Positions 1 through 64,000 of a stretch of 64,000 bases of DNA are shown piece by piece. Numbering within the stretch: position 1 is the first letter of the stretch; each line of letters begins with the position of its first letter. The stretch is from Chloroflexi bacterium bin20 (GTDB taxonomy: Bacteria > Chloroflexota > Anaerolineae > Aggregatilineales > Phototrophicaceae). A program made the position numbers and the translations under genes. Where the stretch lies: contig MPMG01000002.1 of NCBI GenBank assembly GCA_002238485.1, forward strand, positions 116,689 through 180,688, given 5' to 3'. The notes under the pieces are model-generated. The model was not told the origin of the DNA, did not search any database, and was given only the letters and a program-made list of their open reading frames with translations.

Positions 1-818
1 AATCCTGCCGCGCTCCAGCCGATGCCTTCATGCCGCCTGCGTAGCTGCTCGTACAAGGCCAGCGCCACCCTTTCATCACGCCAATCATAATCGGCTTTCT
101 GCGCAAAGGGACTGCTGGCTGTGCGCGTGCCGCCGCGACCATCGCCAGAGCCGAAGCTGTCGATGACGATGCGCTGGGCGCCGGTAGACAGCAGCCGCGC
201 CGCGAAATCGACTGTGTGGGGAAGACAAGGCGCAACGGCGATCTGCACGCGGATGCCCCGAGCCAGCGCCTGCTCTATTGCCGCGAAACGGCGCTCAATA
301 TCGGCGCTCGTCGGTCCATAAGGCAGGTCGCCACGGTCGGTTTCGATTGTCATGCCCAGCCATACATAGGGAATCTGCGCCAGCAAATCCAGGTCGTCCA
401 GCAGCGCCGCCGCCCGCGTATGCAGCAGCAGCAGATCGAGATCCTCATATTGGGCGAAGACTTGCAGGCAGCGCCGCGTCAGCCGCAGCTTGCGTTCGAT
501 AGGCTGGTAGGGGTCGGTCACCGGGCTGCAGAAGATGCGCAGGGTTTGCCGCGCGGGATGTCTTGCCAGCTGTGCCGCCAGCAACTCGGGCGCATTGCTT
601 TTGACGATCAGCGCCTCGCCCCAGCCTTCATCGCTTTGCCGGGCAAAGAGCCAGTTGGGCAGGCTGCGCGCATAACAAAATGCGCCGCAATAGCGTTTGC
701 CCAAGCCACAGCCAGCCGCCCAGGACAAGCTGTGCGTGAAAGGCAACTCGCCGGTCTGCAAGAAGCCGCCGCGCTGTGGCGTCAGGATCGATTTGGCGAT
801 TAGGCTGCGTATGCGCAT
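1..818 (-). CDS. Radical SAM protein, SPL-like (partial, runs off window start)
   Basis: The first 272 residues are visible; the C-terminus lies outside the window. Residues 37-48 read CGLGKRYCGAFC, a CX6CX3C cysteine cluster followed by YAR, which looks like the 4Fe-4S/SAM cluster site of the spore-photolyase-like (COG1533) radical SAM group but with wider spacing than the usual CX3CX2C. Downstream stretches such as IFCSPVTDPYQPIE and VWLGMTIETD match the conserved core seen in that group (strand-rich TIM-barrel segments). The start is chosen at the ATG seven bases after a TACAAT -10 element, implying a leaderless mRNA. No other radical SAM gene is nearby, so substrate cannot be guessed. Family assignment is from motifs only. 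Confidence 0.65.
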   Translation of the reverse strand, partial: MRIRSLIAKSILTPQRGGFLQTGELPFTHSLSWAAGCGLGKRYCGAFCYARSLPNWLFARQSDEGWGEALIVKSNAPELLAAQLARHPARQTLRIFCSPVTDPYQPIERKLRLTRRCLQVFAQYEDLDLLLLHTRAAALLDDLDLLAQIPYVWLGMTIETDRGDLPYGPTSADIERRFAAIEQALARGIRVQIAVAPCLPHTVDFAARLLSTGAQRIVIDSFGSGDGRGGTRTASSPFAQKADYDWRDERVALALYEQLRRRHEGIGWSAAG

Positions 819-825
819 GGCTGCG

Positions 826-831
826 ATTGTA
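826..831 (-). promoter_or_regulatory. -10 element TACAAT, leaderless start
   Basis: On the minus strand TGC-TACAAT lies seven bases before the ATG of the radical SAM gene. The TG one base upstream resembles an extended -10. The spacing places the transcription start at or next to the ATG, so the mRNA probably has no leader. Confidence 0.5.
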
Positions 832-931
832 GCAGGCATCCGCCCACGGCGTTCGCGAGCGACACAAGTTTCGCTCCTGCGCGGATTCTATTTTGTGGTT
901 TTGGGTTGAAAGGGCGAGGTTTCGCGCCCGA

Positions 932-2071
932 TCACAGCGCCAGGACGCGGCTTTCGGGCGGATGCGCGCTCAAAAAACGGCTGGGGACGAACGCGCCGCC
1001 TTCACGCACAATCATGCTGTCGATGAGGCGGATGCCATCGCGCCCGGGCCGATAGATGCCTGGTTCATTGGAAAAGACCATATTCTCCTGCAGGATCGTG
1101 TTATCACCAGGCGCAAGCCAGGGCGACTCGTGCCCTTCTATGCCCATGCCATGCCCGATGCGGTGGCGGATGAAGTCGCCATAACCGCCCCTGCGCAGCA
1201 CATCCAGCGCCGCCTGATTGACGCTTTCGCAGCTTGCGCCGACTTGCAGCGCAGCAGTGGCGGCCAGTCGGCAAGCATCGGCCGTCTGCAGCGCGCGCAT
1301 CAGCTCATCATCGGCATCACCGACGGCGAAGGTCGCGCCGCTTTCGGCATGATAACCGGCCACCGAAGCGCCAATGCCCGCGATTAGCGGCTCGCCGATC
1401 TGGGGCAGGCGCGCCATGGGCGACCCATGTGGCAGGGCAGCGCGCGGTCCGCTGTGCACAGTGCCGACGACAGCCGCGCCGCGCAGCCTGAATTGTTCGC
1501 CGATCTCCACCTGCATTTTCGCCAGCGTATCGCCCAAGCAGGCGCGCAAGATGTCCAATTCTGTGCCGCCGCCGCGGATAATATCGCCAGCACCCCCCAG
1601 CACGGACTCCAAACAGAAGTCCGCGTAACGCGCGGCTTTTTCAATCTGCGCAATTTCTTCGGGCTGCTTCACCCAGCGCAGCCGGTTGACCAGGTCGCAA
1701 GGTAGGCAATCCGTCTCCAGCCGCTGGGCAAGACCTAAGGACAAGCTGTCGATGGCGATGCGCCCTGCGCCGATCTCGTGCAACATCCAGGCGACCGGAT
1801 GCAGCTCGCCGGGATACTCAAAATAACTGCGGACATCGCCGATCCAGCAAGCGGCGGCATTTTCCAGCTCCAGCAGCGGCACAAACAGCACAGGCGCGCC
1901 AGCCTGCGGGACATAACAGCCGATAGGTCGTTCCGAGGCGATGTGACTGAAACCGCTGGCGTAGATGACATTGGGCGCATCCAGCAGCAGGATTCCCGCC
2001 AGGGATTCCTCTGCCAGCGCCGCCTGGATTGCCGCCACGCGCCCACGATAGAAGTTTTCGCCCAGCGGCAT
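932..2071 (-). CDS. M24-fold (creatinase/aminopeptidase P superfamily) hydrolase, metal ligands not conserved
   Basis: A 379-residue protein with the N-terminal creatinase domain (about 1-130) and a pita-bread M24 domain (about 140-375). Typical M24 landmarks are present: LPHGSP (H215), IRHRIGHGMG (H303), the HE pair at 314-315 and SNEPGIY (E336). The metal-binding set of M24 peptidases is not intact: the first Asp position is Gly232, the second is Glu243 (GYHAES), and the last Glu is Ile350 (GIRLID). Loss of metal ligands is the hallmark of the metal-free creatinase branch, so a C-N hydrolase acting on a guanidino/amide substrate is possible; a non-catalytic role is the alternative. Its ATG overlaps the stop of the M14 gene (TGATG), so the two are translationally coupled. 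Confidence 0.7.
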   Translation of the reverse strand: MPLGENFYRGRVAAIQAALAEESLAGILLLDAPNVIYASGFSHIASERPIGCYVPQAGAPVLFVPLLELENAAACWIGDVRSYFEYPGELHPVAWMLHEIGAGRIAIDSLSLGLAQRLETDCLPCDLVNRLRWVKQPEEIAQIEKAARYADFCLESVLGGAGDIIRGGGTELDILRACLGDTLAKMQVEIGEQFRLRGAAVVGTVHSGPRAALPHGSPMARLPQIGEPLIAGIGASVAGYHAESGATFAVGDADDELMRALQTADACRLAATAALQVGASCESVNQAALDVLRRGGYGDFIRHRIGHGMGIEGHESPWLAPGDNTILQENMVFSNEPGIYRPGRDGIRLIDSMIVREGGAFVPSRFLSAHPPESRVLAL

Positions 2072-3780
2072 CACGGCAGGGACAGCGAACGCATATGCAA
2101 GCCGCCTTTCTGCGCCGATGCCGTCACGCTCACAACCACGCCCGGCGCAGCCCGCAGAAGCCACTCGATGCGCGCCGATGTGTCGCTCCATTGCGGCAGC
2201 CAGGGCGACCATGTGGCAGTGCGTTCATCGCGCCCGGCCAGGTGACCGATGCTTTGCCGCGCCGAGCCCATCAGCAGCGCGCAGTCCTCCGCCTCCAGCG
2301 CGATTTCGACTGCGCCAGCCGTGCCATGCGCCAAGGCTCGCTGGGTCAGGTGGGTGGGCAGGAAGCCTTCGTTGACGACCAGCGCGCTCAGTTTGACCAA
2401 GTCGTCCGCCAGCCGCTCGGCTTCCAGCTGCCGAATGTTCAGCAGCGGGGCAGTCATGGCGTGGCGCAGCGTGAACAGGCAATTGCTGTGTAGGGTTTCG
2501 GACAAGAAGTTGCGCGCCTTCTCTGTCGTGGCGAAGCTGCGTGGCGGCGGGTTGCGGAAAGTGTACATATGCGTCCAGCCGCCGATCTCGACCAGGCCCA
2601 ACTGCGGATGCTCAAAGGGCTGCCAGTCGATGAAACCAGCGCCGTCCAGATGCTCATCGTTGTAAGCCAGCAACGTAATCTCGTCTTCGGTAGACCGGGC
2701 GCGCACCTGGTATTTAGCTGGCTGTTGGATGCCAGCCGCCAACTCTGGATTCCACAGCTCGGTGCTGAATGTGATGATGCCGAATTCGTCATAGGCCCAT
2801 TGCATCAGTGAGCCAACGCGCGGCTGGTCGGGGTCGGTGGTGAATTCTTCGTAGACCGAGATGACGGGATAGCCAGTCAGCGCTGTGCCCATTGCGCCGA
2901 TGCGCTTGTAGAGGGCGAGGTCGGCGCGTGGCAGGCTGTCGTCCGGGGCGACCAGCGAGGGCCTCAGGTGCAAGCCGCCGTGACTGTGATAGCATTGCAT
3001 GCCGGCGATATTGGGGTGGTCGAGGATGAAATCGGCGATTGCCCGCGCTTCTGGCTCGGACAAGGGCGCTTCTCCTGCGCCATATTGTCGAAATTCGGGA
3101 CGCCAGCCAGCGGGGAAGTTGCGATTGAGGTTGCCGTCACGCGGCTTTTGGACCTCGAAGTTGACGCCGTCCCAGTCGCCACGGATTTCGCCTTCGCGGT
3201 AGAGGCGGTAGTAGGGTCCGCGCCCGATCTCGCCCGCTTCTCGCAGGATCATCAGGCGCGGATCTTCGGTAGCGGTCCGCCATTCGCCAGCTGGATCGCG
3301 AATGCGCATCTGGGTGATGAAGCCATCGCCATTCATGTCACGCTGGCACAAGCCTTGCGTCTGTTCTTCGCCGGGCAAATGACGTCCATTGCCACACCAG
3401 TGATGCGGCGTCTTCAGGCTGATCTCTGCGCCATCGGGATTGATGCGCGGGATGATGTAAAAAGCCAGCTTGTCCAACAGCCAGCTGACATTGGCGTCAA
3501 GGCCGTAATTGGTCAGCAGATACCAGATGGTATAGACGGCGGTCTGGGTGGTGGCGACTTCTTCGGCGTGGATGCCGGCGTCGATGTAAAAAGCCGGCTT
3601 GTCAGTGTGCGACCCCGTGGCGGTGTTGGTCACCGTCATACAATGGATGGCTCGTCCGCGCCAACTCTGCCCGATGACTTCTAGGCTTGCCAGCGCCGGA
3701 TACGCGTCCGCCAGCCCCTGCAAGTGATTGCACAACGTCTGGTAGTCGAAGTATTCGCCAAAGTCGATAGCGGTTGACAT
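2071..3780 (-). CDS. M14 family zinc carboxypeptidase
   Basis: A 569-residue protein. The M14 zinc site is visible as HAEE (H71 and E74) in DAGIHAEEVATTQT, the third ligand His in CYHSHGG, the substrate-binding NLNRNFPAGW, and a catalytic Glu in TFSTELWNPE. The M14 domain covers about the first 400 residues; the last ~170 are an extension I do not recognise. No signal peptide is visible, so it probably acts in the cytoplasm, trimming peptides or amidated amino acids. A strong AGGAG ribosome site precedes the ATG. It sits between a cyclic amidohydrolase and the creatinase-fold gene in a same-strand run, which suggests a shared catabolic role. Confidence 0.85.
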   Translation of the reverse strand: MSTAIDFGEYFDYQTLCNHLQGLADAYPALASLEVIGQSWRGRAIHCMTVTNTATGSHTDKPAFYIDAGIHAEEVATTQTAVYTIWYLLTNYGLDANVSWLLDKLAFYIIPRINPDGAEISLKTPHHWCGNGRHLPGEEQTQGLCQRDMNGDGFITQMRIRDPAGEWRTATEDPRLMILREAGEIGRGPYYRLYREGEIRGDWDGVNFEVQKPRDGNLNRNFPAGWRPEFRQYGAGEAPLSEPEARAIADFILDHPNIAGMQCYHSHGGLHLRPSLVAPDDSLPRADLALYKRIGAMGTALTGYPVISVYEEFTTDPDQPRVGSLMQWAYDEFGIITFSTELWNPELAAGIQQPAKYQVRARSTEDEITLLAYNDEHLDGAGFIDWQPFEHPQLGLVEIGGWTHMYTFRNPPPRSFATTEKARNFLSETLHSNCLFTLRHAMTAPLLNIRQLEAERLADDLVKLSALVVNEGFLPTHLTQRALAHGTAGAVEIALEAEDCALLMGSARQSIGHLAGRDERTATWSPWLPQWSDTSARIEWLLRAAPGVVVSVTASAQKGGLHMRSLSLP

Positions 3781-3816
3781 GCCGTCTCCTGATTCGCCTT
3801 CGTCCCTTGTGTTGAT

Positions 3817-5220
3817 TCAGAAGTCTTGACTAACGCGTGCCATGTCGGGACGCACAAATTGGCCGCCGCCTTGTTCGCCGACCACCTGCCCATCGACATA
3901 GACCGTTTTGCCATTGACGATCGTCCGCGCAACCCGGCCGCGGAAGGTCATGCCGGCGTAGAGCTTGTCACAATCGCGCGCCTGGCTGAAGAGCATGTCG
4001 CGGTGAATGGTCGTCTGCGCCTGGGGATCATAGATGACCAGGTCGGCAAACGCACCCACAGCGATATGCCCGCGCTCGGGATAAACGCCGAAACGTTTCG
4101 CGCCATTGGTCGCCACCAGCTCGACCGCCTTGTTGATGCTGATGCGCCCGTTCAGCGCTTCGTGCATCACGCCCGGCAGCAGCTCTTCGACGCCTGGCGC
4201 GCCTGGTGGAGTCGCCCAGATATCTTCGCGGGCGCTTTCTTTTTCGGCGACAGTGAAGGGCGAATGGTCGGTGGTGATGGCCATCAACGCGCCATCGCGC
4301 AAGCCGCCCCACAGCGCTTCTTGATCGGCAGATTTGCGCAGGGGCGGGTTGATCTTGGCATAGGGACCCACGCGCGCCAAATCGTCTTCGGTGAAGAGCA
4401 GGTAGTGCGGGCAAGTTTCTGCGCTGGCGGTCGATCCCGTGGCTTTGAAACGGCGAAAGACATCCAAAGCCTCGGCACAGCTAAGGTGAGCGATATGCAG
4501 CTGCGCGCCGATGCTCTCGTTGAGCGTGAGCAACGTGGCAATGGCCAGCGCCTCGACATGCGGCGGACGCGATTCGCCATGCGCAGGCACATCATTACGC
4601 CCATCGGCGATCAACTGCGCCGTATGCCATTCCAGCAGTTGGTTGTTTTCAGCGTGCACCGCGCAGACCAAGCCCGTTTCCGCCACCAATTGCAGCGCCT
4701 GAAGCAGCTGCGGCACATCGGGCAGGCAGAGCCCCTCAAATTCATCATCGCGTCCCTTTGGCGCTGATGTCATGAAGATCTTGAAGGCGATCGCGCCCTC
4801 GTCGACCATGGCGGCGATCTCCTCGCGGTCGAGCAAACCTGGCGCGCCGTACAAGCCGAAATTGACATAACTGTCGCGCTGTGCCAGCGCCTTGCGCATG
4901 CGAAAGATCTCGCCAGTGGCGCAGCAGGGCTTGCTGATGGGCATCTCGAAGATGGTGGTGACTCCGCCAGCCGCCGCCGCCCGCGTTTCTGTGGCGAAGT
5001 CGCCTCGCTGGGGATAGGCAGGCGCGCGGCAATGAAAATGTATGTCGATTGCGCCGGGCAGCAACAGCTTGCCGCCGGCATCAATAGTCTGGTCGGCGTA
5101 GATGCCAGTCGAATCGCTGCATAGCAGGGCGATGCGTCCATCGCGGATGCCCAGATCGAGGCGGTTGATGCCGCTTTCCAGGACAACCTGTGCGTTGGTA
5201 ATCAAAGTGTCCAGCCGCAA
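3817..5220 (-). CDS. Cyclic amidohydrolase (dihydroorotase/hydantoinase/allantoinase family)
   Basis: A 467-residue metallo-amidohydrolase. Seen: the DIHFH metal motif (DxHxH) in the first barrel strand, the carbamylated-lysine strand AIAFKIFMTSA, metal His in AVHAEN and LHIAHLSC, and the catalytic Asp in AITTDHSPF. This is the binuclear layout of dihydropyrimidinases, hydantoinases and allantoinases; substrate cannot be fixed further. The start is taken as TTG at 5220, because AGGAAG lies five bases upstream; an ATG 39 bases further upstream overlaps a TATACT promoter-like element and has no ribosome site. It lies just downstream of the M20 gene, and hydantoinase plus M20 (carbamoylase-like) is a known pairing for opening and deamidating cyclic ureides. 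Confidence 0.85.
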   Translation of the reverse strand: MRLDTLITNAQVVLESGINRLDLGIRDGRIALLCSDSTGIYADQTIDAGGKLLLPGAIDIHFHCRAPAYPQRGDFATETRAAAAGGVTTIFEMPISKPCCATGEIFRMRKALAQRDSYVNFGLYGAPGLLDREEIAAMVDEGAIAFKIFMTSAPKGRDDEFEGLCLPDVPQLLQALQLVAETGLVCAVHAENNQLLEWHTAQLIADGRNDVPAHGESRPPHVEALAIATLLTLNESIGAQLHIAHLSCAEALDVFRRFKATGSTASAETCPHYLLFTEDDLARVGPYAKINPPLRKSADQEALWGGLRDGALMAITTDHSPFTVAEKESAREDIWATPPGAPGVEELLPGVMHEALNGRISINKAVELVATNGAKRFGVYPERGHIAVGAFADLVIYDPQAQTTIHRDMLFSQARDCDKLYAGMTFRGRVARTIVNGKTVYVDGQVVGEQGGGQFVRPDMARVSQDF

Positions 5221-5342
5221 ATCAGCTTCCTTTCTCGTGTTTGCAGGGGAGTATAACATCTAACCGCCCTCGCCTCCGGCAGGTCAGGTGGTTGATATTT
5301 TCATGATTAACTTGGGATTACTTATATTCTGTGGTTCAGCCT

Positions 5343-6482
5343 TTACAGCACGCGCGCCACAAAATCGCAGAGAATAGATGTGGTCGCGGCATATTCAGTC
5401 AGCAGCACATGCTCATTGGCGGCGTGAGCGACTTCATAGCTGCCGGGACCAAAGATGATCATGTCGCCGAGCGCCAGGTCCATCAGGTGCTTGGCATCGC
5501 TGCCCGGCAAATAGCCGATCGGTCCTGGGTGCGCGCCCAGCTCGCGGCTGACGCAATCCAGAAAGAGCTGCCCCAGCTCGGTTTCCAGCCTCGATTCGAA
5601 CCAGCTGGAAAATACAAAGTCGCCCAGGCTGGCGCTGGCCGGCGCGATATCCACAGAGTCGAGCACGGCTTGCAGTTCGGCGCGTACCTGTGACGGGTCT
5701 TCGCGCGGGATCATGCGCCTGTCGAGCTGGATGGCGCAGCTGTCGGGCACGGCATTGGCAGTGCTGCCGCCGCTGATGACGCCGATATTGCAGGTTGGGC
5801 AGCCGACCATGGGGTGCCTTCTCGCCGATAGCTCGCGGTGATAGCCCTCCAAGGACTTGATGATTTTGCCCATGGCCACGATGGCGTTGATGCCGCGGTC
5901 TGGGTTGGTGGCATGCACCGATTTGCCGCGCACCTGGACTGTCGCCCGCAGCACGCCCTTGTGCGCTGTGGCCACGCGGTTGGCGGTCTGTTCGCCCACG
6001 ATGATGAAGTTGCAGACCGGCAGATGCCCCTCGTCCGCCAGCCATTTTGTGCCCAGCTGCCCGCCCACTTCTTCTTCCGCCGCTGCCACCAGCACGAGCG
6101 AACCACGCAGGTCTCGCCGAGCCATTTGCCGCATGGCCAGCATCATAGAGGCCAAGGGGGCTTTGTCGTCGACGCTGCCCTTGCCATAGAGCGCGCCATC
6201 GCGGACGATCGCGGCGTAGGGATCGACATGCCAGTTGCGGGCTTCGTCGGCGGCAATGGGCACAGTGTCGATGTGCGCATGCAGCATGATGCGCGGCTCG
6301 CCTTCACCCAGCATCGCGATGGTATTGAGCGCCTCGGGCTTGGCGGAAGGCGCTATCTGCCGCACCAGGCAGCCGATGGCACGCATCTCATCGGCAACGA
6401 AATCAGCCATGGCGCGGGTGTCGCCAGGTGGGTTGGGCGACGGGATCTGCACCAGCCGCCGCAGCAAGTCAATCGCGATCAT
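5343..6482 (-). CDS. M20 family metallohydrolase (ArgE/DapE/carbamoylase-like)
   Basis: A 379-residue M20 enzyme. Zinc ligands and catalytic residues are visible in order: LHAHIDTVP (His, with Asp two after), GKGSVDDKAP (bridging Asp), AAEEEVGGQLG (Glu base and ligand), and SDAKHLMD near the C-terminus. The lid/dimerisation domain occupies roughly residues 175-290. It removes an N-acyl or N-carbamoyl group or a terminal amino acid; the exact substrate is open. The ATG starts immediately after the stop of the VOC gene, so the two are coupled. With the hydantoinase-like gene downstream, an N-carbamoyl-amino-acid amidohydrolase role is plausible inference. Confidence 0.85.
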   Translation of the reverse strand: MIAIDLLRRLVQIPSPNPPGDTRAMADFVADEMRAIGCLVRQIAPSAKPEALNTIAMLGEGEPRIMLHAHIDTVPIAADEARNWHVDPYAAIVRDGALYGKGSVDDKAPLASMMLAMRQMARRDLRGSLVLVAAAEEEVGGQLGTKWLADEGHLPVCNFIIVGEQTANRVATAHKGVLRATVQVRGKSVHATNPDRGINAIVAMGKIIKSLEGYHRELSARRHPMVGCPTCNIGVISGGSTANAVPDSCAIQLDRRMIPREDPSQVRAELQAVLDSVDIAPASASLGDFVFSSWFESRLETELGQLFLDCVSRELGAHPGPIGYLPGSDAKHLMDLALGDMIIFGPGSYEVAHAANEHVLLTEYAATTSILCDFVARVL

Positions 6483-6947
6483 CTATATGCCCTGCACCGA
6501 CTTGTATTCTTCCAGCTCTTCGGGACTGTAGACCTGCATCAGTTCCAGCTCGACGCCGCCGGCTTCTTGCTCGAGGAATGCCACCCAGCCTTCGGGATGG
6601 ACATGACTGCCTTTGACCTTGCAAGCTGCGCATTCTTTGAGCGTTGCGCCTTTGGCTTGGGCAGCCGCCAACGCCTCGTCGATATTGGGCACGGCATAGC
6701 AGATATGATGCAAGCCTTCGTAGCCGCGGTCTTTGATCCAGGCGTCATACCGTCCGCCCGAGTCCATCGACTGGCAAAGCTGGTATTCGACATCGCCGAC
6801 ATTGAAGATGACGACGACATTGCGCGATTTGCCGTATTCGTGCACTTCGGCATCTAGCGCCAGACCGAGGAATTCTTGATAATTGCGCAGCGCCGTCCGC
6901 GCGTCCTTCACCGCAAATGCCATGTGTTTGATATAACGTTCGTGCAT
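6483..6947 (-). CDS. VOC/glyoxalase-fold protein, methylmalonyl-CoA epimerase-like
   Basis: A 154-residue single VOC protein with the two beta-alpha-beta-beta-beta modules. Putative metal ligands follow the methylmalonyl-CoA epimerase/glyoxalase pattern: His in IKHMAFAV, Gln in VEYQLCQ, His in LHHICYAV and Glu in GVELELMQ. Substrate is not determined. It is first gene of the minus-strand operon, preceded by GGAGGA and a TATAAT element. VOC enzymes that epimerise or lyse small acids fit a catabolic operon, but the association with M20 and hydantoinase genes is not diagnostic. Confidence 0.75.
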   Translation of the reverse strand: MHERYIKHMAFAVKDARTALRNYQEFLGLALDAEVHEYGKSRNVVVIFNVGDVEYQLCQSMDSGGRYDAWIKDRGYEGLHHICYAVPNIDEALAAAQAKGATLKECAACKVKGSHVHPEGWVAFLEQEAGGVELELMQVYSPEELEEYKSVQGI

Positions 6948-6977
6948 GATTGTCCTCCGGATAGGATAATTGCTGAG

Positions 6978-6983
6978 ATTATA
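6978..6983 (-). promoter_or_regulatory. -10 element TATAAT for the VOC-M20 operon
   Basis: A consensus TATAAT reads leftwards about 30 bases before the VOC start codon, with a GGAGGA ribosome site in between. No clear -35 is seen. Confidence 0.45.
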
Positions 6984-7033
6984 GTGTTTTCTGGCCGGCC
7001 AGGCATCAAGCCAATCGCGAGAATTCCATCGCC

Positions 7034-7083
7034 CCTAATCCCGATAGCGGGACCGAGAGGGGGTAGTGCGTTCGCACCGCCCC
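7034..7083. repeat. Intergenic hairpin repeat (CCCCT..AGGGGG plus GTGCG..CGCAC)
   Basis: Two adjacent stem-loops lie between divergent genes: a CCCCTAATCCC / GGGACCGAGAGGGGG hairpin and a GTGCGTTCGCAC hairpin ending in CGCCCC. Both belong to the repeat family described for 58498 and 60455. A TAAAAT just after it may be the promoter of the enolase-superfamily gene. Confidence 0.5.
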
Positions 7084-7125
7084 TGTGGGTAAAATCACGC
7101 AAACGCTTGCAGTCGAGGACCAGGC

Positions 7126-8250
7126 ATGAAGATCACCAGCGTAGAAGCTATCCCGCTCTTTGCGTCTTTTGCCGAGGCGCTGGGAGAGGCGCCGCCCGAG
7201 CTTACCAGGCCGGCTTTCAGCATGCGCGGCAATCCGCTGCTCGGGCAGGGCGCGGTCATCGTGCGCATCAATACGGATGCGGGTCTGGTCGGCATAGGCG
7301 AGGCGATGGGACGACCGGGGCCGCGCGGCACAGCAGCACACATCAACGAGGTGCTCGCGCCATTGCTGCTGGGCACAGACCCGCGGCATCATCACGCGCT
7401 CTACACAGCCATGAACGAGCAGATGCGTTTCGCGCCAATGGGCATCAGCGGTGTCGATATGGCGCTGTGGGATTTGCGCGGCAAGATGTATGGCGATTCC
7501 CTGCCAAACTTGCTGGGTGGCGCTGTACGAGACAGCATCGACTGCTATGCCAGCCCCATCCCCTACCTGCCCAGCCCCGCCGCATCTGCCAGCAAGGCCC
7601 GCGATTTCTTGGCCCAGGGATTCGGCGCAGTGAAGCTGAAGATCGGTCGCGGCATCCGCATCGACCTGGCGCATGTCGAGGCGGTCAGCGAGACAATCGG
7701 CGCCGAGACCAAACTGCTGGTCGATGCCAATGGCGCATACACAGTCAGCCAAAGCATCGCGCTGGCAAAAGAGCTGGTGCGGCTGGGCGTTTATTGGCTG
7801 GAAGAGCCGGTACATCCGGAATTTCCCGATGACCTGGCGCGAATCCGCCGGCGAGTCGATCTGCCGGTGGTTTCTGGCGAGTGGCTGGGCAGCTGGTTTC
7901 AATTCCGCGATCTGCTGCGCGCCGAGGCGGTGGATATCATCATGCCCAATATCACGCGCTGTGGCGGCTTGACCGGACTGATGAAGATCGCCGACCTGGC
8001 TATGCTGGACAATGTGCTGGTCGCGCCCCATGGAGTCGGCGCGGGCCTGGGCATCGTGGCGGCTGTCGCGGCTTGCGCTGTGCTGCCCAACTTCCTGATT
8101 TATGAATACAACCAGCTCTTCAATCCGCTGCGGCAGGCGGTCATAAATGAGCGCATCGACTTCCGTGATGGCGCGCTGCACGCCAGCCCCGGGCCTGGCT
8201 TGGGCATCAGCCTGGACGATACAACAGTGCAGCGATACCGAGTTGACTAG
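7126..8250 (+). CDS. Mandelate racemase/muconate lactonizing enzyme family protein
   Basis: A 374-residue enolase-superfamily enzyme. The N-terminal capping domain is followed by a TIM barrel with the KxK catalytic pair (K170 and K172 in VKLKIGRG), metal ligands Asp in LLVDANGAY and Glu in YWLEEPV and VVSGEWLG, and a catalytic His302 in VAPHGVG. That residue set is that of mandelate-racemase-type sugar-acid dehydratases. Substrate is probably a sugar acid or hydroxy acid, not determinable here. GAGGA precedes the ATG. Its TAG stop shares the palindromic CTAG with the stop of the convergent cupin gene. Confidence 0.88.
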   Translation: MKITSVEAIPLFASFAEALGEAPPELTRPAFSMRGNPLLGQGAVIVRINTDAGLVGIGEAMGRPGPRGTAAHINEVLAPLLLGTDPRHHHALYTAMNEQMRFAPMGISGVDMALWDLRGKMYGDSLPNLLGGAVRDSIDCYASPIPYLPSPAASASKARDFLAQGFGAVKLKIGRGIRIDLAHVEAVSETIGAETKLLVDANGAYTVSQSIALAKELVRLGVYWLEEPVHPEFPDDLARIRRRVDLPVVSGEWLGSWFQFRDLLRAEAVDIIMPNITRCGGLTGLMKIADLAMLDNVLVAPHGVGAGLGIVAAVAACAVLPNFLIYEYNQLFNPLRQAVINERIDFRDGALHASPGPGLGISLDDTTVQRYRVD

Positions 8251-8639
8251 TCGCCAGCCTCGGGACGGGCATAGTCGTCCGCAAATCGCGCGATATCGGC
8301 TTGCTGCCAATTGCCAAAGGCGACTTCCAATACGCGCAGGGCAGGACCGCGGCTGGACAGGCGGTGTTTCGCCCCGGCGGGAATCCAGATTTCTGCGCCG
8401 GCATCGGCTTCAATCAGCTGCTCGTTCACCTGCACCAGCGCGCCATCATCCAGCACGATCCACAACTCGGCGCGGGCGGTATGCGCTTGCAGGCTCAGGC
8501 GCTGTCCGGGCGCAACCGTCATCAAACTGACCGTGACTTCGCTGTTCTGCGCATATTGACGGAATCTGCCCCAGGGACGGTCCACCTGCTCGACTGGCGG
8601 CGCTGCCTCGGGGATGGGCTTGGTGACAAAACTAGACAT
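8247..8639 (-). CDS. Stand-alone cupin, type II phosphomannose isomerase-like
   Basis: A 130-residue single cupin. The opening PWGRFRQY and the core LSLQAHTARAELWIVLDDGA followed by IWIPAGAKHRLSS match the C-terminal domain of type II mannose-6-phosphate isomerase/GDP-mannose pyrophosphorylase fusions, but here there is no nucleotidyltransferase domain. Metal ligands would be H, E and the later H; the usual H-x-H is reduced. The ATG at 8639 with AGAGGA upstream is preferred to a TTG two codons earlier. Its function could be sugar-phosphate isomerisation or sugar binding. It converges tail to tail with the enolase-superfamily gene. Confidence 0.75.
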   Translation of the reverse strand: MSSFVTKPIPEAAPPVEQVDRPWGRFRQYAQNSEVTVSLMTVAPGQRLSLQAHTARAELWIVLDDGALVQVNEQLIEADAGAEIWIPAGAKHRLSSRGPALRVLEVAFGNWQQADIARFADDYARPEAGD

Positions 8640-8728
8640 GGGCAATCCTCTGCGCGAATGGGACGGGCTGTTTTTACCACATAGACGCGAAGCCGCCAGA
8701 TTGATTGCCCGGCAATGCGCGCTGCGGC

Positions 8729-8734
8729 TACAAT
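8729..8734 (+). promoter_or_regulatory. -10 element TACAAT, leaderless start
   Basis: TACAAT lies exactly seven bases before the SDR start codon, the same spacing as at 826. No ribosome site is present between them. A weak TTGCCC sits 18 bases upstream. Confidence 0.5.
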
Positions 8735-8741
8735 TGCCGGC

Positions 8742-9518
8742 ATGGACAAAAATCCCATCACGCTAATCACCGGCGCGGGCAGCGGCATCGGGCGCGGTTT
8801 CGCCTTGGCCATGGCAGAGCTGGGCAGCCGGGTCATCGTCAGCGATATCGACCTGTCCAGCGCAGAATCGGTCGCTGCCGAGATCACAGCCGCGGGCGGA
8901 CTTGCGCAGGCGCGCCAATTTGATGTCGCCGATGGCGAGACGGCGCGCTCGCTAGTTGACGAGCTGACCGACCGCTACGGGCGAATCGACCATCTCTTCG
9001 CCAATGCCGGCGTATTGGGTCCGACAGACCTGTGGGATATCGCGCCCGACAATTGGGATGCCGTGCTGGGCGTCAACATCAAAGGCGCGGCTATAATTTG
9101 TCAACTGGTGGCGGCGCAGATGAAAGAGCAGCGGCGCGGGCGCATCGTTGTAACCGCTTCGTACAATGGCCTGCGCGTCGACAAGCATGTCATCCCCTAC
9201 CGCGTCAGCAAAGCCGGCCTGCTCATGTTCAGCAAATGCCTGTCGCTGGTCATGGCGCCGTATGGCGTGACTGTCAATGCCATCTGCCCCGGTGTAACGC
9301 TGACGCCCCTGCAGCAGACCTATGCGCAAGCCCTCGCCGACCAGCGCGGCATCAGCCTGGACGACTATCTCGATGAACGCCGATCGCGCATCCCCATGGG
9401 CGAACTGACCACCACTGCCGACCTCAATGCCCTGGCGCGATTCCTGGTTTCGGACGAGGCGAGGCTGATCACCGGGCAGACCATCGCGGTCGATGGCGGC
9501 GTCATGGCGAGCTCCTGA
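8742..9518 (+). CDS. SDR family oxidoreductase
   Basis: A 258-residue classical short-chain dehydrogenase. The cofactor loop GAGSGIGRG is near the N-terminus, DIDLSS after beta-2 suggests NAD(H), NAG in LFANAGVLG, the catalytic Ser in VTASYNG and YxxxK in IPYRVSKAG. The C-terminus ends with the usual ITGQTIAVDGG. Substrate is unknown. The start is set at the ATG seven bases after TACAAT rather than an upstream ATG that would include the promoter. It is ten bases upstream of the long dehydrogenase gene, so both are probably one transcript for sugar or sugar-acid oxidation. Confidence 0.88.
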   Translation: MDKNPITLITGAGSGIGRGFALAMAELGSRVIVSDIDLSSAESVAAEITAAGGLAQARQFDVADGETARSLVDELTDRYGRIDHLFANAGVLGPTDLWDIAPDNWDAVLGVNIKGAAIICQLVAAQMKEQRRGRIVVTASYNGLRVDKHVIPYRVSKAGLLMFSKCLSLVMAPYGVTVNAICPGVTLTPLQQTYAQALADQRGISLDDYLDERRSRIPMGELTTTADLNALARFLVSDEARLITGQTIAVDGGVMASS

Positions 9519-9528
9519 CGCACAAGTC

Positions 9529-11172
9529 ATGAGCTATCGGGCCTATATCACCGCCAGCCAGTCCATCCCGCGCGCAATGCGCAGCTGGTATCTGAGCGGT
9601 CGCGGCATGGACAGCTTCGGGCAACATGATCAACCCATCAGCGAAGCGCTGCCAGAGATCGGCGCGGACGAGTTGCTGACGCGCGTGGACGCCATAGGCA
9701 TCTGCGCATCCGATGCCAAGATGATCCGGCTGGGCGACGAATATCCGCTCTTTCGTGGGCGCGACCTGGCGGCGAATCCGCAGCGGCTCGGGCACGAACT
9801 GGCGCTGACGGTCCTGCGAATCGGCGCGGCGCTTTCCGGGCCATATCGGGTCGGGCAACGCTTGGGCCTGCAGCCCGATGTGTATTATCGTGGCGAGCGC
9901 AGCGCTATCGGCTCGATGATGGCGGGCGGCTACACAGAATACATGACGCTGGGCGAGCGGATTCTGCGCGGCGATGCGGGCAGTTATGCGCTGCCAGTCG
10001 ACGATTCGCTGTCTTATGCCGAAGTGGCGCTTTCCGAACCCTGGGCCTGCGTCGAGGCGGCTTTTCGCCCCTTCCGCCGCTTGAATCTGCTGTCGGGCGG
10101 ATTGTTGTGGATAAGCGGGCACAGCGACGACTTCGACCTGGATATGCGGCTGCCATCGCGGCTGGTGGTCGCCAGCGACATTTCGGCGCGCACAGGCGAG
10201 CAGTTGGCGCAGCAGCAGGCGCCAGTGATCACTGCGGACGGATTGGACGCGGCGCAGGCAGCACAACGATACGGCGGGGGCGCTGGCATTGACGACATCA
10301 TTTTGTTCGAGCCGACTGCGCGGCAGATCGAAGGCGCGCAACGTGCGCTGGCGCGGCGTGGCGCCTTGACCATCGCCGGGACTTCGTCACCTGGCGCAGC
10401 CGGCATCGACATCGGGCGAATCCACTACGATTTCAGCGGCATCATGGGCACGGCGCAGTCATCGCTGGCGGCGGTATATGGCGAGGCAGCCAATCGCAGC
10501 GAATTGCAGCCTGGCGGCGTCACCCTCGTGCATGGCGCTGGCGGATCCATGGGGCAAATGCACATCCTGCGGGCGCTGAGCCTGGCCGATCCGCCGCGCG
10601 TCATCATTGCCACCAATCGCGGTCGACAACGGCTGCGCGCGCTGGAAGCAAGATTTGCGCCGCTGGCTGCGCAACGGGGAGTCGAATTCCAGGCGATCAG
10701 CCCGCGCGAGAATCCCAACCAGCTGGAAGCGGCAGTGGCATCGCTAGGCGGCTGCGACGACATCTTGATGATATTTCCTTCGCTGGCAGAAACACAGCGA
10801 ATGCCAGACCTGCTGCGGACGGGCGGCGTGCTCAATCTCTTCGCGGGCGTCCCGCCGGGGCAAGAGATCCGCCTGGATATCGACCGCATCCTGCGAGACG
10901 GGCTTCGGATCATCGGCAGCAGCGGCTCGTCACTGGCCGATCAAGCGCGGGTGCTGCAACAGACAGCAGCCGGGCAACTGGACAGCGCGGGCATCGTCAG
11001 CGCAGTCGGCGGGCTGGGCGCGGTCAAAGCAGCACTCTTGGCTGTCAATGCGCGGCGATTCGCGGGCAAAATCGTCATCTATCCGGCGCTTGGCGATATG
11101 CCGCTGCGGCCTGTGTCCAATTGGTCGAAGGCAGCGGAGACGGCTCTGCTGCGGGAGTGGCTCGGCGACTAG
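9529..11172 (+). CDS. Long zinc-type (MDR) dehydrogenase
   Basis: A 547-residue protein, much longer than the ~350 of normal MDR enzymes. The N-terminal GroES-like catalytic domain shows IGICASDAKM (zinc Cys), RLGHELAL (GHE) and ALSEPWACVEAAF. After this comes an insertion of about 200 residues with a degraded nucleotide-fold look (LLWISGH, LVVASDIS, DDIILFEP), then a second, intact-looking Rossmann start VHGAGGSMGQMH. L-sorbose-1-phosphate reductase-type MDRs are the nearest relatives I can name, but they are shorter. It follows the SDR after ten bases. The substrate is likely a polyol or sugar derivative; this is inference. Confidence 0.65.
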   Translation: MSYRAYITASQSIPRAMRSWYLSGRGMDSFGQHDQPISEALPEIGADELLTRVDAIGICASDAKMIRLGDEYPLFRGRDLAANPQRLGHELALTVLRIGAALSGPYRVGQRLGLQPDVYYRGERSAIGSMMAGGYTEYMTLGERILRGDAGSYALPVDDSLSYAEVALSEPWACVEAAFRPFRRLNLLSGGLLWISGHSDDFDLDMRLPSRLVVASDISARTGEQLAQQQAPVITADGLDAAQAAQRYGGGAGIDDIILFEPTARQIEGAQRALARRGALTIAGTSSPGAAGIDIGRIHYDFSGIMGTAQSSLAAVYGEAANRSELQPGGVTLVHGAGGSMGQMHILRALSLADPPRVIIATNRGRQRLRALEARFAPLAAQRGVEFQAISPRENPNQLEAAVASLGGCDDILMIFPSLAETQRMPDLLRTGGVLNLFAGVPPGQEIRLDIDRILRDGLRIIGSSGSSLADQARVLQQTAAGQLDSAGIVSAVGGLGAVKAALLAVNARRFAGKIVIYPALGDMPLRPVSNWSKAAETALLREWLGD

Positions 11173-11208
11173 GCAAGTACCCCGCTCAGTCCCTCTTTCA
11201 GGGTGGTT

Positions 11209-11230
11209 GGGGCGAGCCTTTGGGTCGTCC
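11209..11230. repeat. Intergenic GGGCGA..TCGTCC repeat
   Basis: A copy of the GGGCGAGCC-n-GGGTCGCCC hairpin family, preceded by the CCGCTCAGTCCCTCTTTCAGGG segment that travels with it at other sites. It lies in a 146-base gap between two convergent genes, where a terminator would be expected; a TTTT tract follows. Confidence 0.55.
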
Positions 11231-11318
11231 GTTTTGACCAATTGCGCAGCTTATCCCGAGAATGAACATAAAAAACAAGGATTTCCTCTGTGCTTTCTGT
11301 GGTTTAACAACGGGCGAG

Positions 11319-12248
11319 TCACCGCCTCGCCCCTGCACGACCGCGAAACTCGCTCAGTTGCTCGCTCGTTGGCAAACCACCGATCACGCCAACATGCAAG
11401 GCTGTATAGGCGCCCGCACGCACGGCTCGTCGCACCGCCGCCCGCAGCGATTTGCCTTCGCCCAAGCTCACCGCCAGCGCCGCATTGAAGCTGTCGCCAG
11501 CGCCGGTTGCATCCACCGCGTCAATCTTTGGCGCCGGCACTTGCAGCGCGCCGCCATCGTCCAGGATCAACGCGCCCCGTGCGCCTTGCGTAATCACCAC
11601 CGCGCCCGCGCCCAGCGCCAACAGCCGCTCGGCCAGTGCCGGAGTCGGCGTGGCGTCATCGAGCGGCAAACCCAGCAGCATACGCGCTTCGAGCGCATTG
11701 GGCGTGAGCACATCGACATGTCGCAATATGGCGGGGTCGGCGGGTCGTGCTGGCGCAGGATTCAGGATGGTCAACGCGCCGGCTTCTTTCCCCAGCATCA
11801 ATGCCGTCTGCACTGTCTCTGGCGGCACTTCAAACTGCGTCATGAGGATGTCGCTGTCGGCGATTTGCGCGGCGCAATCACGCAGCTGTTGCGGGCGCAT
11901 GCGCATATTCGCGCCCATGTCGATCGTGATGAAGTTTTCGCCATCGGGCAGCACATTGACGAAGCCCACGCCGCTGTTGCAGTCGGCGATTCGATGAATA
12001 TGGCGCGTGTCGATGCCCTCGCGCGCATAGACTTGCAGCGCCCAATCGCCAAAGGCGTCATCGCCCAGGCAAGCCAGCAACCGCACATGCGCGCCCAGTC
12101 GAGCCGCCGCGATGGCTTGGTTTGTGCCCTTGCCGCCTGGCCCCAGGTCGAAGCCGCCGCCCACCAGATTTTCGCCCGCGAGTGGCATGCGCGGCACACG
12201 CAGTGTCAAGCCCTGTACATAGCTGCCGACAACGAATATGCGCGTCAT
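11319..12248 (-). CDS. PfkB family carbohydrate kinase, ribokinase-like
   Basis: A 309-residue PfkB kinase. The N-terminal sugar-site signature GPGGKGTNQAIAAARLGA and the C-terminal VDATGAGDSFNAAL with the catalytic Asp and anion hole are intact, as in ribokinases. It phosphorylates a pentose or similar sugar with ATP. The ATG at 12248 follows a good GGAGGA site; a longer in-frame extension upstream has no ribosome site. It stands alone on the minus strand between convergent neighbours, so no operon partner indicates its sugar. Confidence 0.85.
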   Translation of the reverse strand: MTRIFVVGSYVQGLTLRVPRMPLAGENLVGGGFDLGPGGKGTNQAIAAARLGAHVRLLACLGDDAFGDWALQVYAREGIDTRHIHRIADCNSGVGFVNVLPDGENFITIDMGANMRMRPQQLRDCAAQIADSDILMTQFEVPPETVQTALMLGKEAGALTILNPAPARPADPAILRHVDVLTPNALEARMLLGLPLDDATPTPALAERLLALGAGAVVITQGARGALILDDGGALQVPAPKIDAVDATGAGDSFNAALAVSLGEGKSLRAAVRRAVRAGAYTALHVGVIGGLPTSEQLSEFRGRAGARR

Positions 12249-12302
12249 GACATGTCCTCCACAATCAGCGCGACCCTGTACGAACGGACTCATCACAGAT
12301 AG

Positions 12303-12308
12303 TATAGT
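12303..12308 (+). promoter_or_regulatory. -10-like TATAGT upstream of the secreted HNH gene
   Basis: TATAGT lies about 38 bases before the ATG at 12346, with an AGAGG ribosome site close to the ATG. This supports 12346 as the real translation start, upstream of the repeat that breaks the frame. Confidence 0.4.
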
Positions 12309-12345
12309 TGACCTGTCGGCACAAGCAGAAATGAGAGGCAACTAT

Positions 12346-13720
12346 ATGCTGAGCAAGAAGTTAGCTCTGGTAATTACGCTGTGTTTGTGCTACATTAGCC
12401 AACCAGCCAACCAGCCAACCAGCCAACCAGCCAACCAGCCAACCAGCCAACCAGCCAACCATAACGATAGCCCCTGAGCATCGCTGTTCGCCATATAACC
12501 GCAGCGATTATTCCTATCCTCAAAGTATCGAATTGCAGATCATAGCCGAGAATTTGAATGGCGATATCGTAAGTCCCTACACAGGCGAAGTCTTCTCCAA
12601 CCGGTCGCAAACAGACATTGAGCATATTGTCGCCACAAGCGAAGCGCATGACAGCGGCTTGTGCGCGGCAACTGAGTCGGTAAGGCGGCAATTCGCCAAG
12701 GACCTGGATAACCTCACACTAGCCAGCCCCAGTGTGAATCGCCACCAGAAGAGCGATAAAGACTTGGCGGATTGGTTGCCGGCACAAAATATCTGCTGGT
12801 TTGTCCAGACGGTTGTGCAGGTCAAAGCCAAATATGGCTTGTCAATGGATAGCCAAGAAGCCAATGTAGCAATAACCACCCTGAAGGTTTGCAATCCAAA
12901 ACCAGCCTGTTACAAGTCTGGCCAAGCCGACACGCTGAATTGTTACGCGGGGCGCTCTTCCACAGACTCTGCTCCCACCGCTGCGTCAACGACATCAACT
13001 GCCTGCTACACGGACGACAGTGCCTATGTGAATGGCGCAATCAATGTGCGCAGCGGTGCAGGAGTGAACTTTGCCAAAGTCGATGTGGTACAAAGCGCCA
13101 ATGTGTCTGTGCTTGACTCGACGCACGAGGCAGATTTCTGCTGGCTGAAAATCGGCGAGAATCGCTGGATTGCGCAGACTCATTTTGTGCTTGCCAGCCA
13201 TCCCTCCGTGGCTAGAACGACTTCGACGAGAGCAACTTCGACGGCGACGCCCCCGCAAGTTGACTCGAACGAAACCTGCTACACGGACGACAGCGCCTAT
13301 GTGAATGGCACAATCAATGTGCGCAGCGGTGCAGGAGTGAACTTTGCCAAAGTCGATGTGGTACAGAGCGCCACTGTGTCTGTGCTCGACTCGACGCACG
13401 AGGCAGATTTCTGCTGGCTGAAAATCGGCGAGAATCGCTGGATCGCGCGGCTGAACTATGTGCTGGCTACGAAGCCCGCTGTTGTTGTACCAACCGCCCA
13501 ACCTGTTGTTAGCCAACCTGTGGTGCAACAGCCGCAGGCGCCAGTACAACAGCCGCAGCAGCCTAGTGTGCCCAATCTGGAGTCGGTGGACAGCAATGGC
13601 AATGGGCGCATCACTTGCGCAGAAGCGCGTGCCGCCGGGTTGCCTATCCCTGTCCGGCAGGGGCATTGGGCATATCCATATATGCGAGATAGCAACAACG
13701 ATGGAATGGTCTGCACTTAG
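12346..13720 (+). CDS. Secreted HNH nuclease with two SH3b domains and excalibur domain; frame broken by 8-bp repeat (candidate phase-variable)
   Basis: The ATG at 12346 with an AGAGG site encodes a signal peptide (MLSKKLALVITLCLCYI) that runs into the tandem repeat and stops at 12477. The mature protein is in another frame, which is open from the repeat to 13720. Its domains are: HNH/DUF1524-like nuclease (ITIAPEHRCSPYNRSDYSYP, IEHIVATSEAHDSGLC, DNLTLASPSVNRHQKS, DWLPAQNICWF), two near-identical bacterial SH3 domains, a Pro/Gln linker, and a C-terminal excalibur calcium-binding motif (DSNGNGRITC and DSNNDGMVC). Gaining one 8-bp unit, or losing two, fuses signal peptide and nuclease in frame. 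As sequenced the gene would be OFF. Assembly error in the repeat is the alternative. Confidence 0.75.
12397..12460 (+). repeat. 8-bp tandem repeat (AGCCAACC) x 8
   Basis: Eight perfect copies of an 8-base unit sit between signal peptide and nuclease domain. None of the three frames contains a stop in the unit, so copy-number change shifts the downstream frame by two bases each time. Such tracts mutate by slipped-strand mispairing. Confidence 0.9.
13004..13175 (+). repeat. Tandem SH3b domain repeat, copy 1
   Basis: This 172-base segment encodes the first SH3b domain and differs from copy 2 at six positions by my count. The near identity points to recent duplication or gene conversion. Confidence 0.85.
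13277..13448 (+). repeat. Tandem SH3b domain repeat, copy 2
   Basis: Second copy of the SH3b-coding segment, offset by 273 bases (91 codons) from copy 1, in the same frame. Confidence 0.85.
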
Positions 13721-13776
13721 CGATTAGCTGCCGCCAGCGCGCACGGTGACCGCGGCCCCTGCGATTCTTGCTTTGT

Positions 13777-13811
13777 CCGCCCTCCCCCAAAAGAATCGAG
13801 GGGTTGGGCGG
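13777..13811. terminator. Hairpin between convergent genes
   Basis: CCGCCCTCCCC pairs with GGGGTTGGGCGG around an 11-base loop. It lies in the 101-base gap between two convergent genes and could terminate both. It is also a member of the CCCCTC/GAGGGG intergenic repeat family. Confidence 0.5.
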
Positions 13812-13821
13812 GTACGCCAGC

Positions 13822-14907
13822 TTATTCGCCGCCTGGTCGCAGCACAACCTCGACCGGCTGCCAGTCTTCGCCCATGACATCGTGCCCGTCCATGGCCAAG
13901 GCGTCGATTGCCGCCTGTGCCAGATCACTACGGTAGGCATCCATGGATGGCTCTTCGCTGATGACCTGCGCCTCCAGCGAAATCGCCACGGTCTGCGCCC
14001 AGAGATCTGCATCCATGATGCCGATGCCAGCCGGCGAGGGCCAAATCAGCTTGCTGATCTCGTTGAGCTGCCAGGTTTGATGACTTTCGCCCAGCGTCGA
14101 GCCGTTGTCCAGCACGATGCCCACGCACTCGTCCGGGTTCTCGCGGCAATGGATCCAACCGCGGAAGCTGGCTTTCAAGAAAGCCACGGCGATTTCGGCA
14201 TTGCCCTCTTCCGCCAGCCAATCGGCATTCACGAAGACGTGATCTTGCAGCATGGCCGTGCCCACATCGTTGAAATCGATGACATTCAGGTCTTCGGGCT
14301 GGTAGAGCTCGCCGGTGTCGGGATTGACGGCCTCGAGCACCTGGGCGTATTCGTTGTAGGTCATGGCTTCGGCAGCATCCAACTCGCCATTCAGCAGCAG
14401 CGACATATCAAAAGGCTGCTGCACGACTGTCACATCATCGGGATTTTCCGGGTCGATATCGGCGGCGCGCATGGCAGCGAAAAGCTCATGCTCGTTGCCA
14501 AAGCCCCAGGTGCCGATGCGCATGCCGCGGAAATCCTCAACCGACTCGATGCCCGTATCGACAAATGACACCTCGAGCGTGCCGCTGCGCTGGAAGACCT
14601 GGGCGATATTCACCAGGTTGACGCCCTGTTCGTTGGATTCCAGCACCTTGGGCACCCAGGCGAGGCCAAATTCTGCGCCGCCAGAAGCCACGACTTGCTG
14701 TGGCACGATCTCCACCGCGCCTTCCAATATGGTTACATCCAAGCCCTCGTCATTGTAAAAACCCAGATCGACCGCCGCGAAGTAACCGGCGAATTGCGAC
14801 TGCGCCACCCACTGCAGCTGCAGCTTGACGGGCTTGAGGTGTCCATCGGCGCTGCTGACGCCAACCAGCAATGCCAGCACAAAAAGTAAGACAAGAGATT
14901 TACGCAT
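13822..14907 (-). CDS. ABC transporter substrate-binding protein, NMT1/THI5-like
   Basis: A 361-residue secreted protein with signal peptide MRKSLVLLFVLALLVGVSSA. The mature start LKPVKLQLQWVAQSQFAGYF and the DLGFYNDEGLDVTI segment are the NMT1/THI5 signature (binding proteins for hydroxymethylpyrimidine, nitrate, taurine or sulfonates). The start has GGAGGAATC just upstream; the open frame continues upstream but only as a shadow of the opposite-strand amidohydrolase. No permease or ATPase gene is adjacent, so it is an orphan here. The ligand might be a pyrimidine or amide compound, but this is only a guess. Confidence 0.85.
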   Translation of the reverse strand: MRKSLVLLFVLALLVGVSSADGHLKPVKLQLQWVAQSQFAGYFAAVDLGFYNDEGLDVTILEGAVEIVPQQVVASGGAEFGLAWVPKVLESNEQGVNLVNIAQVFQRSGTLEVSFVDTGIESVEDFRGMRIGTWGFGNEHELFAAMRAADIDPENPDDVTVVQQPFDMSLLLNGELDAAEAMTYNEYAQVLEAVNPDTGELYQPEDLNVIDFNDVGTAMLQDHVFVNADWLAEEGNAEIAVAFLKASFRGWIHCRENPDECVGIVLDNGSTLGESHQTWQLNEISKLIWPSPAGIGIMDADLWAQTVAISLEAQVISEEPSMDAYRSDLAQAAIDALAMDGHDVMGEDWQPVEVVLRPGGE

Positions 14908-14952
14908 GAGATTCCTCCATTTGCTGATCACAAGCCAAAAATGGCTATATCT

Positions 14953-14958
14953 AGTATA
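14953..14958 (-). promoter_or_regulatory. -10 element TATACT
   Basis: TATACT on the minus strand lies about 45 bases before the NMT1-type gene. The rest of this 234-base divergent gap shows a TACACT at 15106-15111 on the plus strand, a likely -10 for the amidohydrolase. Confidence 0.4.
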
Positions 14959-15141
14959 GCGAAAATGCGCGCAATGGTACAAACAATCGGGGGGAGGGGA
15001 GTGTAGCATTGGCTGGATACGCGCTGCTTTCCCCCACCCCAAAATATGTGGCAGGGGCTTCAAAAACCTACCGAACTGCTGGAAAAGACACCCCTTCCCT
15101 TGTGCTACACTATGCGCCAGCGAAACGGAAAGGACGCAGCC

Positions 15142-16380
15142 ATGCCCGAAGCCCCAGCCTGGCGATTCGAGAAGATCATCAAGCCCATGTTTGATATCCC
15201 CGCGCCACAGCGCATCTTGGCTGGCGGCACAGTGCTCACATGCAATGGCGACGAAGTTATCGAACGCGGATTTGTCGAAATGGCTGGCGGCAGCATCACG
15301 CGCCTCGGCTGCATGAACGATCTGGGCGCGACAGATGCCGAGACCATCGACTGCGCTGGCAAGACGATCCTGCCTGGGCTGATCAATTCGCATGCGCATC
15401 TGGCCTGGGATGGCGTGCACGACCTGGCGCGGCAATCGCTGGACGACACGGCGGAAATCAGCGCCTGGAAGAGCGCCGGCAACATGCTCAAGTGTCTGCG
15501 CGCTGGCATCACACTCGTGCGCGACCTGGGCATGAACAAGAGCAACTTCTCCGCAAAGCAAGCAATCGAACAAGGCATCTTCCCCGGACCGCGTCTGTTG
15601 ATCACCGGCGAAGCCATCATCCAGACCGGCGGGCACACCTACTGGTGCTGCCGCGAAGCCAGCGGCGCAGACGAGATGCGGCGAGCCGTGCGCGACCAGG
15701 TTAAAGGCGGCGCCGACCTCATCAAAATCATGGGCTGCCACGACCGGCTGGAGTTCACCGATGCCGAGCTGCATGCCGTCATAGACGAAGCGCATCGCAA
15801 TGGCTTGCCCATCACCGCGCACGCCACGTTTGAGGCTTGCATACGGCGCATGGCAGAATTCGGTGTGGATGCAATCGAGCATGGCGGCAGCATGAGCGAC
15901 AAGACGATTCAGCTGCTGCTGGACAAAGAAATCCCGATTGTCACGACATTCGCGCCGCTGCTGATGCAATCGCAGCCCGAGCTGGCGCGACAATACAATA
16001 TCCCCGAATGGAAAATCGCCGAGCGTCAAAAGGCGGTCGCCAGTCGCGAGCGATTTGATGGGCTGGTGCGGGCAGCGCAAGCGGGCCTCACCATCGCCTT
16101 TGGCACGGATGCCGGCAGCCCGGTTGTGCCGCACGATGTCGTTGTGCCGGAATTGAAATTCATGGTCGAGCTGGGCATCAAGCGCGACAAGTATGACGCA
16201 TTGCGCAGCGCTACCAGCGTGGCCGCCCAGATCAGCGGACTGGATGACGCGCTGGGCAGCCTGCAAGCCGGCAAAGCCGCCGATGTCATCATCGTCGCTG
16301 GCGATCCACTGGCCGATCTGGCTGCGCTGGGTGAGGTCGAGCGCGTCTTTGTGGGTGGACGACAATTGTACACGCGCTGA
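15142..16380 (+). CDS. Metal-dependent amidohydrolase (imidazolonepropionase/Xaa-Pro dipeptidase-like)
   Basis: A 412-residue amidohydrolase-superfamily enzyme. Metal and catalytic residues: HAH in GLINSHAHLAWDG, LIKIMGCHD (possible bridging Lys position), His in ITAHATFEA, His in AIEHGGS, and Asp in FGTDAGSP. This order is that of the prolidase/imidazolonepropionase-like subgroup, whose members hydrolyse dipeptides, carboxypeptide or organophosphate-like substrates. The start follows AAAGGAC; an earlier in-frame ATG would lie in the promoter. A DapA-like lyase follows 34 bases later on the same strand, likely in one transcript. Confidence 0.82.
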   Translation: MPEAPAWRFEKIIKPMFDIPAPQRILAGGTVLTCNGDEVIERGFVEMAGGSITRLGCMNDLGATDAETIDCAGKTILPGLINSHAHLAWDGVHDLARQSLDDTAEISAWKSAGNMLKCLRAGITLVRDLGMNKSNFSAKQAIEQGIFPGPRLLITGEAIIQTGGHTYWCCREASGADEMRRAVRDQVKGGADLIKIMGCHDRLEFTDAELHAVIDEAHRNGLPITAHATFEACIRRMAEFGVDAIEHGGSMSDKTIQLLLDKEIPIVTTFAPLLMQSQPELARQYNIPEWKIAERQKAVASRERFDGLVRAAQAGLTIAFGTDAGSPVVPHDVVVPELKFMVELGIKRDKYDALRSATSVAAQISGLDDALGSLQAGKAADVIIVAGDPLADLAALGEVERVFVGGRQLYTR

Positions 16381-16414
16381 ATTGGCATTTGAATCCTTAT
16401 CAGGAGCTTGCGAC

Positions 16415-17326
16415 ATGACAGAACTGCGCGGCATCTTCAACATCCTGGCCACGCCTTTCGACAGCGATTACGCGGTCGAGTATGCGAGTCTGCGGCGGCT
16501 GGTGCGCTTTCAGCTCGGGCTGGGCGCGCAGGGTTTGACCATTTTGGGCGTGATGGGCGAGGCCGCCAAGCTCAGCGTGGACGAACGGCGCGCGGTGATG
16601 GACTGCGTCATTGATGTGGTAGCGGGCGCAGTGCCCATCGTGGTCGGCACGAGCCACAGTGAGCTTGCGACTTGCATCGCGCTGAGCCAAGCCGCCTTTG
16701 CCGCGGGCGCAGATGGCGTGATGATCGCGCCGCCGCCACTGGAAGACAAATCCGGCCCCGCTATCCTGGCATTGTATGAGCGAATCGCCGACCAGGTAGA
16801 TGGCGAGATCGTCGTACAAGACTTCCCGCCTGTGAACGATGTGATCATGTCACCGGGAGTGCTGGCGCAGATCGCCAGACGCATCCCCAGCGCGCGCACC
16901 CTCAAGCTGGAAGACCCGCCGCTCATGCAAAAGATCGATGCCATCCGCGAGCAGACCGATCTCTTCGCCATATTCGGCGGGCTGGGCGGCATGTTTTTGC
17001 TGGAAGAACTGAATCGGGGCGCGGCCGGCACCATGACGGGTTTCGCCTTCACCGAGATCCTGGTCGCGGTCTACCAGACTTTTATGGCGGGCGAACGCTC
17101 AAAAGCCGAGTCGATCTTCGATAAGTATATGCCGCTGATCCGCTATGAGAACCAACCGGGCATCAACCTGACGATTCGCAAAGCATTCTTGCAGCGACGC
17201 GGGGCGATAGCCAATGCGACGCCGCGTCCGCCCTTTGCCGTCATCGACGCCGGCACGCAAGCCGAGATCGACTGGCTGCTGCGGCGCGTGGGCATTGATG
17301 ACGCCAGTGCGGTAATCCCTTTTTGA
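16415..17326 (+). CDS. Dihydrodipicolinate synthase/N-acetylneuraminate lyase family protein
   Basis: A 303-residue class I aldolase. Seen: the phosphate/carboxylate loop ILGVMGEAAKLSVDE (normally GTTGE), the Schiff-base Lys164 in TLKLEDPP, and GGLGG in the late barrel. The catalytic Tyr expected in a Y-N-x-P context is replaced by VVQDFPPVN, so true DapA activity is doubtful; members with this change cleave or dehydrate other 2-keto acids. CAGGAGC precedes the ATG. The partner gene upstream is the amidohydrolase, giving a two-gene catabolic unit. Confidence 0.8.
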   Translation: MTELRGIFNILATPFDSDYAVEYASLRRLVRFQLGLGAQGLTILGVMGEAAKLSVDERRAVMDCVIDVVAGAVPIVVGTSHSELATCIALSQAAFAAGADGVMIAPPPLEDKSGPAILALYERIADQVDGEIVVQDFPPVNDVIMSPGVLAQIARRIPSARTLKLEDPPLMQKIDAIREQTDLFAIFGGLGGMFLLEELNRGAAGTMTGFAFTEILVAVYQTFMAGERSKAESIFDKYMPLIRYENQPGINLTIRKAFLQRRGAIANATPRPPFAVIDAGTQAEIDWLLRRVGIDDASAVIPF

Positions 17327-17327
17327 A

Positions 17328-17615
17328 CCACAGAGGCACGGAAGTAGAACAAACTAAGTCATGCAAAACTTAACCACAAAGACACAAAGGGCACGAAGGC
17401 ATGTAAGATTCTTTGCCACAGAGGCACTGAGACACAGAGGAAAATCCTTGTGTTCTATGCTCTATCTCGTGATTAGCTGCGCTTTCGGCTAAATCCCAAT
17501 CCCGCAGATTGCGCTTCCCCCCGACTTTTCGGGGGGACCGAGGGGGGTTAGCAGACGCGGCAAGTTCGTCTCATGACTAACTTGGAACGACTGCTGTGCC
17601 TCTGCGCCTCTGTGG
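17328..17615 (+). repeat. MITE-like non-coding element, copy A
   Basis: This 387-base gene-free stretch holds a ~288-base element bounded by inverted ends CCACAGAGGCAC and GTGCCTCTGCGCCTCTGTGG. Inside are an inner CCACAGAGGCACTGAGACAC copy, a TTAGCTG..CGGCTAA stem, and a CCCCCCGA-CTTT-TCGGGGGG hairpin. A second copy lies in inverse orientation at 32951-33226. No ORF is credible in it. The rest of the gap (17616-17713) holds the promoter of the next gene. Confidence 0.75.
17517..17536. terminator. Hairpin CCCCCCGA-CTTT-TCGGGGGG
   Basis: An eight-base-pair stem with a CTTT loop inside the MITE-like element. The same hairpin with the same loop occurs at 33030-33045 and, with one wobble, at 46587-46606. 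No U-run follows, so termination is uncertain. Confidence 0.4.
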
Positions 17616-17674
17616 CAACAAAGCTATGTGTGCTTCGTGCCCTTTGCACCCTCTGTGCTTCCGTTCTTTTCGCT

Positions 17675-17680
17675 ATAATC
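17675..17680 (+). promoter_or_regulatory. -10 element TATAAT
   Basis: Consensus TATAAT 33 bases before the SDR start, followed by an AAAGGA ribosome site. The promoter lies directly outside the MITE-like element. Confidence 0.45.
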
Positions 17681-17713
17681 GCCCAATCACGAGCGAGCAA
17701 AGGACATTGAATT

Positions 17714-18496
17714 ATGGATTTAGGATTGCAAGGCAAGGTCGCCCTGGTGGCGGCATCCAGCAAGGGATTGGGATATGGCGTGGCGCGGGCGCTGGCAGCC
17801 GAGGGCGCGCGTGTCTCGCTGTGCAGCCGCACGCTGGAAGATGTGCAAGCCGCCGCGAGCGCTCTCACTGATGAGTATGGCGCAGAAACCATGTCAAGCG
17901 CCTGCGATGTGCGCGATCCAGCCGCTATTCAAGCCTGGGTGGACAAGACCGTCGCCGCCTGGGGACAGGTCGACTGCCTGTTGGTGAATGCCGGCGGACC
18001 GCCCGCCAAGACCGTCAAAGAAATGGCCGACGCCGATTGGCAAGCCGCCTTTGAGCTGACCTTGCTCAGCAGCATCCGCATGATCGCCGCTGCCATCCCG
18101 CATATGAGCGCTGGTGCTTCGATTCTGACCGTCACATCGGGCAGCGTGCGCGAGCCGATCCCGCGATTGGCGCTGTCGACAGTCATGCGCGCGGGCGTGG
18201 CTGGCTTGGTCAAAACCTTGGCCGATGAGCTGGCGGGCGACGGCATCCGCGTCAACAACTTGGTGCCGGGACGGATAGATACCGACCGCGTCGCCCAGTT
18301 GGATGCCAACACCTCCGCCAAGCTGGGCATCAGCATCGAAGAAGTGCAGAAGCGCAGCCTGGCTGGCATTCCTTTGCGGCGCTATGGCACGATCGACGAC
18401 TTTGGGCGCGCGGGCGCTTTCCTGCTTTCACCAGCCGCCAGCTATATCACGGGCGCGACCTTGCGCGTCGATGGTGGCGCGGCACGGTCTATCTAA
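17714..18496 (+). CDS. SDR-family protein lacking the YxxxK pair
   Basis: A 260-residue SDR-fold protein resembling 3-oxoacyl-ACP reductases. The nucleotide loop is AASSKGLGYG (the first Gly of the usual motif is lost), NAGGP is present, and Ser142 sits in TVTSGSV. At the active-site position the sequence is RLALSTVMRAGVAGL: Tyr is replaced by Ser155 and Lys by Arg159. A described SDR subgroup near FabG lacks a perfect tetrad, so this is probably a family trait and not decay. Function unknown. The M32 peptidase gene follows after 18 bases. Confidence 0.8.
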   Translation: MDLGLQGKVALVAASSKGLGYGVARALAAEGARVSLCSRTLEDVQAAASALTDEYGAETMSSACDVRDPAAIQAWVDKTVAAWGQVDCLLVNAGGPPAKTVKEMADADWQAAFELTLLSSIRMIAAAIPHMSAGASILTVTSGSVREPIPRLALSTVMRAGVAGLVKTLADELAGDGIRVNNLVPGRIDTDRVAQLDANTSAKLGISIEEVQKRSLAGIPLRRYGTIDDFGRAGAFLLSPAASYITGATLRVDGGAARSI

Positions 18497-18514
18497 TTGG
18501 TTAAGGGACAAGTC

Positions 18515-20047
18515 ATGACTGCTGTGCAAGCGCTTGCCGAGCACATCGCCGAATACAACGACCTGCTCAATGCCATGAACATCCTGCGCTGGGATATGCG
18601 CACGAAGATGCCGCCCGGCGGCGCAAACACGCGGGGCATGCAGCTGGCCACGCTGACCCAGCATGCCAAGCGACATTTCGTCAGTGACAGGACAGCGAAA
18701 CTGCTGGATGCTGCCGAAGGCGAAACTGCCCAGGTCGACCCCGACTCCTATGCTGCCCGCGCCATCGCCCAAACGCGAGCCGCCTACGAATTGCAGAAGC
18801 GCATCCCCGCTGCGCTGGTGGGCAAACTGGCGGAACTGGGACCAACCTCCGAGGCAGCCTGGGCGCGCGCCAAAGACGCCAGCGACTTCGCGGCTTTCCA
18901 ACCCCACCTCGAGCAGATGCTGGCGCTTAACATCCAGCTGGCAGATGCCATCGGATTCGCCGACCATCCTTTTGACGCGCTGGTCCAGCAATTCGAGCCG
19001 GGCATGACGGCTGCTCAATTGCAGGCGCTCTTCGGCGAATTGCGCGCTGGTTTGCTGCCTTTGCTGGCGCGCATCAGGGCCAAGGACGATTCTTTGCCAC
19101 GCGATTTGTGGGCGCAAGCATACCCTGTCGGCGCACAGCAGCAACTCTGCCAAGAGTTCGCCGCGCTGATCGGCTTTGATTATGCCCGCGGACGCTTGGA
19201 CAGCGCGCCACATCCTTTTGAGGTGTCGTTCACGCGCGAAGATGTGCGCATCACGACGCGCTACGATTCGCAGTACCTGCCCATGTCGCTTTTTGCCGCG
19301 TTGCACGAAGCCGGGCACGGGCTCTACGAACAGAATGTCTCGCCCCAGCTGACTCGCAGCGCCTTGACGACCGACTTCATCGGGCAGTATGCGGTGGGCG
19401 GGACGAGTTATGGCGCGCACGAATTTTCGTCGCGGCTATGGGAGAACCAGATCGGCCGCTCGCGCGAGTTTTGGGCGCTGCACTTCGGACGATTGCAACG
19501 CGCCTTCCCGGCACAACTGGACGGAGTCGACGCCGCGCTCTTTCATCGAGCAGTCAACCGCGTCCGCCCCAGCCTCATCCGCGTCGAAGCCGACGAAGTG
19601 ACCTACAACCTGCACATCATGCTGCGCACCGAGATTGAAATGGCGCTGTTGGACCGATCGCTGGCGGTGGCCGACCTGCCCGAAGCCTGGAACGCCAAAA
19701 TGCAGGACTACCTGGGCTTGACGCCGCCCGATGATGCCCGCGGCGCGCTGCAAGATGTGCATTGGTCGGCGGGCGCCTTCGCCAACTTCCCCTGCTACAC
19801 AGTCGGCAACCTGATGGCAGCGCAGATCTTTGCAGCGGCGCACATCGCCATGCCCGACCTGCCTGACAGCCTGGCGCGGGGAGAGTATGGGGGGCTGTTG
19901 GAATGGCTGACGCGCGAAATCTATCAGCATGGACGCGCCTATAGCAGCGATGAATTGTTGGATCGCATCAGCGGCGAATCGCTGAGCACGGCGCCGCTGA
20001 TGCGCTATCTGGAGAAAAAGTACAGCGCGCTTTATGGCTTGAATTGA
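18515..20047 (+). CDS. Carboxypeptidase M32 (Taq carboxypeptidase family)
   Basis: A 510-residue zinc metallocarboxypeptidase. The HEXXH zinc site is visible as ALHEAGHGLYEQN, with the M32 landmarks DVRITTRYDSQYLP before it and RVEADEVTYNLHIMLRTEIE (the conserved Glu ligand region) after it. Length is normal for M32 (~500). It releases C-terminal residues from peptides in the cytoplasm. The ATG follows AAGGGA. Together with M14, M20, M24 and S9 genes in this window it points to a peptide-based lifestyle. Confidence 0.92.
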   Translation: MTAVQALAEHIAEYNDLLNAMNILRWDMRTKMPPGGANTRGMQLATLTQHAKRHFVSDRTAKLLDAAEGETAQVDPDSYAARAIAQTRAAYELQKRIPAALVGKLAELGPTSEAAWARAKDASDFAAFQPHLEQMLALNIQLADAIGFADHPFDALVQQFEPGMTAAQLQALFGELRAGLLPLLARIRAKDDSLPRDLWAQAYPVGAQQQLCQEFAALIGFDYARGRLDSAPHPFEVSFTREDVRITTRYDSQYLPMSLFAALHEAGHGLYEQNVSPQLTRSALTTDFIGQYAVGGTSYGAHEFSSRLWENQIGRSREFWALHFGRLQRAFPAQLDGVDAALFHRAVNRVRPSLIRVEADEVTYNLHIMLRTEIEMALLDRSLAVADLPEAWNAKMQDYLGLTPPDDARGALQDVHWSAGAFANFPCYTVGNLMAAQIFAAAHIAMPDLPDSLARGEYGGLLEWLTREIYQHGRAYSSDELLDRISGESLSTAPLMRYLEKKYSALYGLN

Positions 20048-20131
20048 CGACTTGGCTCGCGCCGAGATTTGCCCTGGGCGCTGCTTTCTGCGCCATTGCC
20101 AGTTGACAATTGAAACGAAGGACAGTAACTC

Positions 20132-21886
20132 ATGCCTGCTCTTTTGCCCTATCAAGACCCCGCCCGCCCCATCGACGAGCGCGTAGAAGACTTGCTTTCG
20201 CGCATGACAGTGGAAGACAAAGCCGGCTTGATGTTCCACACCATGCTGATGATCCCGCCTGATGGCGAGTTTAGCCTCGATGTGGGTTTCATGGGCATGA
20301 AGCCGACTCTGGGCGAGCTGTTGGAGAAGCGGCTAACGCACTTCAACCTGGTTGGTTCCGCCCCCGCGCAACAGACCGCCGCTTTTCTCAACCAGCTGCA
20401 GGGGCTGGCGGCGGAGACGCGGTTGGGCATCCCCATCACCATGTCCAGCGACCCGCGCCACACCCCAAAAGAGGGGATGGGCGCCATGATGAGCACGCCC
20501 GGCTTCTCGCAATGGCCCGAGACGACGGGCTTGGCGGCCATCGGCGATCCAGAATTGGTGCAGGAATTCGCCGATATCGCCCGCCAGGAATACTTGGCGG
20601 TGGGCTTGCGCGCTGCCCTGCACCCCATGGTCGACCTGGCCACCGAGCCACGCTGGGGGCGCATCAACGGCACCTTCGGTGAGGACTCGGCCTTGACCGC
20701 CCGCATGACCGCCGCCTATATCCGCGGCTTCCAGGGCGATGAGCTCGGCCCGCAGAGCGTCGCCTGCACGACCAAGCATTTCCCGGGTGGCGGAGCGCAG
20801 AAGGACGGCAGCGACCCGCACTTTTCCTATGGCGCCGAGCAAGCCTACCCAGGCGGCAACTTCGACTATCACCTGCCGCCCTTCGTCGCGGCTATCGAGG
20901 CGGGCACAGCCATCATGATGCCCTATTATGCCAAGCCCATGGGCACGGAATACGAAGAGGTCGGTTTTGCGTTCAACAAAGGCATCATCACTGGCCTGCT
21001 GCGCGAGCGGATGGGCTTTGATGGCGTCGTCTGCACCGACTGGGGCGTGCTGACCGATGACGAAATCATGGGCACGAGCTTCCCCGCCCGCGCCTGGGGG
21101 GTCGAGGAGTTGACTGTGCCCGAGCGCATCGTCAAGGCGCTGGAGGCTGGCGTCGATCAATTCGGCGGTGAGGCTTGCCCAGAGATTTTGGTCGAGCTTT
21201 TGCGCGCAGGGGAGGTCAGCGAAGAGCGGATTGATGTCAGCGTGCGCCGCCTGCTGCGCGACAAGTTCCGCCTGGGGCTATTCGAGAGCCGCACGGTCGA
21301 TGCCGCCGCCGCCGCCAATATCGTGGGCAGCCCCGCCTTCCGCGCCGCCGGCGACCTGGCGCAGCGCAGGTCTATGGTGCTGCTCAAGAATGACGGACAG
21401 CTGCCACTGCGCGGACGCCCCAGGCTCTACATCGAAAATATCGACGCCGACGCCGCTGCCCAATACGGCGATGTGGTCGAAAGTCCCGAAGCCGCCGACT
21501 TCGCCATTTTGCGTTTGCAGACGCCCTTCGAGCCTCGCAGCAACTTCTTCCTCGAGCAATTCTTCCATCAAGGCGACCTCGACTTCAAAGAGCCGGAACT
21601 GAGCCGCCTGTTGGATATCATGGCGCGGGCGCCGACCATCGTCGATATCTACCTGGAACGGGCGGCGGTCATCCCCGAAATCGCTGAAGCGGCTGTCGGT
21701 CTGCTGGGAAACTTCTCCGCCAGCGATGCGGCTGTGCTGGATGTGATCTTCGGTCGCTTTTCGCCCAGCGCCAAACTGCCGTTCGAGCTGCCACGATCTA
21801 TGGATGCCGTGCGTGCCCAGCGCTCGGACATGCCAAGCGATTCGCAAGATCCGCTCTTTGAATATGGACACGGGCTGAGCTATTGA
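20132..21886 (+). CDS. Glycoside hydrolase family 3 protein
   Basis: A 584-residue GH3 enzyme without signal peptide. The N-terminal barrel shows RVEDLLSRMTVEDKAGLM, GIPITMSSDPRHT, TKHFPGGG (substrate Lys-His) and the nucleophile Asp in GVVCTDWGVL. The C-terminal sandwich domain begins near QRRSMVLLKNDGQLPL and ends in FEYGHGLSY, which is unusually close to the C-terminus: there is no fibronectin-III domain. Likely a beta-glucosidase or related exo-glycosidase acting in the cytoplasm on imported oligosaccharides. A sugar-binding protein gene follows after 41 bases. Confidence 0.9.
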   Translation: MPALLPYQDPARPIDERVEDLLSRMTVEDKAGLMFHTMLMIPPDGEFSLDVGFMGMKPTLGELLEKRLTHFNLVGSAPAQQTAAFLNQLQGLAAETRLGIPITMSSDPRHTPKEGMGAMMSTPGFSQWPETTGLAAIGDPELVQEFADIARQEYLAVGLRAALHPMVDLATEPRWGRINGTFGEDSALTARMTAAYIRGFQGDELGPQSVACTTKHFPGGGAQKDGSDPHFSYGAEQAYPGGNFDYHLPPFVAAIEAGTAIMMPYYAKPMGTEYEEVGFAFNKGIITGLLRERMGFDGVVCTDWGVLTDDEIMGTSFPARAWGVEELTVPERIVKALEAGVDQFGGEACPEILVELLRAGEVSEERIDVSVRRLLRDKFRLGLFESRTVDAAAAANIVGSPAFRAAGDLAQRRSMVLLKNDGQLPLRGRPRLYIENIDADAAAQYGDVVESPEAADFAILRLQTPFEPRSNFFLEQFFHQGDLDFKEPELSRLLDIMARAPTIVDIYLERAAVIPEIAEAAVGLLGNFSASDAAVLDVIFGRFSPSAKLPFELPRSMDAVRAQRSDMPSDSQDPLFEYGHGLSY

Positions 21887-21927
21887 CGACGAAAATGGCG
21901 GCATAGGGCGCAGAAAGGAAACGGCAC

Positions 21928-23184
21928 ATGCAGCGCAGACTCATTGTTTTGAAACTCCTGGTACTTGTCATGTCGACCGCCTCGTTTACGCTGGCGCAGG
22001 ACGCCGCCGAGCTGCGTTTCCTGTGCTATCAAGACGGCAATGAGTGCGAAGTCTACGCCGAGTTGCTGGATCGTTTCTCAGCAGATACGGGAATCGTCAT
22101 TCATGTCGAGATTGTCGCGGCAGACAAGATCGACGCAGAGCTTTCGCGTCGGCTGGCAGAAGGCACGTCGCCCGATTTCGCGCGCGTTTCCGACCTGGCG
22201 ACGCTCGCGGGGCATACGCTTGATTTACGCCCGCTTCTGACGAACGCAGACGAGCTCGAGGCACAGATTCCCGCGCCCGTTCTTTCGGCGCTGCGGGATG
22301 GTCACGAAGACGATGGCATCTATGCCCTGCCCGATGCCCTGGCAGTGGTCGCGCCTTTCGTCAATCTGTCGTCCTTCGAGCAAGCGGGCATCGCTATCCC
22401 AGGCGGCGGCGACCAATCAGCTGGCTGGGACGAATGGCTTGCCGCGCTGGACCTCGTGCTGGCCGAGACGGCTGTGCCTTATGCGCTGGCGGTGGACAAC
22501 AAGGAGCACCGTCTGGTCGGTCCTGCCATGAGCCTGGGCGCGCGTTATTTTGATGAAAGCGGCGACCTGAGGCTGGTGGACGATTCTGGACTGCGCGAAT
22601 TCCTGCGAATCTTGCAGCGTTTGATGGAAGCGGACAAAACGCCGGCCGATACGCTGCTGGGCACAGGAAAGTCGCAGGATTATTTTGTGCGCGGCGAGAC
22701 TGTGCTCTATATCTGCGGCAGCTGGAAAGTCCTAAGTGTTGCACAGGCGGTCGACAATGCTTTTGAATGGGCGATTCTGCCCAATCCAGGCGGAGTCGGT
22801 GGCAGCGCGGGAATCGCTCAAGTGACGTCGCTCGTCGCTTTTGAGGGCAGCCCACACACAGAAGCGCTGGGCATGGTCTTTGATTACCTGACACAGCCAG
22901 CGGTCATCGGCGCGTTTTCGGCACAGACCTTGACGGTCCCGGCGCTTCTGACTGCAGCCGGGGCTGAGGTGAACTACGTTACGGAGATTCCAGCCATCGC
23001 GGCGGCGCTGAATGCCTTTGCACGCGAAGTGCCCAGACTGCAAGATCAAGCTGTCGCGCTGGACCTGCATCCCGAGGCAGCCGTCTACTACGAAGCATCG
23101 AATCAATATCTGCGCGCATTCTTCGCTGGCGAGCTGGGGCTGGACGAGGCGCTGGCGGGCATCGAGCAGGCGCTTGCAAACTGA
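21928..23184 (+). CDS. Extracellular sugar-binding protein (ABC, family 1)
   Basis: A 418-residue solute-binding protein with signal peptide (MQRRLIVLKLLVLVMSTASFTLAQ) and the family-1 layout: LLDRFSADTGIVIHVEIV near the N-terminus, GIYALPDALAVVAPFVN, and a C-terminal AALNAFAREV region. It should deliver a sugar or oligosaccharide to a membrane transporter. No permease genes adjoin; instead GH3 lies upstream and an isomerase-like gene downstream, a sugar-use context. AGAAAGGAAA precedes the start. Confidence 0.88.
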   Translation: MQRRLIVLKLLVLVMSTASFTLAQDAAELRFLCYQDGNECEVYAELLDRFSADTGIVIHVEIVAADKIDAELSRRLAEGTSPDFARVSDLATLAGHTLDLRPLLTNADELEAQIPAPVLSALRDGHEDDGIYALPDALAVVAPFVNLSSFEQAGIAIPGGGDQSAGWDEWLAALDLVLAETAVPYALAVDNKEHRLVGPAMSLGARYFDESGDLRLVDDSGLREFLRILQRLMEADKTPADTLLGTGKSQDYFVRGETVLYICGSWKVLSVAQAVDNAFEWAILPNPGGVGGSAGIAQVTSLVAFEGSPHTEALGMVFDYLTQPAVIGAFSAQTLTVPALLTAAGAEVNYVTEIPAIAAALNAFAREVPRLQDQAVALDLHPEAAVYYEASNQYLRAFFAGELGLDEALAGIEQALAN

Positions 23185-23202
23185 GGGCAGGCGAGGCAAT
23201 CC

Positions 23203-24540
23203 ATGACAGAGCAGCGGTTGCGCATCGGCTTTGTGCCTATCGCCAGGCCGACATTTGATCTGGGCTTGGCGCGCGATTTGACGGCGCAGCTGCATGAGGC
23301 GCTGGCGGGTTATGCGCTGCAGGGCTCGACCGAGCTGGTCATGGACGGGGCGGCTGTGCAATCGCGCATATCCGAGCTGGCAGACTCGCAGCTAGACATG
23401 CTGCTGCTGTTGCAAGCGAGCTTCGCCGACAGCACGATGGCGCTGGAGTTGGCGCGCGCGATTGATGTGCCGCTGTTGCTGTGGGCGCTGCCCGAGGCGC
23501 AAGTGGGCGGGCGGCTGCGCATCAATTCGTTCTGCGGCGTCAACCTGGCCGCGCATGGCTTGCGGCGAGCGGGCATCGCCTACGAGACGATCCTCGCCGC
23601 GCCAGAGGACACCGATGCACATGCCAAGCTATACGATTTCGCGCGGGCGGCGATGGTCAAGCGGCGTTTGCAGGGAGCGCGCATCGGTCGGCTGGGCGAA
23701 AATCCCGCTGGCTTTGATACTTGTCTGGTCAACCGGGTGGGCTTGCGCTCGCGACTGGGCATCGAGGCGCCGCAATATGCGTTGTCGCCGTTTTTTCAGC
23801 AGGCGCGGGAGGCGCATACAGGGCGAATAGATGCGCTGGCTGCGAGTCTGAGCGAGCGCCTGGCGGATTTTGACGCGCAGGACGCGGACGAAACTCGCGG
23901 CACGCTGGGCGTATACCTGGCGCTGGACGAGCTGGTCAACGACGAAGGGCTGGACGGGGTGGCGGTGCGCTGCTGGCCCGAGTTCTTCACCGATCTGGGC
24001 TGCTCGGCTTGCGGCGCGATGTCCTTGTTGAGCGATGCGCTGACGCCAACCAGCTGCGAGGCGGATGTCAATGGCACGATCACGCAGTTGATTTTGCAGT
24101 GGCTGAGTGGCGAGCCGGCTTTTGGCAGCGATATTGTGGCATTCGACCTGGATGCGGATGCGGCAACGCTCTGGCACTGCGGTTTGGCGCCGCTTTCCAT
24201 GGCCGATCCAACTGTGCCCCCCAGCGCGACCATTCATTCCAACCGCGCCAAGCCCTTGCTGATGCAGTTTCCCTTGAAGCCAGGGCGAGTGACCATCGCG
24301 CGTTTGAGCGAAGCCAGTGGCGACTTCCGGCTGGTGATCGGCCGCGGCGAGATGCTGCGCGCGCCGATGGCATTTGGCGGGACGAGCGGGCGGATTCGCT
24401 TTGACAGCGGGGCGTCCGTGGTGATGGACAAGCTGCTGGGAGAAGGGCTGGAACATCATCTGTCGCTGACGTATGGCGAGCACGCGCAGTCGCTGGAGAT
24501 GCTGGCGCGCATGCTGGGCATGGATGTGCTGCGCTTGTGA
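23203..24540 (+). CDS. L-fucose/L-arabinose isomerase-fold protein
   Basis: A 445-residue protein related to FucI/AraA-type isomerases. The best landmarks are the C-terminal half: AVRCWPEFFTDLGCSACGAM, LLSDALTPTSCEADVNGTI (Glu-x-Asp metal region), and a final cap domain with HLSLTYGEHAQSLEM holding the late His. The N-terminal region FVPIARPTFDLGLA fits the first Rossmann-like domain. It probably interconverts a ketose and aldose or binds sugars; the exact sugar is not known. It lies 18 bases after the sugar-binding protein gene and is likely co-transcribed with it. Confidence 0.78.
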   Translation: MTEQRLRIGFVPIARPTFDLGLARDLTAQLHEALAGYALQGSTELVMDGAAVQSRISELADSQLDMLLLLQASFADSTMALELARAIDVPLLLWALPEAQVGGRLRINSFCGVNLAAHGLRRAGIAYETILAAPEDTDAHAKLYDFARAAMVKRRLQGARIGRLGENPAGFDTCLVNRVGLRSRLGIEAPQYALSPFFQQAREAHTGRIDALAASLSERLADFDAQDADETRGTLGVYLALDELVNDEGLDGVAVRCWPEFFTDLGCSACGAMSLLSDALTPTSCEADVNGTITQLILQWLSGEPAFGSDIVAFDLDADAATLWHCGLAPLSMADPTVPPSATIHSNRAKPLLMQFPLKPGRVTIARLSEASGDFRLVIGRGEMLRAPMAFGGTSGRIRFDSGASVVMDKLLGEGLEHHLSLTYGEHAQSLEMLARMLGMDVLRL

Positions 24541-24611
24541 TGGCGCAGGACGGGTGCGTAGGATTGGGGTAAAATGGCCCGACGCTGTCCACTCTATTGG
24601 GAGTTTGCTTC

Positions 24612-25751
24612 GTGTCGAAGGTCCTGCGTCTGAAGGGAATCATCCACAATATAGACTATGACCCTCAAGTGCGAACCACGCCACTTAAGCAAGTTGCTTT
24701 GAGCGGATTCGACATAAACTCTGCACCCGCTTCCGGGATCATAGAATTCGCTGAGGATGTCTCTTTTGGATATTCCAAATGGAATACTCCTAAACCAAGT
24801 CGGACTTACCCATCGGCGCGCATCTACAGAACTTATCACTTGCAGACAAAAAGAGTCACTGTCATTCCTGTCATCAAGGATGAAGGCAATGGGTCTGTGA
24901 ACAACGATCGCATCTCGTCAATGACCCTCGCGCGAATGAACTTGACAAGCGTGTACATTATCCTCGCTTGGTACGAGCGCGCCGACCCACACCCGACCCG
25001 ACCCAACAGGGTCACGAACCAGCTGCTCAATAATGCATTTGTCGTTGAGAAAATGCGTGAAATCAAACGCGCTCAAAAATCTGCGCTTCATTGGAATACA
25101 GTGCATTTCGAGAGAGACTTTGAACGCGTATTTCGGCAAGCTGTCGAGAGCTATCAGAAGATCGGCAGGCAAAATAGACTTGAGATGCATTCAGCCGAAA
25201 ACCACCTAGCGATACTTGAGCAATACTTGGTTGACGGCAAGTTTGATGTGGAGTCCTTTGCGCGGCATTCGTCGGCGAGGTCGTCTGCCGCGGCCAGACG
25301 CGAATCTATGACGACACATGACTTGGAACACCTTTGGGATGGCGAAAAGGCCTATATTGAGATTGTGAACCTGCAAGGCGGGATTTACCATTTAACGGCA
25401 GATGAGGTGTATTGGGAAGACGGCAGGCTTATCATACAAGAGTCAAAGAATACTACCCAAGGCATCATGCCGAGCTTGAACGATATTCAGGATGGCTTGT
25501 TTAGAAATATCCTGTTTTGCGGCATCGACGAATTGTATCTGGACGGTCATCGGATAGAGTTTGCCACCCGGTTGAAGCTGACAGGCAACGTGACCGGTTC
25601 GCTGAAGTTGCCGAATGACGGCGAAGCAGCCATAAAACGCTTCGCAAACGCCAACAATCTGAAATCTGCAAAGCGACATCTGTTAAGTCTTTTGCAACAG
25701 GAAGTCTCCATCAATCCAGGACTAAGTATTGAAATCGCGAGCAACAAATGA
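24612..25751 (+). CDS. Putative type II restriction endonuclease, PD-(D/E)XK-like
   Basis: A 379-residue protein I cannot assign to a named family. Residues 80-120 (KRVTVIPVIKDEG, MNLTSVYIILAW) are a conserved-looking core, and residues 264-279 (DEVYWEDGRLIIQESK) offer a D-X12-E-x-K pattern typical of PD-(D/E)XK nucleases. It overlaps by four bases (ATGA) with an adenine methylase, the usual order in restriction-modification pairs. GTG at 24612 is preferred because GGGAG lies eight bases upstream; a TTG 15 bases earlier is possible. Base composition is visibly lower in G+C than neighbours, suggesting horizontal transfer. Confidence 0.55.
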   Translation: MSKVLRLKGIIHNIDYDPQVRTTPLKQVALSGFDINSAPASGIIEFAEDVSFGYSKWNTPKPSRTYPSARIYRTYHLQTKRVTVIPVIKDEGNGSVNNDRISSMTLARMNLTSVYIILAWYERADPHPTRPNRVTNQLLNNAFVVEKMREIKRAQKSALHWNTVHFERDFERVFRQAVESYQKIGRQNRLEMHSAENHLAILEQYLVDGKFDVESFARHSSARSSAAARRESMTTHDLEHLWDGEKAYIEIVNLQGGIYHLTADEVYWEDGRLIIQESKNTTQGIMPSLNDIQDGLFRNILFCGIDELYLDGHRIEFATRLKLTGNVTGSLKLPNDGEAAIKRFANANNLKSAKRHLLSLLQQEVSINPGLSIEIASNK

Positions 25752-26557
25752 AAATCGTAAAGAGTCCACTTCGCTATCCTGGCGGCAAGTCGCGCGCGAT
25801 AAAGCAGATTCTACGACAAGTACCAGCCCGCATAGATGAATATCGCGAGCCATTCGTCGGCGGCGGTTCTGTATTTCTGGCTGTCAAGTGCCTCTTCGGT
25901 CGCAGAATAAGTCGCTATGTGATAAACGACTTGAATGCCGACCTGGTGCACTTTTGGCGGGCAGCGCAGCGTACAATAGATGATCTTGCCCATGGTGTGC
26001 AATCGTTTAAGGACGGCTACGTGGACGGAAGGGAGCTTTGGCGCTTCCTGCATACTGACGGCAACATGTCCAGTGAGATGGAACGGGCGGTGCGCTTCTT
26101 TGTCTTGAACCGCATCACCTTTTCTGGCGTTGTAGACTCTGGCGGATACTCGCAATACGCCTACGAGCGACGCTTTACGCAATCCTCGATTGGCAGGTTA
26201 TGGCAACTGGAACCGATATTGCAGGAAGTAGAGATTAGCTGCGGTGATTACGAGGCTTTGCTGCAAGACAAGGGGGAAAATGTCTTCATCTTCCTTGACC
26301 CGCCTTACTGGAGCGCAACCCAGTCGAGGCTTTACGGCAAGAATGGTAAGCTGCACACCACATTTGACCATGAGCGTTTTGCCGAGAGTATGCGCCGTTG
26401 CCCTCACAAGTGGCTGATAACCTATGACGATTCGCCAAAGATACGCGACTTGTTCAGCTTCGCGCATATTAGCGAATGGACGCTGCAATATGGCATGAAC
26501 AACTACATGCAGGGCAAGGCGGAGAAAGGACGGGAACTCTTCATAAGAAACTATTGA
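25748..26557 (+). CDS. DNA adenine methylase, D12 class (Dam family)
   Basis: A 269-residue N6-adenine methyltransferase. SPLRYPGGKSRAI is the D12 N-terminal motif, FVGGGSVF (36-43) is SAM-binding motif I, and DPPY (184-187) is catalytic motif IV, in the alpha-class order. It transfers a methyl group to adenine in a specific DNA sequence. Start and upstream stop overlap as ATGA, so translation is coupled to the putative endonuclease. An orphan Dam role is possible, but the context favours protection of self-DNA. Confidence 0.9.
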   Translation: MKIVKSPLRYPGGKSRAIKQILRQVPARIDEYREPFVGGGSVFLAVKCLFGRRISRYVINDLNADLVHFWRAAQRTIDDLAHGVQSFKDGYVDGRELWRFLHTDGNMSSEMERAVRFFVLNRITFSGVVDSGGYSQYAYERRFTQSSIGRLWQLEPILQEVEISCGDYEALLQDKGENVFIFLDPPYWSATQSRLYGKNGKLHTTFDHERFAESMRRCPHKWLITYDDSPKIRDLFSFAHISEWTLQYGMNNYMQGKAEKGRELFIRNY

Positions 26558-26612
26558 CCTGCCTCGGTCGCTGTGGCCAAGTTGCCCTACCCATTTAGCG
26601 GCAGGTAATCAC

Positions 26613-27437
26613 ATGTTCGGGATATATCACTTCTTCACCTTCCTGCTAGACATGCGCCCGATCTTGCCGAAAACCGCCAGTCTTGCCAAGTTCTACAATC
26701 ACCCTCCCGGAGTGGTTTACCTCAATAGGTCTGGCTTCCCGACAATGGTACTGCGCAGCAATCTGGGACAAGAACCACTTGGTGGCGAGATTATCGGGCT
26801 ATTGGAAGGCAAATCACTCTTAACGCCGACTTTTGAGTCACATCTGCCTTGTGGAGAAATCTCTATTGGCTCTCTTGGGCACAGCAAAGCAGCCGAAATC
26901 GCCAAGTCTATTCGGCAGTCGGATGACGATGCTCGTCCACGAGAATTGCGCGAAGTCTATTACTTGATTCGCAATCGACATCCACTTTTCACAACGATCT
27001 GCCTTGTACATGGCAGCTTCTTTGCGACCGTAACATCCGAACAACTGGTTCGAGACACGCTTCGTCAAGTGATATACGACAGCGCAGACTCGGCCTTCTC
27101 AGTCAGCGCCGACGCCCTAAACAAATTGGCAGACTTGCTGGCTGTTGAATGCTTTTCCGACCGACTGCGATCTGTGCATAACGCTACAGTTAGTTTGAGA
27201 CTTGCCATCTGCGCGGAAGTAGAAGAACGGGCGAACATATTGAATGCAAACTACTTTCCCGAGATCAGGAACGACACTATAAGCTTGGTCTTGCCCGTGT
27301 CCTCGGCGAAAGACCTCGCCAAGCGAAAGCGGCATCTCCGGCAGGCCTTGTCAAGCATAGAATTAGAGCAGGGTGCCGAATCCACCATCACTCACCCATT
27401 CAACGGCAACTTTTTCGTCCTGAGTTATTCCTTGTAA
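26613..27437 (+). CDS. Unknown protein in restriction-modification island
   Basis: A 274-residue protein with no domain I recognise. No membrane segment beyond a weak hydrophobic N-terminus, and no obvious catalytic motif; the C-terminal third is charged (SAKDLAKRKRHLRQALSS). The start could be 26613 (AGG upstream) or the ATG at 26652, which removes the odd MFGIYHFFTFLLD stretch and may be more natural. It shares the low G+C of the two preceding genes and lies 55 bases after the methylase, so it is probably an accessory part of the same island. Confidence 0.5.
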   Translation: MFGIYHFFTFLLDMRPILPKTASLAKFYNHPPGVVYLNRSGFPTMVLRSNLGQEPLGGEIIGLLEGKSLLTPTFESHLPCGEISIGSLGHSKAAEIAKSIRQSDDDARPRELREVYYLIRNRHPLFTTICLVHGSFFATVTSEQLVRDTLRQVIYDSADSAFSVSADALNKLADLLAVECFSDRLRSVHNATVSLRLAICAEVEERANILNANYFPEIRNDTISLVLPVSSAKDLAKRKRHLRQALSSIELEQGAESTITHPFNGNFFVLSYSL

Positions 27438-27496
27438 GCCCCGCGCCTGCATAGCACAATGCAGCCTACTCTATCCTTACTACAGAAAGGCGCAAC

Positions 27497-27793
27497 ATGA
27501 AAACAGTCTTCGTCGTCTATGCAGATGACAATGTCGGCACAGCCGTGCTCGAGCCGATCAGCGCTGGCGACACCGTAGCCACCAACGGCGAGCGCAGTGA
27601 CATCCAAGTTGCTGCCCGCGCCGATATCGCCTATGGGCACAAAATCGCCCTGCTGGATATCTCGGCTGGCGCAACTGTGCTGAAGTACGGCTTGTCTATC
27701 GGCAGCGCCACCAGGGACATCCACGCTGGCGACCATGTCCACACCCACAATGTCGAAAGCAATCGCGGCCGCGGCGACCTCGCCGACAGCTAA
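27497..27793 (+). CDS. UxaA/SuyA-type dehydratase small subunit (SAF domain)
   Basis: A 98-residue SAF-domain protein. ALLDISAGATVLKYGLSIGSATRDIHAGDHVHTHNV matches the N-terminal domain of altronate/galactarate dehydratases and the SuyA subunit of sulfolactate lyase. It pairs with the large subunit encoded 16 bases downstream to form a split UxaA-type lyase. GAAAGG precedes the ATG. Confidence 0.85.
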   Translation: MKTVFVVYADDNVGTAVLEPISAGDTVATNGERSDIQVAARADIAYGHKIALLDISAGATVLKYGLSIGSATRDIHAGDHVHTHNVESNRGRGDLADS

Positions 27794-27809
27794 TCGAAGG
27801 AGACCTCTC

Positions 27810-28982
27810 ATGCAGCAATTTATGGGCTACCGGCGCGCCAATGGCGATGTCGGCGTGCGCAACCACCTGTTGATTTTGTCCGGCACGGTCTATGCCAATG
27901 GCGTGGTCGAGCGAGTCGCCGATGCCATTCACGGCGCAGTGCCCGTCACGCACGCCAATGGACGTTGCCAGGTCGCGCCAGACCTGCGGGTTACGCGGCG
28001 TTTCCTGGCCGGCACGGCGATGAACCCCAATGTCGGCGCGGTGGTCATCATCGACCATTTCAAAGAAGAAGGCATGACAGCCGAAGATCTGGCTGACGAC
28101 ATCGCGCCCACTGGTAAACCGGTCGCCACAGTCAACATCCGCGCCGATGGCGGCTATATCAATGCGCTGGCAAAAGCCACCCGCTATGCACAGGACTTTG
28201 CGCGGCAGATCAGCCTGCTGCAGCGCGAGCCGGCGCCGATGGGCAAAATCCTCTTTGGCACCGAATGCGGCACATCGGATACTACCTCGGGCTTGGCGTC
28301 CAACCCGGCCAATGGTTTGGCTGGCGAGCTGCTCATCGCGCAGGGCGGACGCATGCTGATGGCAGAATGCACCGAATGGATGGGCTGCGAAAATTGGCTC
28401 ACCGACAAAGCCGCCAGCCCCGAAGTCGCCGCTGCCATCCTCGCCGGCGTCCAGCACATGGAAGCGCGCGCCCTGGCCAGTGGCGAAGACATCCGCGGCT
28501 CGCAGCCCACCGGCGACAACATGGCAGGCGGATTGACGACTATCGAAGAAAAATCCATGGGCGCGGTCAAAAAAATCGGCGACAGCCCCATCATCGAACA
28601 CCTCGAGATTGCGGCGGCGCCAACGCAGACCAAGCCCGGCAATTATGTCATGTATGGACCGGGCATGGGCGCGGAAAGCATCAGCAGCATGGCCGCGGCT
28701 GGCTGCCAGGTGCTGACCTTCTGCACAGGCGGCGGACACACATCCAACCACCCCATCATGCCAACCATCAAAGTTACTGGCAATCGCAACTCCTACGACC
28801 TGATGCGCGACACGGTCGATGTCGATGTGAGCGGCGTCTTCACCAGCGAGTTGACACTGGCTGAAGCCGGGCAGATCGTCTATGACGAGATGGCGCGCGT
28901 CTGCAGCGGTTTTCTGACCAAGTCGGAGGCTTTGCGCGACAACAACAGCTTCGCCATCCATCGCGTCGGACCGAGCATTTGA
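27810..28982 (+). CDS. UxaA/SuyB-type dehydratase large subunit
   Basis: A 390-residue large subunit of the UxaA family. Landmarks: GYRRANGDVGVRNHLLIL at the start, TECGTSDTTSGLASNPANG, GSQPTGDNMAGGLTTIEEKS, and FCTGGGHTSNHPIMPTIKVTGN. These enzymes remove water (altronate, galactarate) or sulfite (sulfolactate) using an iron centre. Which substrate is used is unresolved. AAGGAG precedes the start at 27810; a longer open frame overlaps the small-subunit gene and is rejected. The LarA-type gene downstream fits hydroxy-acid metabolism. Confidence 0.85.
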   Translation: MQQFMGYRRANGDVGVRNHLLILSGTVYANGVVERVADAIHGAVPVTHANGRCQVAPDLRVTRRFLAGTAMNPNVGAVVIIDHFKEEGMTAEDLADDIAPTGKPVATVNIRADGGYINALAKATRYAQDFARQISLLQREPAPMGKILFGTECGTSDTTSGLASNPANGLAGELLIAQGGRMLMAECTEWMGCENWLTDKAASPEVAAAILAGVQHMEARALASGEDIRGSQPTGDNMAGGLTTIEEKSMGAVKKIGDSPIIEHLEIAAAPTQTKPGNYVMYGPGMGAESISSMAAAGCQVLTFCTGGGHTSNHPIMPTIKVTGNRNSYDLMRDTVDVDVSGVFTSELTLAEAGQIVYDEMARVCSGFLTKSEALRDNNSFAIHRVGPSI

Positions 28983-29027
28983 CGACGAAGCGGCATCTCA
29001 CCCGCTGTTTGAACCACAAAGGTGGTG

Positions 29028-29054
29028 TAAGGGCGAGCCATTGGGTCGCCCTTA
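29028..29054. terminator. Perfect hairpin TAAGGGCGA / TCGCCCTTA
   Basis: A nine-base-pair stem with a nine-base loop, followed by TTTGG, lies after the dehydratase gene. It is the best-paired copy of the GGGCGAGCC..GGGTCGCCC repeat family and could act as a terminator. Confidence 0.55.
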
Positions 29055-29111
29055 TTTGGAATACTGGCATTCGTGCGCATCGCCACTGGAAGCCCGTGAA
29101 AGGATTGCCTT

Positions 29112-30374
29112 GTGCAAGTGAAACTCCCCTATGGACGCGGCCTGCTCCGCGCGCATTTGCCCGCTAGTTGCGCCGTCGAAGGCATCGCGCCTCGTTCGCA
29201 AGCCACTGCGCAGGATGCGGCCGCGACGGTTATGCAGGCGGTCTACAAGCCCCTGGGCGATGTCTTGCCGCCACGCGCTGGCATGCGAGTCGCCATCGCC
29301 ATCAACGACAAGACGCGGCCCGTCCCGCATGACCATCTGTTGCCACCCGTGCTGGCGGGCATGCGCCACGCTGGAGTCCGCGACCAGGATGTGCATTTCA
29401 TCATCGCCACCGGCACGCACCCAGCCATCACGCCGGACGAATACGAAATGATCTTGCCGCGGCAACTTCTCGATACCTACCGCGTCAGCTGTCACGATGC
29501 CGATGACGAAGGCAGCCTGACCCCACTGGGCGAAACTTCGCGCGGCACGCCCATCGCCATAAACAGCGACTATATGGCAGCCGATTATCGCATCGTCATC
29601 GGCAATATCGAGCCGCATCAATTTCAGGGCTTTTCTGGCGGCGTCAAGAGCGCTGCGATCGGCTTGGCGGGCGTGGAGACCATCAATCACAATCACGCCA
29701 TGATGCGTCAGGCGGGGGCGGTTTGGGGCAGCTATGCGGACAATCCCGCGCGGCAGGATGTCGAAGAGATCGGCGCGCGCATCGGCATTGATTTTTGCGT
29801 CAACGCCATTTTGAACGCCGAAAAGGGGCTCGTGCGGGCATTTGCTGGCGACCCTGTGGCGGTCATGAAGGCGGGCATCCCGGCCGTTCGCGAGCTGTAT
29901 GCGGCGCCGGTGTCTGCGCCGGTCGATCTGATGATTGCCTCGCCGGGCGGACACCCCAAAGACATTAACTTGTACCAGGCGCAGAAGGGCATGGCGCACG
30001 CGTCGGCGGTCACGAAGTCGGGCGGGCGCATGATTCTGTGCGCGGCTTGTCCAGAAGGCGCTGGCAATGCCGATTATGAGCGCTGGATGCGCCAGCCGCA
30101 GATCGACAGCCATGCGGCAGTCTTCGACGAATTCGCGCGAGAAGGCTTTCGCGTGGGGCGGCACAAGGCTTTTCAGGTAGCGCGTGATGCCTCGCGCATC
30201 CAAACCACGCTGGTAACGGACATGGATGATGAGTTGGCGCGTGCCTTGCTGCTGTCAAAGTCAGAGAGCTTGCAGGCTGCCGTGGACGAAGCGCTGTCTG
30301 CCTTGCCGTCTAGCGCGCGCATCGGCGTCATGCCCGCTGCCAATGCGACCATGCCGGTGTTGGATACTCAATAA
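29112..30374 (+). CDS. LarA-type nickel-dependent racemase
   Basis: A 420-residue LarA-family protein. The four functional residues of Lactiplantibacillus LarA (His108, His174, Lys184, His200) appear at the same spacing as His103, His169, Lys179 and His195, in ATGTHPAIT, EPHQF, GGVKSA and NHNHA. The C-terminal GGHPKDINLYQAQKGMAHA is also typical. It should racemise or epimerise a 2-hydroxy acid with the nickel-pincer cofactor; the cofactor genes larB/C/E are not in this window. The start is GTG with AAAGGA upstream. The UxaA pair upstream suggests a shared hydroxy-acid pathway. Confidence 0.88.
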   Translation: MQVKLPYGRGLLRAHLPASCAVEGIAPRSQATAQDAAATVMQAVYKPLGDVLPPRAGMRVAIAINDKTRPVPHDHLLPPVLAGMRHAGVRDQDVHFIIATGTHPAITPDEYEMILPRQLLDTYRVSCHDADDEGSLTPLGETSRGTPIAINSDYMAADYRIVIGNIEPHQFQGFSGGVKSAAIGLAGVETINHNHAMMRQAGAVWGSYADNPARQDVEEIGARIGIDFCVNAILNAEKGLVRAFAGDPVAVMKAGIPAVRELYAAPVSAPVDLMIASPGGHPKDINLYQAQKGMAHASAVTKSGGRMILCAACPEGAGNADYERWMRQPQIDSHAAVFDEFAREGFRVGRHKAFQVARDASRIQTTLVTDMDDELARALLLSKSESLQAAVDEALSALPSSARIGVMPAANATMPVLDTQ

Positions 30375-30508
30375 TTAGCGCAAACTGATGACGACTTCAT
30401 TGAGCGCTTTCCTGTTTTCATTCACTTGTGTTACCATTTTGGCAAACTCAGTCAGTGAATCGGACTTTGTGATGTCAACTCACTGGGATACTGTGAGAGG
30501 GTGTATTT

Positions 30509-30964
30509 GTGGCTACCTCCAATCTAGCTCAGCATTTGGCAGATACACTTTTCGCAATGGAGAAACATCGCGTGGGCGAAAACATGATTTCCTTCGTCAG
30601 CTTGGGACAATCGGAAAACATTGAACTCATGGCACCTGATGAGAGTGAAAAGTTTTCGCTTGACTTGAGTCGTGGGCGTTTGTCTCTTTCCCAAGTAAAG
30701 CTGCAAAATCGTGCGAGGAATTCGGTTGTTCTGGCAAGATTGGAGCTTAATGGACCTAGACACCGTAAACCTGACGGCAACTTTATCGCTTCGCCTCATC
30801 TTCATTTGTACCAAGAAGGATATGGAGACAGGTGGGCGTTTCCCGTACCGCGTCAATCGTTCTCTGACCTCTCTAACGAATTGACTACGTTTCGTGAGTT
30901 CATGAGCTTTTGTAATATAACCAAGCCGCCGAATATCAAGCTTCAAGGGGGGCTATCTTTATGA
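30509..30964 (+). CDS. DUF6978-like small protein
   Basis: A 151-residue protein starting at GTG seven bases after GAGAGGG. Features: SLGQSENIELM, a charged middle with ARLELNGPRHRKPDGNF, the strand-rich PHLHLYQEGYGDRWAFPVP, and a C-terminal FREFMSFCNITKPPNIK. This pattern matches what I recall of DUF6978, a family without known function; the recall is not verified. It overlaps the next gene by four bases (ATGA), so the two form a unit. Low G+C versus neighbours suggests a mobile accessory module, perhaps defence or toxin-antitoxin. Confidence 0.55.
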   Translation: MATSNLAQHLADTLFAMEKHRVGENMISFVSLGQSENIELMAPDESEKFSLDLSRGRLSLSQVKLQNRARNSVVLARLELNGPRHRKPDGNFIASPHLHLYQEGYGDRWAFPVPRQSFSDLSNELTTFREFMSFCNITKPPNIKLQGGLSL

Positions 30965-31725
30965 TTGATAACATGCCAAGGTTGCTGGACAGATATATGG
31001 GTTGGCTTCGCGACAACACATTACTTCGCGAGGTTGACGAGTGGGTTGAAATTACAACGCCGTTCTTGGATAGGCACAACGACTGTGTGCAGATCTATGC
31101 GAAACCTTCAGACGACGGATTCGTGCTGACCGACCACGGATATACGATTGATGACTTAGAGTTTTGCGGCTTCAAAATGAAGGGTGACACACGTCTGGAA
31201 TTGCTTAACGTCACTTTGAATGGATTCGGAATTAGGCGAATAGGCAATGCACTTCAAGTAAAAGCAAGTTTTGAAGATTTTGCCCTTCAAATGCAAAATC
31301 TTTTGCAAGCAATGCTCGCAGTGAATGACTTGTACTATACCTCTCGTTCAAATATAGCAAGCGCTTTCGCCGATGATGTTGCTCTCTGGTTGAAGGAATC
31401 AGACATCTGCTTCAGGCGAAACGTTGAATTCAATGGAAAGTCTGGCTTGAATGTTGCTTATGATTTCGTGATTCCAAGTAACGGTATCCACTCTAATGTT
31501 GCATTATGGAGCATTGGGAATCCAAGTCTACAATCCGCCAAGAAGACTGTTTTTGATTGGGGAGACACAGAGGATGCCCGCGACGGAATATATGTTCCTT
31601 ATGTAGTGTTGGATGACGTCAATGGGCGGGTATCTGATAACGCTAAGGGTGTCTTTGTAAATTACGGAATGAAGCTAGTCTATTGGTCTGGCCGTAGAGC
31701 AGCGCTCAAAGAACTCGCCGCTTAA
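30961..31725 (+). CDS. DUF1828/DUF1829-like protein
   Basis: A 254-residue protein. The N-terminal half (WVEITTPFLDRHNDCVQIYAK, then FVLTDHGYTIDDLEFCG) is the DUF1828 signature as I know it, and the C-terminal half (VAYDFVIPSNG, PYVVLDDVNG, KLVYWS) fits DUF1829, which usually occurs fused to it. The C-terminal part has a PD-(D/E)XK-like alternation of strands and acidic residues, but no clear triad is visible. Function unknown; such genes are often in accessory islands. It is translationally coupled to the preceding small gene, and the high-G+C MFS gene starts three bases after its stop, marking an island edge. Confidence 0.65.
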   Translation: MIDNMPRLLDRYMGWLRDNTLLREVDEWVEITTPFLDRHNDCVQIYAKPSDDGFVLTDHGYTIDDLEFCGFKMKGDTRLELLNVTLNGFGIRRIGNALQVKASFEDFALQMQNLLQAMLAVNDLYYTSRSNIASAFADDVALWLKESDICFRRNVEFNGKSGLNVAYDFVIPSNGIHSNVALWSIGNPSLQSAKKTVFDWGDTEDARDGIYVPYVVLDDVNGRVSDNAKGVFVNYGMKLVYWSGRRAALKELAA

Positions 31726-31728
31726 TTC

Positions 31729-32949
31729 ATGACACGGCTGCCTGCCAGCCCTACCCCCAACGCCGCGCGCATCGTTGCCGTCTGTGGGCTTTCGCTCTTC
31801 ATCATCTTTGGCATTCGGCTGTCGTTTTCGGTCTTCTTCGCCGAATTTGTGCTGGTCGAAGGCTGGAGCAGCGAAGCCGCCGCCACCATCTTCAGCTTGA
31901 ACATGCTGGTCTTTGCGGTCACTGCCCCCGTGGCGGGTGTGGCATTGGATCGCTATGGACCGCGCCCGGTCTTTGGGCTGGGCGCGTGTCTGATGGCGGG
32001 CGGCTTGTGGCTGTGCAGCGGCGCGCGCACGCTGGATGACTTGCGCCTTGCCTATGGTGTGGTGGTCGGCGCGGGGCTGGGCATCACCGGCTTGGGACCG
32101 CTGGCATCGGTAGTGGCGGGCTGGGTAGGACCGGCGCGGCGCGGACGGGCGCTGGGCATTGCCTTTGCTGGCACAGGCGCAGGCTCGCTCGTGTTTGTTC
32201 CATTGGCGAATTGGCTGATCACGCGCTACGACTGGCGGGGCGCTTATCTCGTGCTGGCGCTGGTGTGTTTGTTGCTGCTGCTGCCACTGATGACAGTGGG
32301 ATTGCGGCGTCCCCCTGCCGTGATACGACAGCGCTCTCGACCTGGGCAGGGAGCTGGCGACTGGCGTATGCTGCTGCGTTTGCCGGCTTTTTGGGCGCTG
32401 ATGCTGGTCGGCTTGACGGCGCTGGGACCGCTGCGCAGCCTGACCGTGCATCAAGTGGCGCTGATGGAGTCGGCCGGTGTGGCGCGTTCGCTGGCGGCGG
32501 CTGTTGTTGGCATGGCTGGACTGCTGGCGAGCGTGGGATTCGTGGCGATGGGCTGGTTTTCCGACCGTTATGGACGCACAGCGGCATTCAGCATCGGCGC
32601 GGCGGGTTTGTTGGGCGCGGTGGGATTGCTGCTGGCGGTGCAGGCGGGCGCGAGCGCTGGACTGTTGATTGCGTATGCTCTGCTGTACGCGCTGGGCGAG
32701 TCGACGCGCAGCAGCCAGTCTACGGCGCTGGCCAGCGATGTCTTTCACCAGCAAGGCTTGGGCAAGATCAACGGGCTGGTGGGCGGCATGTTTGGCTTGG
32801 GCGCGGCGCTGGGCCCGTGGCTGGTGGGGCGCATCCGCGACGAGAGCGGGTCTTACGATGGCGGGCTGCTTTTGGTGGCGGCGCTGGTGCTGGTGTCGCT
32901 GGTCGCGTTTGTCATAGCGGGGCAGGGAACAAGAAAGCGAAGGACTTGA
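31729..32949 (+). CDS. MFS transporter
   Basis: A 406-residue major facilitator with about twelve membrane segments. Seen: the loop 2-3 motif GVALDRYGPRP, LGIAFAGTGAGS in TM5, and the loop 8-9 copy GWFSDRYGRTAAFS. Such carriers of the oxalate/monocarboxylate type use this LGxGxxxxP-like pattern (GAGLGITGLGPLASV). The substrate is probably a small organic acid, by inference. G+C content is that of the chromosome, unlike the two genes directly upstream. Confidence 0.88.
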   Translation: MTRLPASPTPNAARIVAVCGLSLFIIFGIRLSFSVFFAEFVLVEGWSSEAAATIFSLNMLVFAVTAPVAGVALDRYGPRPVFGLGACLMAGGLWLCSGARTLDDLRLAYGVVVGAGLGITGLGPLASVVAGWVGPARRGRALGIAFAGTGAGSLVFVPLANWLITRYDWRGAYLVLALVCLLLLLPLMTVGLRRPPAVIRQRSRPGQGAGDWRMLLRLPAFWALMLVGLTALGPLRSLTVHQVALMESAGVARSLAAAVVGMAGLLASVGFVAMGWFSDRYGRTAAFSIGAAGLLGAVGLLLAVQAGASAGLLIAYALLYALGESTRSSQSTALASDVFHQQGLGKINGLVGGMFGLGAALGPWLVGRIRDESGSYDGGLLLVAALVLVSLVAFVIAGQGTRKRRT

Positions 32950-32950
32950 A

Positions 32951-33226
32951 CCACAGAGCACACAGAAGTAAAGCCAAGTAAGTAATGAGACAGATTTGCG
33001 GCGTTCGCTTCGCCGCTTAACCCCTCGATCCCCGAAAAGTCGGGGGAAGCTCAATCTGCAGGATTGGGATTTAGCTGATAGCGCAGCTAATCACGAGGTA
33101 GAGCATCGAATACAAGGATTTCCTCTGTGTCTCCGCGCCTCTGTGGCAAAAATCCTTTATGTACTTTGTGTCTTTGCGGTTACCGGTTGCATGACTTGCT
33201 TGGACTTTCTTCTGTGCCCGCTGTAG
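32951..33226 (-). repeat. MITE-like non-coding element, copy B
   Basis: Read on the minus strand this 276-base segment follows copy A (17328) over its length: the CTACAGCGGGCACAGAAG end, AAGTCATGCAA, GCCACAGAGGCGCGGAGACA, TCGTGATTAGCTGCGCTATC, the CCCCGA-CTTT-TCGGGG hairpin and the far CACAGAG end. The TTAGCTG-CGCTAT-CAGCTAA stem is fully paired here where copy A has a G-T wobble. It fills the gap between an MFS gene and malate synthase. Confidence 0.75.
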
Positions 33227-33234
33227 TTCAACCG

Positions 33235-34836
33235 TTATCTCTGCAGATAGGCATAGGCTGGCAAAGTTAGAAACTCGCAGAACTCGTCATCGCGGATCAT
33301 CTCGTCGAAGAGGCGCATGGCCAGCGGAAAGTGCCCGCTTTCAAAGCGTGCATCGCCGACTTCGGCGCGGATCGCCCCCATCTCTTCTTCCAGCAGGCTG
33401 CTGTAAAGCGCGGTGGTCAAGGAGCGGCCATCGGCCAGTTGAGCTTCGTGATGCAGCCATTGCCACAGCTGGGCGCGGCTGATTTCGGCGGTGGCGGCAT
33501 CTTCCATCAGATGATAGAGCGGCACGCAGCCATTGCCGCCCAGCCAGGCTTCCAGATACTGGATGCCCACCTTGAGGTTGAGGCGCAGGCCCGCTTCGGT
33601 GATATCGCCGCCGCAGGGAGTCAGCAGATCGCTGGCGCTCACCGACACATCATCGCGCTGTTTGTCGACCTGGTTAGCCGCTGGCATGAATTCGTCAAAG
33701 ACCTCGCTGGCTACTTGCACCAAACCGGGATGCGCGACCCAAGTGCCATCGTGCCCGTCTTGGGCTTCGCGCAATTTGTCGGCACGCACTTTGTCCAGCG
33801 CCGCTTGATTGGCTGCGGGGTCGCTGCGTATAGGGATCTGCGCCGCCATCCCGCCCATGGCATGAGCTGCGCGCCGATGACAGACTTTGATGACATGCAA
33901 CGTGTATTGGCGCATGAAGGGCACGGTCATGCTCACCAGGGCGCGGTCGGGCAACAGAAAGTCGCCGTGCGCGCGCAGTTTCTTGATGTAGCTGAAGATG
34001 TAATCCCAACGTCCGCAATTCAAGCCCGCCGAATGCCGGCGCAGCTCGTAGATGATTTCTTCGGCTTCGAAGACAGCCAGGATGGTCTCGATGAGCACGG
34101 TGGCTTTGATGCTGCCTTGCGGGATACCCAGCGAGTCTTGTGCAAAGACAAAAACATCGTTCCACAGCCGCGCTTCCAAGTGGCTCTCCAGCTTGGGCAG
34201 GTAGAAGTAGGGCCCCGTGCCGCGATCCAGCGCCGCGCGAGCATTGTGAAAGAAGAATAAGCCAAAGTCGAACAAGCCAGCGGGGATGGGCGCGCCATCG
34301 ACAGTGAAGTGGCGCTCGTCCAGATGCCAGCCGCGTGGCCGCACCATCAATGTGGCGGTCTGCTCGTTGAGTTGGTAGAACCGTCCGTCCGTGTTGGTGA
34401 AAGTGATGCTGCGGTTGACGGCATCGCGCAGGTTGATCTGTCCGTCGAGCATGTTGCGCCAAGTGGGGGCGTTGGCGTCTTCGCAATCTGCCATGAAGAC
34501 TTTCGCGCCGCAATTGAGCGCGTTGATGACCATTTTGCGGTCGGTGGGACCGGTGATTTCAACGCGGCGGTCTTGCAGATCGGCTGGTACAGGCGCGGTT
34601 TGCCAACTCGGATCGTTGCGAATATGGGCGGTCTCGGGCAAGAAGTCGGGCAGTTCGCCGCGGTCGATCGCTGCCTGACGGACAACGCGAGCAACCAACA
34701 GCTCATCGCGGCGAGAGCTGAAGCGTCGCGCCAGACTGGCTAGAAAGTCGACCGCTTCGGGAGTGAGGATGGTTTCAAATTCGGGGGCGATTTCGCCGCT
34801 GATTTCGATGCCGGGGGAGTCGTTTGGCTGGGTCAT
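33235..34836 (-). CDS. aceB: Malate synthase, A-type
   Basis: A 533-residue malate synthase that joins glyoxylate and acetyl-CoA to malate. The family signature [19 protein letters not shown] is present, with [26 protein letters not shown] (magnesium Glu/Asp region), [17 protein letters not shown], and [23 protein letters not shown] containing the catalytic Asp. Length fits the A isoform. No isocitrate lyase lies in the window, so the glyoxylate may come from other breakdown routes such as ureides or glycolate, consistent with the hydantoinase-type genes; this is inference. The start at 34836 is preferred; an upstream in-frame ATG lies in the promoter area. Confidence 0.93.
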
Positions 34837-34903
34837 AGGCTTGCGTCCTGTAGCGTATGCAGACGGGTTATTTTGCACAACTATAGGTGAAATGGGCAAG
34901 CGC

Positions 34904-34909
34904 TACAAT
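34904..34909 (+). promoter_or_regulatory. Orphan -10-like TACAAT
   Basis: TACAATTGGCGCGTCATT resembles TACAATCGGCGCGTGATG at 48406, but no plus-strand gene begins here. It points into the 3' end of the PIN toxin gene, so it would make antisense RNA, or may be what remains of a promoter after insertion of the toxin-antitoxin unit. Confidence 0.25.
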
Positions 34910-34916
34910 TGGCGCG

Positions 34917-35498
34917 TCATTCGAGCAGGTGGGCGTATTGGCGTAGCAGGGATACGGTGTCCTTCAGTCCCTGGCGTTCCAGGCTTTCCAGGTGCTGCGC
35001 CACGGTGAACGGCGGCTTGCGCAATCTGCGGCGCATATCCCTCACGGCACGACAGAAGTCGTCTGGCTTGGATTCAAGCAAGTTGCGCATCCAAGAATCG
35101 GGATGCTCTGCCGATAGACCGTAGGCGCCTACAGCTTCCTGGGGGAAATCTCTCAAATTGGCTGTCAAAATTACATCACAATTGCCGACAGTAGCAGCCG
35201 CCAGGACATGCCGGTCATCCGGATCGGGCAGATGAATGTCGTTAATTAGATGGTCATATCCCGTAACAAGCGAGGTTGAATAGTGGTAATTCAATTCCTC
35301 CCAAATACGGTCCAGCTTTTCGGGCGGGATGCTTGGTCTGCTGTTGCGAAGCGCTCTTTGCCACTCAACACCAATATCCTCGGACCATTTTGGTACTATT
35401 ATCTGCTGCTTGCCAAGTTGGAGCAGAATGTCCCGCACTCCGGCGGAGTACAGGACATTCGCGTCAATAAATGGGACCGGTCGAGACGCGCTAGTCAT
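34917..35498 (-). CDS. PIN-domain toxin, VapC-like
   Basis: A 193-residue PIN-fold ribonuclease. The acidic active site is visible: Asp in PFIDANVLYS, Glu in IGVEWQRAL, Asp in LPDPDDRHVLAAA and the later VILTANLRDFP. As a toxin it would cut RNA and stop growth when its antitoxin is lost. It is longer than classical VapC (~130 residues); the C-terminal ~60 residues are a helical extension. The start overlaps the end of the antitoxin gene by eight bases, so the pair is one operon. Confidence 0.85.
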   Translation of the reverse strand: MTSASRPVPFIDANVLYSAGVRDILLQLGKQQIIVPKWSEDIGVEWQRALRNSRPSIPPEKLDRIWEELNYHYSTSLVTGYDHLINDIHLPDPDDRHVLAAATVGNCDVILTANLRDFPQEAVGAYGLSAEHPDSWMRNLLESKPDDFCRAVRDMRRRLRKPPFTVAQHLESLERQGLKDTVSLLRQYAHLLE

Positions 35499-36012
35499 AC
35501 AAACCTAGCTCCTGTGATTCGGCTACCAGTCGATCAAGAAAGGCATCGCGCTGGCGGTGGAGCACTTCGCTGTAAACCATGACGTCCTCGCGTCGTATGC
35601 GTCGGTTGCGACCCACTTTGTGAAAAGGAATCTCTCCCGACTCCAGCAGTTTGACCAGATGGGGGCGCGAAACATTCAATATCTCGGCTGCCTGTCCGGT
35701 CGTCAGCTCTGGCTGGAGGGGCGTTACAACCACATCCAGCCCCTTCGTCATGTGCTTTAGGATTTCCAAAAGCAAGGTCGCTGCCTTCGCCGGCAGCAGC
35801 AATTCTTCTCCACCACTGTCGCTGCCGATACGCAATTGCATATTTGCGTCCGGCTTGATTTGACGGGCAAGAGTCTGCTTGGCTCGTCTCGCTAGTTCTA
35901 TCTCCTCTTGGACCGGTCCGCCGCGATTGGATTTCGCTTGAGTGTGCGCTGCGCTGGTCTCGATCTCTACGCTGGCGAGACCCTTGCCCAGATTAGCTAC
36001 TGTTGCCGTCAT
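35491..36012 (-). CDS. Antitoxin with excisionase-type HTH
   Basis: A 173-residue protein. The C-terminal half holds a MerR/excisionase-type helix-turn-helix (TTGQAAEILNVSRPHLVKLLE, then VGRNRRIRREDVMVY). The N-terminal half is helical with Lys/Arg-rich stretches and may bind the toxin. Being upstream of and overlapping the PIN gene, it is the likely antitoxin and autorepressor. Four 9-bp repeats lie 46 to 81 bases before its start and are the likely operator. Composition is lower in G+C than the flanks. Confidence 0.8.
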   Translation of the reverse strand: MTATVANLGKGLASVEIETSAAHTQAKSNRGGPVQEEIELARRAKQTLARQIKPDANMQLRIGSDSGGEELLLPAKAATLLLEILKHMTKGLDVVVTPLQPELTTGQAAEILNVSRPHLVKLLESGEIPFHKVGRNRRIRREDVMVYSEVLHRQRDAFLDRLVAESQELGLYD

Positions 36013-36057
36013 GTGGTTCTCCCAAGTCTAGTGACGATACAATTCATATTAGCGCAC

Positions 36058-36093
36058 AAACGAAATAAACGAAATAAGTGAAATAAACGAAAC
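36058..36093. repeat. Four 9-bp iterons (AAACGAAAT) upstream of the antitoxin
   Basis: Four consecutive 9-base units (AAACGAAAT, AAACGAAAT, AAGTGAAAT, AAACGAAAC) precede the antitoxin-toxin operon. Direct repeats on about one helical turn suit cooperative binding by an HTH antitoxin. Confidence 0.75.
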
Positions 36094-36102
36094 AGTCGCC
36101 CA

Positions 36103-39100
36103 TCAGACCGTTTGCAGCACGCTATCGCCCAGCACATCCCCCAGCGCGGACACGAACATTTCCACATGTTCGCGTTTGAAGATGATGGGCGGCTTCAGCT
36201 TCAGCACATTGCCCAGCGGACCTTCGGTGCTGACCAAGATGCCCTGCGCTTTCATCCGTTCTGCGATATAGGCGGCTTCCCAATCGGCGGGCTGCAAGGT
36301 GACAGGATCGCGCACCAGTTCTATGCCCAGGAACAAGCCAGCGCCACGCACATCGCCGATGATCGGGTAGGTCTCTTGCAGCGCGCGCAGCTTCCCCAGC
36401 CAATATGCGCCGACCGACCGCGCGTTGGCTTGCAGACTTTCGTCAGCGATGACGCGCAGCACTTCCAGCCCAACAGCGCAGGCGACCGGGTTGCCGCCGA
36501 AGGTGTTGAAGTATTCCATGCCACGATCAAAAGCCGCCGCGATCTCGGGCGTCGTCGCCACTGCGCCCAGGGGATGTCCGTTGCCGATCGGTTTGCCCAT
36601 GGTGACGATATCGGGCAGGACGCCGCTCAGCTCAAAAGCCCAAAAGCGCTCGCCGACGCGCCCGAAACCCGTCTGCACCTCGTCCGCCACACAGACAGCG
36701 CCCGCCGCCCGCACCAGATCATAGGCGCGCTGCAGATAACCCGCCGGCAGGGGCATTTGTCCGCCACAAGCCAGGATTCCCTCTGCGAAGAAAGCAGACA
36801 GCTTGCCACCGCGCGCAGAAATGGCTGCGATTTCTTCGGCGACCGAGTGCGCATAATAGGCGCCGGCTGCTTCGTCATAGCCTCGCGCAGCCCCACGGAA
36901 GCCATCGGGCAGCTGCGCCACCTGCACATGCGCTGGTTTGCCGCGTCCGCCAGCGCCATTGAACTTGTAGGGGCTGATATCAATCAGCGCGCTGGTGTGG
37001 CCATGATAGGCATGGTCGATGACGAGGATGTCGCTCCCGCCGCTGTAGGCTGCTGCCAGCCGCAGCGCCAATTCGTTGGCTTCGCTGCCGCTGTTGACGA
37101 AGAAACAGACCGAAAGCCGCTCGGGCAGCGTCGCGCTCAGCCTCTCGGCATAGTCGATGATGGCATCGTGCAGGTAGCGCGTGTTGGTGTTGAGCCGCGT
37201 CATCTGTCGCATTGCCGCCGCTGTGATACGCGGGTGGCTGTGCCCGACATGCGCCACATTGTTGACGCAGTCCAGATAGGGCTGCCCCTGCTCATCGTAG
37301 AGAGTATGCAAATGACCACGCACGATTTTCAGCGGCTGGCGGTAGGACAAGCTGAGCGCGGGATTCAGCGCCCGCCGCCGCCGTTCCAGCAGCTGTTTCG
37401 GTGAGCCCGCTTTCGCTGGCTGGGTCGAGCAGGGCAGCTTCAGAAGCAAGTTGGGGTCGGGGCATAGCGAAGTCCAGAAGTCGCCTTCATGTGGCGAACA
37501 GACGCCGGGCGCCTTGTCATGCAGATCAAGCAAATCTGTGAGCAATTGGAAGTGCAAGTGCGGCGCCCAGTTGCCGTTGCGCGGATGATCGCCGATATGC
37601 GCCAGCAGGTCGCCAGACCCCACCGGCTGCCCGACCTGCCAACGCTGCAGCGCGTCCGCCGCCAGATGTCCGTAGAGCGTAAAGAAGCGCAGATCGGGCA
37701 ATGGCCGATGCTCGACGATCAACATCGGACCGTAATCTTGCGGCTCCTTGTGCTCATTGACGACATGCACAGTGCCAGCCAGCGGCGCATAAATGGGCGC
37801 CCCAGCTGGCGCGAAGAGATCGATGCCCAGGTGCAGCGTGCGCCGATGGTGGGGGTCGATCATGAACATATCTGTCAAATAGATCGGGCGTATTTCCTTG
37901 TACAAGCCGATGCCGATCTTGCCCCGCAGCGCGATTTGCAGTGGCGCAGCCCAAGCGGCCGGGGCGGACAAGTCGGGCACTTGCGCCAGCAGGTCGCTTT
38001 GCATGCCTAGGTCGAGCAGTTGGCTATTTTCGGCGCTCAGCTCCACCCCCAAGATGGGGGCGAATTGCTGCGATGTCAGCCAGTCGCGCAGGGCGACGGC
38101 TTTGGGCAGAGCGGGCAATCCACAGGCAGCGCGAAAGTGGTAATGGGCGCGGCGCGGGTGGATCTCGCGCAATTGCCGCAGCAAAGTCCAGGCGCCGTCT
38201 TCGCTGATGCTGAGGTGGCGGTTGGCTGGCTCGCGGCGCTGCTGATACCAACTGATGCAGACGCTGAGACACAGGCGAGCCGCTGCCAGCGGGAAAAGCA
38301 GGCGGATTTCGCGCTCCTGCAGGGGGAAGGCGCGGTGATAGGCGGCGACCAGCGGGATGGCTCGTTGCAATGGGCGCGCGCAGTCCATCATCACATAAGC
38401 CAGCGCCACAGCCAGATCGGCGATGACGGGAGAGTGGGTCATATCGCCCAGGTCGATGAAACCGGCAACACGCGGCGCGTTGGGTTCATCGGCGCGGATG
38501 AGGATGTTGGTGTCGTTGGCATCGTTGTAACAGAAGCCTTGCCGCAGCTGTGACAGAACGGGCAGGGCTTCGTCTGTGTAGAGTCGCAGAAAATGATCGA
38601 GCAGCGCTTTTTTGTCGGCGGGCAAGTCTGTCCCAAAGTGTGCGACCCGCGGCAGGTTGGCGATGTTCCAGCGATAATCGCGGCGCGTTTCGGCGTGGTC
38701 GAATGTCGTCATGGCGGCGCTGACTTCGCCCAGGCGCGCCCCGATATTTGCCAGCAGGTCCTGTGAATGCGGGCGGAAGTTGCGCAGGGGCCAGCCGTCG
38801 ATATAGCGCAGCAGACGAGCGCGGTACAGGTCGCCGCCGGGCGCGGTGATGTCGATGCTGTGCTGACCATCGGCTGCGGGGACGATCTGCGGGAAGAGCC
38901 GCAGCGGACGCAGATGCTGCAGAGTCTGGTTCTGCAAGTCCAACTCGCTTGGGCTGACGCTGTGATGGGCGATTTTCAGCACGAAAGCTTGTTGGTCGGC
39001 GCCTTGCAGGTGGAAGTTGCGGTCGAGCTCGGCGGGCAGTTCGCGGCAGCTGATTGCGCGGATGTGATAGTGCGCGCGCAGGATCTCGCGGGCATCGGCG

Positions 39101-39141
39101 CAGGAGAAAGGCGGGCGCGTGTTGTCTTGCATCACAAGCAT
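36103..39141 (-). CDS. Kinase (APH) - M23 peptidase - class III aminotransferase fusion
   Basis: A 1012-residue three-domain protein. Residues ~1-330 are an aminoglycoside-phosphotransferase/choline-kinase fold (FVLKIAH lysine, [11 protein letters not shown] and FIDLGDM active-site loops). Residues ~430-560 are an M23-type domain ([17 protein letters not shown] and HLHFQ zinc motifs). Residues ~600-1012 are a class III PLP enzyme ([25 protein letters not shown], and Schiff-base Lys in [10 protein letters not shown]). Human hydroxylysine kinase and the phospho-lyases ETNPPL/PHYKPL are single-domain relatives of the two ends, so phosphorylation followed by beta-elimination of an amino alcohol or hydroxylysine is a reasonable inference. 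The role of M23 is unclear. GAGGGG precedes the ATG. Confidence 0.85.
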
Positions 39142-39150
39142 GTTGGCAAC

Positions 39151-39180
39151 CCCCCTCAGTCCCCCCGATGGGTCAGGGGG
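39151..39180. repeat. Intergenic hairpin CCCCCT..AGGGGG
   Basis: CCCCCT pairs with AGGGGG across 18 bases. On the minus strand the GAGGGGGG arm doubles as the ribosome site of the fusion gene, so folding could reduce its translation. It is another member of the CCCCTC repeat family. Confidence 0.45.
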
Positions 39181-39225
39181 AAGCGAAGCATGCGCGGAAT
39201 CTGTCGACGGGCCAGGGAGAGGCGG

Positions 39226-40224
39226 TCAAACCGCCACAACCACCTGCCCATCTTTTGCAGCCGACTCGACGATGGCATCCCACAATTTCGCCATGCGCAA
39301 GCCAACTTCGGGCGGGCAGGGATTTTCGATTTCGCCAGCGCGCACCTGCGTGAATTGCTCCCATGCGCCGCGCATCTTGGGCAGGTCGACCTCGTTGTAG
39401 TCGCTTTCACCTTGGCGGCGGATCAACAGACGTTCGCCATAGATACCGGTGCGGATGGCGCCACCGCTGAGATTGAGGTAAATCTCTGAATGCAAGCCGG
39501 GAATGCAGTCGCCACAGCCATTGATGGTGACCAGCGCGCCCGATTTCAACCGTCCCATGATCACGCCATTGATATCGACCGGCGTGCCGCGATTGTCCGT
39601 CCAGGCTGCCACGTTGGCAAAATCTTCGCCCACCAATGTGCAGATGGTATTGAGCATGTGCGCGCCAGAATCGAAGAGGAAGCCGCCACCGGCGATCTCG
39701 GGGATCTGTCGCCAACTGCCACTGGTCAAGCTCTTCCAGCCCTGCCAGATCATGCCCGTCACGGTCATCAGCTCGCCCAGTTCGCCCGAGGCGATGAGCG
39801 CGGCAGCATGACGAATCTGTGGCGAAAGCCCGCCCTGGAAGGCGACTACGAGATGGCGTCCGCTGCGGTCGCGCGCGTCCATCAGGCTGAGGGCTTCTGT
39901 CCCGTTCATCACCATCGGTTTTTCCAACAGCACATCCAGGTCGGCCTCGAGGCAGGCTTTGGCTTGGTCATGATGCAAGTTGTGCGGCGTGATGATGAAT
40001 GCGGCATCCAGCTCATGCCGGTGCTGGTCCAGCAGCTTCGCCAGGTCGGGCTGGTTGGGTGGCGGCTGCGCGCCCAGTTCGCTCATGGCATCGGCATACA
40101 ACTCATAATTCTGCGCGGAAGGCTCGCAAATGACGCGGACATCGGCGCCAGTTTCCAGCATCAGCGGCAGGTGAAACTTGCGGGCCATGCCACCCGCTCC
40201 AATCAAGGCAATGCGTGTATTCAT
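39226..40224 (-). CDS. Gfo/Idh/MocA family oxidoreductase
   Basis: A 332-residue NAD(P)-dependent dehydrogenase. The Rossmann start is ALIGAGGMARKFHLPLM and the EKP motif with the catalytic Lys is in DVLLEKPMVMNG; the C-terminal sheet domain shows GGGFLFDSGAHMLNTI (His of the GxxxDxxxH-type motif). It oxidises a sugar, inositol or related polyol. ATG at 40224 begins with MNTRIALIG and is preferred to a longer reading. It lies 84 bases upstream of the fusion gene on the same strand, with a hairpin repeat in between. Confidence 0.88.
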   Translation of the reverse strand: MNTRIALIGAGGMARKFHLPLMLETGADVRVICEPSAQNYELYADAMSELGAQPPPNQPDLAKLLDQHRHELDAAFIITPHNLHHDQAKACLEADLDVLLEKPMVMNGTEALSLMDARDRSGRHLVVAFQGGLSPQIRHAAALIASGELGELMTVTGMIWQGWKSLTSGSWRQIPEIAGGGFLFDSGAHMLNTICTLVGEDFANVAAWTDNRGTPVDINGVIMGRLKSGALVTINGCGDCIPGLHSEIYLNLSGGAIRTGIYGERLLIRRQGESDYNEVDLPKMRGAWEQFTQVRAGEIENPCPPEVGLRMAKLWDAIVESAAKDGQVVVAV

Positions 40225-40333
40225 GATATGTTCTCGTGGCGATGTCTCCAAAATTGACAATGCGCGGCATTGTAGCGCGTAGCTTTGCGCCAGGCGAATC
40301 CGACGATCATTGCCAGATGACCAGAGACTGAGC

Positions 40334-40359
40334 TATACTGTATCTACATTGACGATACA
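40334..40359 (+). promoter_or_regulatory. -10 element and palindromic operator TGTATC-N9-GATACA
   Basis: TATACT (40334-40339) overlaps by one base a perfect inverted repeat TGTATC/GATACA (40339-40359), directly before an AGGAGGT ribosome site and the first MazE gene. AbrB-fold antitoxins repress their own promoter by binding such palindromes. Confidence 0.65.
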
Positions 40360-40370
40360 GGAGGTGTTGG

Positions 40371-40616
40371 ATGACGATGGCGCGTGTCTCAAAATGGGGC
40401 AACAGTCGCGCATTGCGCATCCCGAAAGATTTGGCGCTGGCAATCGGTTTGGATTTCGACACGAAGGTTGAGCTAAAAGCAGTCGAGGGACGGTTGCATG
40501 TAATCCCAATTGACGAGCCTCATTTTACCCTTGAAGAGTTGGTGGCAGGCATAACGCCCGAAAATCGTCACGAAGAAATTGACTGGGGTCCACCGGTCGG
40601 TAAAGAGGTCTGGTAG
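40371..40616 (+). CDS. MazE-like AbrB-fold antitoxin, first copy (no cognate toxin adjacent)
   Basis: An 81-residue swapped-hairpin AbrB protein: VSKWGNSRALRIPKDLALAIGL is the DNA-binding part and the acidic tail FTLEELVAGITPENRHEEIDW should bind a toxin. It ends GPPVGKEVW, nearly identical to the end of the second copy. AGGAGGT precedes it. Normally a toxin gene follows at once; here the next 89 bases are non-coding and then a second antitoxin begins. Confidence 0.85.
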   Translation: MTMARVSKWGNSRALRIPKDLALAIGLDFDTKVELKAVEGRLHVIPIDEPHFTLEELVAGITPENRHEEIDWGPPVGKEVW

Positions 40617-40673
40617 ATTCCGGTCCGGGCGCGAACGCAGAGCTTTGTGGAGTTCGTATCGTAAGTGACAAGC

Positions 40674-40690
40674 TGTATCTACAATGTCGA
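40674..40690 (+). promoter_or_regulatory. Degenerate copy of the MazE operator
   Basis: TGTATCTACAATGTCGA repeats the left arm and spacer of the operator at 40339 with two changes, but the right arm is lost. It lies about 16 bases before the second MazE start, as expected for a duplicated promoter-gene unit. Confidence 0.55.
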
Positions 40691-40705
40691 AACGGAGCGC
40701 TGATA

Positions 40706-40948
40706 ATGGTGACGAAGATACAAAAATGGGGAAACAGTTTGGCGGTGCGAATCCCAAAAGCGCTTGTGGAAGAAGCCGGGCTCGAACGGGGCAAGCCGGT
40801 TGACATCCATTATGAGGACGGCGAAATCCGAATCAGAAAGCGGCGTAGAAAACGCTACAATCTTGACGAGATGCTGGCGACCGTTCCGGACGATTTTGAA
40901 CCGGAAGAGTGGGACATCGGACCACCTGTCGGCAATGAGGTCTGGTAG
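40706..40948 (+). CDS. mazE: MazE-like AbrB-fold antitoxin, second copy
   Basis: An 80-residue AbrB-fold antitoxin. IQKWGNSLAVRIPKALVEEAGL is the DNA-binding module; the C-terminus YNLDEMLATVPDDFEPEEWD is the toxin-binding tail, followed by GPPVGNEVW. Its stop TAG overlaps the GTG start of the toxin by one base, giving tight coupling. It differs from the first copy mainly in the basic RKRRRKR stretch and the tail, so the two may have different partners. Confidence 0.88.
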   Translation: MVTKIQKWGNSLAVRIPKALVEEAGLERGKPVDIHYEDGEIRIRKRRRKRYNLDEMLATVPDDFEPEEWDIGPPVGNEVW

Positions 40949-41295
40949 TGGCATATTTACCACAGCGTGGCGATGCCATGTGGATTGACCTCGATCCCCG
41001 TATCGGCCGTGAGCAATCCGGTCATCGGCCGGCGCTTGTTCTGACGTCAGCAAAGTTCAATCGAACAATGAAGATGGCAATCTGCTGTCCTATTACGAGT
41101 CGGCAACAACGTACCGAGTTTGAAGTCCCCCTTCCCGATGACCTTGGGGTAACGGGCATCGTCCTCGCCTATCAAGTTAGATCGGTGGATTGGCGCGCAA
41201 GAGACACTAGATTCTTGGCAAGAGTACCCGACGACGTTGTCGAGAGTGTTTTGTTCATGTTGGATTCAATTCTGGAGATTCCCACACTGGATTAG
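40948..41295 (+). CDS. mazF: MazF-like endoribonuclease toxin
   Basis: A 115-residue PemK/MazF-fold toxin. Landmarks: QRGDAMWIDLDPRIGREQSGHRPALVL (catalytic Arg and GHRP loop), FNRTMKMAICCPITS with the Thr/Ser after strand 4, and VRSVDWRARDTRFL. It cleaves mRNA at short sequence motifs. The GTG start overlaps the antitoxin stop. The following 175 bases before the oxygenase gene hold no gene I can support. Confidence 0.9.
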   Translation: MAYLPQRGDAMWIDLDPRIGREQSGHRPALVLTSAKFNRTMKMAICCPITSRQQRTEFEVPLPDDLGVTGIVLAYQVRSVDWRARDTRFLARVPDDVVESVLFMLDSILEIPTLD

Positions 41296-41470
41296 AGTGG
41301 AGAGCAGTCCAAAGCCCCTGCTGAACTTCTTCAATGTTTCGGACAAAAGCGATCATTTTTTTTGCATAGGCTCGCGCTTTAATGTATTCTCCCCCGCAAT
41401 GAACGGACACGGATAATCTGGCTCGCAGCCGCAGCCAGTTTCTCAACTGTAAGCCTAAACGGAGCATCTC

Positions 41471-42463
41471 ATGTTCGACTGGACACACGACGAACTGCCG
41501 CAGCCAAGCGCCGACCTCGCCACCCTCAAGTCCGATATAGACGAATTCGGCTATTGCCTAGTCAAAGACGCGCTGCAGCCCGACCAGTTGGCGCGCGCCC
41601 GCATTCGTCTGCTGGAACAAGCCGAAGCCGAGCTGCAAGCTGGGCAGGCATTTGAAGATGGCGGCGCAAAACAGCAATGGGGCGAATTCACCGACGAGCA
41701 AGGCAAAATCCGCCGAGAAGCGTTTTCAGCGCAAGCTGGCGGCGTCAACCAGCGCGTCTGGGTCTTGATCAACAAGGGCGCTGTCTTCCGCGAGATGCTG
41801 TCGCAGCCGCTGATGCGCGCGGTGGTCGGGCATGTGCTGGGCGCGGATTACCTGCTTTCCAGCTTTGGCGCGAATATCGCCAAGCCCGGCGGCATCGCCA
41901 TGAACCTGCACACCGACCAGTGGTGGATGCCCGAGCCAATCCACAGACGCCCCAACCCCGTGCCCGCTGGTTCATTGACGCGCGAGCTTTCCAACCGCGT
42001 CGATGATGTGCCGGCCATGATCGCGCCGCCCGTGGTCGTCAATGTGATGTGGATGCTAAACGACTTCACCGAAGCCAACGGCGCAACCCGCCTCGTGCCA
42101 CGCAGCCACCTCGCAGGCAAGCGACCCGACAAAGACCGCGACAAAGATGTCGTCAGCATCCCCGCCGAAGGCACAGCCGGCAGCGCCATGCTCTTCGACG
42201 GGCGCATCTGGCATGGCACCGGCGCCAATGTCAGCGACGACCAGCGCCTGGGCTTGCTCACCACTTTTGTCGCGCCGCAATTCCGCACCCAGGTCAATTT
42301 CACGCTGGCGACCGCGCCCGAAGTCGTGGCAGAGGCAGATGACGACCTGCTGGCGCTGCTGGGCTTCAAAATCTGGAATGCCTATGGGCGCATGGAGAGC
42401 CCGGTGGCGGGAACTGTGCGGCAAGGAGAACGGACGCTGGGCGAGATGAAGCCGCTACCCTGA
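41471..42463 (+). CDS. Phytanoyl-CoA dioxygenase (PhyH) family protein
   Basis: A 330-residue Fe(II)/2-oxoglutarate oxygenase. The HxD of the iron triad is in MNLHTDQWW and the distal His in GRIWHGTGAN; the Arg that binds 2-oxoglutarate is likely the one in DDQRLG. PhyH members hydroxylate lipids, amino acids, ectoine or phosphonates; the substrate here is unknown. CGGAGC precedes the ATG. The gene after it is 172 bases away, so it may be a single transcript. Confidence 0.88.
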   Translation: MFDWTHDELPQPSADLATLKSDIDEFGYCLVKDALQPDQLARARIRLLEQAEAELQAGQAFEDGGAKQQWGEFTDEQGKIRREAFSAQAGGVNQRVWVLINKGAVFREMLSQPLMRAVVGHVLGADYLLSSFGANIAKPGGIAMNLHTDQWWMPEPIHRRPNPVPAGSLTRELSNRVDDVPAMIAPPVVVNVMWMLNDFTEANGATRLVPRSHLAGKRPDKDRDKDVVSIPAEGTAGSAMLFDGRIWHGTGANVSDDQRLGLLTTFVAPQFRTQVNFTLATAPEVVAEADDDLLALLGFKIWNAYGRMESPVAGTVRQGERTLGEMKPLP

Positions 42464-42478
42464 CGACCGCCATCCAAG

Positions 42479-42571
42479 CGATTTCGCCGCAGTGGTTCCG
42501 CTTTGCTGCTGGGCTACATCATCGTGGCGGTCAGCTTGGCCGATCGCGGCTTGCGCCGGTTGGCGCAAACG
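42479..42571 (+). pseudogene. Possible remnant of an ABC permease C-terminus
   Basis: In the 172-base gap between the oxygenase and the binding-protein gene, one frame reads LLLGYIIVAVSLADRGLRRL then AQT and a stop. That looks like the last membrane segment and tail of an ABC permease, with no start or body. The frame happens to be the same as that of the preceding gene. It may be chance. Confidence 0.25.
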
Positions 42572-42635
42572 TGATTAAGTGGGCTATATTGAATACAATT
42601 GAATACAGTCGAAAGCACTCGCATCGGAGCTTCTC

Positions 42636-43892
42636 ATGTTCAGAAAATGTATTCTGACGGCCACGCTGGCTTTGGCTTTGCTGCTGGCCCTCGAAGTCGG
42701 AGGGGTAGCCGCGCAGGCGCAGACCGAAGGCAAACCGCGCATCGGCATTTTGGCTTACCAAACCGGGGCAACCTATACGATAGTGAAGGGCGTGCTAGAC
42801 ACGCTGTTCGCCTATGGCTACGTCAATCCCGAAGCCTACTCGGGCGAAGGCGGATACAGCACGGAGAATCCGGTGGGGGACGATTCCCCGATTGAGCTGC
42901 AAATGGTCTTCCCCCCATTCGGAATCGAACTGGCGCGAGAAGCCGTAGCCAGTGCATTGGACCAGGAACCTGACATGCTGGTAACATTCTCCACGCCTTT
43001 GACGGTGGCCGCGCTCAACGCCACCTTTGATATGGAAAACCCACCAGCGATATTCTTCGCCGATGTCTACAATCCCTACAATGCCGGCATCGCCGACGCG
43101 CCCTGCATCAAACCGGCGCACGTCATCGGCTTGGAAACCAACATAAATTACGCGGAGATCCTGCCCGTGCTGCAATTGCAAATACCCGATCTGCAGACGA
43201 TCGGCACACTGCACAATTCGGGCGATGCCAGCGGGATCTATGGCGCGAGTCAAATCGCCGAATTGGGCGAGGCGCTCGGCTTGACCGTCGTGCAGTCCGC
43301 TGTCGCATCGGCGGCTGATCTGGCATTGGCCGCTGAGGGGCTGGTCGGCAAGGGCGTTGAAGCCTTCCTGCTACCCATGGATTATACGACGCTGGCTGGC
43401 ATGCCGCTCATCTCGACCATCTCCAACGACAATGGCATCCCCGTCTTGTACGCCAATGTCGACAGTCTTTTCACTGGCGCAACGATTGGCGCCGGTTTCT
43501 ACCAGTACTATGACAACGGAAACCGCCTCGGATTGCTGCTGACCGCCTATCTAAACGGCGAGTTGGACATCGCCGCCAGCGCTATCGCCGCCCAGGAAGG
43601 GGATATGATCGTCGGCATCAACCAGGCCATGGCGGCCATGCAGAACTACGAATTCTCCCAGCCGCTGCAAGATCGTGTGGATTTCGCCATCGTGCCAATG
43701 GAAGCAGGCGCCGCCTTTCCCGTGCGCATCGAGATTTATTCAGAAGTAGCCGAGACAGAATTCCACTACGCCAGCACATTCAAGCCGCTGGAAGCGCGTG
43801 AAGAAAGCGACCGCGCCTTCCTGGCCGGGCTGGAATGCACAGCCGAGCGCATCGCCGAGCAGCAAGCCGAACTGGACGCGATGGGCGGATAA
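42636..43892 (+). CDS. ABC-type substrate-binding protein, PF04392-like
   Basis: A 418-residue secreted protein: signal peptide MFRKCILTATLALALLLALEVGGVAAQA, then GKPRIGILAYQTGATYTIVKG and, in the second lobe, VHTIGTLHNSGDASGIYGASQ-like and PVLYANVDSLFTGATIG segments. This layout is that of the ABC_sub_bind family, often for aromatic amino acids or similar ligands. No permease or ATPase is next to it. The amidohydrolase-Rieske-dehydrogenase operon starts 25 bases after its stop and may use its ligand. A TACAAT (42595-42600) upstream is a likely -10. Confidence 0.82.
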   Translation: MFRKCILTATLALALLLALEVGGVAAQAQTEGKPRIGILAYQTGATYTIVKGVLDTLFAYGYVNPEAYSGEGGYSTENPVGDDSPIELQMVFPPFGIELAREAVASALDQEPDMLVTFSTPLTVAALNATFDMENPPAIFFADVYNPYNAGIADAPCIKPAHVIGLETNINYAEILPVLQLQIPDLQTIGTLHNSGDASGIYGASQIAELGEALGLTVVQSAVASAADLALAAEGLVGKGVEAFLLPMDYTTLAGMPLISTISNDNGIPVLYANVDSLFTGATIGAGFYQYYDNGNRLGLLLTAYLNGELDIAASAIAAQEGDMIVGINQAMAAMQNYEFSQPLQDRVDFAIVPMEAGAAFPVRIEIYSEVAETEFHYASTFKPLEAREESDRAFLAGLECTAERIAEQQAELDAMGG

Positions 43893-43917
43893 ACCAAAAG
43901 ACAGAGAGCTGGAGCGC

Positions 43918-45102
43918 ATGGCTCAAACACCTGACAAGCTCAACCAGATTCACATCGGAAAACATGGCGCAGCGCCCATCGCCGCGCCCGGCTGGACCGC
44001 CAAAAGCCGCGACCGCGTCAAACTGGTCGATTGTGATGTCCACCACAACTTCCGCGAGCCGGCAGACCTGTTGCCCTATCTGCCGCGTTTTTATCAAGAA
44101 CACCTGCTCGACCAAGGCTTGCATCTGCCCGGCGCGGGCTATGCCAACACTCCTTTCCGCCGCACCCGCCCCGATTTGAAAGACCCACAACTGCAAGAGC
44201 GCGACTTCAATTTTTCGCTGGAATTCACGCAGAAAGAATTGCTCGACCGCTGGGGCATCGACTTCGCCCTGTTGACGGGTCCGCCGGTCTTTTATGCCTA
44301 TGCCGGTTTGCCCGACCCCGACTGGGCGGCCGCGCTCTGCAGCGCTTTCAACGACTGGACGATCGAGAATTGGTTGGAGCGAGACCCGCGCATCGTCAAC
44401 GCAATCCTGGTCGCGCCCAACGACCCAGCGCTGGCTGTGCGCGAGATCCACCGCCTCGCCCATCGCGAAGATACCGTGGCGGTCATGATGCCCATGCAGA
44501 CGCCGCTGCCTTTTGGCAACCGCGCTTATCATCCCATTTGGGAAGCCTGCGCCGAACACGATTTGCCGGTTGTTTCTCACATCGGCGGCGCGAGCCCGGG
44601 CTCCACGCCCACGCCAGTCGGATTCCCCAGCTATTATATGGAATCGCGCATGACTCGCCCCAGCGTGGCTTCCGCCCAATCCGCCTCCTTGATCGTCGAA
44701 GGCGTATTCGAACGCTTCCCCAAGCTGAAGTTCGCGATGACAGAAGTGCAGCAGATGTGGGCGGTGCCGCTGATGTGGCACATGGATGTCGATTGGAAGG
44801 CGATCGGCGACCAGACCCCCTGGCTGAAGCGCCTGCCCAGCGAATACTTCCGCGAGCACATCCGCATCGGCAGCCAGCCCATGCACGAGCCGCCACGAAC
44901 CGAGCAGGTCTATCAGATGCTGGAGATGCTGCACGCCGACGAAACCTTGATATTCTGCAGCGACTTCCCGCACTTCGACTGGAATGACCCGGTGACTGTG
45001 CTGCCGCGCCTGGATGAGCGCAGGCATCGGCGCATCTTCGCCCAAAACGCCCTGGACATGCTGCGCATCAGCGACGCCATGATCGAGCGGGCTTGCGCAT
45101 GA
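43918..45102 (+). CDS. Amidohydrolase family protein (PF04909-like)
   Basis: A 394-residue TIM-barrel metal enzyme of the amidohydrolase-2 group (decarboxylases and hydrolases such as ACMSD). Landmarks: VKLVDCDVHHNF (the first metal motif), FALLTGPPV, ILVAPNDPALAVREI, DLPVVSHIGGASPG (metal His), and LIFCSDFPHFDWNDP with the late Asp. Start ATG follows GGAG; an earlier ATG lies inside the preceding gene. Its stop overlaps the Rieske gene start (ATGA). Decarboxylation or ring hydrolysis of an aromatic acid is plausible. Confidence 0.85.
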   Translation: MAQTPDKLNQIHIGKHGAAPIAAPGWTAKSRDRVKLVDCDVHHNFREPADLLPYLPRFYQEHLLDQGLHLPGAGYANTPFRRTRPDLKDPQLQERDFNFSLEFTQKELLDRWGIDFALLTGPPVFYAYAGLPDPDWAAALCSAFNDWTIENWLERDPRIVNAILVAPNDPALAVREIHRLAHREDTVAVMMPMQTPLPFGNRAYHPIWEACAEHDLPVVSHIGGASPGSTPTPVGFPSYYMESRMTRPSVASAQSASLIVEGVFERFPKLKFAMTEVQQMWAVPLMWHMDVDWKAIGDQTPWLKRLPSEYFREHIRIGSQPMHEPPRTEQVYQMLEMLHADETLIFCSDFPHFDWNDPVTVLPRLDERRHRRIFAQNALDMLRISDAMIERACA

Positions 45103-45497
45103 GCGGCATCGTGGTTGGGCGGGCGGACGAGATCCCGGCCGGCGGGCGCAAGATCGTCGTGCCATTTCGCGGGCGCGCCGGCATCGGCATCTTCAATATC
45201 GGCGGGCGTTTCTATGCCCTGCGCAATATCTGTCCGCACAAACGCGGTCCGCTCTGCACGGGCGAAGTAGCTGGTCGTGGCGCCGCGCAAAGTCCGCCCT
45301 CGGTCAGCGATAGCCAGATTGACTACGAACGCGACGGGCAAATCCTGCGCTGCCCCTGGCATGCCTGGCAATTCGATATCGCCAGCGGACAATGCCTGGT
45401 CGACCCCACTGTGCGCGTCAAGACCTATCCCGTGCTGGTGGACGGCGATGACCTGGTCGTCGATGTCGATGTCAGCGATTTCAGCCGCGAAAGATGA
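45099..45497 (+). CDS. Rieske [2Fe-2S] ferredoxin-like protein
   Basis: A 132-residue Rieske protein with both cluster motifs: Cys45-x-His47 in ICPHKRGPL and Cys85-xx-His88 in RCPWHAWQFD. It is small and has no oxygenase domain, so it should act as an electron carrier. About 20 residues between the motifs (EVAGRGAAQSPPSVSDSQID) are longer than usual. It overlaps the genes on both sides by four bases, which ties it to the amidohydrolase and the Gfo/Idh dehydrogenase. Confidence 0.9.
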   Translation: MSGIVVGRADEIPAGGRKIVVPFRGRAGIGIFNIGGRFYALRNICPHKRGPLCTGEVAGRGAAQSPPSVSDSQIDYERDGQILRCPWHAWQFDIASGQCLVDPTVRVKTYPVLVDGDDLVVDVDVSDFSRER

Positions 45498-46546
45498 ATG
45501 CCATGCCCAAAAATGACGCGCCCATTCGCCTGGGTGTCATCAGCTTTGCCCATGCCCATGTGCGCCTGTATTGTCAGGTGATCGCCGACTACCCCGATGC
45601 CCAGGTCCTGGCCTGCTGGGACGATGATGCGGCGCGCGGACAGCAATTCGCAGAGCAATTCGAGCTGGACTGGCTGCCCGAGCTGGATGATCTGCTGGCG
45701 CGGGATGATATTGATGCCGTCTTCGTGGCCAGCCCGACCAATCGCCACGCCGAGCACACGATCGCCGCTGCAAAAGCCGGCAAGCACATCTTGCTGCAAA
45801 AACCCATGGCGCTCACGCTGGCGGACTGCGACGCCATCATCGCCGCGGTCAACGAGGCCGGCGTCAAATTCAGCCTCTGCTATCAGATGCGCTGCGACCC
45901 AGTCAACTTGCAGATGAAAAGGTTGGTGGAAGCAGGCGCTGTCGGAGAAATCGCTGTCCTGCGCCGCCGCCACGCCATCCCGCTGCTGCTGGACAAAAAC
46001 TGGGCGGTCCCCGGCAACTGGCATATCGACCCCGTACAGAATATGGGCATGTTCATGGACGATGCCTCGCATGCCGCCGACTGGTTCTATTGGATGCTGG
46101 GCAAGCCAGTCAGCGTCATGGCAGAAATCGACAATGTCATCACCCATGCCGCGCCCGACGACAACGGCGTGGCTATCTTCCGCTTCCGCAAGGGAGAAAT
46201 CGGCATCTTGCTCAATAGCTCGACTCAACTGGCAGCCGAAGCCACCACGGAGATTTATGGCAGCGCGGGCAGCATCCATCAGAATTATGGCGATGCCCCG
46301 TCCAGCCTGTTGCCCGCCGATGGCTGCGCCCTCAAAGTCTTCCGTGCCGGGGAAAGCGACTGGCAGCGATTCGACTTCCCGCTCGTTCCACAGCGATCGC
46401 GCATTCAAGCGGTGCCGCGTCCATTGATCGACTATCTGCAAGGAAAAGGACCGCCCATCGCCACAGCCGAAGAAGGCAGAATCTGCATCGAGATGATCCT
46501 GGGCGCGTACCAATCGGCGCATGAGGGGCGGCGCGTGCATCTTTGA
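45494..46546 (+). CDS. Gfo/Idh/MocA family oxidoreductase
   Basis: A 350-residue NAD(P)-dependent oxidoreductase. The nucleotide fold starts LGVISFAHAHVRLY (an unusual HAH in place of GxGxxG), the catalytic Lys is in HILLQKPMAL (Gln instead of Glu before Lys), and MGMFMDDASHAADWFYW carries the usual Asp-His region. The loss of the canonical glycine loop is typical of one branch of this family. It begins inside the Rieske stop (ATGA overlap). Substrate unknown. Confidence 0.85.
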   Translation: MNAMPKNDAPIRLGVISFAHAHVRLYCQVIADYPDAQVLACWDDDAARGQQFAEQFELDWLPELDDLLARDDIDAVFVASPTNRHAEHTIAAAKAGKHILLQKPMALTLADCDAIIAAVNEAGVKFSLCYQMRCDPVNLQMKRLVEAGAVGEIAVLRRRHAIPLLLDKNWAVPGNWHIDPVQNMGMFMDDASHAADWFYWMLGKPVSVMAEIDNVITHAAPDDNGVAIFRFRKGEIGILLNSSTQLAAEATTEIYGSAGSIHQNYGDAPSSLLPADGCALKVFRAGESDWQRFDFPLVPQRSRIQAVPRPLIDYLQGKGPPIATAEEGRICIEMILGAYQSAHEGRRVHL

Positions 46547-46582
46547 CCCTCCGACCTGTCAACAAAATCCTCGCGTGCCGTT

Positions 46583-46619
46583 GCTTCCCCTCGACTTTTC
46601 GGGGGGACTGAGGGGGGTT
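46583..46619. repeat. Intergenic hairpin repeat
   Basis: GCTTCCCCTCGACTTTTCGG and the GGGG/GAGGGGGG that follows match the hairpin block of the MITE-like elements (same CTTT loop at 46587-46606). It separates the Gfo/Idh gene from the family-5 binding protein. Confidence 0.5.
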
Positions 46620-46699
46620 CATTTTGCGGCGCGCACAGCGATTCGTTACACTGGTGTCGCTCGCTTCATATCATAATCCCTATCAAAGGAGCGTATCAC

Positions 46700-48273
46700 A
46701 TGAACCGCTTGTTGATTTGCCTTGCTATGCTGGCGCTGCTGGCTGGCGCATTCACGGGGGGGGGGCGCAAGATGAAAAAGTGCTCGTCATCGGGCATTCC
46801 GAAGTAACCGATTCCTACGATCCAGCGCACGGCTTCACCCAGACCACCGGCATCGTCAACCACGCCGCCTACAGCCAGTTGGTCACCTTCCCCGATGCAG
46901 ACGCCAGCGAAATCTTGCCGCTGCTCGCCGACAGTTGGTCGATCTCCGACGACGGGCTGACCTATACCTTCTCGCTGAATGCCGATGCGGTCTTCGCCAA
47001 TGGCGATGATATCGACAGCGACGATGTCGTCTTCAGCATCCAGCGCCTGCAAAATGTCAATGGCAACCCCAGCTTCTTGGCAGACCACATTGTCTCGGTC
47101 GAGGCGCACGATGCCGACACCGTCTCGATCACGCTGGACAATGTGCGCCCGTCTTTCTTGTCCGAGCTGACCAGTTATGCCTTCAGCATCGTCGATGCCG
47201 ATTCGGTACGCGCCAATGGCGGCACAGACGCCATGGACGCCGCCACCACCGACACCGCCGAAGATTTTATCAACAGCATGTCGCAGGGCAGCGGTCCGTA
47301 TGTCATGTCGCTGTGGGAGCCGCAAGTCCGCACCGAGCTGACGCGCAACGAGAATTACTGGCGTGACGCGCCCTACTTCGACCGCGTCATCATCATCAAT
47401 ATGCCAGAAGCCGCCACCCAAAAAGCCGCGCTGGAAAGTGGCGAGATCCACCTGGCGCTCGACTTGAGCACCGACCAGATGGACAGCCTGCGCGACAATC
47501 CAGACATCGCCGTTTACAGCGGTCCCAGCAATTACACCCACTTCGTGCTGATGAACGAAGACCCGGCTGTCGGCGGTCCTTTCAGCGAGCCGCTGGTGCA
47601 GTCGGCGGTCAAGCACGCGCTGGATTATGAAGGCTACCGCACGCTTTGGGGTGGCGAGACGCCCGGCACGAATATGTGGGTCGGTTTGTTCAGCGCCTTC
47701 CGCCAAGACCGCGCCTATGTCCGCGACCTCGACAAAGCGCGCGAGCTGCTGGCAGAAGCCGGCTATGGCGATGGCCTGGATGTTACCCTGCAGTATCCCG
47801 ACTTTTCGCTGGGCGGCGTCAACTTCAACACCAACGCCCAAAAGATCCAGGCAGACTTGGCCGAGGTCGGCATCAATGTGACGCTGGAACCCGGCGAGCT
47901 GCAAGTCTCGCTGGAGCAATACCGCAATGGCGAGCAGGGTTTTGCTTACTGGCTGTGGGGTCCGGATATTCTCGATCCGCTGGACTTCCTCAGCTTCATG
48001 CCCGGCGGCAAGGTGGCGAAAGAACGCACGAACTGGTTCATGAATGATGTGCCAGAAGAGGTGCAAGACATGATCATGGCGGCGCGCAGCACCAGTGATA
48101 CGGCCGCCCGGCTGGAGATCTTCACCGCGCTGCAAGAATGGAGCCAGCAGAATGCGCCTTATGCGCCCTTCAATGTGCCCCAGGTGCAGACAGCCTTCCG
48201 CGCCGACTTGCAGGGCTTCGTCTTCCACCCGCAGTGGCTGCTCGATGTGGCGATTTTGAGCCGCGGCATGTAG
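46700..48273 (+). CDS. Peptide/opine-type solute-binding protein (family 5), frame broken at a G10 tract
   Basis: The ATG at 46700, after AAAGGAG, encodes the signal peptide MNRLLICLAMLALLAGAFTG and then runs into ten G bases; in that frame it ends at 46807. The mature binding protein (QDEKVLVIGHSEVTDSYDPA..., NHAAYSQLVTF, ENYWRDAPYFDRVII, NWFMNDVPEEVQDMI) is in another frame, open to 48273. With 11 or 8 G bases the two would join as AFTGGGAQDEKV. The family binds peptides, glycosides or opines for ABC import. This is either a poly-G phase-variable gene in the OFF state, a pseudogene, or a homopolymer error. No permease genes adjoin. Confidence 0.8.
46756..46765 (+). repeat. G10 homopolymer tract at signal-peptide/mature junction
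   Basis: Ten consecutive G bases inside the coding region. Adding one or removing two restores the frame of the downstream binding protein. Poly-G tracts of this length are known slippage sites. Confidence 0.9.
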
Positions 48274-48294
48274 CGACGGTTCTACACTCATTAG

Positions 48295-48323
48295 CCCCCT
48301 CTGTCCCTCATCGGGATAGGGGG
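48295..48323. terminator. Hairpin CCCCCT..AGGGGG after the binding-protein gene
   Basis: A six-base-pair GC stem with an inner TCCCTCATCGGGA helper stem lies 22 bases after the stop. It belongs to the same repeat family as 39151-39180. Confidence 0.45.
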
Positions 48324-48405
48324 AGGAAAATGCTGAACACAGGGGGCGCAGAGAACACAACAAATCTCTGCGCCCTCTGTTAGTTTCAAATCGCCGCCTT
48401 TCCTG

Positions 48406-48411
48406 TACAAT
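48406..48411 (+). promoter_or_regulatory. -10 element TACAAT
   Basis: TACAAT six bases before a GTG-ATG pair and 49 bases before the favoured ATG at 48460. Either the mRNA is leaderless with an N-terminal extension, or it has a ~42-base leader with AAGGGA. Confidence 0.45.
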
Positions 48412-48459
48412 CGGCGCGTGATGGGCGGCTTTTCGCCCGCAGGGAAGGGACTGCAGCGC

Positions 48460-50190
48460 ATGAGCGTCATCCTCGGCATCAACAGCGATCACGCGGGGGC
48501 TTCGGCTGCGCTGGTTGTGGATGGCAGTCCAGTCGCCGCCATCGCCGAAGAACGACTCAACCGCGTCAAATATTTTGCCGGCTTCCCGCACCTGGCAGCG
48601 CGCTGCGTGCTGGATATAGCTGGCTTGCGTCCGGCCGACATCGACTGCGTGGCGCTCCCGCGCGATCCTGCTGCCAACCTGCGGCGCAAAGCGGCTTTCC
48701 TCTTTGGCAATCCCACCCGTCTGCCCACCCTGCTGCAAGCCGGCGCCAGCCAGGTGCGTCAACTGGATGTCAAATCGCAGCTGGCAGAGACCTTCGACTG
48801 CGACCCAGCTGCTTTCAACTTCCGCCTGCTGCGCGTCGAGCATCACTTGGCGCATATCGCCAGCGCCTTTTTCAGCGGTCCCTGGGAGAGCGCGGCGGGC
48901 TTCAGCGCCGATGGCAGTGGCGACTTCGTAACCTGTATGCTGGCGCGCTGCCAAGGCGACACGATCGAGGCGCTGCAGCGCATCCATGTGCCGCATTCGC
49001 TGGGCTCGCTCTACACCATGATCTGCCAATTCATCGGTTATGGGCGCTATGGCGACGAAGGCAAGGTGATGGGGCTGGCGCCTTATGGCGAGGACAGCTA
49101 CCGCGAGCATTTTGACGACATGCTGCGCCTGAGCGATGAGGGCTTCCGCCTGAACAGCCGCTGGTTTTTGCCATTCGGCGCAGAACAGGGTATCCGCATC
49201 AATGCGCGCGGCGAAATGGAGATCAGCCGCCACTATTCCGAGCACATGGTGAAGACATTTGGGCAACCGCGAGAGCCAGGCGCAACCATCAGCCAGCGTG
49301 ATATGGATCTGGCGCGCGGTTTGCAGCGGAGTTTCGAGCGCGTCTGGCTGCATTTGCTGCGCCGCCTGCATCATATCGCCCCCAGCGACCAGGTGGTTAT
49401 GGCCGGAGGCTGCGCATTGAACAGCGTGGCGAACGGACTGGCCACGGCGCAGACACCCTTCCGCCAAACCTGGATTCATCCGGCCGCGGGCGATGACGGG
49501 CTGTCGCTGGGCGCAGCGCTCTATGCCGCCCGCACGGTGTATGGCGCGCGGGAACGCTATGTCATGGGCAGCGCAGGCTTGGGTCCGCAATTCAGCGGGT
49601 CGCAGATCCGCAAAGCGCTGGAGCAACAAGACGTCGAAGCGCAAGAGCTGGCAGAACAACAGCTGCTGCAAAAGACGGCGCAAGCCCTGGCGGCGGGCAA
49701 GGTGGTCGGCTGGTTTCAGGGACGCATGGAGTGGGGACCGCGCGCCCTGGGCAATCGCTCGATCCTGGCGCATCCTGGCTTGCCGCACATGAAGCAGACG
49801 CTCAACGACCGCATCAAACGCCGCGAGTGGTTTCGGCCTTTCGCGCCGGCTGTGCTGGCAGAATCCCAATCACGCATCTTCGAAAGCAGCCAGCCATCGC
49901 CATATATGCTGCATGTGCACCGCATCCGCGATGAATGGCGCGAGCGGCTCTGCGCGGTGGCGCATGTCGACCAGACCGGACGTTTGCAGACTGTCGTGCG
50001 CGAACACAACCCGCGCTATCACGCCCTGCTGCAGGCATTTGAAGCTATAGAGGGCTTGCCCGTCCTCGTCAACACCAGCTTCAATGAAAACGAGCCGATC
50101 GTCTGCACGCCACAAGAAGCCATCGATTGTTTCACCCGCACGCGCATGGATGTGCTGGTCATTGGCGATTTCTTCTGCGAAAAGGCCTAA
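48460..50190 (+). CDS. Carbamoyltransferase, NodU/CmcH/TobZ family
   Basis: A 576-residue carbamoyltransferase. The N-terminal Kae1-like domain shows MSVILGINSDHAGASAALV, VEHHLAHIASAFF (metal-binding His pair), GFSADGSGDFVT and GDEGKVMGLAPYG. The C-terminal domain has WFQGRMEWGPRALGNRSILA and LVNTSFNENEPIVCTPQEA. Such enzymes move a carbamoyl group from carbamoyl phosphate, via carbamoyl-adenylate, to a hydroxyl on a sugar or antibiotic. MSVILGIN is the common start and has AAGGGA upstream; a GTG at 48418 is the alternative. No biosynthetic cluster is beside it. Confidence 0.92.
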   Translation: MSVILGINSDHAGASAALVVDGSPVAAIAEERLNRVKYFAGFPHLAARCVLDIAGLRPADIDCVALPRDPAANLRRKAAFLFGNPTRLPTLLQAGASQVRQLDVKSQLAETFDCDPAAFNFRLLRVEHHLAHIASAFFSGPWESAAGFSADGSGDFVTCMLARCQGDTIEALQRIHVPHSLGSLYTMICQFIGYGRYGDEGKVMGLAPYGEDSYREHFDDMLRLSDEGFRLNSRWFLPFGAEQGIRINARGEMEISRHYSEHMVKTFGQPREPGATISQRDMDLARGLQRSFERVWLHLLRRLHHIAPSDQVVMAGGCALNSVANGLATAQTPFRQTWIHPAAGDDGLSLGAALYAARTVYGARERYVMGSAGLGPQFSGSQIRKALEQQDVEAQELAEQQLLQKTAQALAAGKVVGWFQGRMEWGPRALGNRSILAHPGLPHMKQTLNDRIKRREWFRPFAPAVLAESQSRIFESSQPSPYMLHVHRIRDEWRERLCAVAHVDQTGRLQTVVREHNPRYHALLQAFEAIEGLPVLVNTSFNENEPIVCTPQEAIDCFTRTRMDVLVIGDFFCEKA

Positions 50191-50217
50191 GCCCTTCGGT
50201 CCCTCCGACAGGACGCT

Positions 50218-50243
50218 GTAGGGGGCGAGCCAGTGGGTCGCCC
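50218..50243. repeat. Intergenic GGGCGA..TCGCCC repeat
   Basis: GTAGGGGGCGAGCCAGTGGG followed by TCGCCC forms a GGGCGA/TCGCCC stem. It is preceded by the CCCTTCGGTCCCTCCGACAG segment that accompanies other copies. Confidence 0.55.
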
Positions 50244-50344
50244 GCTTTCTGGGGCAGTTATTTGCGCTTTTACACAATCTGCGCCACACTTCCCTACGAT
50301 GAAATTCATCACCCGACAACTCGCTATTAGAGACAGGATGGATC

Positions 50345-51646
50345 ATGAAAATCCGACTTTTGCTCGTATTGCTGCTCGCGCTTGGGCTGGCTGGATTCAC
50401 CCAGGCGCAAGACCAGACCACCGTGACGGTGTGGATGCACAACCATGCCCCGCGCGTGGCGATCGACGAAGAACTGGTCGCCGAGTTCATGGAAGAAAAT
50501 CCCGACATCCATGTCGACTACCAGATCGTTGACGACTTCTTCACCGCCTTGCAGACAGCGATGGCTTCTGGCGCAGGACCGGATGTCTTCAATCAATTCA
50601 CGCTCTTCAACGCCCAATTCTATGCGCAGGGCATGCTGGCGCCTGTCGATCCGGTCGCCATGGGTTACCAGACAATTGAAGATGTCTATGCCCACTATGG
50701 CGAAGGGCTGATCGGCGAGACCGTGCTGGCCGGCGACACATTCAACGGCGTGCTGTATGGCCTGCCCACCGAGCTGAGCAATTATGCCTGCTATACCAAC
50801 GATGACCTGTGGGCAGAAGCGGGCTTGGATCCCGCCATGGACTTCCCGAGCACCTGGGAAGGCTTGGCAGAAGTCGGCGAAATGCTGACCAAACGCGATG
50901 AAAATGGCACGCTGGCGCAGCGCGGCTTCGACTTCAACTGGAGCGCCAACATCTACATGATGCTGCACTTCGACCCCATGGTCACGCAGCTGGGTCAAAG
51001 CATGATCGATGAAATGACCTATACCGCTCATATCAACAACGATGCCGTCAAACGGGTCATGCAATACTGGAAAGATATCGTCGACGAAAATCGCGGCGGA
51101 CCGCAATATACCGTCTCGCGTAATGCCTTCACCGCTGGCGAGCTGGCCACCGAGTGCACTTTTGGCAACTGGGGCACGCCGGGCATGGAAGCGGCCGGCA
51201 TCAATTACAGCATTCACAACATCCCGCGCTGGGATGATGCCGTCAACGACCTGGGCTTCGCGACCTACGCCTTCTACCTGCAGGTCAACGCCAACGCCCC
51301 GCGCGAGGTGCAAGAGGCGGGCTGGAAGCTCGTCGCCAAGTTGACCAGCCAGCCAGACCGCTACCTGAACGAAGCGGCGCTCTTCCAGCCAGTGGCGTCT
51401 TATCTGGCCACGGATGAATTCGCCGGCAACGCCATCATGCCGGTCTTCCTGGATGAGCTGGTTCGCGGGCAGTACCATCCGCGCTTCGCTGGATTCAGTG
51501 AAGTAGGCGATGCATTGGGACGCGCGCGCGATCGCATCATCCTGGGCAACGAAGACATGGACGCCGTCTTGCACAATGCCGAAGACGAGGTCAACGCCAT
51601 TTTGGAACGCGCCCAAGCAGATATCGAAGCAGCGGGCGGCGCGTAA
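50345..51646 (+). CDS. Sugar ABC transporter substrate-binding protein (family 1)
   Basis: A 433-residue secreted binding protein with signal peptide MKIRLLLVLLLALGLAGFTQAQ. Landmarks: VWMHNHAPRVAIDEELVAEFMEE, DVFNQFTLFNAQFYAQGMLAPVD, LYGLPTELSNYACYTND and DFPSTWEGLAEVGEML, all usual in family-1 sugar receptors. It is the receptor of the importer encoded by the next two genes, and the AGE-type epimerase that follows suggests an N-acetyl-hexosamine or glucose-type oligosaccharide. A hairpin-rich gap of 138 bases separates it from the permeases. Confidence 0.92.
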   Translation: MKIRLLLVLLLALGLAGFTQAQDQTTVTVWMHNHAPRVAIDEELVAEFMEENPDIHVDYQIVDDFFTALQTAMASGAGPDVFNQFTLFNAQFYAQGMLAPVDPVAMGYQTIEDVYAHYGEGLIGETVLAGDTFNGVLYGLPTELSNYACYTNDDLWAEAGLDPAMDFPSTWEGLAEVGEMLTKRDENGTLAQRGFDFNWSANIYMMLHFDPMVTQLGQSMIDEMTYTAHINNDAVKRVMQYWKDIVDENRGGPQYTVSRNAFTAGELATECTFGNWGTPGMEAAGINYSIHNIPRWDDAVNDLGFATYAFYLQVNANAPREVQEAGWKLVAKLTSQPDRYLNEAALFQPVASYLATDEFAGNAIMPVFLDELVRGQYHPRFAGFSEVGDALGRARDRIILGNEDMDAVLHNAEDEVNAILERAQADIEAAGGA

Positions 51647-51706
51647 CCCGCCAGGCGCCCCCTCGGTCTCCCCGAAAAAAGTCGAGGGGAGGGACAAATC
51701 GCTTCT

Positions 51707-51734
51707 CTCCCCTCGCCGATTCTTCGGGGAGGGG
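51707..51734. terminator. GC-rich stem-loop between receptor and permease genes
   Basis: CTCCCCTCGCCGA pairs with TCGGGGAGGGG around a short TTCT loop; a second hairpin (CCCCGA..TCGAGGGG) lies about 40 bases upstream. A stable stem here would keep receptor mRNA abundant relative to permease mRNA, as in maltose-type operons. It also matches the intergenic repeat family. Confidence 0.45.
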
Positions 51735-51784
51735 CCGGGGCTGGGCTTGTCCCCACGTCCGTCCGCTGGACCAAGAGGTATCGT

Positions 51785-52696
51785 TTGATCAACCGCCTGC
51801 TGCTCCGCGATGTGTCCGTCATCCGCCGCCGACAATATTGGGGCTTGGTCTTCGTGCTGCCGGCGGTGCTTTTTTTCGTCGTCTTCTTCCTGTATCCGCT
51901 CATCATCGGCTTCGGGCTTAGCTTGACCGATTTCACGCTGCTGCGTCCGCCGGTCTGGGTGGGCTTGGACAATTACATCAATCTGTTGAGCGACCGCTTG
52001 TTCTTGAAGTCAATCAATGTAACCCTGGGCTACGTCTTCGGCAGCACTGTGCCGACCTGGATTTTGTCGCTGCTGGCGGCGCTGCTCTTTTATCAGAAGT
52101 TCCCGGGCCGCGAGGGGCTAAAGCTGCTATTCTTCTCGCCGCTGCTGCCATCGGTGGCGGTGGTTTCGGTGATCTGGGTGGTGCTGCTGCATCCCAGCGG
52201 CATCTTGACGCATTTTATCGGTCCGCTGGTGGGCAAGTCTTCCATCACCTGGCTGCACGATTTGACGCTTTCGCCCATCGTCATCGTGGTGGCGCGCATC
52301 TGGTCGGTGATTCCTTTCTATATGCTGATTTGGCTGGCTGGCTTGACCGCCATACCACAAGAACTGCGCGATGCCGCCCTGGTCGATGGCGCAAACCGCC
52401 GGCAGTCCTTCCTGCGCGTCGAGCTGCCGCTGCTGCGTCCGACCGCCGTGTTTGTCATGGCGGTATCCACGATCGCGGCTTTCCAGGGCTTCACGCTGCA
52501 ATTCATCATCGCGCCCAACCAGGGCGGTCCAGTGGATGTCAACACGACCCTGGGCGTCGTCATCTGGAAGTATGGCTTCCAGTTTTATCGCATGGGCGAT
52601 GCGGCGGCGGTGTCGGTCGTGCTCTTCGCCTTCATCATGATCGTAACCGGCATCCAGCTAAAATTGGGGAGCAGCGATCGCTATTCGCTGCAATAG
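51785..52696 (+). CDS. Sugar ABC transporter permease (MalF/UgpA-like)
   Basis: A 303-residue inner-membrane permease with about six membrane segments. The EAA loop that contacts the ATPase reads IPQELRDAALVDGANRRQSF followed by LRVELPLLRPT. It starts at TTG with AAGAGG a few bases upstream. It forms a heterodimer with the next gene's product. No ATPase gene is in the operon, so a shared MsmX/UgpC-type ATPase encoded elsewhere is expected. Confidence 0.92.
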   Translation: MINRLLLRDVSVIRRRQYWGLVFVLPAVLFFVVFFLYPLIIGFGLSLTDFTLLRPPVWVGLDNYINLLSDRLFLKSINVTLGYVFGSTVPTWILSLLAALLFYQKFPGREGLKLLFFSPLLPSVAVVSVIWVVLLHPSGILTHFIGPLVGKSSITWLHDLTLSPIVIVVARIWSVIPFYMLIWLAGLTAIPQELRDAALVDGANRRQSFLRVELPLLRPTAVFVMAVSTIAAFQGFTLQFIIAPNQGGPVDVNTTLGVVIWKYGFQFYRMGDAAAVSVVLFAFIMIVTGIQLKLGSSDRYSLQ

Positions 52697-52699
52697 AAC

Positions 52700-53578
52700 A
52701 TGGCAGAAACACGCCAGTACGAGAGCAATGCCGCCTTCGAGGCGCGCCTGCGCAAGCGCATCACCAAGTTGATTCTGTTCTGCACGGCGGTGCTGGTGGC
52801 GGTCATTTTTGGCTTCCCCATGTACTTCATGGGCATATCGGCCTTCAAAGCCGAAAGCGAGATCCTCGCCACGCCTTTCCGCTGGCTGCCCGAGCGCTTT
52901 GTGGGCTTGGAGCACTATGCGCGCGCCTTCGACCTGGCGCCCATCGGGCAGTGGTATCTCAATTCTGTCTTCGCGGCGACACTGCAAGTGAGCGTGGCTA
53001 TCTTTGTGGGCGCGATGGCTGGCTATGGATTCGCCAAGTTTCGCTTCCGCGGCAAGCGCATCCTGTTCGCGCTGATCTTGAGCATCATGGCTGTGCCCTT
53101 CCAGATTTTGCTCATCCCGCTTTTCGTGCTGGTGCGGCAGTTTGGCTGGGACGACAGCTATGCCGGTCTGATTATGCCAGGCATCATCAGCGCTTTTGGC
53201 GTCTTTATGATGCGCCAGTTCGCCTATGCCATCCCCGACGAACTGCTGGATGCGGCGCGAATCGATGGCGCTGGCGAATTCCGCATCTTTTTGTTGATCG
53301 CGCTGCCGCTGCTCGCGCCGGCCGCCGCCAGCCTGGCCATCATCCTGTTTTTGTTCAGCTGGAACAATTTTCTGTGGCCTCTGGTTGTCGCCCGCGATCG
53401 GGCACTGCTGACCCTGCCTGTGGGCATGACGCAATTCTCCCAGCCCTATCGTGGCGAGCCGATTGTGGGACCATCCATGGCTGTATCGATGCTGGCCACG
53501 CTGCCGGTGGCGCTGCTCTTCCTGTTTTTCCAGCGCTACTTCATCGAAGGCATGATGGTTTCGGGCATCAAGGGATGA
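52700..53578 (+). CDS. Carbohydrate ABC transporter permease (MalG/UgpE-like)
   Basis: A 292-residue inner-membrane permease, second half of the sugar channel. Landmarks: FPMYFMGISAFKAESEI after the first membrane segment, GAMAGYGFAKFRFRGKR, and the EAA loop IPDELLDAARIDGAGEFRIF followed by LLIALPLLAP. It starts three bases after the first permease gene and its stop overlaps the epimerase start (ATGA), so all belong to one operon. Confidence 0.93.
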   Translation: MAETRQYESNAAFEARLRKRITKLILFCTAVLVAVIFGFPMYFMGISAFKAESEILATPFRWLPERFVGLEHYARAFDLAPIGQWYLNSVFAATLQVSVAIFVGAMAGYGFAKFRFRGKRILFALILSIMAVPFQILLIPLFVLVRQFGWDDSYAGLIMPGIISAFGVFMMRQFAYAIPDELLDAARIDGAGEFRIFLLIALPLLAPAAASLAIILFLFSWNNFLWPLVVARDRALLTLPVGMTQFSQPYRGEPIVGPSMAVSMLATLPVALLFLFFQRYFIEGMMVSGIKG

Positions 53579-54753
53579 AGCAAGCGCGCCTGCTGGCGTA
53601 CCGCGAAATCTATCGCCGCGAACTCTTCGATAGCGTCATTCCGTTTTGGCTGCGACATTCGCTGGATGTTCAGCATGGCGGGCAATTTACCTGCCTGGAC
53701 CGCGATGGCACGGTCTTTGATACCGACAAGGCGATGTGGCTGCAAGGCCGGGCGCTGTGGATGTTCGCCAAGCTCTACAACACTGTGCAGCAGCGGGACG
53801 AGTGGCTGGCGGCGGCGCGGCGCCAATACGACTTTATCACGCGCCACGGCTTCGATAGCGACGGCCGCATGTTCTTCGCCCTCACCGCCGATGGCCGCCC
53901 CTTGCGCAAGCGGCGCTATCTCTTCACTGAGACATTCGCCATCATCGGCCTGGCAGAATACGCCCGCGCCACTGGCGATGCCAAAGCCCTGCAACGGGCA
54001 ATCGACACCTATCGCCTCGTCATCAACCTGCTGCAAAAGCCGGGCAAACTGCCACCCAAAGTATGGCTGCCCGAGCGCCGCGGCAAGAGCCACAGCCTCT
54101 CCATGATCTTGCTGGCGACAAGTCAAGAGCTGCGCCTGGCCGCCCCGCCCGACCCGCTCTATGACCAAATCGTCGATGAAGCGCTGCGCCAAATCATCGA
54201 TCACTTCCTCGATGACTCCGCCGCTGCTGTCTTCGAGTTGCTCAGCCCGAGCAATCAACGGCTGGACACGGCCGAAGGACGCAAACTTACCCCGGGCCAC
54301 GCCATGGAATCGGCAGCTTTCATCATGCACGAAGCGCTGGCGCGGTCTGACGAGTCGCTCATCGCGCCGGCGCTCAAGATGATCGACTACTCGATGCAGC
54401 GCGGCTGGGACGCAGAGTATGGCGGCTTGCTCTATTTTGTCGATGTCGATGGCAAACCGCCGACCCAACTGGAGTGGGATATGAAGCTCTGGTGGCCGCA
54501 CAGCGAGGCGCTCTATGCCCTGCTGCTGGCTTGGCGCATCAGCGGCGATGCCAAATACGCCACCTGGTTCGCCCAGATGCACGACTACAGCTTTGCCCGC
54601 TTCCCCGATGCCGAATATGGCGGTTGGTATGGCTATTTGCGCCGCGATGGCAGCCTGTCCACCCCGTTGAAGGGCGGCATGTGGAAAGGTTTCTTCCATA
54701 CACCGCGCGCGCTCTGGCTCTGCTGGCGCTTACTCGGCGAGATGACGGGCTAA
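53575..54753 (+). CDS. N-acylglucosamine 2-epimerase (AGE) family protein
   Basis: A 392-residue (alpha/alpha)6-barrel epimerase. Landmarks: RHSLDVQHGGQFTCLDRDGT, TDKAMWLQGRALWMFAKLY, LFTETFAIIGLAEYARATGD, PGHAMESAAFIMHEAL (catalytic His region) and MKLWWPHSEALYALLLAWR (second His). These enzymes epimerise N-acetylglucosamine, cellobiose or mannose at C2. It is the last gene of the sugar importer operon and would process the imported sugar first. Start ATG overlaps the permease stop. Confidence 0.9.
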   Translation: MKQARLLAYREIYRRELFDSVIPFWLRHSLDVQHGGQFTCLDRDGTVFDTDKAMWLQGRALWMFAKLYNTVQQRDEWLAAARRQYDFITRHGFDSDGRMFFALTADGRPLRKRRYLFTETFAIIGLAEYARATGDAKALQRAIDTYRLVINLLQKPGKLPPKVWLPERRGKSHSLSMILLATSQELRLAAPPDPLYDQIVDEALRQIIDHFLDDSAAAVFELLSPSNQRLDTAEGRKLTPGHAMESAAFIMHEALARSDESLIAPALKMIDYSMQRGWDAEYGGLLYFVDVDGKPPTQLEWDMKLWWPHSEALYALLLAWRISGDAKYATWFAQMHDYSFARFPDAEYGGWYGYLRRDGSLSTPLKGGMWKGFFHTPRALWLCWRLLGEMTG

Positions 54754-54772
54754 AATCTGGCGCCCCTGGGCT

Positions 54773-56014
54773 TCAATCTTTCCGAAGCGCCGTCAGCCGA
54801 ATGCTCAGCCCATTCAACAGCACGAAGACCGCCACCAGCAGCATGATGCCGCGATATCCCAGCGACAGCTGCAGCCAGCCGAATCCCAGCGTCGCGCCGA
54901 ACCAGCCCATATTCCACAGCGCCAAGCCCAGGCTGCTGGCCAGGTTGTGATGCGCCTCCGCCAGCGAATCCAGCAGCAGCGGCTGGAACAAAGGCTGCAT
55001 GGTGTTGCGAGCGCCGATCGCCAATGCATAGAAGACCACCGCCAGCGCCAATGCCTGCGCCAGGCCCAAGCCGATGAATGCCAAGGCGCTCAACAGCATC
55101 AGGGTGAATAACGCGCCCGCCCTGCCCAAATGCGCCTGCCACAGCGGGTTCGCCAGCGGCACAGCGCCCATCACCAGCCAGCCCAGGCCGATCACCACGC
55201 CCACCGCGCCGTCGCCCAAACCAAACACATCGCGGAAGAAGAGATTGAAGAAGGGAAAGGTCAAGCCGCCCGATATGCCGAAGACGAAAAGCGGAAAGGT
55301 CAAACGCAATAGACGCCGCCAGGGCAGCAGACGCCAGGCCCCCAAGCGCCCATGCCGACCAGCAGTCTCGCCCCGCTCGTCCAGTGGCAGCATGGGCAAG
55401 GCGCTAAGCAGCAATATCAGCGCCGCCAGCAAGATGGACCTGCGATAGGCGCTTGCATCGGCATGGACAGCCCCGCCCAGCAGCATCGGCAGCAGACCAC
55501 CCAGCGCGCTGCCCAGTGCCACCGCCAGCATGCTGACCAGGTTGTGCCAGGAGAATTGCGCAGTGTGCTCGCGGCGGTCGGTCAACGTAACCATGAAGGG
55601 CGGCTTGACCACTTGATTCGCGCCAAAGCAAGCGCCCCAGGCAAAACGACTCAAGGCCAGCAAAGGCAGGCTGGTCGTCAACGCGGTGGCGGCCACGCTC
55701 AAAGCGATACCGGCTGTAGAAAGCATGATGAGCCTGCGATTGCCAATGCGATCAGCAAACAAGCCAATCGGCAATCCGATCAGAAATCCGCTGAGGCGCG
55801 GCAGTGACTGCAGCAGGGCGATGGTCTGCCCGTCAAAGCCGATACTGACCAAGTAAAAGTTGAGCAAAATATCGGCGATGCCCAGCAGCGCGATGTGAAA
55901 TAGCAGGCTGTGACACAAAAACAGCAGCACGCGCCGATTCAAGCCCGGCGGCAGGCGTCGGCGGGGATTTGCTGTGGTTTTTGCTACAACGGGCGCAGAG
56001 GGCACAGAGTTCAC
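54773..56014 (-). CDS. MFS transporter
   Basis: A 413-residue carrier with about twelve membrane segments. Landmarks: GLFADRIGNRRLIMLSTAG (loop 2-3 motif) and the matching second-half region NPLWQAHLGRAGALF. The start is uncertain: the open frame begins in a GTG inside a copy of the CTCTGTGCCC intergenic repeat, so its first ~20 residues (VPSAPVVAKTTANPRR) are probably not native; a start near the TTG before NRRVLLF is possible. It converges with the epimerase gene 19 bases away. Confidence 0.85.
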   Translation of the reverse strand: MNSVPSAPVVAKTTANPRRRLPPGLNRRVLLFLCHSLLFHIALLGIADILLNFYLVSIGFDGQTIALLQSLPRLSGFLIGLPIGLFADRIGNRRLIMLSTAGIALSVAATALTTSLPLLALSRFAWGACFGANQVVKPPFMVTLTDRREHTAQFSWHNLVSMLAVALGSALGGLLPMLLGGAVHADASAYRRSILLAALILLLSALPMLPLDERGETAGRHGRLGAWRLLPWRRLLRLTFPLFVFGISGGLTFPFFNLFFRDVFGLGDGAVGVVIGLGWLVMGAVPLANPLWQAHLGRAGALFTLMLLSALAFIGLGLAQALALAVVFYALAIGARNTMQPLFQPLLLDSLAEAHHNLASSLGLALWNMGWFGATLGFGWLQLSLGYRGIMLLVAVFVLLNGLSIRLTALRKD

Positions 56015-56111
56015 GAAGACATTTTTTCAAGTTGCTGCCTACTGTAGCGCGAATCCCACGCAGGCGCGGAAATACCTGTCTCTTCCCCGCGCCCCCCATT
56101 TACCCAACCTG

Positions 56112-56141
56112 TTGCCTGCCCTGCCACGCCCCTGCTATAGT
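56112..56141 (+). promoter_or_regulatory. Promoter TTGCCT-N18-TATAGT
   Basis: A -35-like TTGCCT and a -10-like TATAGT separated by 18 bases lie about 35 bases before the TTG start of the first aminotransferase gene, which has an AAGGAGAG ribosome site. Confidence 0.45.
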
Positions 56142-56175
56142 TGCGCGAAGTGTTGCTCATATAAGGAGAGAAGTT

Positions 56176-57270
56176 TTGGCATCACAAACAAAAGCAAATA
56201 TATTGGCGCGTCATGCCGCCAATGCCGCACTCAATATCCCGCTGCCCGGGATTTCGATGCGAGGCGTGCGCGATCTGGGCGCAGATGAGCCTTTTCATCC
56301 GCTGGACGAACGGATTATCGCCGGCGCAGTCGAAGCGCTGGAAAGCGGGCAGACGCATTATGTCGATGTGCCCGGCATCGCGCCGCTGCGAGAGGCAATC
56401 GCCAAGTATCTGAACGCATCCTGCGGCGCCAGCTGGCAAAGCGCCAACATCATTGTAACGGCGGGCATGCAAGAAGCGCGCTTCCTCACCAGTCAGATTA
56501 TCGGCGCGCAATACGACAGCATTGCTGTGCCGGCTGTGGCGCATCCGGGCTTGCAAAAGGCGCTGGGACTGCGGCGGCGACAGGTCCTTTCCCTGCCAGT
56601 AGAGGCAGAGCGCGGTTATCTGCCCTCGCTGGATGACATCGCTGCGGCGCTGAAAAACGGCTGCCGACTGCTCTACCTGGAATCGCCTTCGCGGCTCAGC
56701 GGCGCGGTCTATACACAAAGCCAAGTGGCGCGCATTGCCGACCTGCTGGCGCAGCACGATGCCGCCGCCATCTGGGATCAAGGGCTGGCGCGCTGGGTGG
56801 ATGGCGGCTGCAATTCCTTGGCGGCGCGGGCGGAAGAGTCGACCGCTGCCATCGGAGAAGCCTGGCACGGCATCGGCTTGGGCAGCTGGCTGGTCGGGTC
56901 GATCGCAGCGCCTGTAGACTGGATCGCGCCTATGCAGTCGCAGAAGCAGATCATGGCGATATGCACCAGCACCGCCTCGCAATACGCAGCTCTGGCCGCC
57001 AGCGAAATCGTCAGCGAGACTCACCAACAGCGACTCGCACAAATGCGGGGACAGCGCGCTGCCGCCGTAAAGTTGGCGAGCGAGCTCGGGCTGGACACGC
57101 TGCCGGGCGCTGCGAACAACCTGCTGGCGCTGCACGCTGACGAAGCTGCGCGCAGGAAACTGGCGGAAGCTGGCATCGACTTTGCTGCGGGCGAAGATTT
57201 TGGCGCGCCCGATATCGTTCGCTTGAACATAGGCGTTGCCACCAACGCTGCTATCGAAGCGCTTGGTTGA
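56176..57270 (+). CDS. Aminotransferase class I/II-like protein without catalytic lysine
   Basis: A 364-residue protein of the fold type I PLP family (VPGIAPLREAIAKYLN, TAGMQEARFLTSQII, AAIWDQGLARW, IVRLNIGV). The Schiff-base motif SKxxxxxGxRxG is replaced by IGEAWHGIGLGSWLVG: the Lys position is Glu228, the following Arg is lost and one residue is missing. The NNP motif that touches the cofactor is ESPSRLSG. The PLP-binding Asp201 remains. It probably cannot form the internal aldimine. The start is TTG with AAGGAGAG upstream. The normal aminotransferase follows after 15 bases, so a regulatory or heterodimer role is possible. Confidence 0.75.
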   Translation: MASQTKANILARHAANAALNIPLPGISMRGVRDLGADEPFHPLDERIIAGAVEALESGQTHYVDVPGIAPLREAIAKYLNASCGASWQSANIIVTAGMQEARFLTSQIIGAQYDSIAVPAVAHPGLQKALGLRRRQVLSLPVEAERGYLPSLDDIAAALKNGCRLLYLESPSRLSGAVYTQSQVARIADLLAQHDAAAIWDQGLARWVDGGCNSLAARAEESTAAIGEAWHGIGLGSWLVGSIAAPVDWIAPMQSQKQIMAICTSTASQYAALAASEIVSETHQQRLAQMRGQRAAAVKLASELGLDTLPGAANNLLALHADEAARRKLAEAGIDFAAGEDFGAPDIVRLNIGVATNAAIEALG

Positions 57271-57285
57271 GCAGGGAGAAAAGAC

Positions 57286-58434
57286 ATGAGCAAGAAAAAG
57301 CAAGCCGCTGGCACCAACCTGCTTTATCAGTTGATCGCCGAGGCCCGCGCTTACGATGATGTGATCGTGATGGGGCGCGGCGACCCGGATTTTGATACCC
57401 CCGCGCATATCGTGGCGGCCGCCAAACAGGCCATGATCCACCACCAGGACGATGTCGCGCCACCGGCTGGCTTGCCCGCCCTGCGCGAAGCCATCGCGGC
57501 GCGCGTCAAACGGGTCAACAACATTGATGTCGACCCCGCCAGCGAAGTCGTCGTCACCAATGGCGGGCAAGAAGCGCTCTTTTTGATGGTGCTGGCGGCG
57601 CTCGGCGAAGGCGATGAACTGATCGTGCCCGAGCCAAATTATAATACCTATGCCGATTCGCTGGCTTTCGCTGGCGGCGTCAAAGTGGCTGTGCAGACCG
57701 CGCACGAAGAAGACTTCCGCGCCGACCCGGCTCTTGTGCAAGCCGCCATCACCGACAGAACGCGCGCCTTGCTGCTAGTTTCGCCCAACAATCCCGCCGC
57801 CAATGTGATTTCGCCCGCCGATATGCGCGCCCTGGTGAATATCGCCATCGAGCATGACCTGATGATCCTGGCGGACGACATCTATGACCTGTTTGTGTAT
57901 GACAACTTTGTGCACACCAGCCCGGCTTCGTTGCCCGGCGGCAAAGAACGCAGCCTGACGCTCAACGCTTTGTCCAAAGCCTATTCGATGACCGGCTGGC
58001 GCTGTGGCTGGATCGTTGGTCCCGCCGATCTCATGGCGCGCGTGGCAGAGCTGAAGGCAGCGATCAGCGGCGGCACATCCATCATCGCGCAGCACGCTGG
58101 CATCGCCGCGCTGACTGGACCGCAAGACGCAGTAAACATGATGGCGGCGGCTTATGCGCGGCGGCGGCGGCTGGTGCTGGATGCCTTGGACGAGATGGGC
58201 ATGCAATACGGTGTTCCCCAAGGCGGGCAATTCGTCTTCGCCAACATCGCCTTCACAGGCATGGACAGCGCCGAAGTCGCCCAGCGCATCCTGAGCGAGC
58301 AGCATGTGCTGGCTTATCCCGGTTCGGCATTCTCCAAAGAGCGCAAAGATTACCTGCGCATGACCTTTTTGCAGCCCGAAGAGCAACTGGTAGAAGGCTT
58401 GCGCCGCATGAAACTGGCCATGGCGAGCATCTAA
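57286..58434 (+). CDS. PLP-dependent aminotransferase class I/II
   Basis: A 382-residue fold type I aminotransferase of the aspartate aminotransferase subgroup. Landmarks: GDPDFDTPAHIV, TNGGQEALFLM (phosphate loop), VSPNNPAAN (Asn to cofactor), LADDIYDLFVYD (Asp and Tyr), Lys231 in NALSKAYSMTGWRCGW, and YLRMTFLQP (carboxylate Arg). It should move an amino group between an amino acid and 2-oxo acid; specificity unknown. GGGAGAAAAG precedes the ATG. It is the active-looking partner of the upstream lysine-less paralogue. Confidence 0.92.
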   Translation: MSKKKQAAGTNLLYQLIAEARAYDDVIVMGRGDPDFDTPAHIVAAAKQAMIHHQDDVAPPAGLPALREAIAARVKRVNNIDVDPASEVVVTNGGQEALFLMVLAALGEGDELIVPEPNYNTYADSLAFAGGVKVAVQTAHEEDFRADPALVQAAITDRTRALLLVSPNNPAANVISPADMRALVNIAIEHDLMILADDIYDLFVYDNFVHTSPASLPGGKERSLTLNALSKAYSMTGWRCGWIVGPADLMARVAELKAAISGGTSIIAQHAGIAALTGPQDAVNMMAAAYARRRRLVLDALDEMGMQYGVPQGGQFVFANIAFTGMDSAEVAQRILSEQHVLAYPGSAFSKERKDYLRMTFLQPEEQLVEGLRRMKLAMASI

Positions 58435-58497
58435 ACCATTCGTCCTTCTTCCAGGGGAAGCGCAATGGCAACCCCTCAGCCTCTCATTCAGGGCGGT

Positions 58498-58561
58498 GTA
58501 GGGGCGAGCCAATGGGTCGCCCACATGCAGGTGTAGGGGCGACATTTGTGTCGTCCGCCCC
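58498..58561. repeat. Two intergenic GGGGCGA hairpins in tandem
   Basis: GTAGGGGCGAGCCAATGGG with TCGCCC, and ten bases on GTAGGGGCGACATTTGTG with TCGTCCGCCCC. Both are variants of the same repeat and sit head to tail in the 192-base gap between aminotransferase and SDR genes; CCCCTCAGCCTCTCATTCAG precedes them. Confidence 0.6.
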
Positions 58562-58626
58562 AAAGTAGGAGTAGCGAACGCGGCAATTTCGTCTCATTAC
58601 GAACTTGGACATACAGACGAGGATCT

Positions 58627-59337
58627 ATGAATCAGAAAACAGCCGTCATCAGTGGCGCGAGCCACGGACTGGGCTTGGCAATCGCCCAAGAACTCGCCCA
58701 GTTGGGCGCGCATGTCGTGATGATCGCGCGGCGCATCGAGCCGCTGGAATCCGCTGCAAACGCCATTCGCGAAAGTGGCGGCGCAGCCACGGCGCTCCCC
58801 TGTGATGTATCCGAAGCGGCACAGGTGCAGGCCCTAGCGGCACAGATCGGCGCTCAATTCGGCGCGGTAGATGTGCTTGTGAACAATGCTGGCATACCCG
58901 CTCCGCGCAGTTTCGCCGAGACCGACTTCGCGGATTGGGACGCCGTCATCGGCGCCAACTTGTCGGGCGTCTTTTATCTGACGCGCGCGCTTTGGGACAG
59001 CTTGTGCCAGGCGCAGCACGCCTATGTCATCAACATGTCTGGCACAGCTGGCTTGCGGGGCGGCGGCAGCCCGGCTTATGGCGCAGCGAAATTTGGCATG
59101 ACCGGCTTGAATCATGCCATCGCCCAGGCCGGCGCGGCGCAAGGCATCCGCTCGACCATTCTTTATCCTGGCGGCATGGATACGGGCTGGCGGGGCGCTG
59201 CCATCGGCGTCCAGCCACGCGCCGAAAGCATGGATCCGCGAGCCGTCGCGAGCCTGATCGCGCAACTGTTGACCAGTCCCGCCGAGTTCGTCGTCAACGA
59301 AGCGGTACTCAATCCGCTGCATCATCCCTTTATGTGA
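58627..59337 (+). CDS. SDR family oxidoreductase
   Basis: A 236-residue classical SDR. ISGASHGLGLAIAQ is the cofactor loop, RRIEPL after beta-2 suggests NADP(H), NNAG in VLVNNAGIP, Ser in NMSGTAGL, and YxxxK in SPAYGAAKFG. Short C-terminus with PRAVASLIAQLL and VNEAVLNP. Substrate unknown. GAGGATC precedes the ATG. An Ldh-type dehydrogenase follows after ten bases, so both may act on the same hydroxy/keto acid. Confidence 0.9.
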   Translation: MNQKTAVISGASHGLGLAIAQELAQLGAHVVMIARRIEPLESAANAIRESGGAATALPCDVSEAAQVQALAAQIGAQFGAVDVLVNNAGIPAPRSFAETDFADWDAVIGANLSGVFYLTRALWDSLCQAQHAYVINMSGTAGLRGGGSPAYGAAKFGMTGLNHAIAQAGAAQGIRSTILYPGGMDTGWRGAAIGVQPRAESMDPRAVASLIAQLLTSPAEFVVNEAVLNPLHHPFM

Positions 59338-59347
59338 GGTCAGGCGC

Positions 59348-60412
59348 ATGGCATACGAAATCCAAAACGCGGCGCTCGTCAATCACTATCCGCTGGAGAG
59401 GCTGCGCAGCTTTGCCGCCGACTTTCTGCGCGCGCTGGGCGCATCTGCCGAAGAAGCCGAAATCATCAGCGATGGCTTAATGACCGCGGCGCAGTGGTGG
59501 CATCCCGGGCAGGGGCAAGGTCTAGAAAAGCTCTTTCGCTACAAACGACGGCTGGAAAATGGCGGCATCGTGCCCCAGGCGCCTATGCGCTGGCTGGTGG
59601 ATAGCCCCGCTTATGCGCTGCTGGATGCGGCGAAGGGATTCGGCTATGTGGCGGCGCAGCGAGCTATGTCGCGGGCGATCGTCAAAGCCAAAGGCAGCGG
59701 CATCGCCATGGTCGGCGTGCGCGGCAGCAACCACTTCGGCATCGCAGGCTATCATGCGCTGACAGCCGCAAAGCAAGGCATGATCGGCTGGGCGATGACC
59801 AACGCAGCGGCAGAAATGGCGCCCTGGGGCAGCGCGCAGGTCGTGCTGGGCACCAACCCCTGGGGCATCGCCATCCCACGCAGCCGCGAGCAGGCCATCG
59901 TGCTGGATATGGCGCTGACCATGTCGGGCAAGGGCATGATGCGCTGGTACGAACGCGAGGGACGCTCCATGCCCGACGACTGGGCGCTGACACCCGCTGG
60001 TGAAAAGACCACCGATCCCGCCGCGGCCATGGCAGGTCCGCTGCTGCCCATCGGCGCGTACAAGGGCTATGGCTTGAGCTTGTTCACCGATGTGCTGGCG
60101 GGCGTGATGACGGGCGCGCTCTTCGGCAAGGATGTCTTCCAGGACGATAGCAACTTCGATGTCGGACACATGCTGGTGGCCATCGATCCGTCCGCCCTGC
60201 TGCCCGCCGCCGAAGTCGAAGCGCGGCTCGAGAAGCTGGTGGAGCAGGTCAAAGCTGCGCCGCCTGTCGACCCAGCGCGTCCCGTCATGCTGCCCGGCGA
60301 GGTGGAATTTCAGCGCATGGCAGAACGACAGCAAACCGGCATCCCGGTCGCGCGGGAGACAATCGCAAACTTGCGTCCACTGGCGGAGGGCTTAGGCGTC
60401 GAGCCGATCTAA
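59348..60412 (+). CDS. Malate/L-lactate dehydrogenase (Ldh_2) family oxidoreductase
   Basis: A 354-residue NAD(P)-dependent 2-hydroxyacid dehydrogenase of the YlbC/ComC type. Landmarks: catalytic His in GVRGSNHFGIAGYHA, AAEMAPWGSAQVVLGTNPWGIAIP, VLDMALTMSGKG and IGAYKGYGLSLFTDVLAGVMTGA. The family oxidises malate, sulfolactate, ureidoglycolate or similar. Sulfolactate and ureidoglycolate options are interesting given the SuyAB/UxaA-type and hydantoinase-type genes elsewhere in the window, but no link is proven. GGTCAGG precedes the ATG. Confidence 0.9.
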   Translation: MAYEIQNAALVNHYPLERLRSFAADFLRALGASAEEAEIISDGLMTAAQWWHPGQGQGLEKLFRYKRRLENGGIVPQAPMRWLVDSPAYALLDAAKGFGYVAAQRAMSRAIVKAKGSGIAMVGVRGSNHFGIAGYHALTAAKQGMIGWAMTNAAAEMAPWGSAQVVLGTNPWGIAIPRSREQAIVLDMALTMSGKGMMRWYEREGRSMPDDWALTPAGEKTTDPAAAMAGPLLPIGAYKGYGLSLFTDVLAGVMTGALFGKDVFQDDSNFDVGHMLVAIDPSALLPAAEVEARLEKLVEQVKAAPPVDPARPVMLPGEVEFQRMAERQQTGIPVARETIANLRPLAEGLGVEPI

Positions 60413-60454
60413 GCCCCAAGCGCTCCCGCAATCCCCTCGGTCGCTCATTCAGGG

Positions 60455-60483
60455 CATTTGGGAGACACATGTGTCGCCCCTAC
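60455..60483. repeat. Intergenic repeat GGGAGACACAT/ATGTGTCGCCCC
   Basis: GGGAGACACATGTGTCGCCC is a near-perfect palindrome followed by CTAC; it is the reverse complement of the second hairpin type at 58531. CCCCTCGGTCGCTCATTCAG precedes it as at the other sites. Pieces of the CACAGAG element follow up to 60550. Confidence 0.55.
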
Positions 60484-60633
60484 GCAATCCTCTGCGTTCT
60501 CTGTAGTTAGGCGTATCATGACTTGCTTTGTCCGACTTCTGTGGCAAAAGACGGGATCTGACAACTTGCTTGTGTCGCTGCATGCAATGTGTTCCAATAG
60601 CTGGCTATTGGATTTTATTATGAGGTTTTGTTT

Positions 60634-62619
60634 ATGATCGATGACATAGCTGTCCAGCGGCGGCGCGGGCTGATTTCCGAAGACCTGCTCAACTTTCGCT
60701 GGCTGGACGAGATCGTGCTTTCGCCCGATGCCGCGCACATCGCCTACACCATCCGCCGCCCGCAGGCCCCCAGCAACGGCTATACCTGTCACCTCTACCT
60801 GTACAGCCTCGCCAGCGACAATATCCAGCGACTGATCGACGGCGACTGCCAGGTCTCGTCCTTGGCATGGAGCCGTGATAGCAGCCGACTCGCCTGTTGC
60901 CACAGCGATGAAGCGGGCGACAGCGTGCGGGTGCTGAAGCTGGCAGATGGCGGTGTCGACAGCTATCCAACCGAAGGCATGCCCCTGCGCGAGTTGGATT
61001 TCAGCGCCGATGGCAAGCTGCTGGCTGGCGTGCGCTGGACACCCATGCGCAATGATCGGGAACGCGGCGCGGCTCATGGCATCCCGCCACCCAATATCAA
61101 GGTAGTGCGGCGTTTGCGCTACAAACAAGACGGCATCGGCTGGGTGCACGACCGCTACAAACAGATCTGGACGCTGCGGTTGGATTCCTGCGAATTGGCG
61201 CAGGTCACGCAAAGCGAATGCGATTATTCCTCGCCAAAGTGGAGCAATGCTGGCTCGCGCCTGGCTTTCGTGGGCATGGCGCGCGAGCAGAACAGTCCGC
61301 TGGGTTATGGGCAGATTATGACCTGCGACTACCCCAATGACGCGCCCGAGCTGCTGCTGCCCGATTGGCAGGGCACGGCGTTCAGCCCGGTCTGGGGAGA
61401 CGATGATCGCTATATCGCCTTCGCCGGGCACAACCATCCGCCGCCCGTCAATCGCCGCAACTTTTGGCAGCCGCACCTGGCCGATGTCAAGGCGCGAAAA
61501 GCCTGGAAGCTCAACGAATCCATAGACGAAGAAGTCGGCAATTATGCCGTGGCCGACCAGCGCACCAGCTTGTCCAATGTGACGATGAAATGGGCGCCAG
61601 GCGACAAGTGGATCTACTTCCTGCTGACCGAGCAGGGCGCGACCAATCTCTACCGCATCGACACAGCCGGCGAAACAGAATGCCTGGTCAGTGGCGATTG
61701 CATCAACTTCGAATACAGCCCGGCGCGTGGCGGCACTGTCGCCTTCGGACAAGCCAACCCCGCCAACCCGGGCGAACTCTATATCTGGCAGAACGGCGAA
61801 TCGCGCAAGCTGAGCAACCTCAATCCCTGGCTGCGCGACCACGACTTGTCTGCGCCACAGAGCCTGTGGTATGAAGGCGTCGATGGCGCGCAGGTGCATG
61901 GCTGGCTGATGAAGCCGCTGGACTTCGACCCAGCGCGCAACTATCCGCTCGTTCTCTATGTGCACTGCTCCATGTTCGGCTGGGATTTCAATCACGAATT
62001 TCAGGTCTATGCCAATGCGGGTTATGCGGTGGCTTACTTCAATCAACGCGGCACGACAGCCGGCTATGGGCAAGCCTGGACCAAAGCCAGCGAGGGCGAT
62101 CAAGGCGGCGCGGATTATGAAGAAATCATGCTGGGAGTCGATGAACTGGTCAAGCTGCCCTGGATCGACGCAGCGCGCATGGGCGTCACAGGCGGCAGTT
62201 GTGGCGGCTTCATGACCAACTGGGTGGTCGGGCATACCGACCGCTTTGCCGCAGCCGTATCCCAGCGCTCAATCACCAACCAGATCAGTTTCTTTGGCAC
62301 CAGCGATATCGGCCCGGAATGCACGGGTGGCGAAACGCGCACCGATCCCTGGCGCGATTTGCAAGACAGTTGGCGGCAATCGCCAATCGCCTATATCGAC
62401 CAGGTCAATACACCGCTGCTGATCATTCATGCCGACGAAGATCATCGCTGCGCGCTGGAACAAGCCGAGCAGCTCTTCGCGGCCTTGCGCTGGCGTGGCA
62501 AAGTGGTCGAACTGGTCATATTCGAAGGCGAAAGCCATGGTCTGTCGCGCGGCGGCAAGCCCGGCAATCGCATCGAAAGGCAGCGGCGCATCTTGGGCTG
62601 GTTTGACAAATGGATGTAA
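60634..62619 (+). CDS. S9 family serine peptidase (prolyl oligopeptidase/acylaminoacyl peptidase)
   Basis: A 661-residue protein with an N-terminal beta-propeller (about 10-400) and a C-terminal alpha/beta hydrolase domain. The nucleophile is Ser522 in VTGGSCGGFMTNW, the acid Asp lies in IIHADEDHRC, and the His in EGESHGLSRGG. No signal peptide, so it likely degrades short peptides in the cytoplasm. ATG at 60634 is preferred to a TTG six bases earlier; TGAGG lies upstream. It is followed by an AspA/AstE-like gene after a 127-base repeat-containing gap. Confidence 0.93.
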   Translation: MIDDIAVQRRRGLISEDLLNFRWLDEIVLSPDAAHIAYTIRRPQAPSNGYTCHLYLYSLASDNIQRLIDGDCQVSSLAWSRDSSRLACCHSDEAGDSVRVLKLADGGVDSYPTEGMPLRELDFSADGKLLAGVRWTPMRNDRERGAAHGIPPPNIKVVRRLRYKQDGIGWVHDRYKQIWTLRLDSCELAQVTQSECDYSSPKWSNAGSRLAFVGMAREQNSPLGYGQIMTCDYPNDAPELLLPDWQGTAFSPVWGDDDRYIAFAGHNHPPPVNRRNFWQPHLADVKARKAWKLNESIDEEVGNYAVADQRTSLSNVTMKWAPGDKWIYFLLTEQGATNLYRIDTAGETECLVSGDCINFEYSPARGGTVAFGQANPANPGELYIWQNGESRKLSNLNPWLRDHDLSAPQSLWYEGVDGAQVHGWLMKPLDFDPARNYPLVLYVHCSMFGWDFNHEFQVYANAGYAVAYFNQRGTTAGYGQAWTKASEGDQGGADYEEIMLGVDELVKLPWIDAARMGVTGGSCGGFMTNWVVGHTDRFAAAVSQRSITNQISFFGTSDIGPECTGGETRTDPWRDLQDSWRQSPIAYIDQVNTPLLIIHADEDHRCALEQAEQLFAALRWRGKVVELVIFEGESHGLSRGGKPGNRIERQRRILGWFDKWM

Positions 62620-62746
62620 TTGTGGATTCAAAAAAGGCTGAACCACAGAGGGTACAGAGTGTCGCCCCTACGACAGTCTTTGTGTCTTGTGGTCAGATTT
62701 CTAGCGACTAACTTGGGATTACTGAGATCAAAATAAGGAGACAACT

Positions 62747-63781
62747 ATGCTAAAAGTCGGTAACCTCAGCGCAGCCGCCGGCGAAAAAACCTTCGGCTAC
62801 CTGGAAACAGCTGCCTCGCGCTCGGGCATGCGGCTGGATATCCCGGTGCATCTCATCGCGGGCGCGCAGCCCGGTCCTACGCTGATGGTGCAGGGCGCAA
62901 TCCACGGCGCAGAAATCATCGGCAGCATCGCCATCCTGGATTTGGTGGAAAAGCTGGACCCGGCTGTCATAAGCGGCAACATCATCGCCGTGCCGGTGGT
63001 CAATCGCGCCGGCTTCGAACTGGGCGAGAGGGGCAGCCGCGTCGATGCCAAAGACATCAGCCGCCTCTTGCCGGGCAAAGCCGATGGCAGCATCAGCGAC
63101 CAAACCGCTTATATCTATTTCAAAGAAACAATCAGCCAAGCCGATGTGCTGATCGACTTCCACGCGGGCGCGCGTACCGCCTACGAACGTTATGTGCTCT
63201 TCAGCGCCGAAGACGATCCCGACAACCTGACGCAGCTGGAAAAAAACCGCCGCGTGCTGGTGGTCGCTTTTGGACTCGACCAGGCCGCTTTCTTCCCGCC
63301 CGGCACCTTCGGCGCGAACACTGCCAAAAAGGCGATTGAAGAGGTCAACACCTGCCAGATCACGCTGGAATTTGGCGGCGGCGCCGGCTGGTTCAAAAAT
63401 GGCGAAGACAATGTGCGCGATGCCGAACGCGGCATTTGGAACATCATGAAAGTCATGGGCATGATCGAAGGCGAGCTGGAGTCCGATGGTCCGCTCTGCA
63501 CCGTATACAACGCCGGCGTCGTCATTTGGAAGCCGGCTGTCGATGGACTCTTCATCCGCGACCGCAAGTTCAAAGACGCGCTCACGGTTGGCGACAGCTA
63601 TGGACGGCTGGTCGACCCCTATACGGGCGATTTGCTGGCCGAGATGCCCACACCCAAAGATGGCATCGTCATCCCCAGCGGGCAGGAATGGCCCACCGTC
63701 GGCGCGACTTCCATCGGCATCCTGGGCAGCATCGACCGCGTTGACGACCGCCGCAGCATGGACATGTCGCTGCGCTTTTGA
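62747..63781 (+). CDS. Succinylglutamate desuccinylase/aspartoacylase family protein
   Basis: A 344-residue M14-like zinc deacylase (AspA/AstE group). The zinc motif HxxE appears in GAIHGAEIIGS, the third ligand His in VLIDFHAGAR, and a catalytic Glu is likely in ITLEFGGGAG. It removes an acyl group from an N-acyl amino acid or ectoine-like compound. AAGGAG precedes the ATG. A second gene of the same family begins 139 bases after its stop, so this is a tandem duplication or a two-substrate pair. Confidence 0.88.
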   Translation: MLKVGNLSAAAGEKTFGYLETAASRSGMRLDIPVHLIAGAQPGPTLMVQGAIHGAEIIGSIAILDLVEKLDPAVISGNIIAVPVVNRAGFELGERGSRVDAKDISRLLPGKADGSISDQTAYIYFKETISQADVLIDFHAGARTAYERYVLFSAEDDPDNLTQLEKNRRVLVVAFGLDQAAFFPPGTFGANTAKKAIEEVNTCQITLEFGGGAGWFKNGEDNVRDAERGIWNIMKVMGMIEGELESDGPLCTVYNAGVVIWKPAVDGLFIRDRKFKDALTVGDSYGRLVDPYTGDLLAEMPTPKDGIVIPSGQEWPTVGATSIGILGSIDRVDDRRSMDMSLRF

Positions 63782-63791
63782 TGATGATGAT

Positions 63792-63880
63792 AATCCCCTC
63801 GGTTCTCCCGACAGGTTGGCTGTAGTGGCACAGGCATTGCCTCGCCCGCAACCCCTCCCAATGATTTGAGGGGAAGGAGG
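63792..63880. repeat. Intergenic CCCCTCGGTTCTCCCGACAG repeat block
   Basis: The CCCCTCGGT segment, a GTAGTGGCACAGGCATTGCC variant ending in TCGCCCGC, and a CCCCTCCCAATGATTTGAGG hairpin make up this gap. It is the same composite seen at 11181, 50190, 58474 and 60431. Confidence 0.5.
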
Positions 63881-63920
63881 CCGAAGATAGTGGACTGGCG
63901 AAAAAGGAGCAAACAAGCGC

Positions 63921-64000
63921 ATGAGAATAGGAAACATTGAAGCCGCGCCGGGCAACAAAGCTTTTGGCAGCTTCCAGACTGGCGAGACGCACGGACAATT
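63921..64000 (+). CDS. AspA/AstE-like family protein (5' end only)
   Basis: Only 26 codons are inside the window. The start MRIGNIEAAPGNKAFGSFQT parallels MLKVGNLSAAAGEKTFGYLE of the preceding gene, so it is a paralogue. AAAAAGGAGC precedes the ATG. Confidence 0.7.
   Translation, partial: MRIGNIEAAPGNKAFGSFQTGETHGQ

What the first reader, a model, noticed from the sequence alone, without database searches (positions are those of the whole stretch)
12346..13720. 8-bp repeat switch between signal peptide and a secreted HNH nuclease
Eight perfect AGCCAACC units follow a clear signal peptide. The HNH-SH3b-SH3b-excalibur protein is in frame 2 while the signal peptide is in frame 1; the frame-2 reading is open all the way back into the repeat (ITIAPEHRCSPYN...). 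One extra unit or two fewer joins them exactly. This is the design of a contingency locus: cells in a population would switch secretion of a nuclease on and off. The tract encodes a harmless Ser-Gln-Pro-Ala-Asn linker in every frame. A phase-variable extracellular nuclease is not something I know described for this kind of bacterium.
Basis: partly seen in the sequence, partly recalled or inferred. Interest (0 to 1): 0.85.

Follow-up and report, generated by a model that had tools for sequence, protein, structure and literature searches.

The report
Repeat-length switch before secreted nuclease
In a bacterial genome whose closest named relatives are Chloroflexota, eight copies of an 8-base repeat separate a predicted signal peptide from a predicted secreted nuclease and leave the two out of frame, so gain or loss of repeats would likely switch the enzyme on and off.

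Summary
AGCCAACC x8 (12397-12461) lies between an ATG-led, signal-peptide-like stretch (12346) and an intact GmrSD_C/HNH-SH3-SH3-excalibur frame (to 13720). At 8 units the two are out of frame; 6, 9 or 12 units would join them. The array occurs once in its genome and in none of 33 other genomes of the genus. Comparison strengthens the switch reading: the closest homologues of the nuclease domain, in two same-genus genomes, carry poly-G tracts (13 and 14 G) at the same junction, also out of frame, and two 98%-identical database proteins imply other tract lengths. The syntenic relative has an intact leader and no repeat. The frames compared are stop-free and under purifying selection (dN/dS 0.24 and 0.29). 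Direct proof is missing: the only octamer count seen is 8 (the same peptide lies on three further contigs), no tract carrier was seen in frame, and no reads were available. Best reading: a slipped-strand contingency locus of the Opa leader-repeat design, apparently unreported for Chloroflexota and for a secreted nuclease. The genome holds other candidate switches, but 58 of its 67 distinct G/C tracts are not at the 5' positions I tested for.

The parts
12346..12396 (+). ATG start and signal-peptide-like coding stretch (MLSKKLALVITLCLCYI), with GAGAGG shortly upstream
   Evidence: Sequence. Relatives have a hydrophobic leader joined to the same mature start. Signal peptide judged by eye; no predictor was available.
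12397..12461 (+). AGCCAACC tandem array, 8.1 perfect copies: the proposed length switch
12475..12477 (+). TGA that ends the ATG-led frame at 8 units (43-residue product)
   Evidence: the same 43-residue peptide is P0122 on 3 contigs.
12464..13720 (+). Nuclease frame after the array (TIAPEHRCSPY... to stop), out of frame with the ATG at 8 units
12533..13720 (+). 395-residue ORF from TTG as listed mechanically and in the protein database (P0002); lacks the leader and the conserved start of the mature protein
12575..12778 (+). GmrSD_C (PF07510) HNH-type nuclease domain match
   Evidence: 28.8 bits, cut-off 23; H76, N105, N114, K118 invariant in the 8 closest rows.
13004..13202 (+). First bacterial SH3 (SH3_3) repeat, limits approximate
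   Evidence: Pfam SH3_3 reports two stretches; limits read from the sequence.
13310..13447 (+). Second bacterial SH3 (SH3_3) repeat
   Evidence: Best SH3_3 stretch.
13613..13714 (+). Excalibur calcium-binding-like C-terminus
   Evidence: Pfam 21.3 bits, just under the cut-off of 22.

Best explanation
The eight AGCCAACC units between the signal-peptide-like start and the HNH-type nuclease frame likely act as a slipped-strand (phase-variation) switch that would turn secretion of the predicted nuclease on and off. Shown: the array, the frame break at 8 units, the unit arithmetic, intact nuclease frames under purifying selection, poly-G tracts at the same junction in two close homologues, and a repeat-free intact version in the syntenic relative. 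Inferred: polymerase slippage changes the unit number by one or more; at 6, 9 or 12 units the ribosome reads through leader, Ser-Gln-Pro-Ala-Asn linker and nuclease and the product is exported; at other counts translation stops after about 43-70 residues or runs in a wrong frame. In the OFF state no full-length product is expected, because the nuclease frame has no common start codon before TTG 12533. Ecological use (degrading extracellular DNA, attack on or avoidance of phage, competitors or host) is speculation.
For: Array and arithmetic. Poly-G 13 and 14 at the same leader/mature junction in L014=L101 and L015=L103, each out of frame with its ATG-led leader. The window's nuclease domain groups with these carriers, support 100/95. 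P0018 and L103 are 98% identical but imply 12 against 14 G; P0020 and L101 are 98% identical but imply 14 against 13 G (counts from protein letters, glycine taken as GGG). dN/dS G013 against G018 0.24 (bootstrap 0.16-0.34) and window against G028 0.29 (0.20-0.39); stop-free in 2 and 1 of 2000 neutral simulations. G028 keeps the same gene neighbourhood at 81-84% DNA identity with an uninterrupted leader. G tracts are frequent in this genus: 28 of 29 same-genus genomes have a tract of 12 or more, against 30 of 92 from other genera.
Against: No octamer count other than 8 was found: the 8-unit peptide P0122 is on 3 contigs, longest 93,772 bases. The tract carriers whose state can be read from DNA (window, G013, G018) are all out of frame, and P0018 and P0020 are inferred to be. 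58 of 67 distinct G/C tracts of 10 or more in this genome are not at the 5' leader or start positions tested, so tracts may arise there without selection. MutS is present in 34 of 34 genomes, so slippage is not explained by its loss. For the nuclease domain alone, window against G028 has pN/pS 0.41, weaker constraint than against G013 (0.23). The nuclease domain was modelled at low confidence and no nuclease structure matched.
Confidence: 0.74

Rival explanations
1. A recently broken gene: the repeat expanded by chance, the nuclease is permanently off in this lineage and will decay.
For: Only 8 units seen; the three tract carriers with DNA in hand are off; G/C tracts are common in this genome, most of them outside 5' leader positions.
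Against: The nuclease frame is open over its whole length with conserved motif residues, and dN/dS is 0.24 between two tract carriers and 0.29 against the syntenic relative. A very recent break in the window's lineage alone would leave no trace in these tests.
Confidence: 0.15
2. Assembly or consensus error: the true number is in frame in every cell.
For: The genome is a draft in 22 contigs; repeats and homopolymers are error-prone.
Against: The same 8-unit peptide lies on three contigs whose longest is 93,772 bases, so none of them is the window's 482,508-base contig; they may still stem from the same sample. A 65-base array is short enough for one read to span.
Confidence: 0.05
3. Programmed frameshifting or internal initiation makes the product from the 8-unit allele, so the array is only a linker.
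For: Gene callers list a 395-residue protein from TTG 12533.
Against: That start drops the leader and about 20 conserved residues, including PE-RCS, invariant in 20 aligned homologues; no other common start codon precedes it in frame. I saw no slippery heptamer in the array by eye; recoding was not modelled.
Confidence: 0.05

Closest known systems
Opa proteins of Neisseria (CTCTT repeats in the leader-peptide coding region)
   Same: Out-of-frame short tandem repeat in the 5' leader region of an exported protein; unit number sets the frame by slipped-strand mispairing (passages of PMC3960869).
   Different: Unrelated protein and phylum; unit of 8 bases instead of 5; switching rate and strain variation known for Opa, not for this locus; the same junction carries poly-G in homologues here.
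Homopolymer (poly-G/C) contingency loci of Campylobacter and Neisseria
   Same: Poly-G at the junction in G013 and G018 is the usual tract type of those phasomes (recalled; search listings PMC6321876 and PMC5953494).
   Different: Nuclease cargo, Chloroflexota, no population data.
GmrSD_C / DUF1524 HNH nuclease domain proteins with excalibur and SH3 domains
   Same: Pfam match over cut-off and many relatives with PF07510+PF05901.
   Different: The relatives whose DNA I read, apart from G013 and G018, have no frame-breaking tract between leader and nuclease.

Membership tests
SSR contingency locus (phase-variable gene) | Short tandem repeat with unit length not divisible by 3 inside or before the coding frame | tested here: met
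   8-base unit, 8.1 perfect copies.
SSR contingency locus (phase-variable gene) | Change of unit number moves the gene between in-frame and out-of-frame | tested here: met
   Arithmetic for 3-14 units.
SSR contingency locus (phase-variable gene) | Tract length differs between strains or cells | tested here: inconclusive
   Octamer: only 8 seen. Poly-G homologues: 13 against 14 and 14 against 12, two counts inferred from protein letters.
SSR contingency locus (phase-variable gene) | Both in-frame and out-of-frame alleles of the tract exist | tested here: inconclusive
   No in-frame tract carrier of this gene seen; in-frame relatives lack the tract.
SSR contingency locus (phase-variable gene) | Frame kept by selection although broken in the sequenced allele | tested here: met
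   dN/dS 0.24 and 0.29, stop-free.
SSR contingency locus (phase-variable gene) | Reversible switching at high rate | not testable with these tools
   No reads or culture.
Opa family | Homology to Neisseria Opa outer-membrane protein | tested here: not met
   Pfam finds GmrSD_C, SH3_3 and excalibur-like matches, no Opa domain. The resemblance is of design only.
GmrSD_C (DUF1524) HNH nuclease domain | Profile match over the curated cut-off | tested here: met
   28.8 bits, cut-off 23.
GmrSD_C (DUF1524) HNH nuclease domain | Conserved His/Asn motif residues | tested here: met
   H76, N105, N114 and K118 invariant in 8 aligned rows; their catalytic role is recalled.
GmrSD_C (DUF1524) HNH nuclease domain | Nuclease activity | not testable with these tools
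   Inferred from the domain.
Excalibur domain | Profile match over the curated cut-off | tested here: inconclusive
   21.3 bits against 22 in the window protein; PF05901 is listed for many homologues.

The most novel reading that the evidence does not exclude
A whole phasome, not reported in the papers I could search, exists in a genus of animal-associated (probably sponge-living) Chloroflexota: exported proteins (nuclease, pectate-lyase-like adhesins, a fibronectin-III protein, a solute-binding protein) and a D12 DNA adenine methyltransferase all carry length-variable tracts at or near their starts, and the nuclease junction has recruited different repeat types (octamer, poly-G) in different species.
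Probability: 0.4. Interest if true: 0.8.

Novelty: new member of a known kind. Interest (0 to 1): 0.62.

Why it matters
Repeat-driven phase variation is known mostly from host-adapted pathogens. If it also governs secreted enzymes, adhesins and a DNA methyltransferase in uncultured Chloroflexota symbionts, these populations would be mixtures of secretion phenotypes that consensus genomes hide, and gene calls from such genomes would miss the exported form. It can be tested directly on existing metagenome reads.

Tried and rejected
Programmed frameshifting and internal initiation were considered and set aside: no start codon in frame before TTG 12533. Loss of mismatch repair as the cause of the tracts: MutS_I is present in 34 of 34 genomes. 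Octamer array elsewhere: none in own genome or genus. Other copy numbers of the octamer in the protein database: 31 candidates, 14 at E<=10, only P0122 is this leader; I judged the other 13 unrelated repeat peptides after reading 9 of them. Structure: AlphaFold2 mean pLDDT 68.4, nuclease part mostly low, Foldseek top 50 show SH3-like matches and no nuclease. PDB sequence search: one match at E<=0.01, to the excalibur end. NCBIfam: two matches, both far under cut-off. Literature: 'phase variation'+'Chloroflexi' gave 15 papers, none with either term in title or abstract (passages of PMC3711429 seen, the one on Chloroflexi not among them); 'phase-variable'+'Anaerolineae' and 'phase-variable'+'sponge symbionts' gave none; 'phase variation'+'signal peptide'+'extracellular nuclease' gave 4, listing only; octanucleotide search none. 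These searches cover open-licence papers only.

In one search thirteen minus-strand loci were read in the wrong orientation; they were redone and only those readings are used. Loci L036 and L037 (SH3-only matches) were not read. In one search, 2 of 80 loci lacked the motif I searched for and were dropped (L107, L144).

Full report
Observation. The window lies at G000:C4:116689-180688 in a 3.66 Mb draft genome of 22 contigs, 94% complete. The array 12397-12461 is eight perfect AGCCAACC units plus one base, far beyond chance (65 bases against 15-19 in 20 simulations). It stands between a signal-peptide-like start (ATG 12346, GAGAGG shortly upstream) and a long frame ending at 13720 with Pfam matches GmrSD_C (28.8 bits, cut-off 23), SH3_3 (28.3, cut-off 27, two stretches) and an excalibur match just under its cut-off (21.3, cut-off 22). 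At 8 units the start frame stops at 12477; 6, 9 or 12 units would join the frames.

Relatives. The nuclease protein matched in 43 of 61 genomes searched, though many matches are only to its SH3 part. I read the upstream side of 28 loci, the window's own included. In 10 of them (L009-L013, L016-L018, L026, L028) a leader runs uninterrupted into the same mature start; in two (L014 of G013 and L015 of G018) a poly-G tract stands at that junction; most of the rest have another N-terminal arrangement and two are fragments. In the scan of GTDB genomes, 78 of the 80 loci kept had the motif; six had some short repeat by loose criteria within 450 bases upstream, and only two of these, L101 and L103 (the same loci as L014 and L015), break the frame between leader and nuclease. 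The scan may leave out records of the window's own genome.

The poly-G homologues. In L014 the tract has 13 G and the ATG-led leader MKIFRSIVLALLW... ends after 21 codons; in L015 it has 14 G and MRIFFIIVLALI... ends after 21 codons. Database proteins P0020 and P0018 are 98% identical to these two but enter from another upstream start, which implies 14 and 12 G if glycine is GGG throughout. P0003 also shows a glycine run there; its state cannot be told. A tree of 96 nuclease-domain rows puts the window with G013, G018, P0018 and P0020 (support 100/95) and P0003 with repeat-free G028, G015, P0030 and P0004 (100/96); the fork joining these two groups is weak (85/55).

Synteny. G028 (named record VXNO01000190.1) has the same neighbours at 81-84% DNA identity, a nuclease at 77% over the matched part, and no repeat; DNA similarity is lost between 12277 and 12481, that is over the upstream region, leader and array. 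G013 and G018 match only 12481-12948. The protein tree and the neighbourhood thus disagree, which suggests that the gene is mosaic; the window's C-terminal end also looks like that of G028. I did not resolve this.

Selection. dN/dS is 0.24 (0.16-0.34) between the two poly-G carriers over 333 codons and 0.29 (0.20-0.39) between window and G028 over 316; neutral simulations stay free of stops in 2 and 1 of 2000. Against the other relatives synonymous change is large or saturated; pN/pS for the nuclease domain is 0.23-0.41 over ten comparisons, with G028 the highest. A gene long dead behind its tract would not look like this, but a break confined to the recent history of the window's lineage would escape the test.

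State seen. The 43-residue 8-unit peptide exists on three contigs with longest 93,772 bases, so not on the window's own contig; they may be reassemblies of the same sample. The nuclease cluster P0002 stands for 3 member sequences on 6 contigs. No other unit number was found. Every carrier that can be read from DNA is out of frame, which is against the reading as much as it is compatible with a mostly-off switch.

Genome background. Tracts of at least 12 G occur in 28 of 29 same-genus genomes (own included) in a draw of 121, and in 30 of 92 from other genera; the own genome has 55, the highest count seen, and the highest outside the genus is 15 (some tracts lie at contig ends). Of 67 distinct tracts of at least 10 in the own genome, a script placed 9 at 5' positions: 7 in a family with poly-C just before a leader, 2 in leaders themselves. 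The other 58 were not so placed. The poly-C family gave 17 loci in 3 of 34 genomes (12 in the own); an upstream ATG is in frame in 5, only out-of-frame starts were found in 9, and none was found in 3. One member matches Pectate_lyase_5; two leader tracts precede SBP_bac_5 and fn3 proteins; one tract of 11 G lies in frame inside a D12 adenine methyltransferase. MutS is present in 34 of 34 genomes.

Taxon and habitat. Named records of the closest matches are Chloroflexi, Chloroflexota or Anaerolineae MAGs. Prefixes such as COS, RHO, CAR and APA fit the sponge hosts of a MAG survey (passages of PMC8163846); that link, and a sponge habitat for this genome, are inferred.

Comparison with what is known. 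The design equals that of Neisseria opa, whose CTCTT repeats lie in the leader-peptide region and shift frame by slipped-strand mispairing (passages of PMC3960869). It is not a member of that protein family. My literature searches found no report of phase variation in Chloroflexota, nor of a switch of this kind on a secreted HNH nuclease (open-licence papers only). Hence: new member of a known kind, with an unusual host, cargo and unit length.

Noticed in passing
window 46756-46765: Ten G at the end of a leader (MNRLLICLAMLALLAGAF) before a family-5 solute-binding protein; leader and mature frame are out of register as assembled.
   Followed up: partly
L068:1502-1512 (own genome C3:52174 region): Eleven G in frame inside a D12-class adenine DNA methyltransferase: a candidate phase-variable methyltransferase.
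   Followed up: partly
L204-L220: Family with a poly-C run between start region and leader, followed by a conserved GTAATATC, in 3 of 34 genomes (12 places in the own genome); mixed in-frame and out-of-frame; one member has a pectate-lyase-like adhesive domain.
   Followed up: partly
L083:1502-1513: Twelve G at the end of a leader before a fibronectin type III protein, out of frame as assembled.
   Followed up: partly
L084, L087, L096 and others in the own genome: Clusters of several G and C runs within about 100 bases, without an obvious gene start; unexplained.
   Followed up: no
L203:1610-2617: A second HNH/SH3 protein in the same genome, with another N-terminal arrangement and an open frame of 335 residues.
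   Followed up: partly
window 12464-13720 against L100 and L101: The nuclease gene looks mosaic: nuclease domain nearest to G013/G018 by protein tree, C-terminus and neighbourhood nearest to G028.
   Followed up: partly
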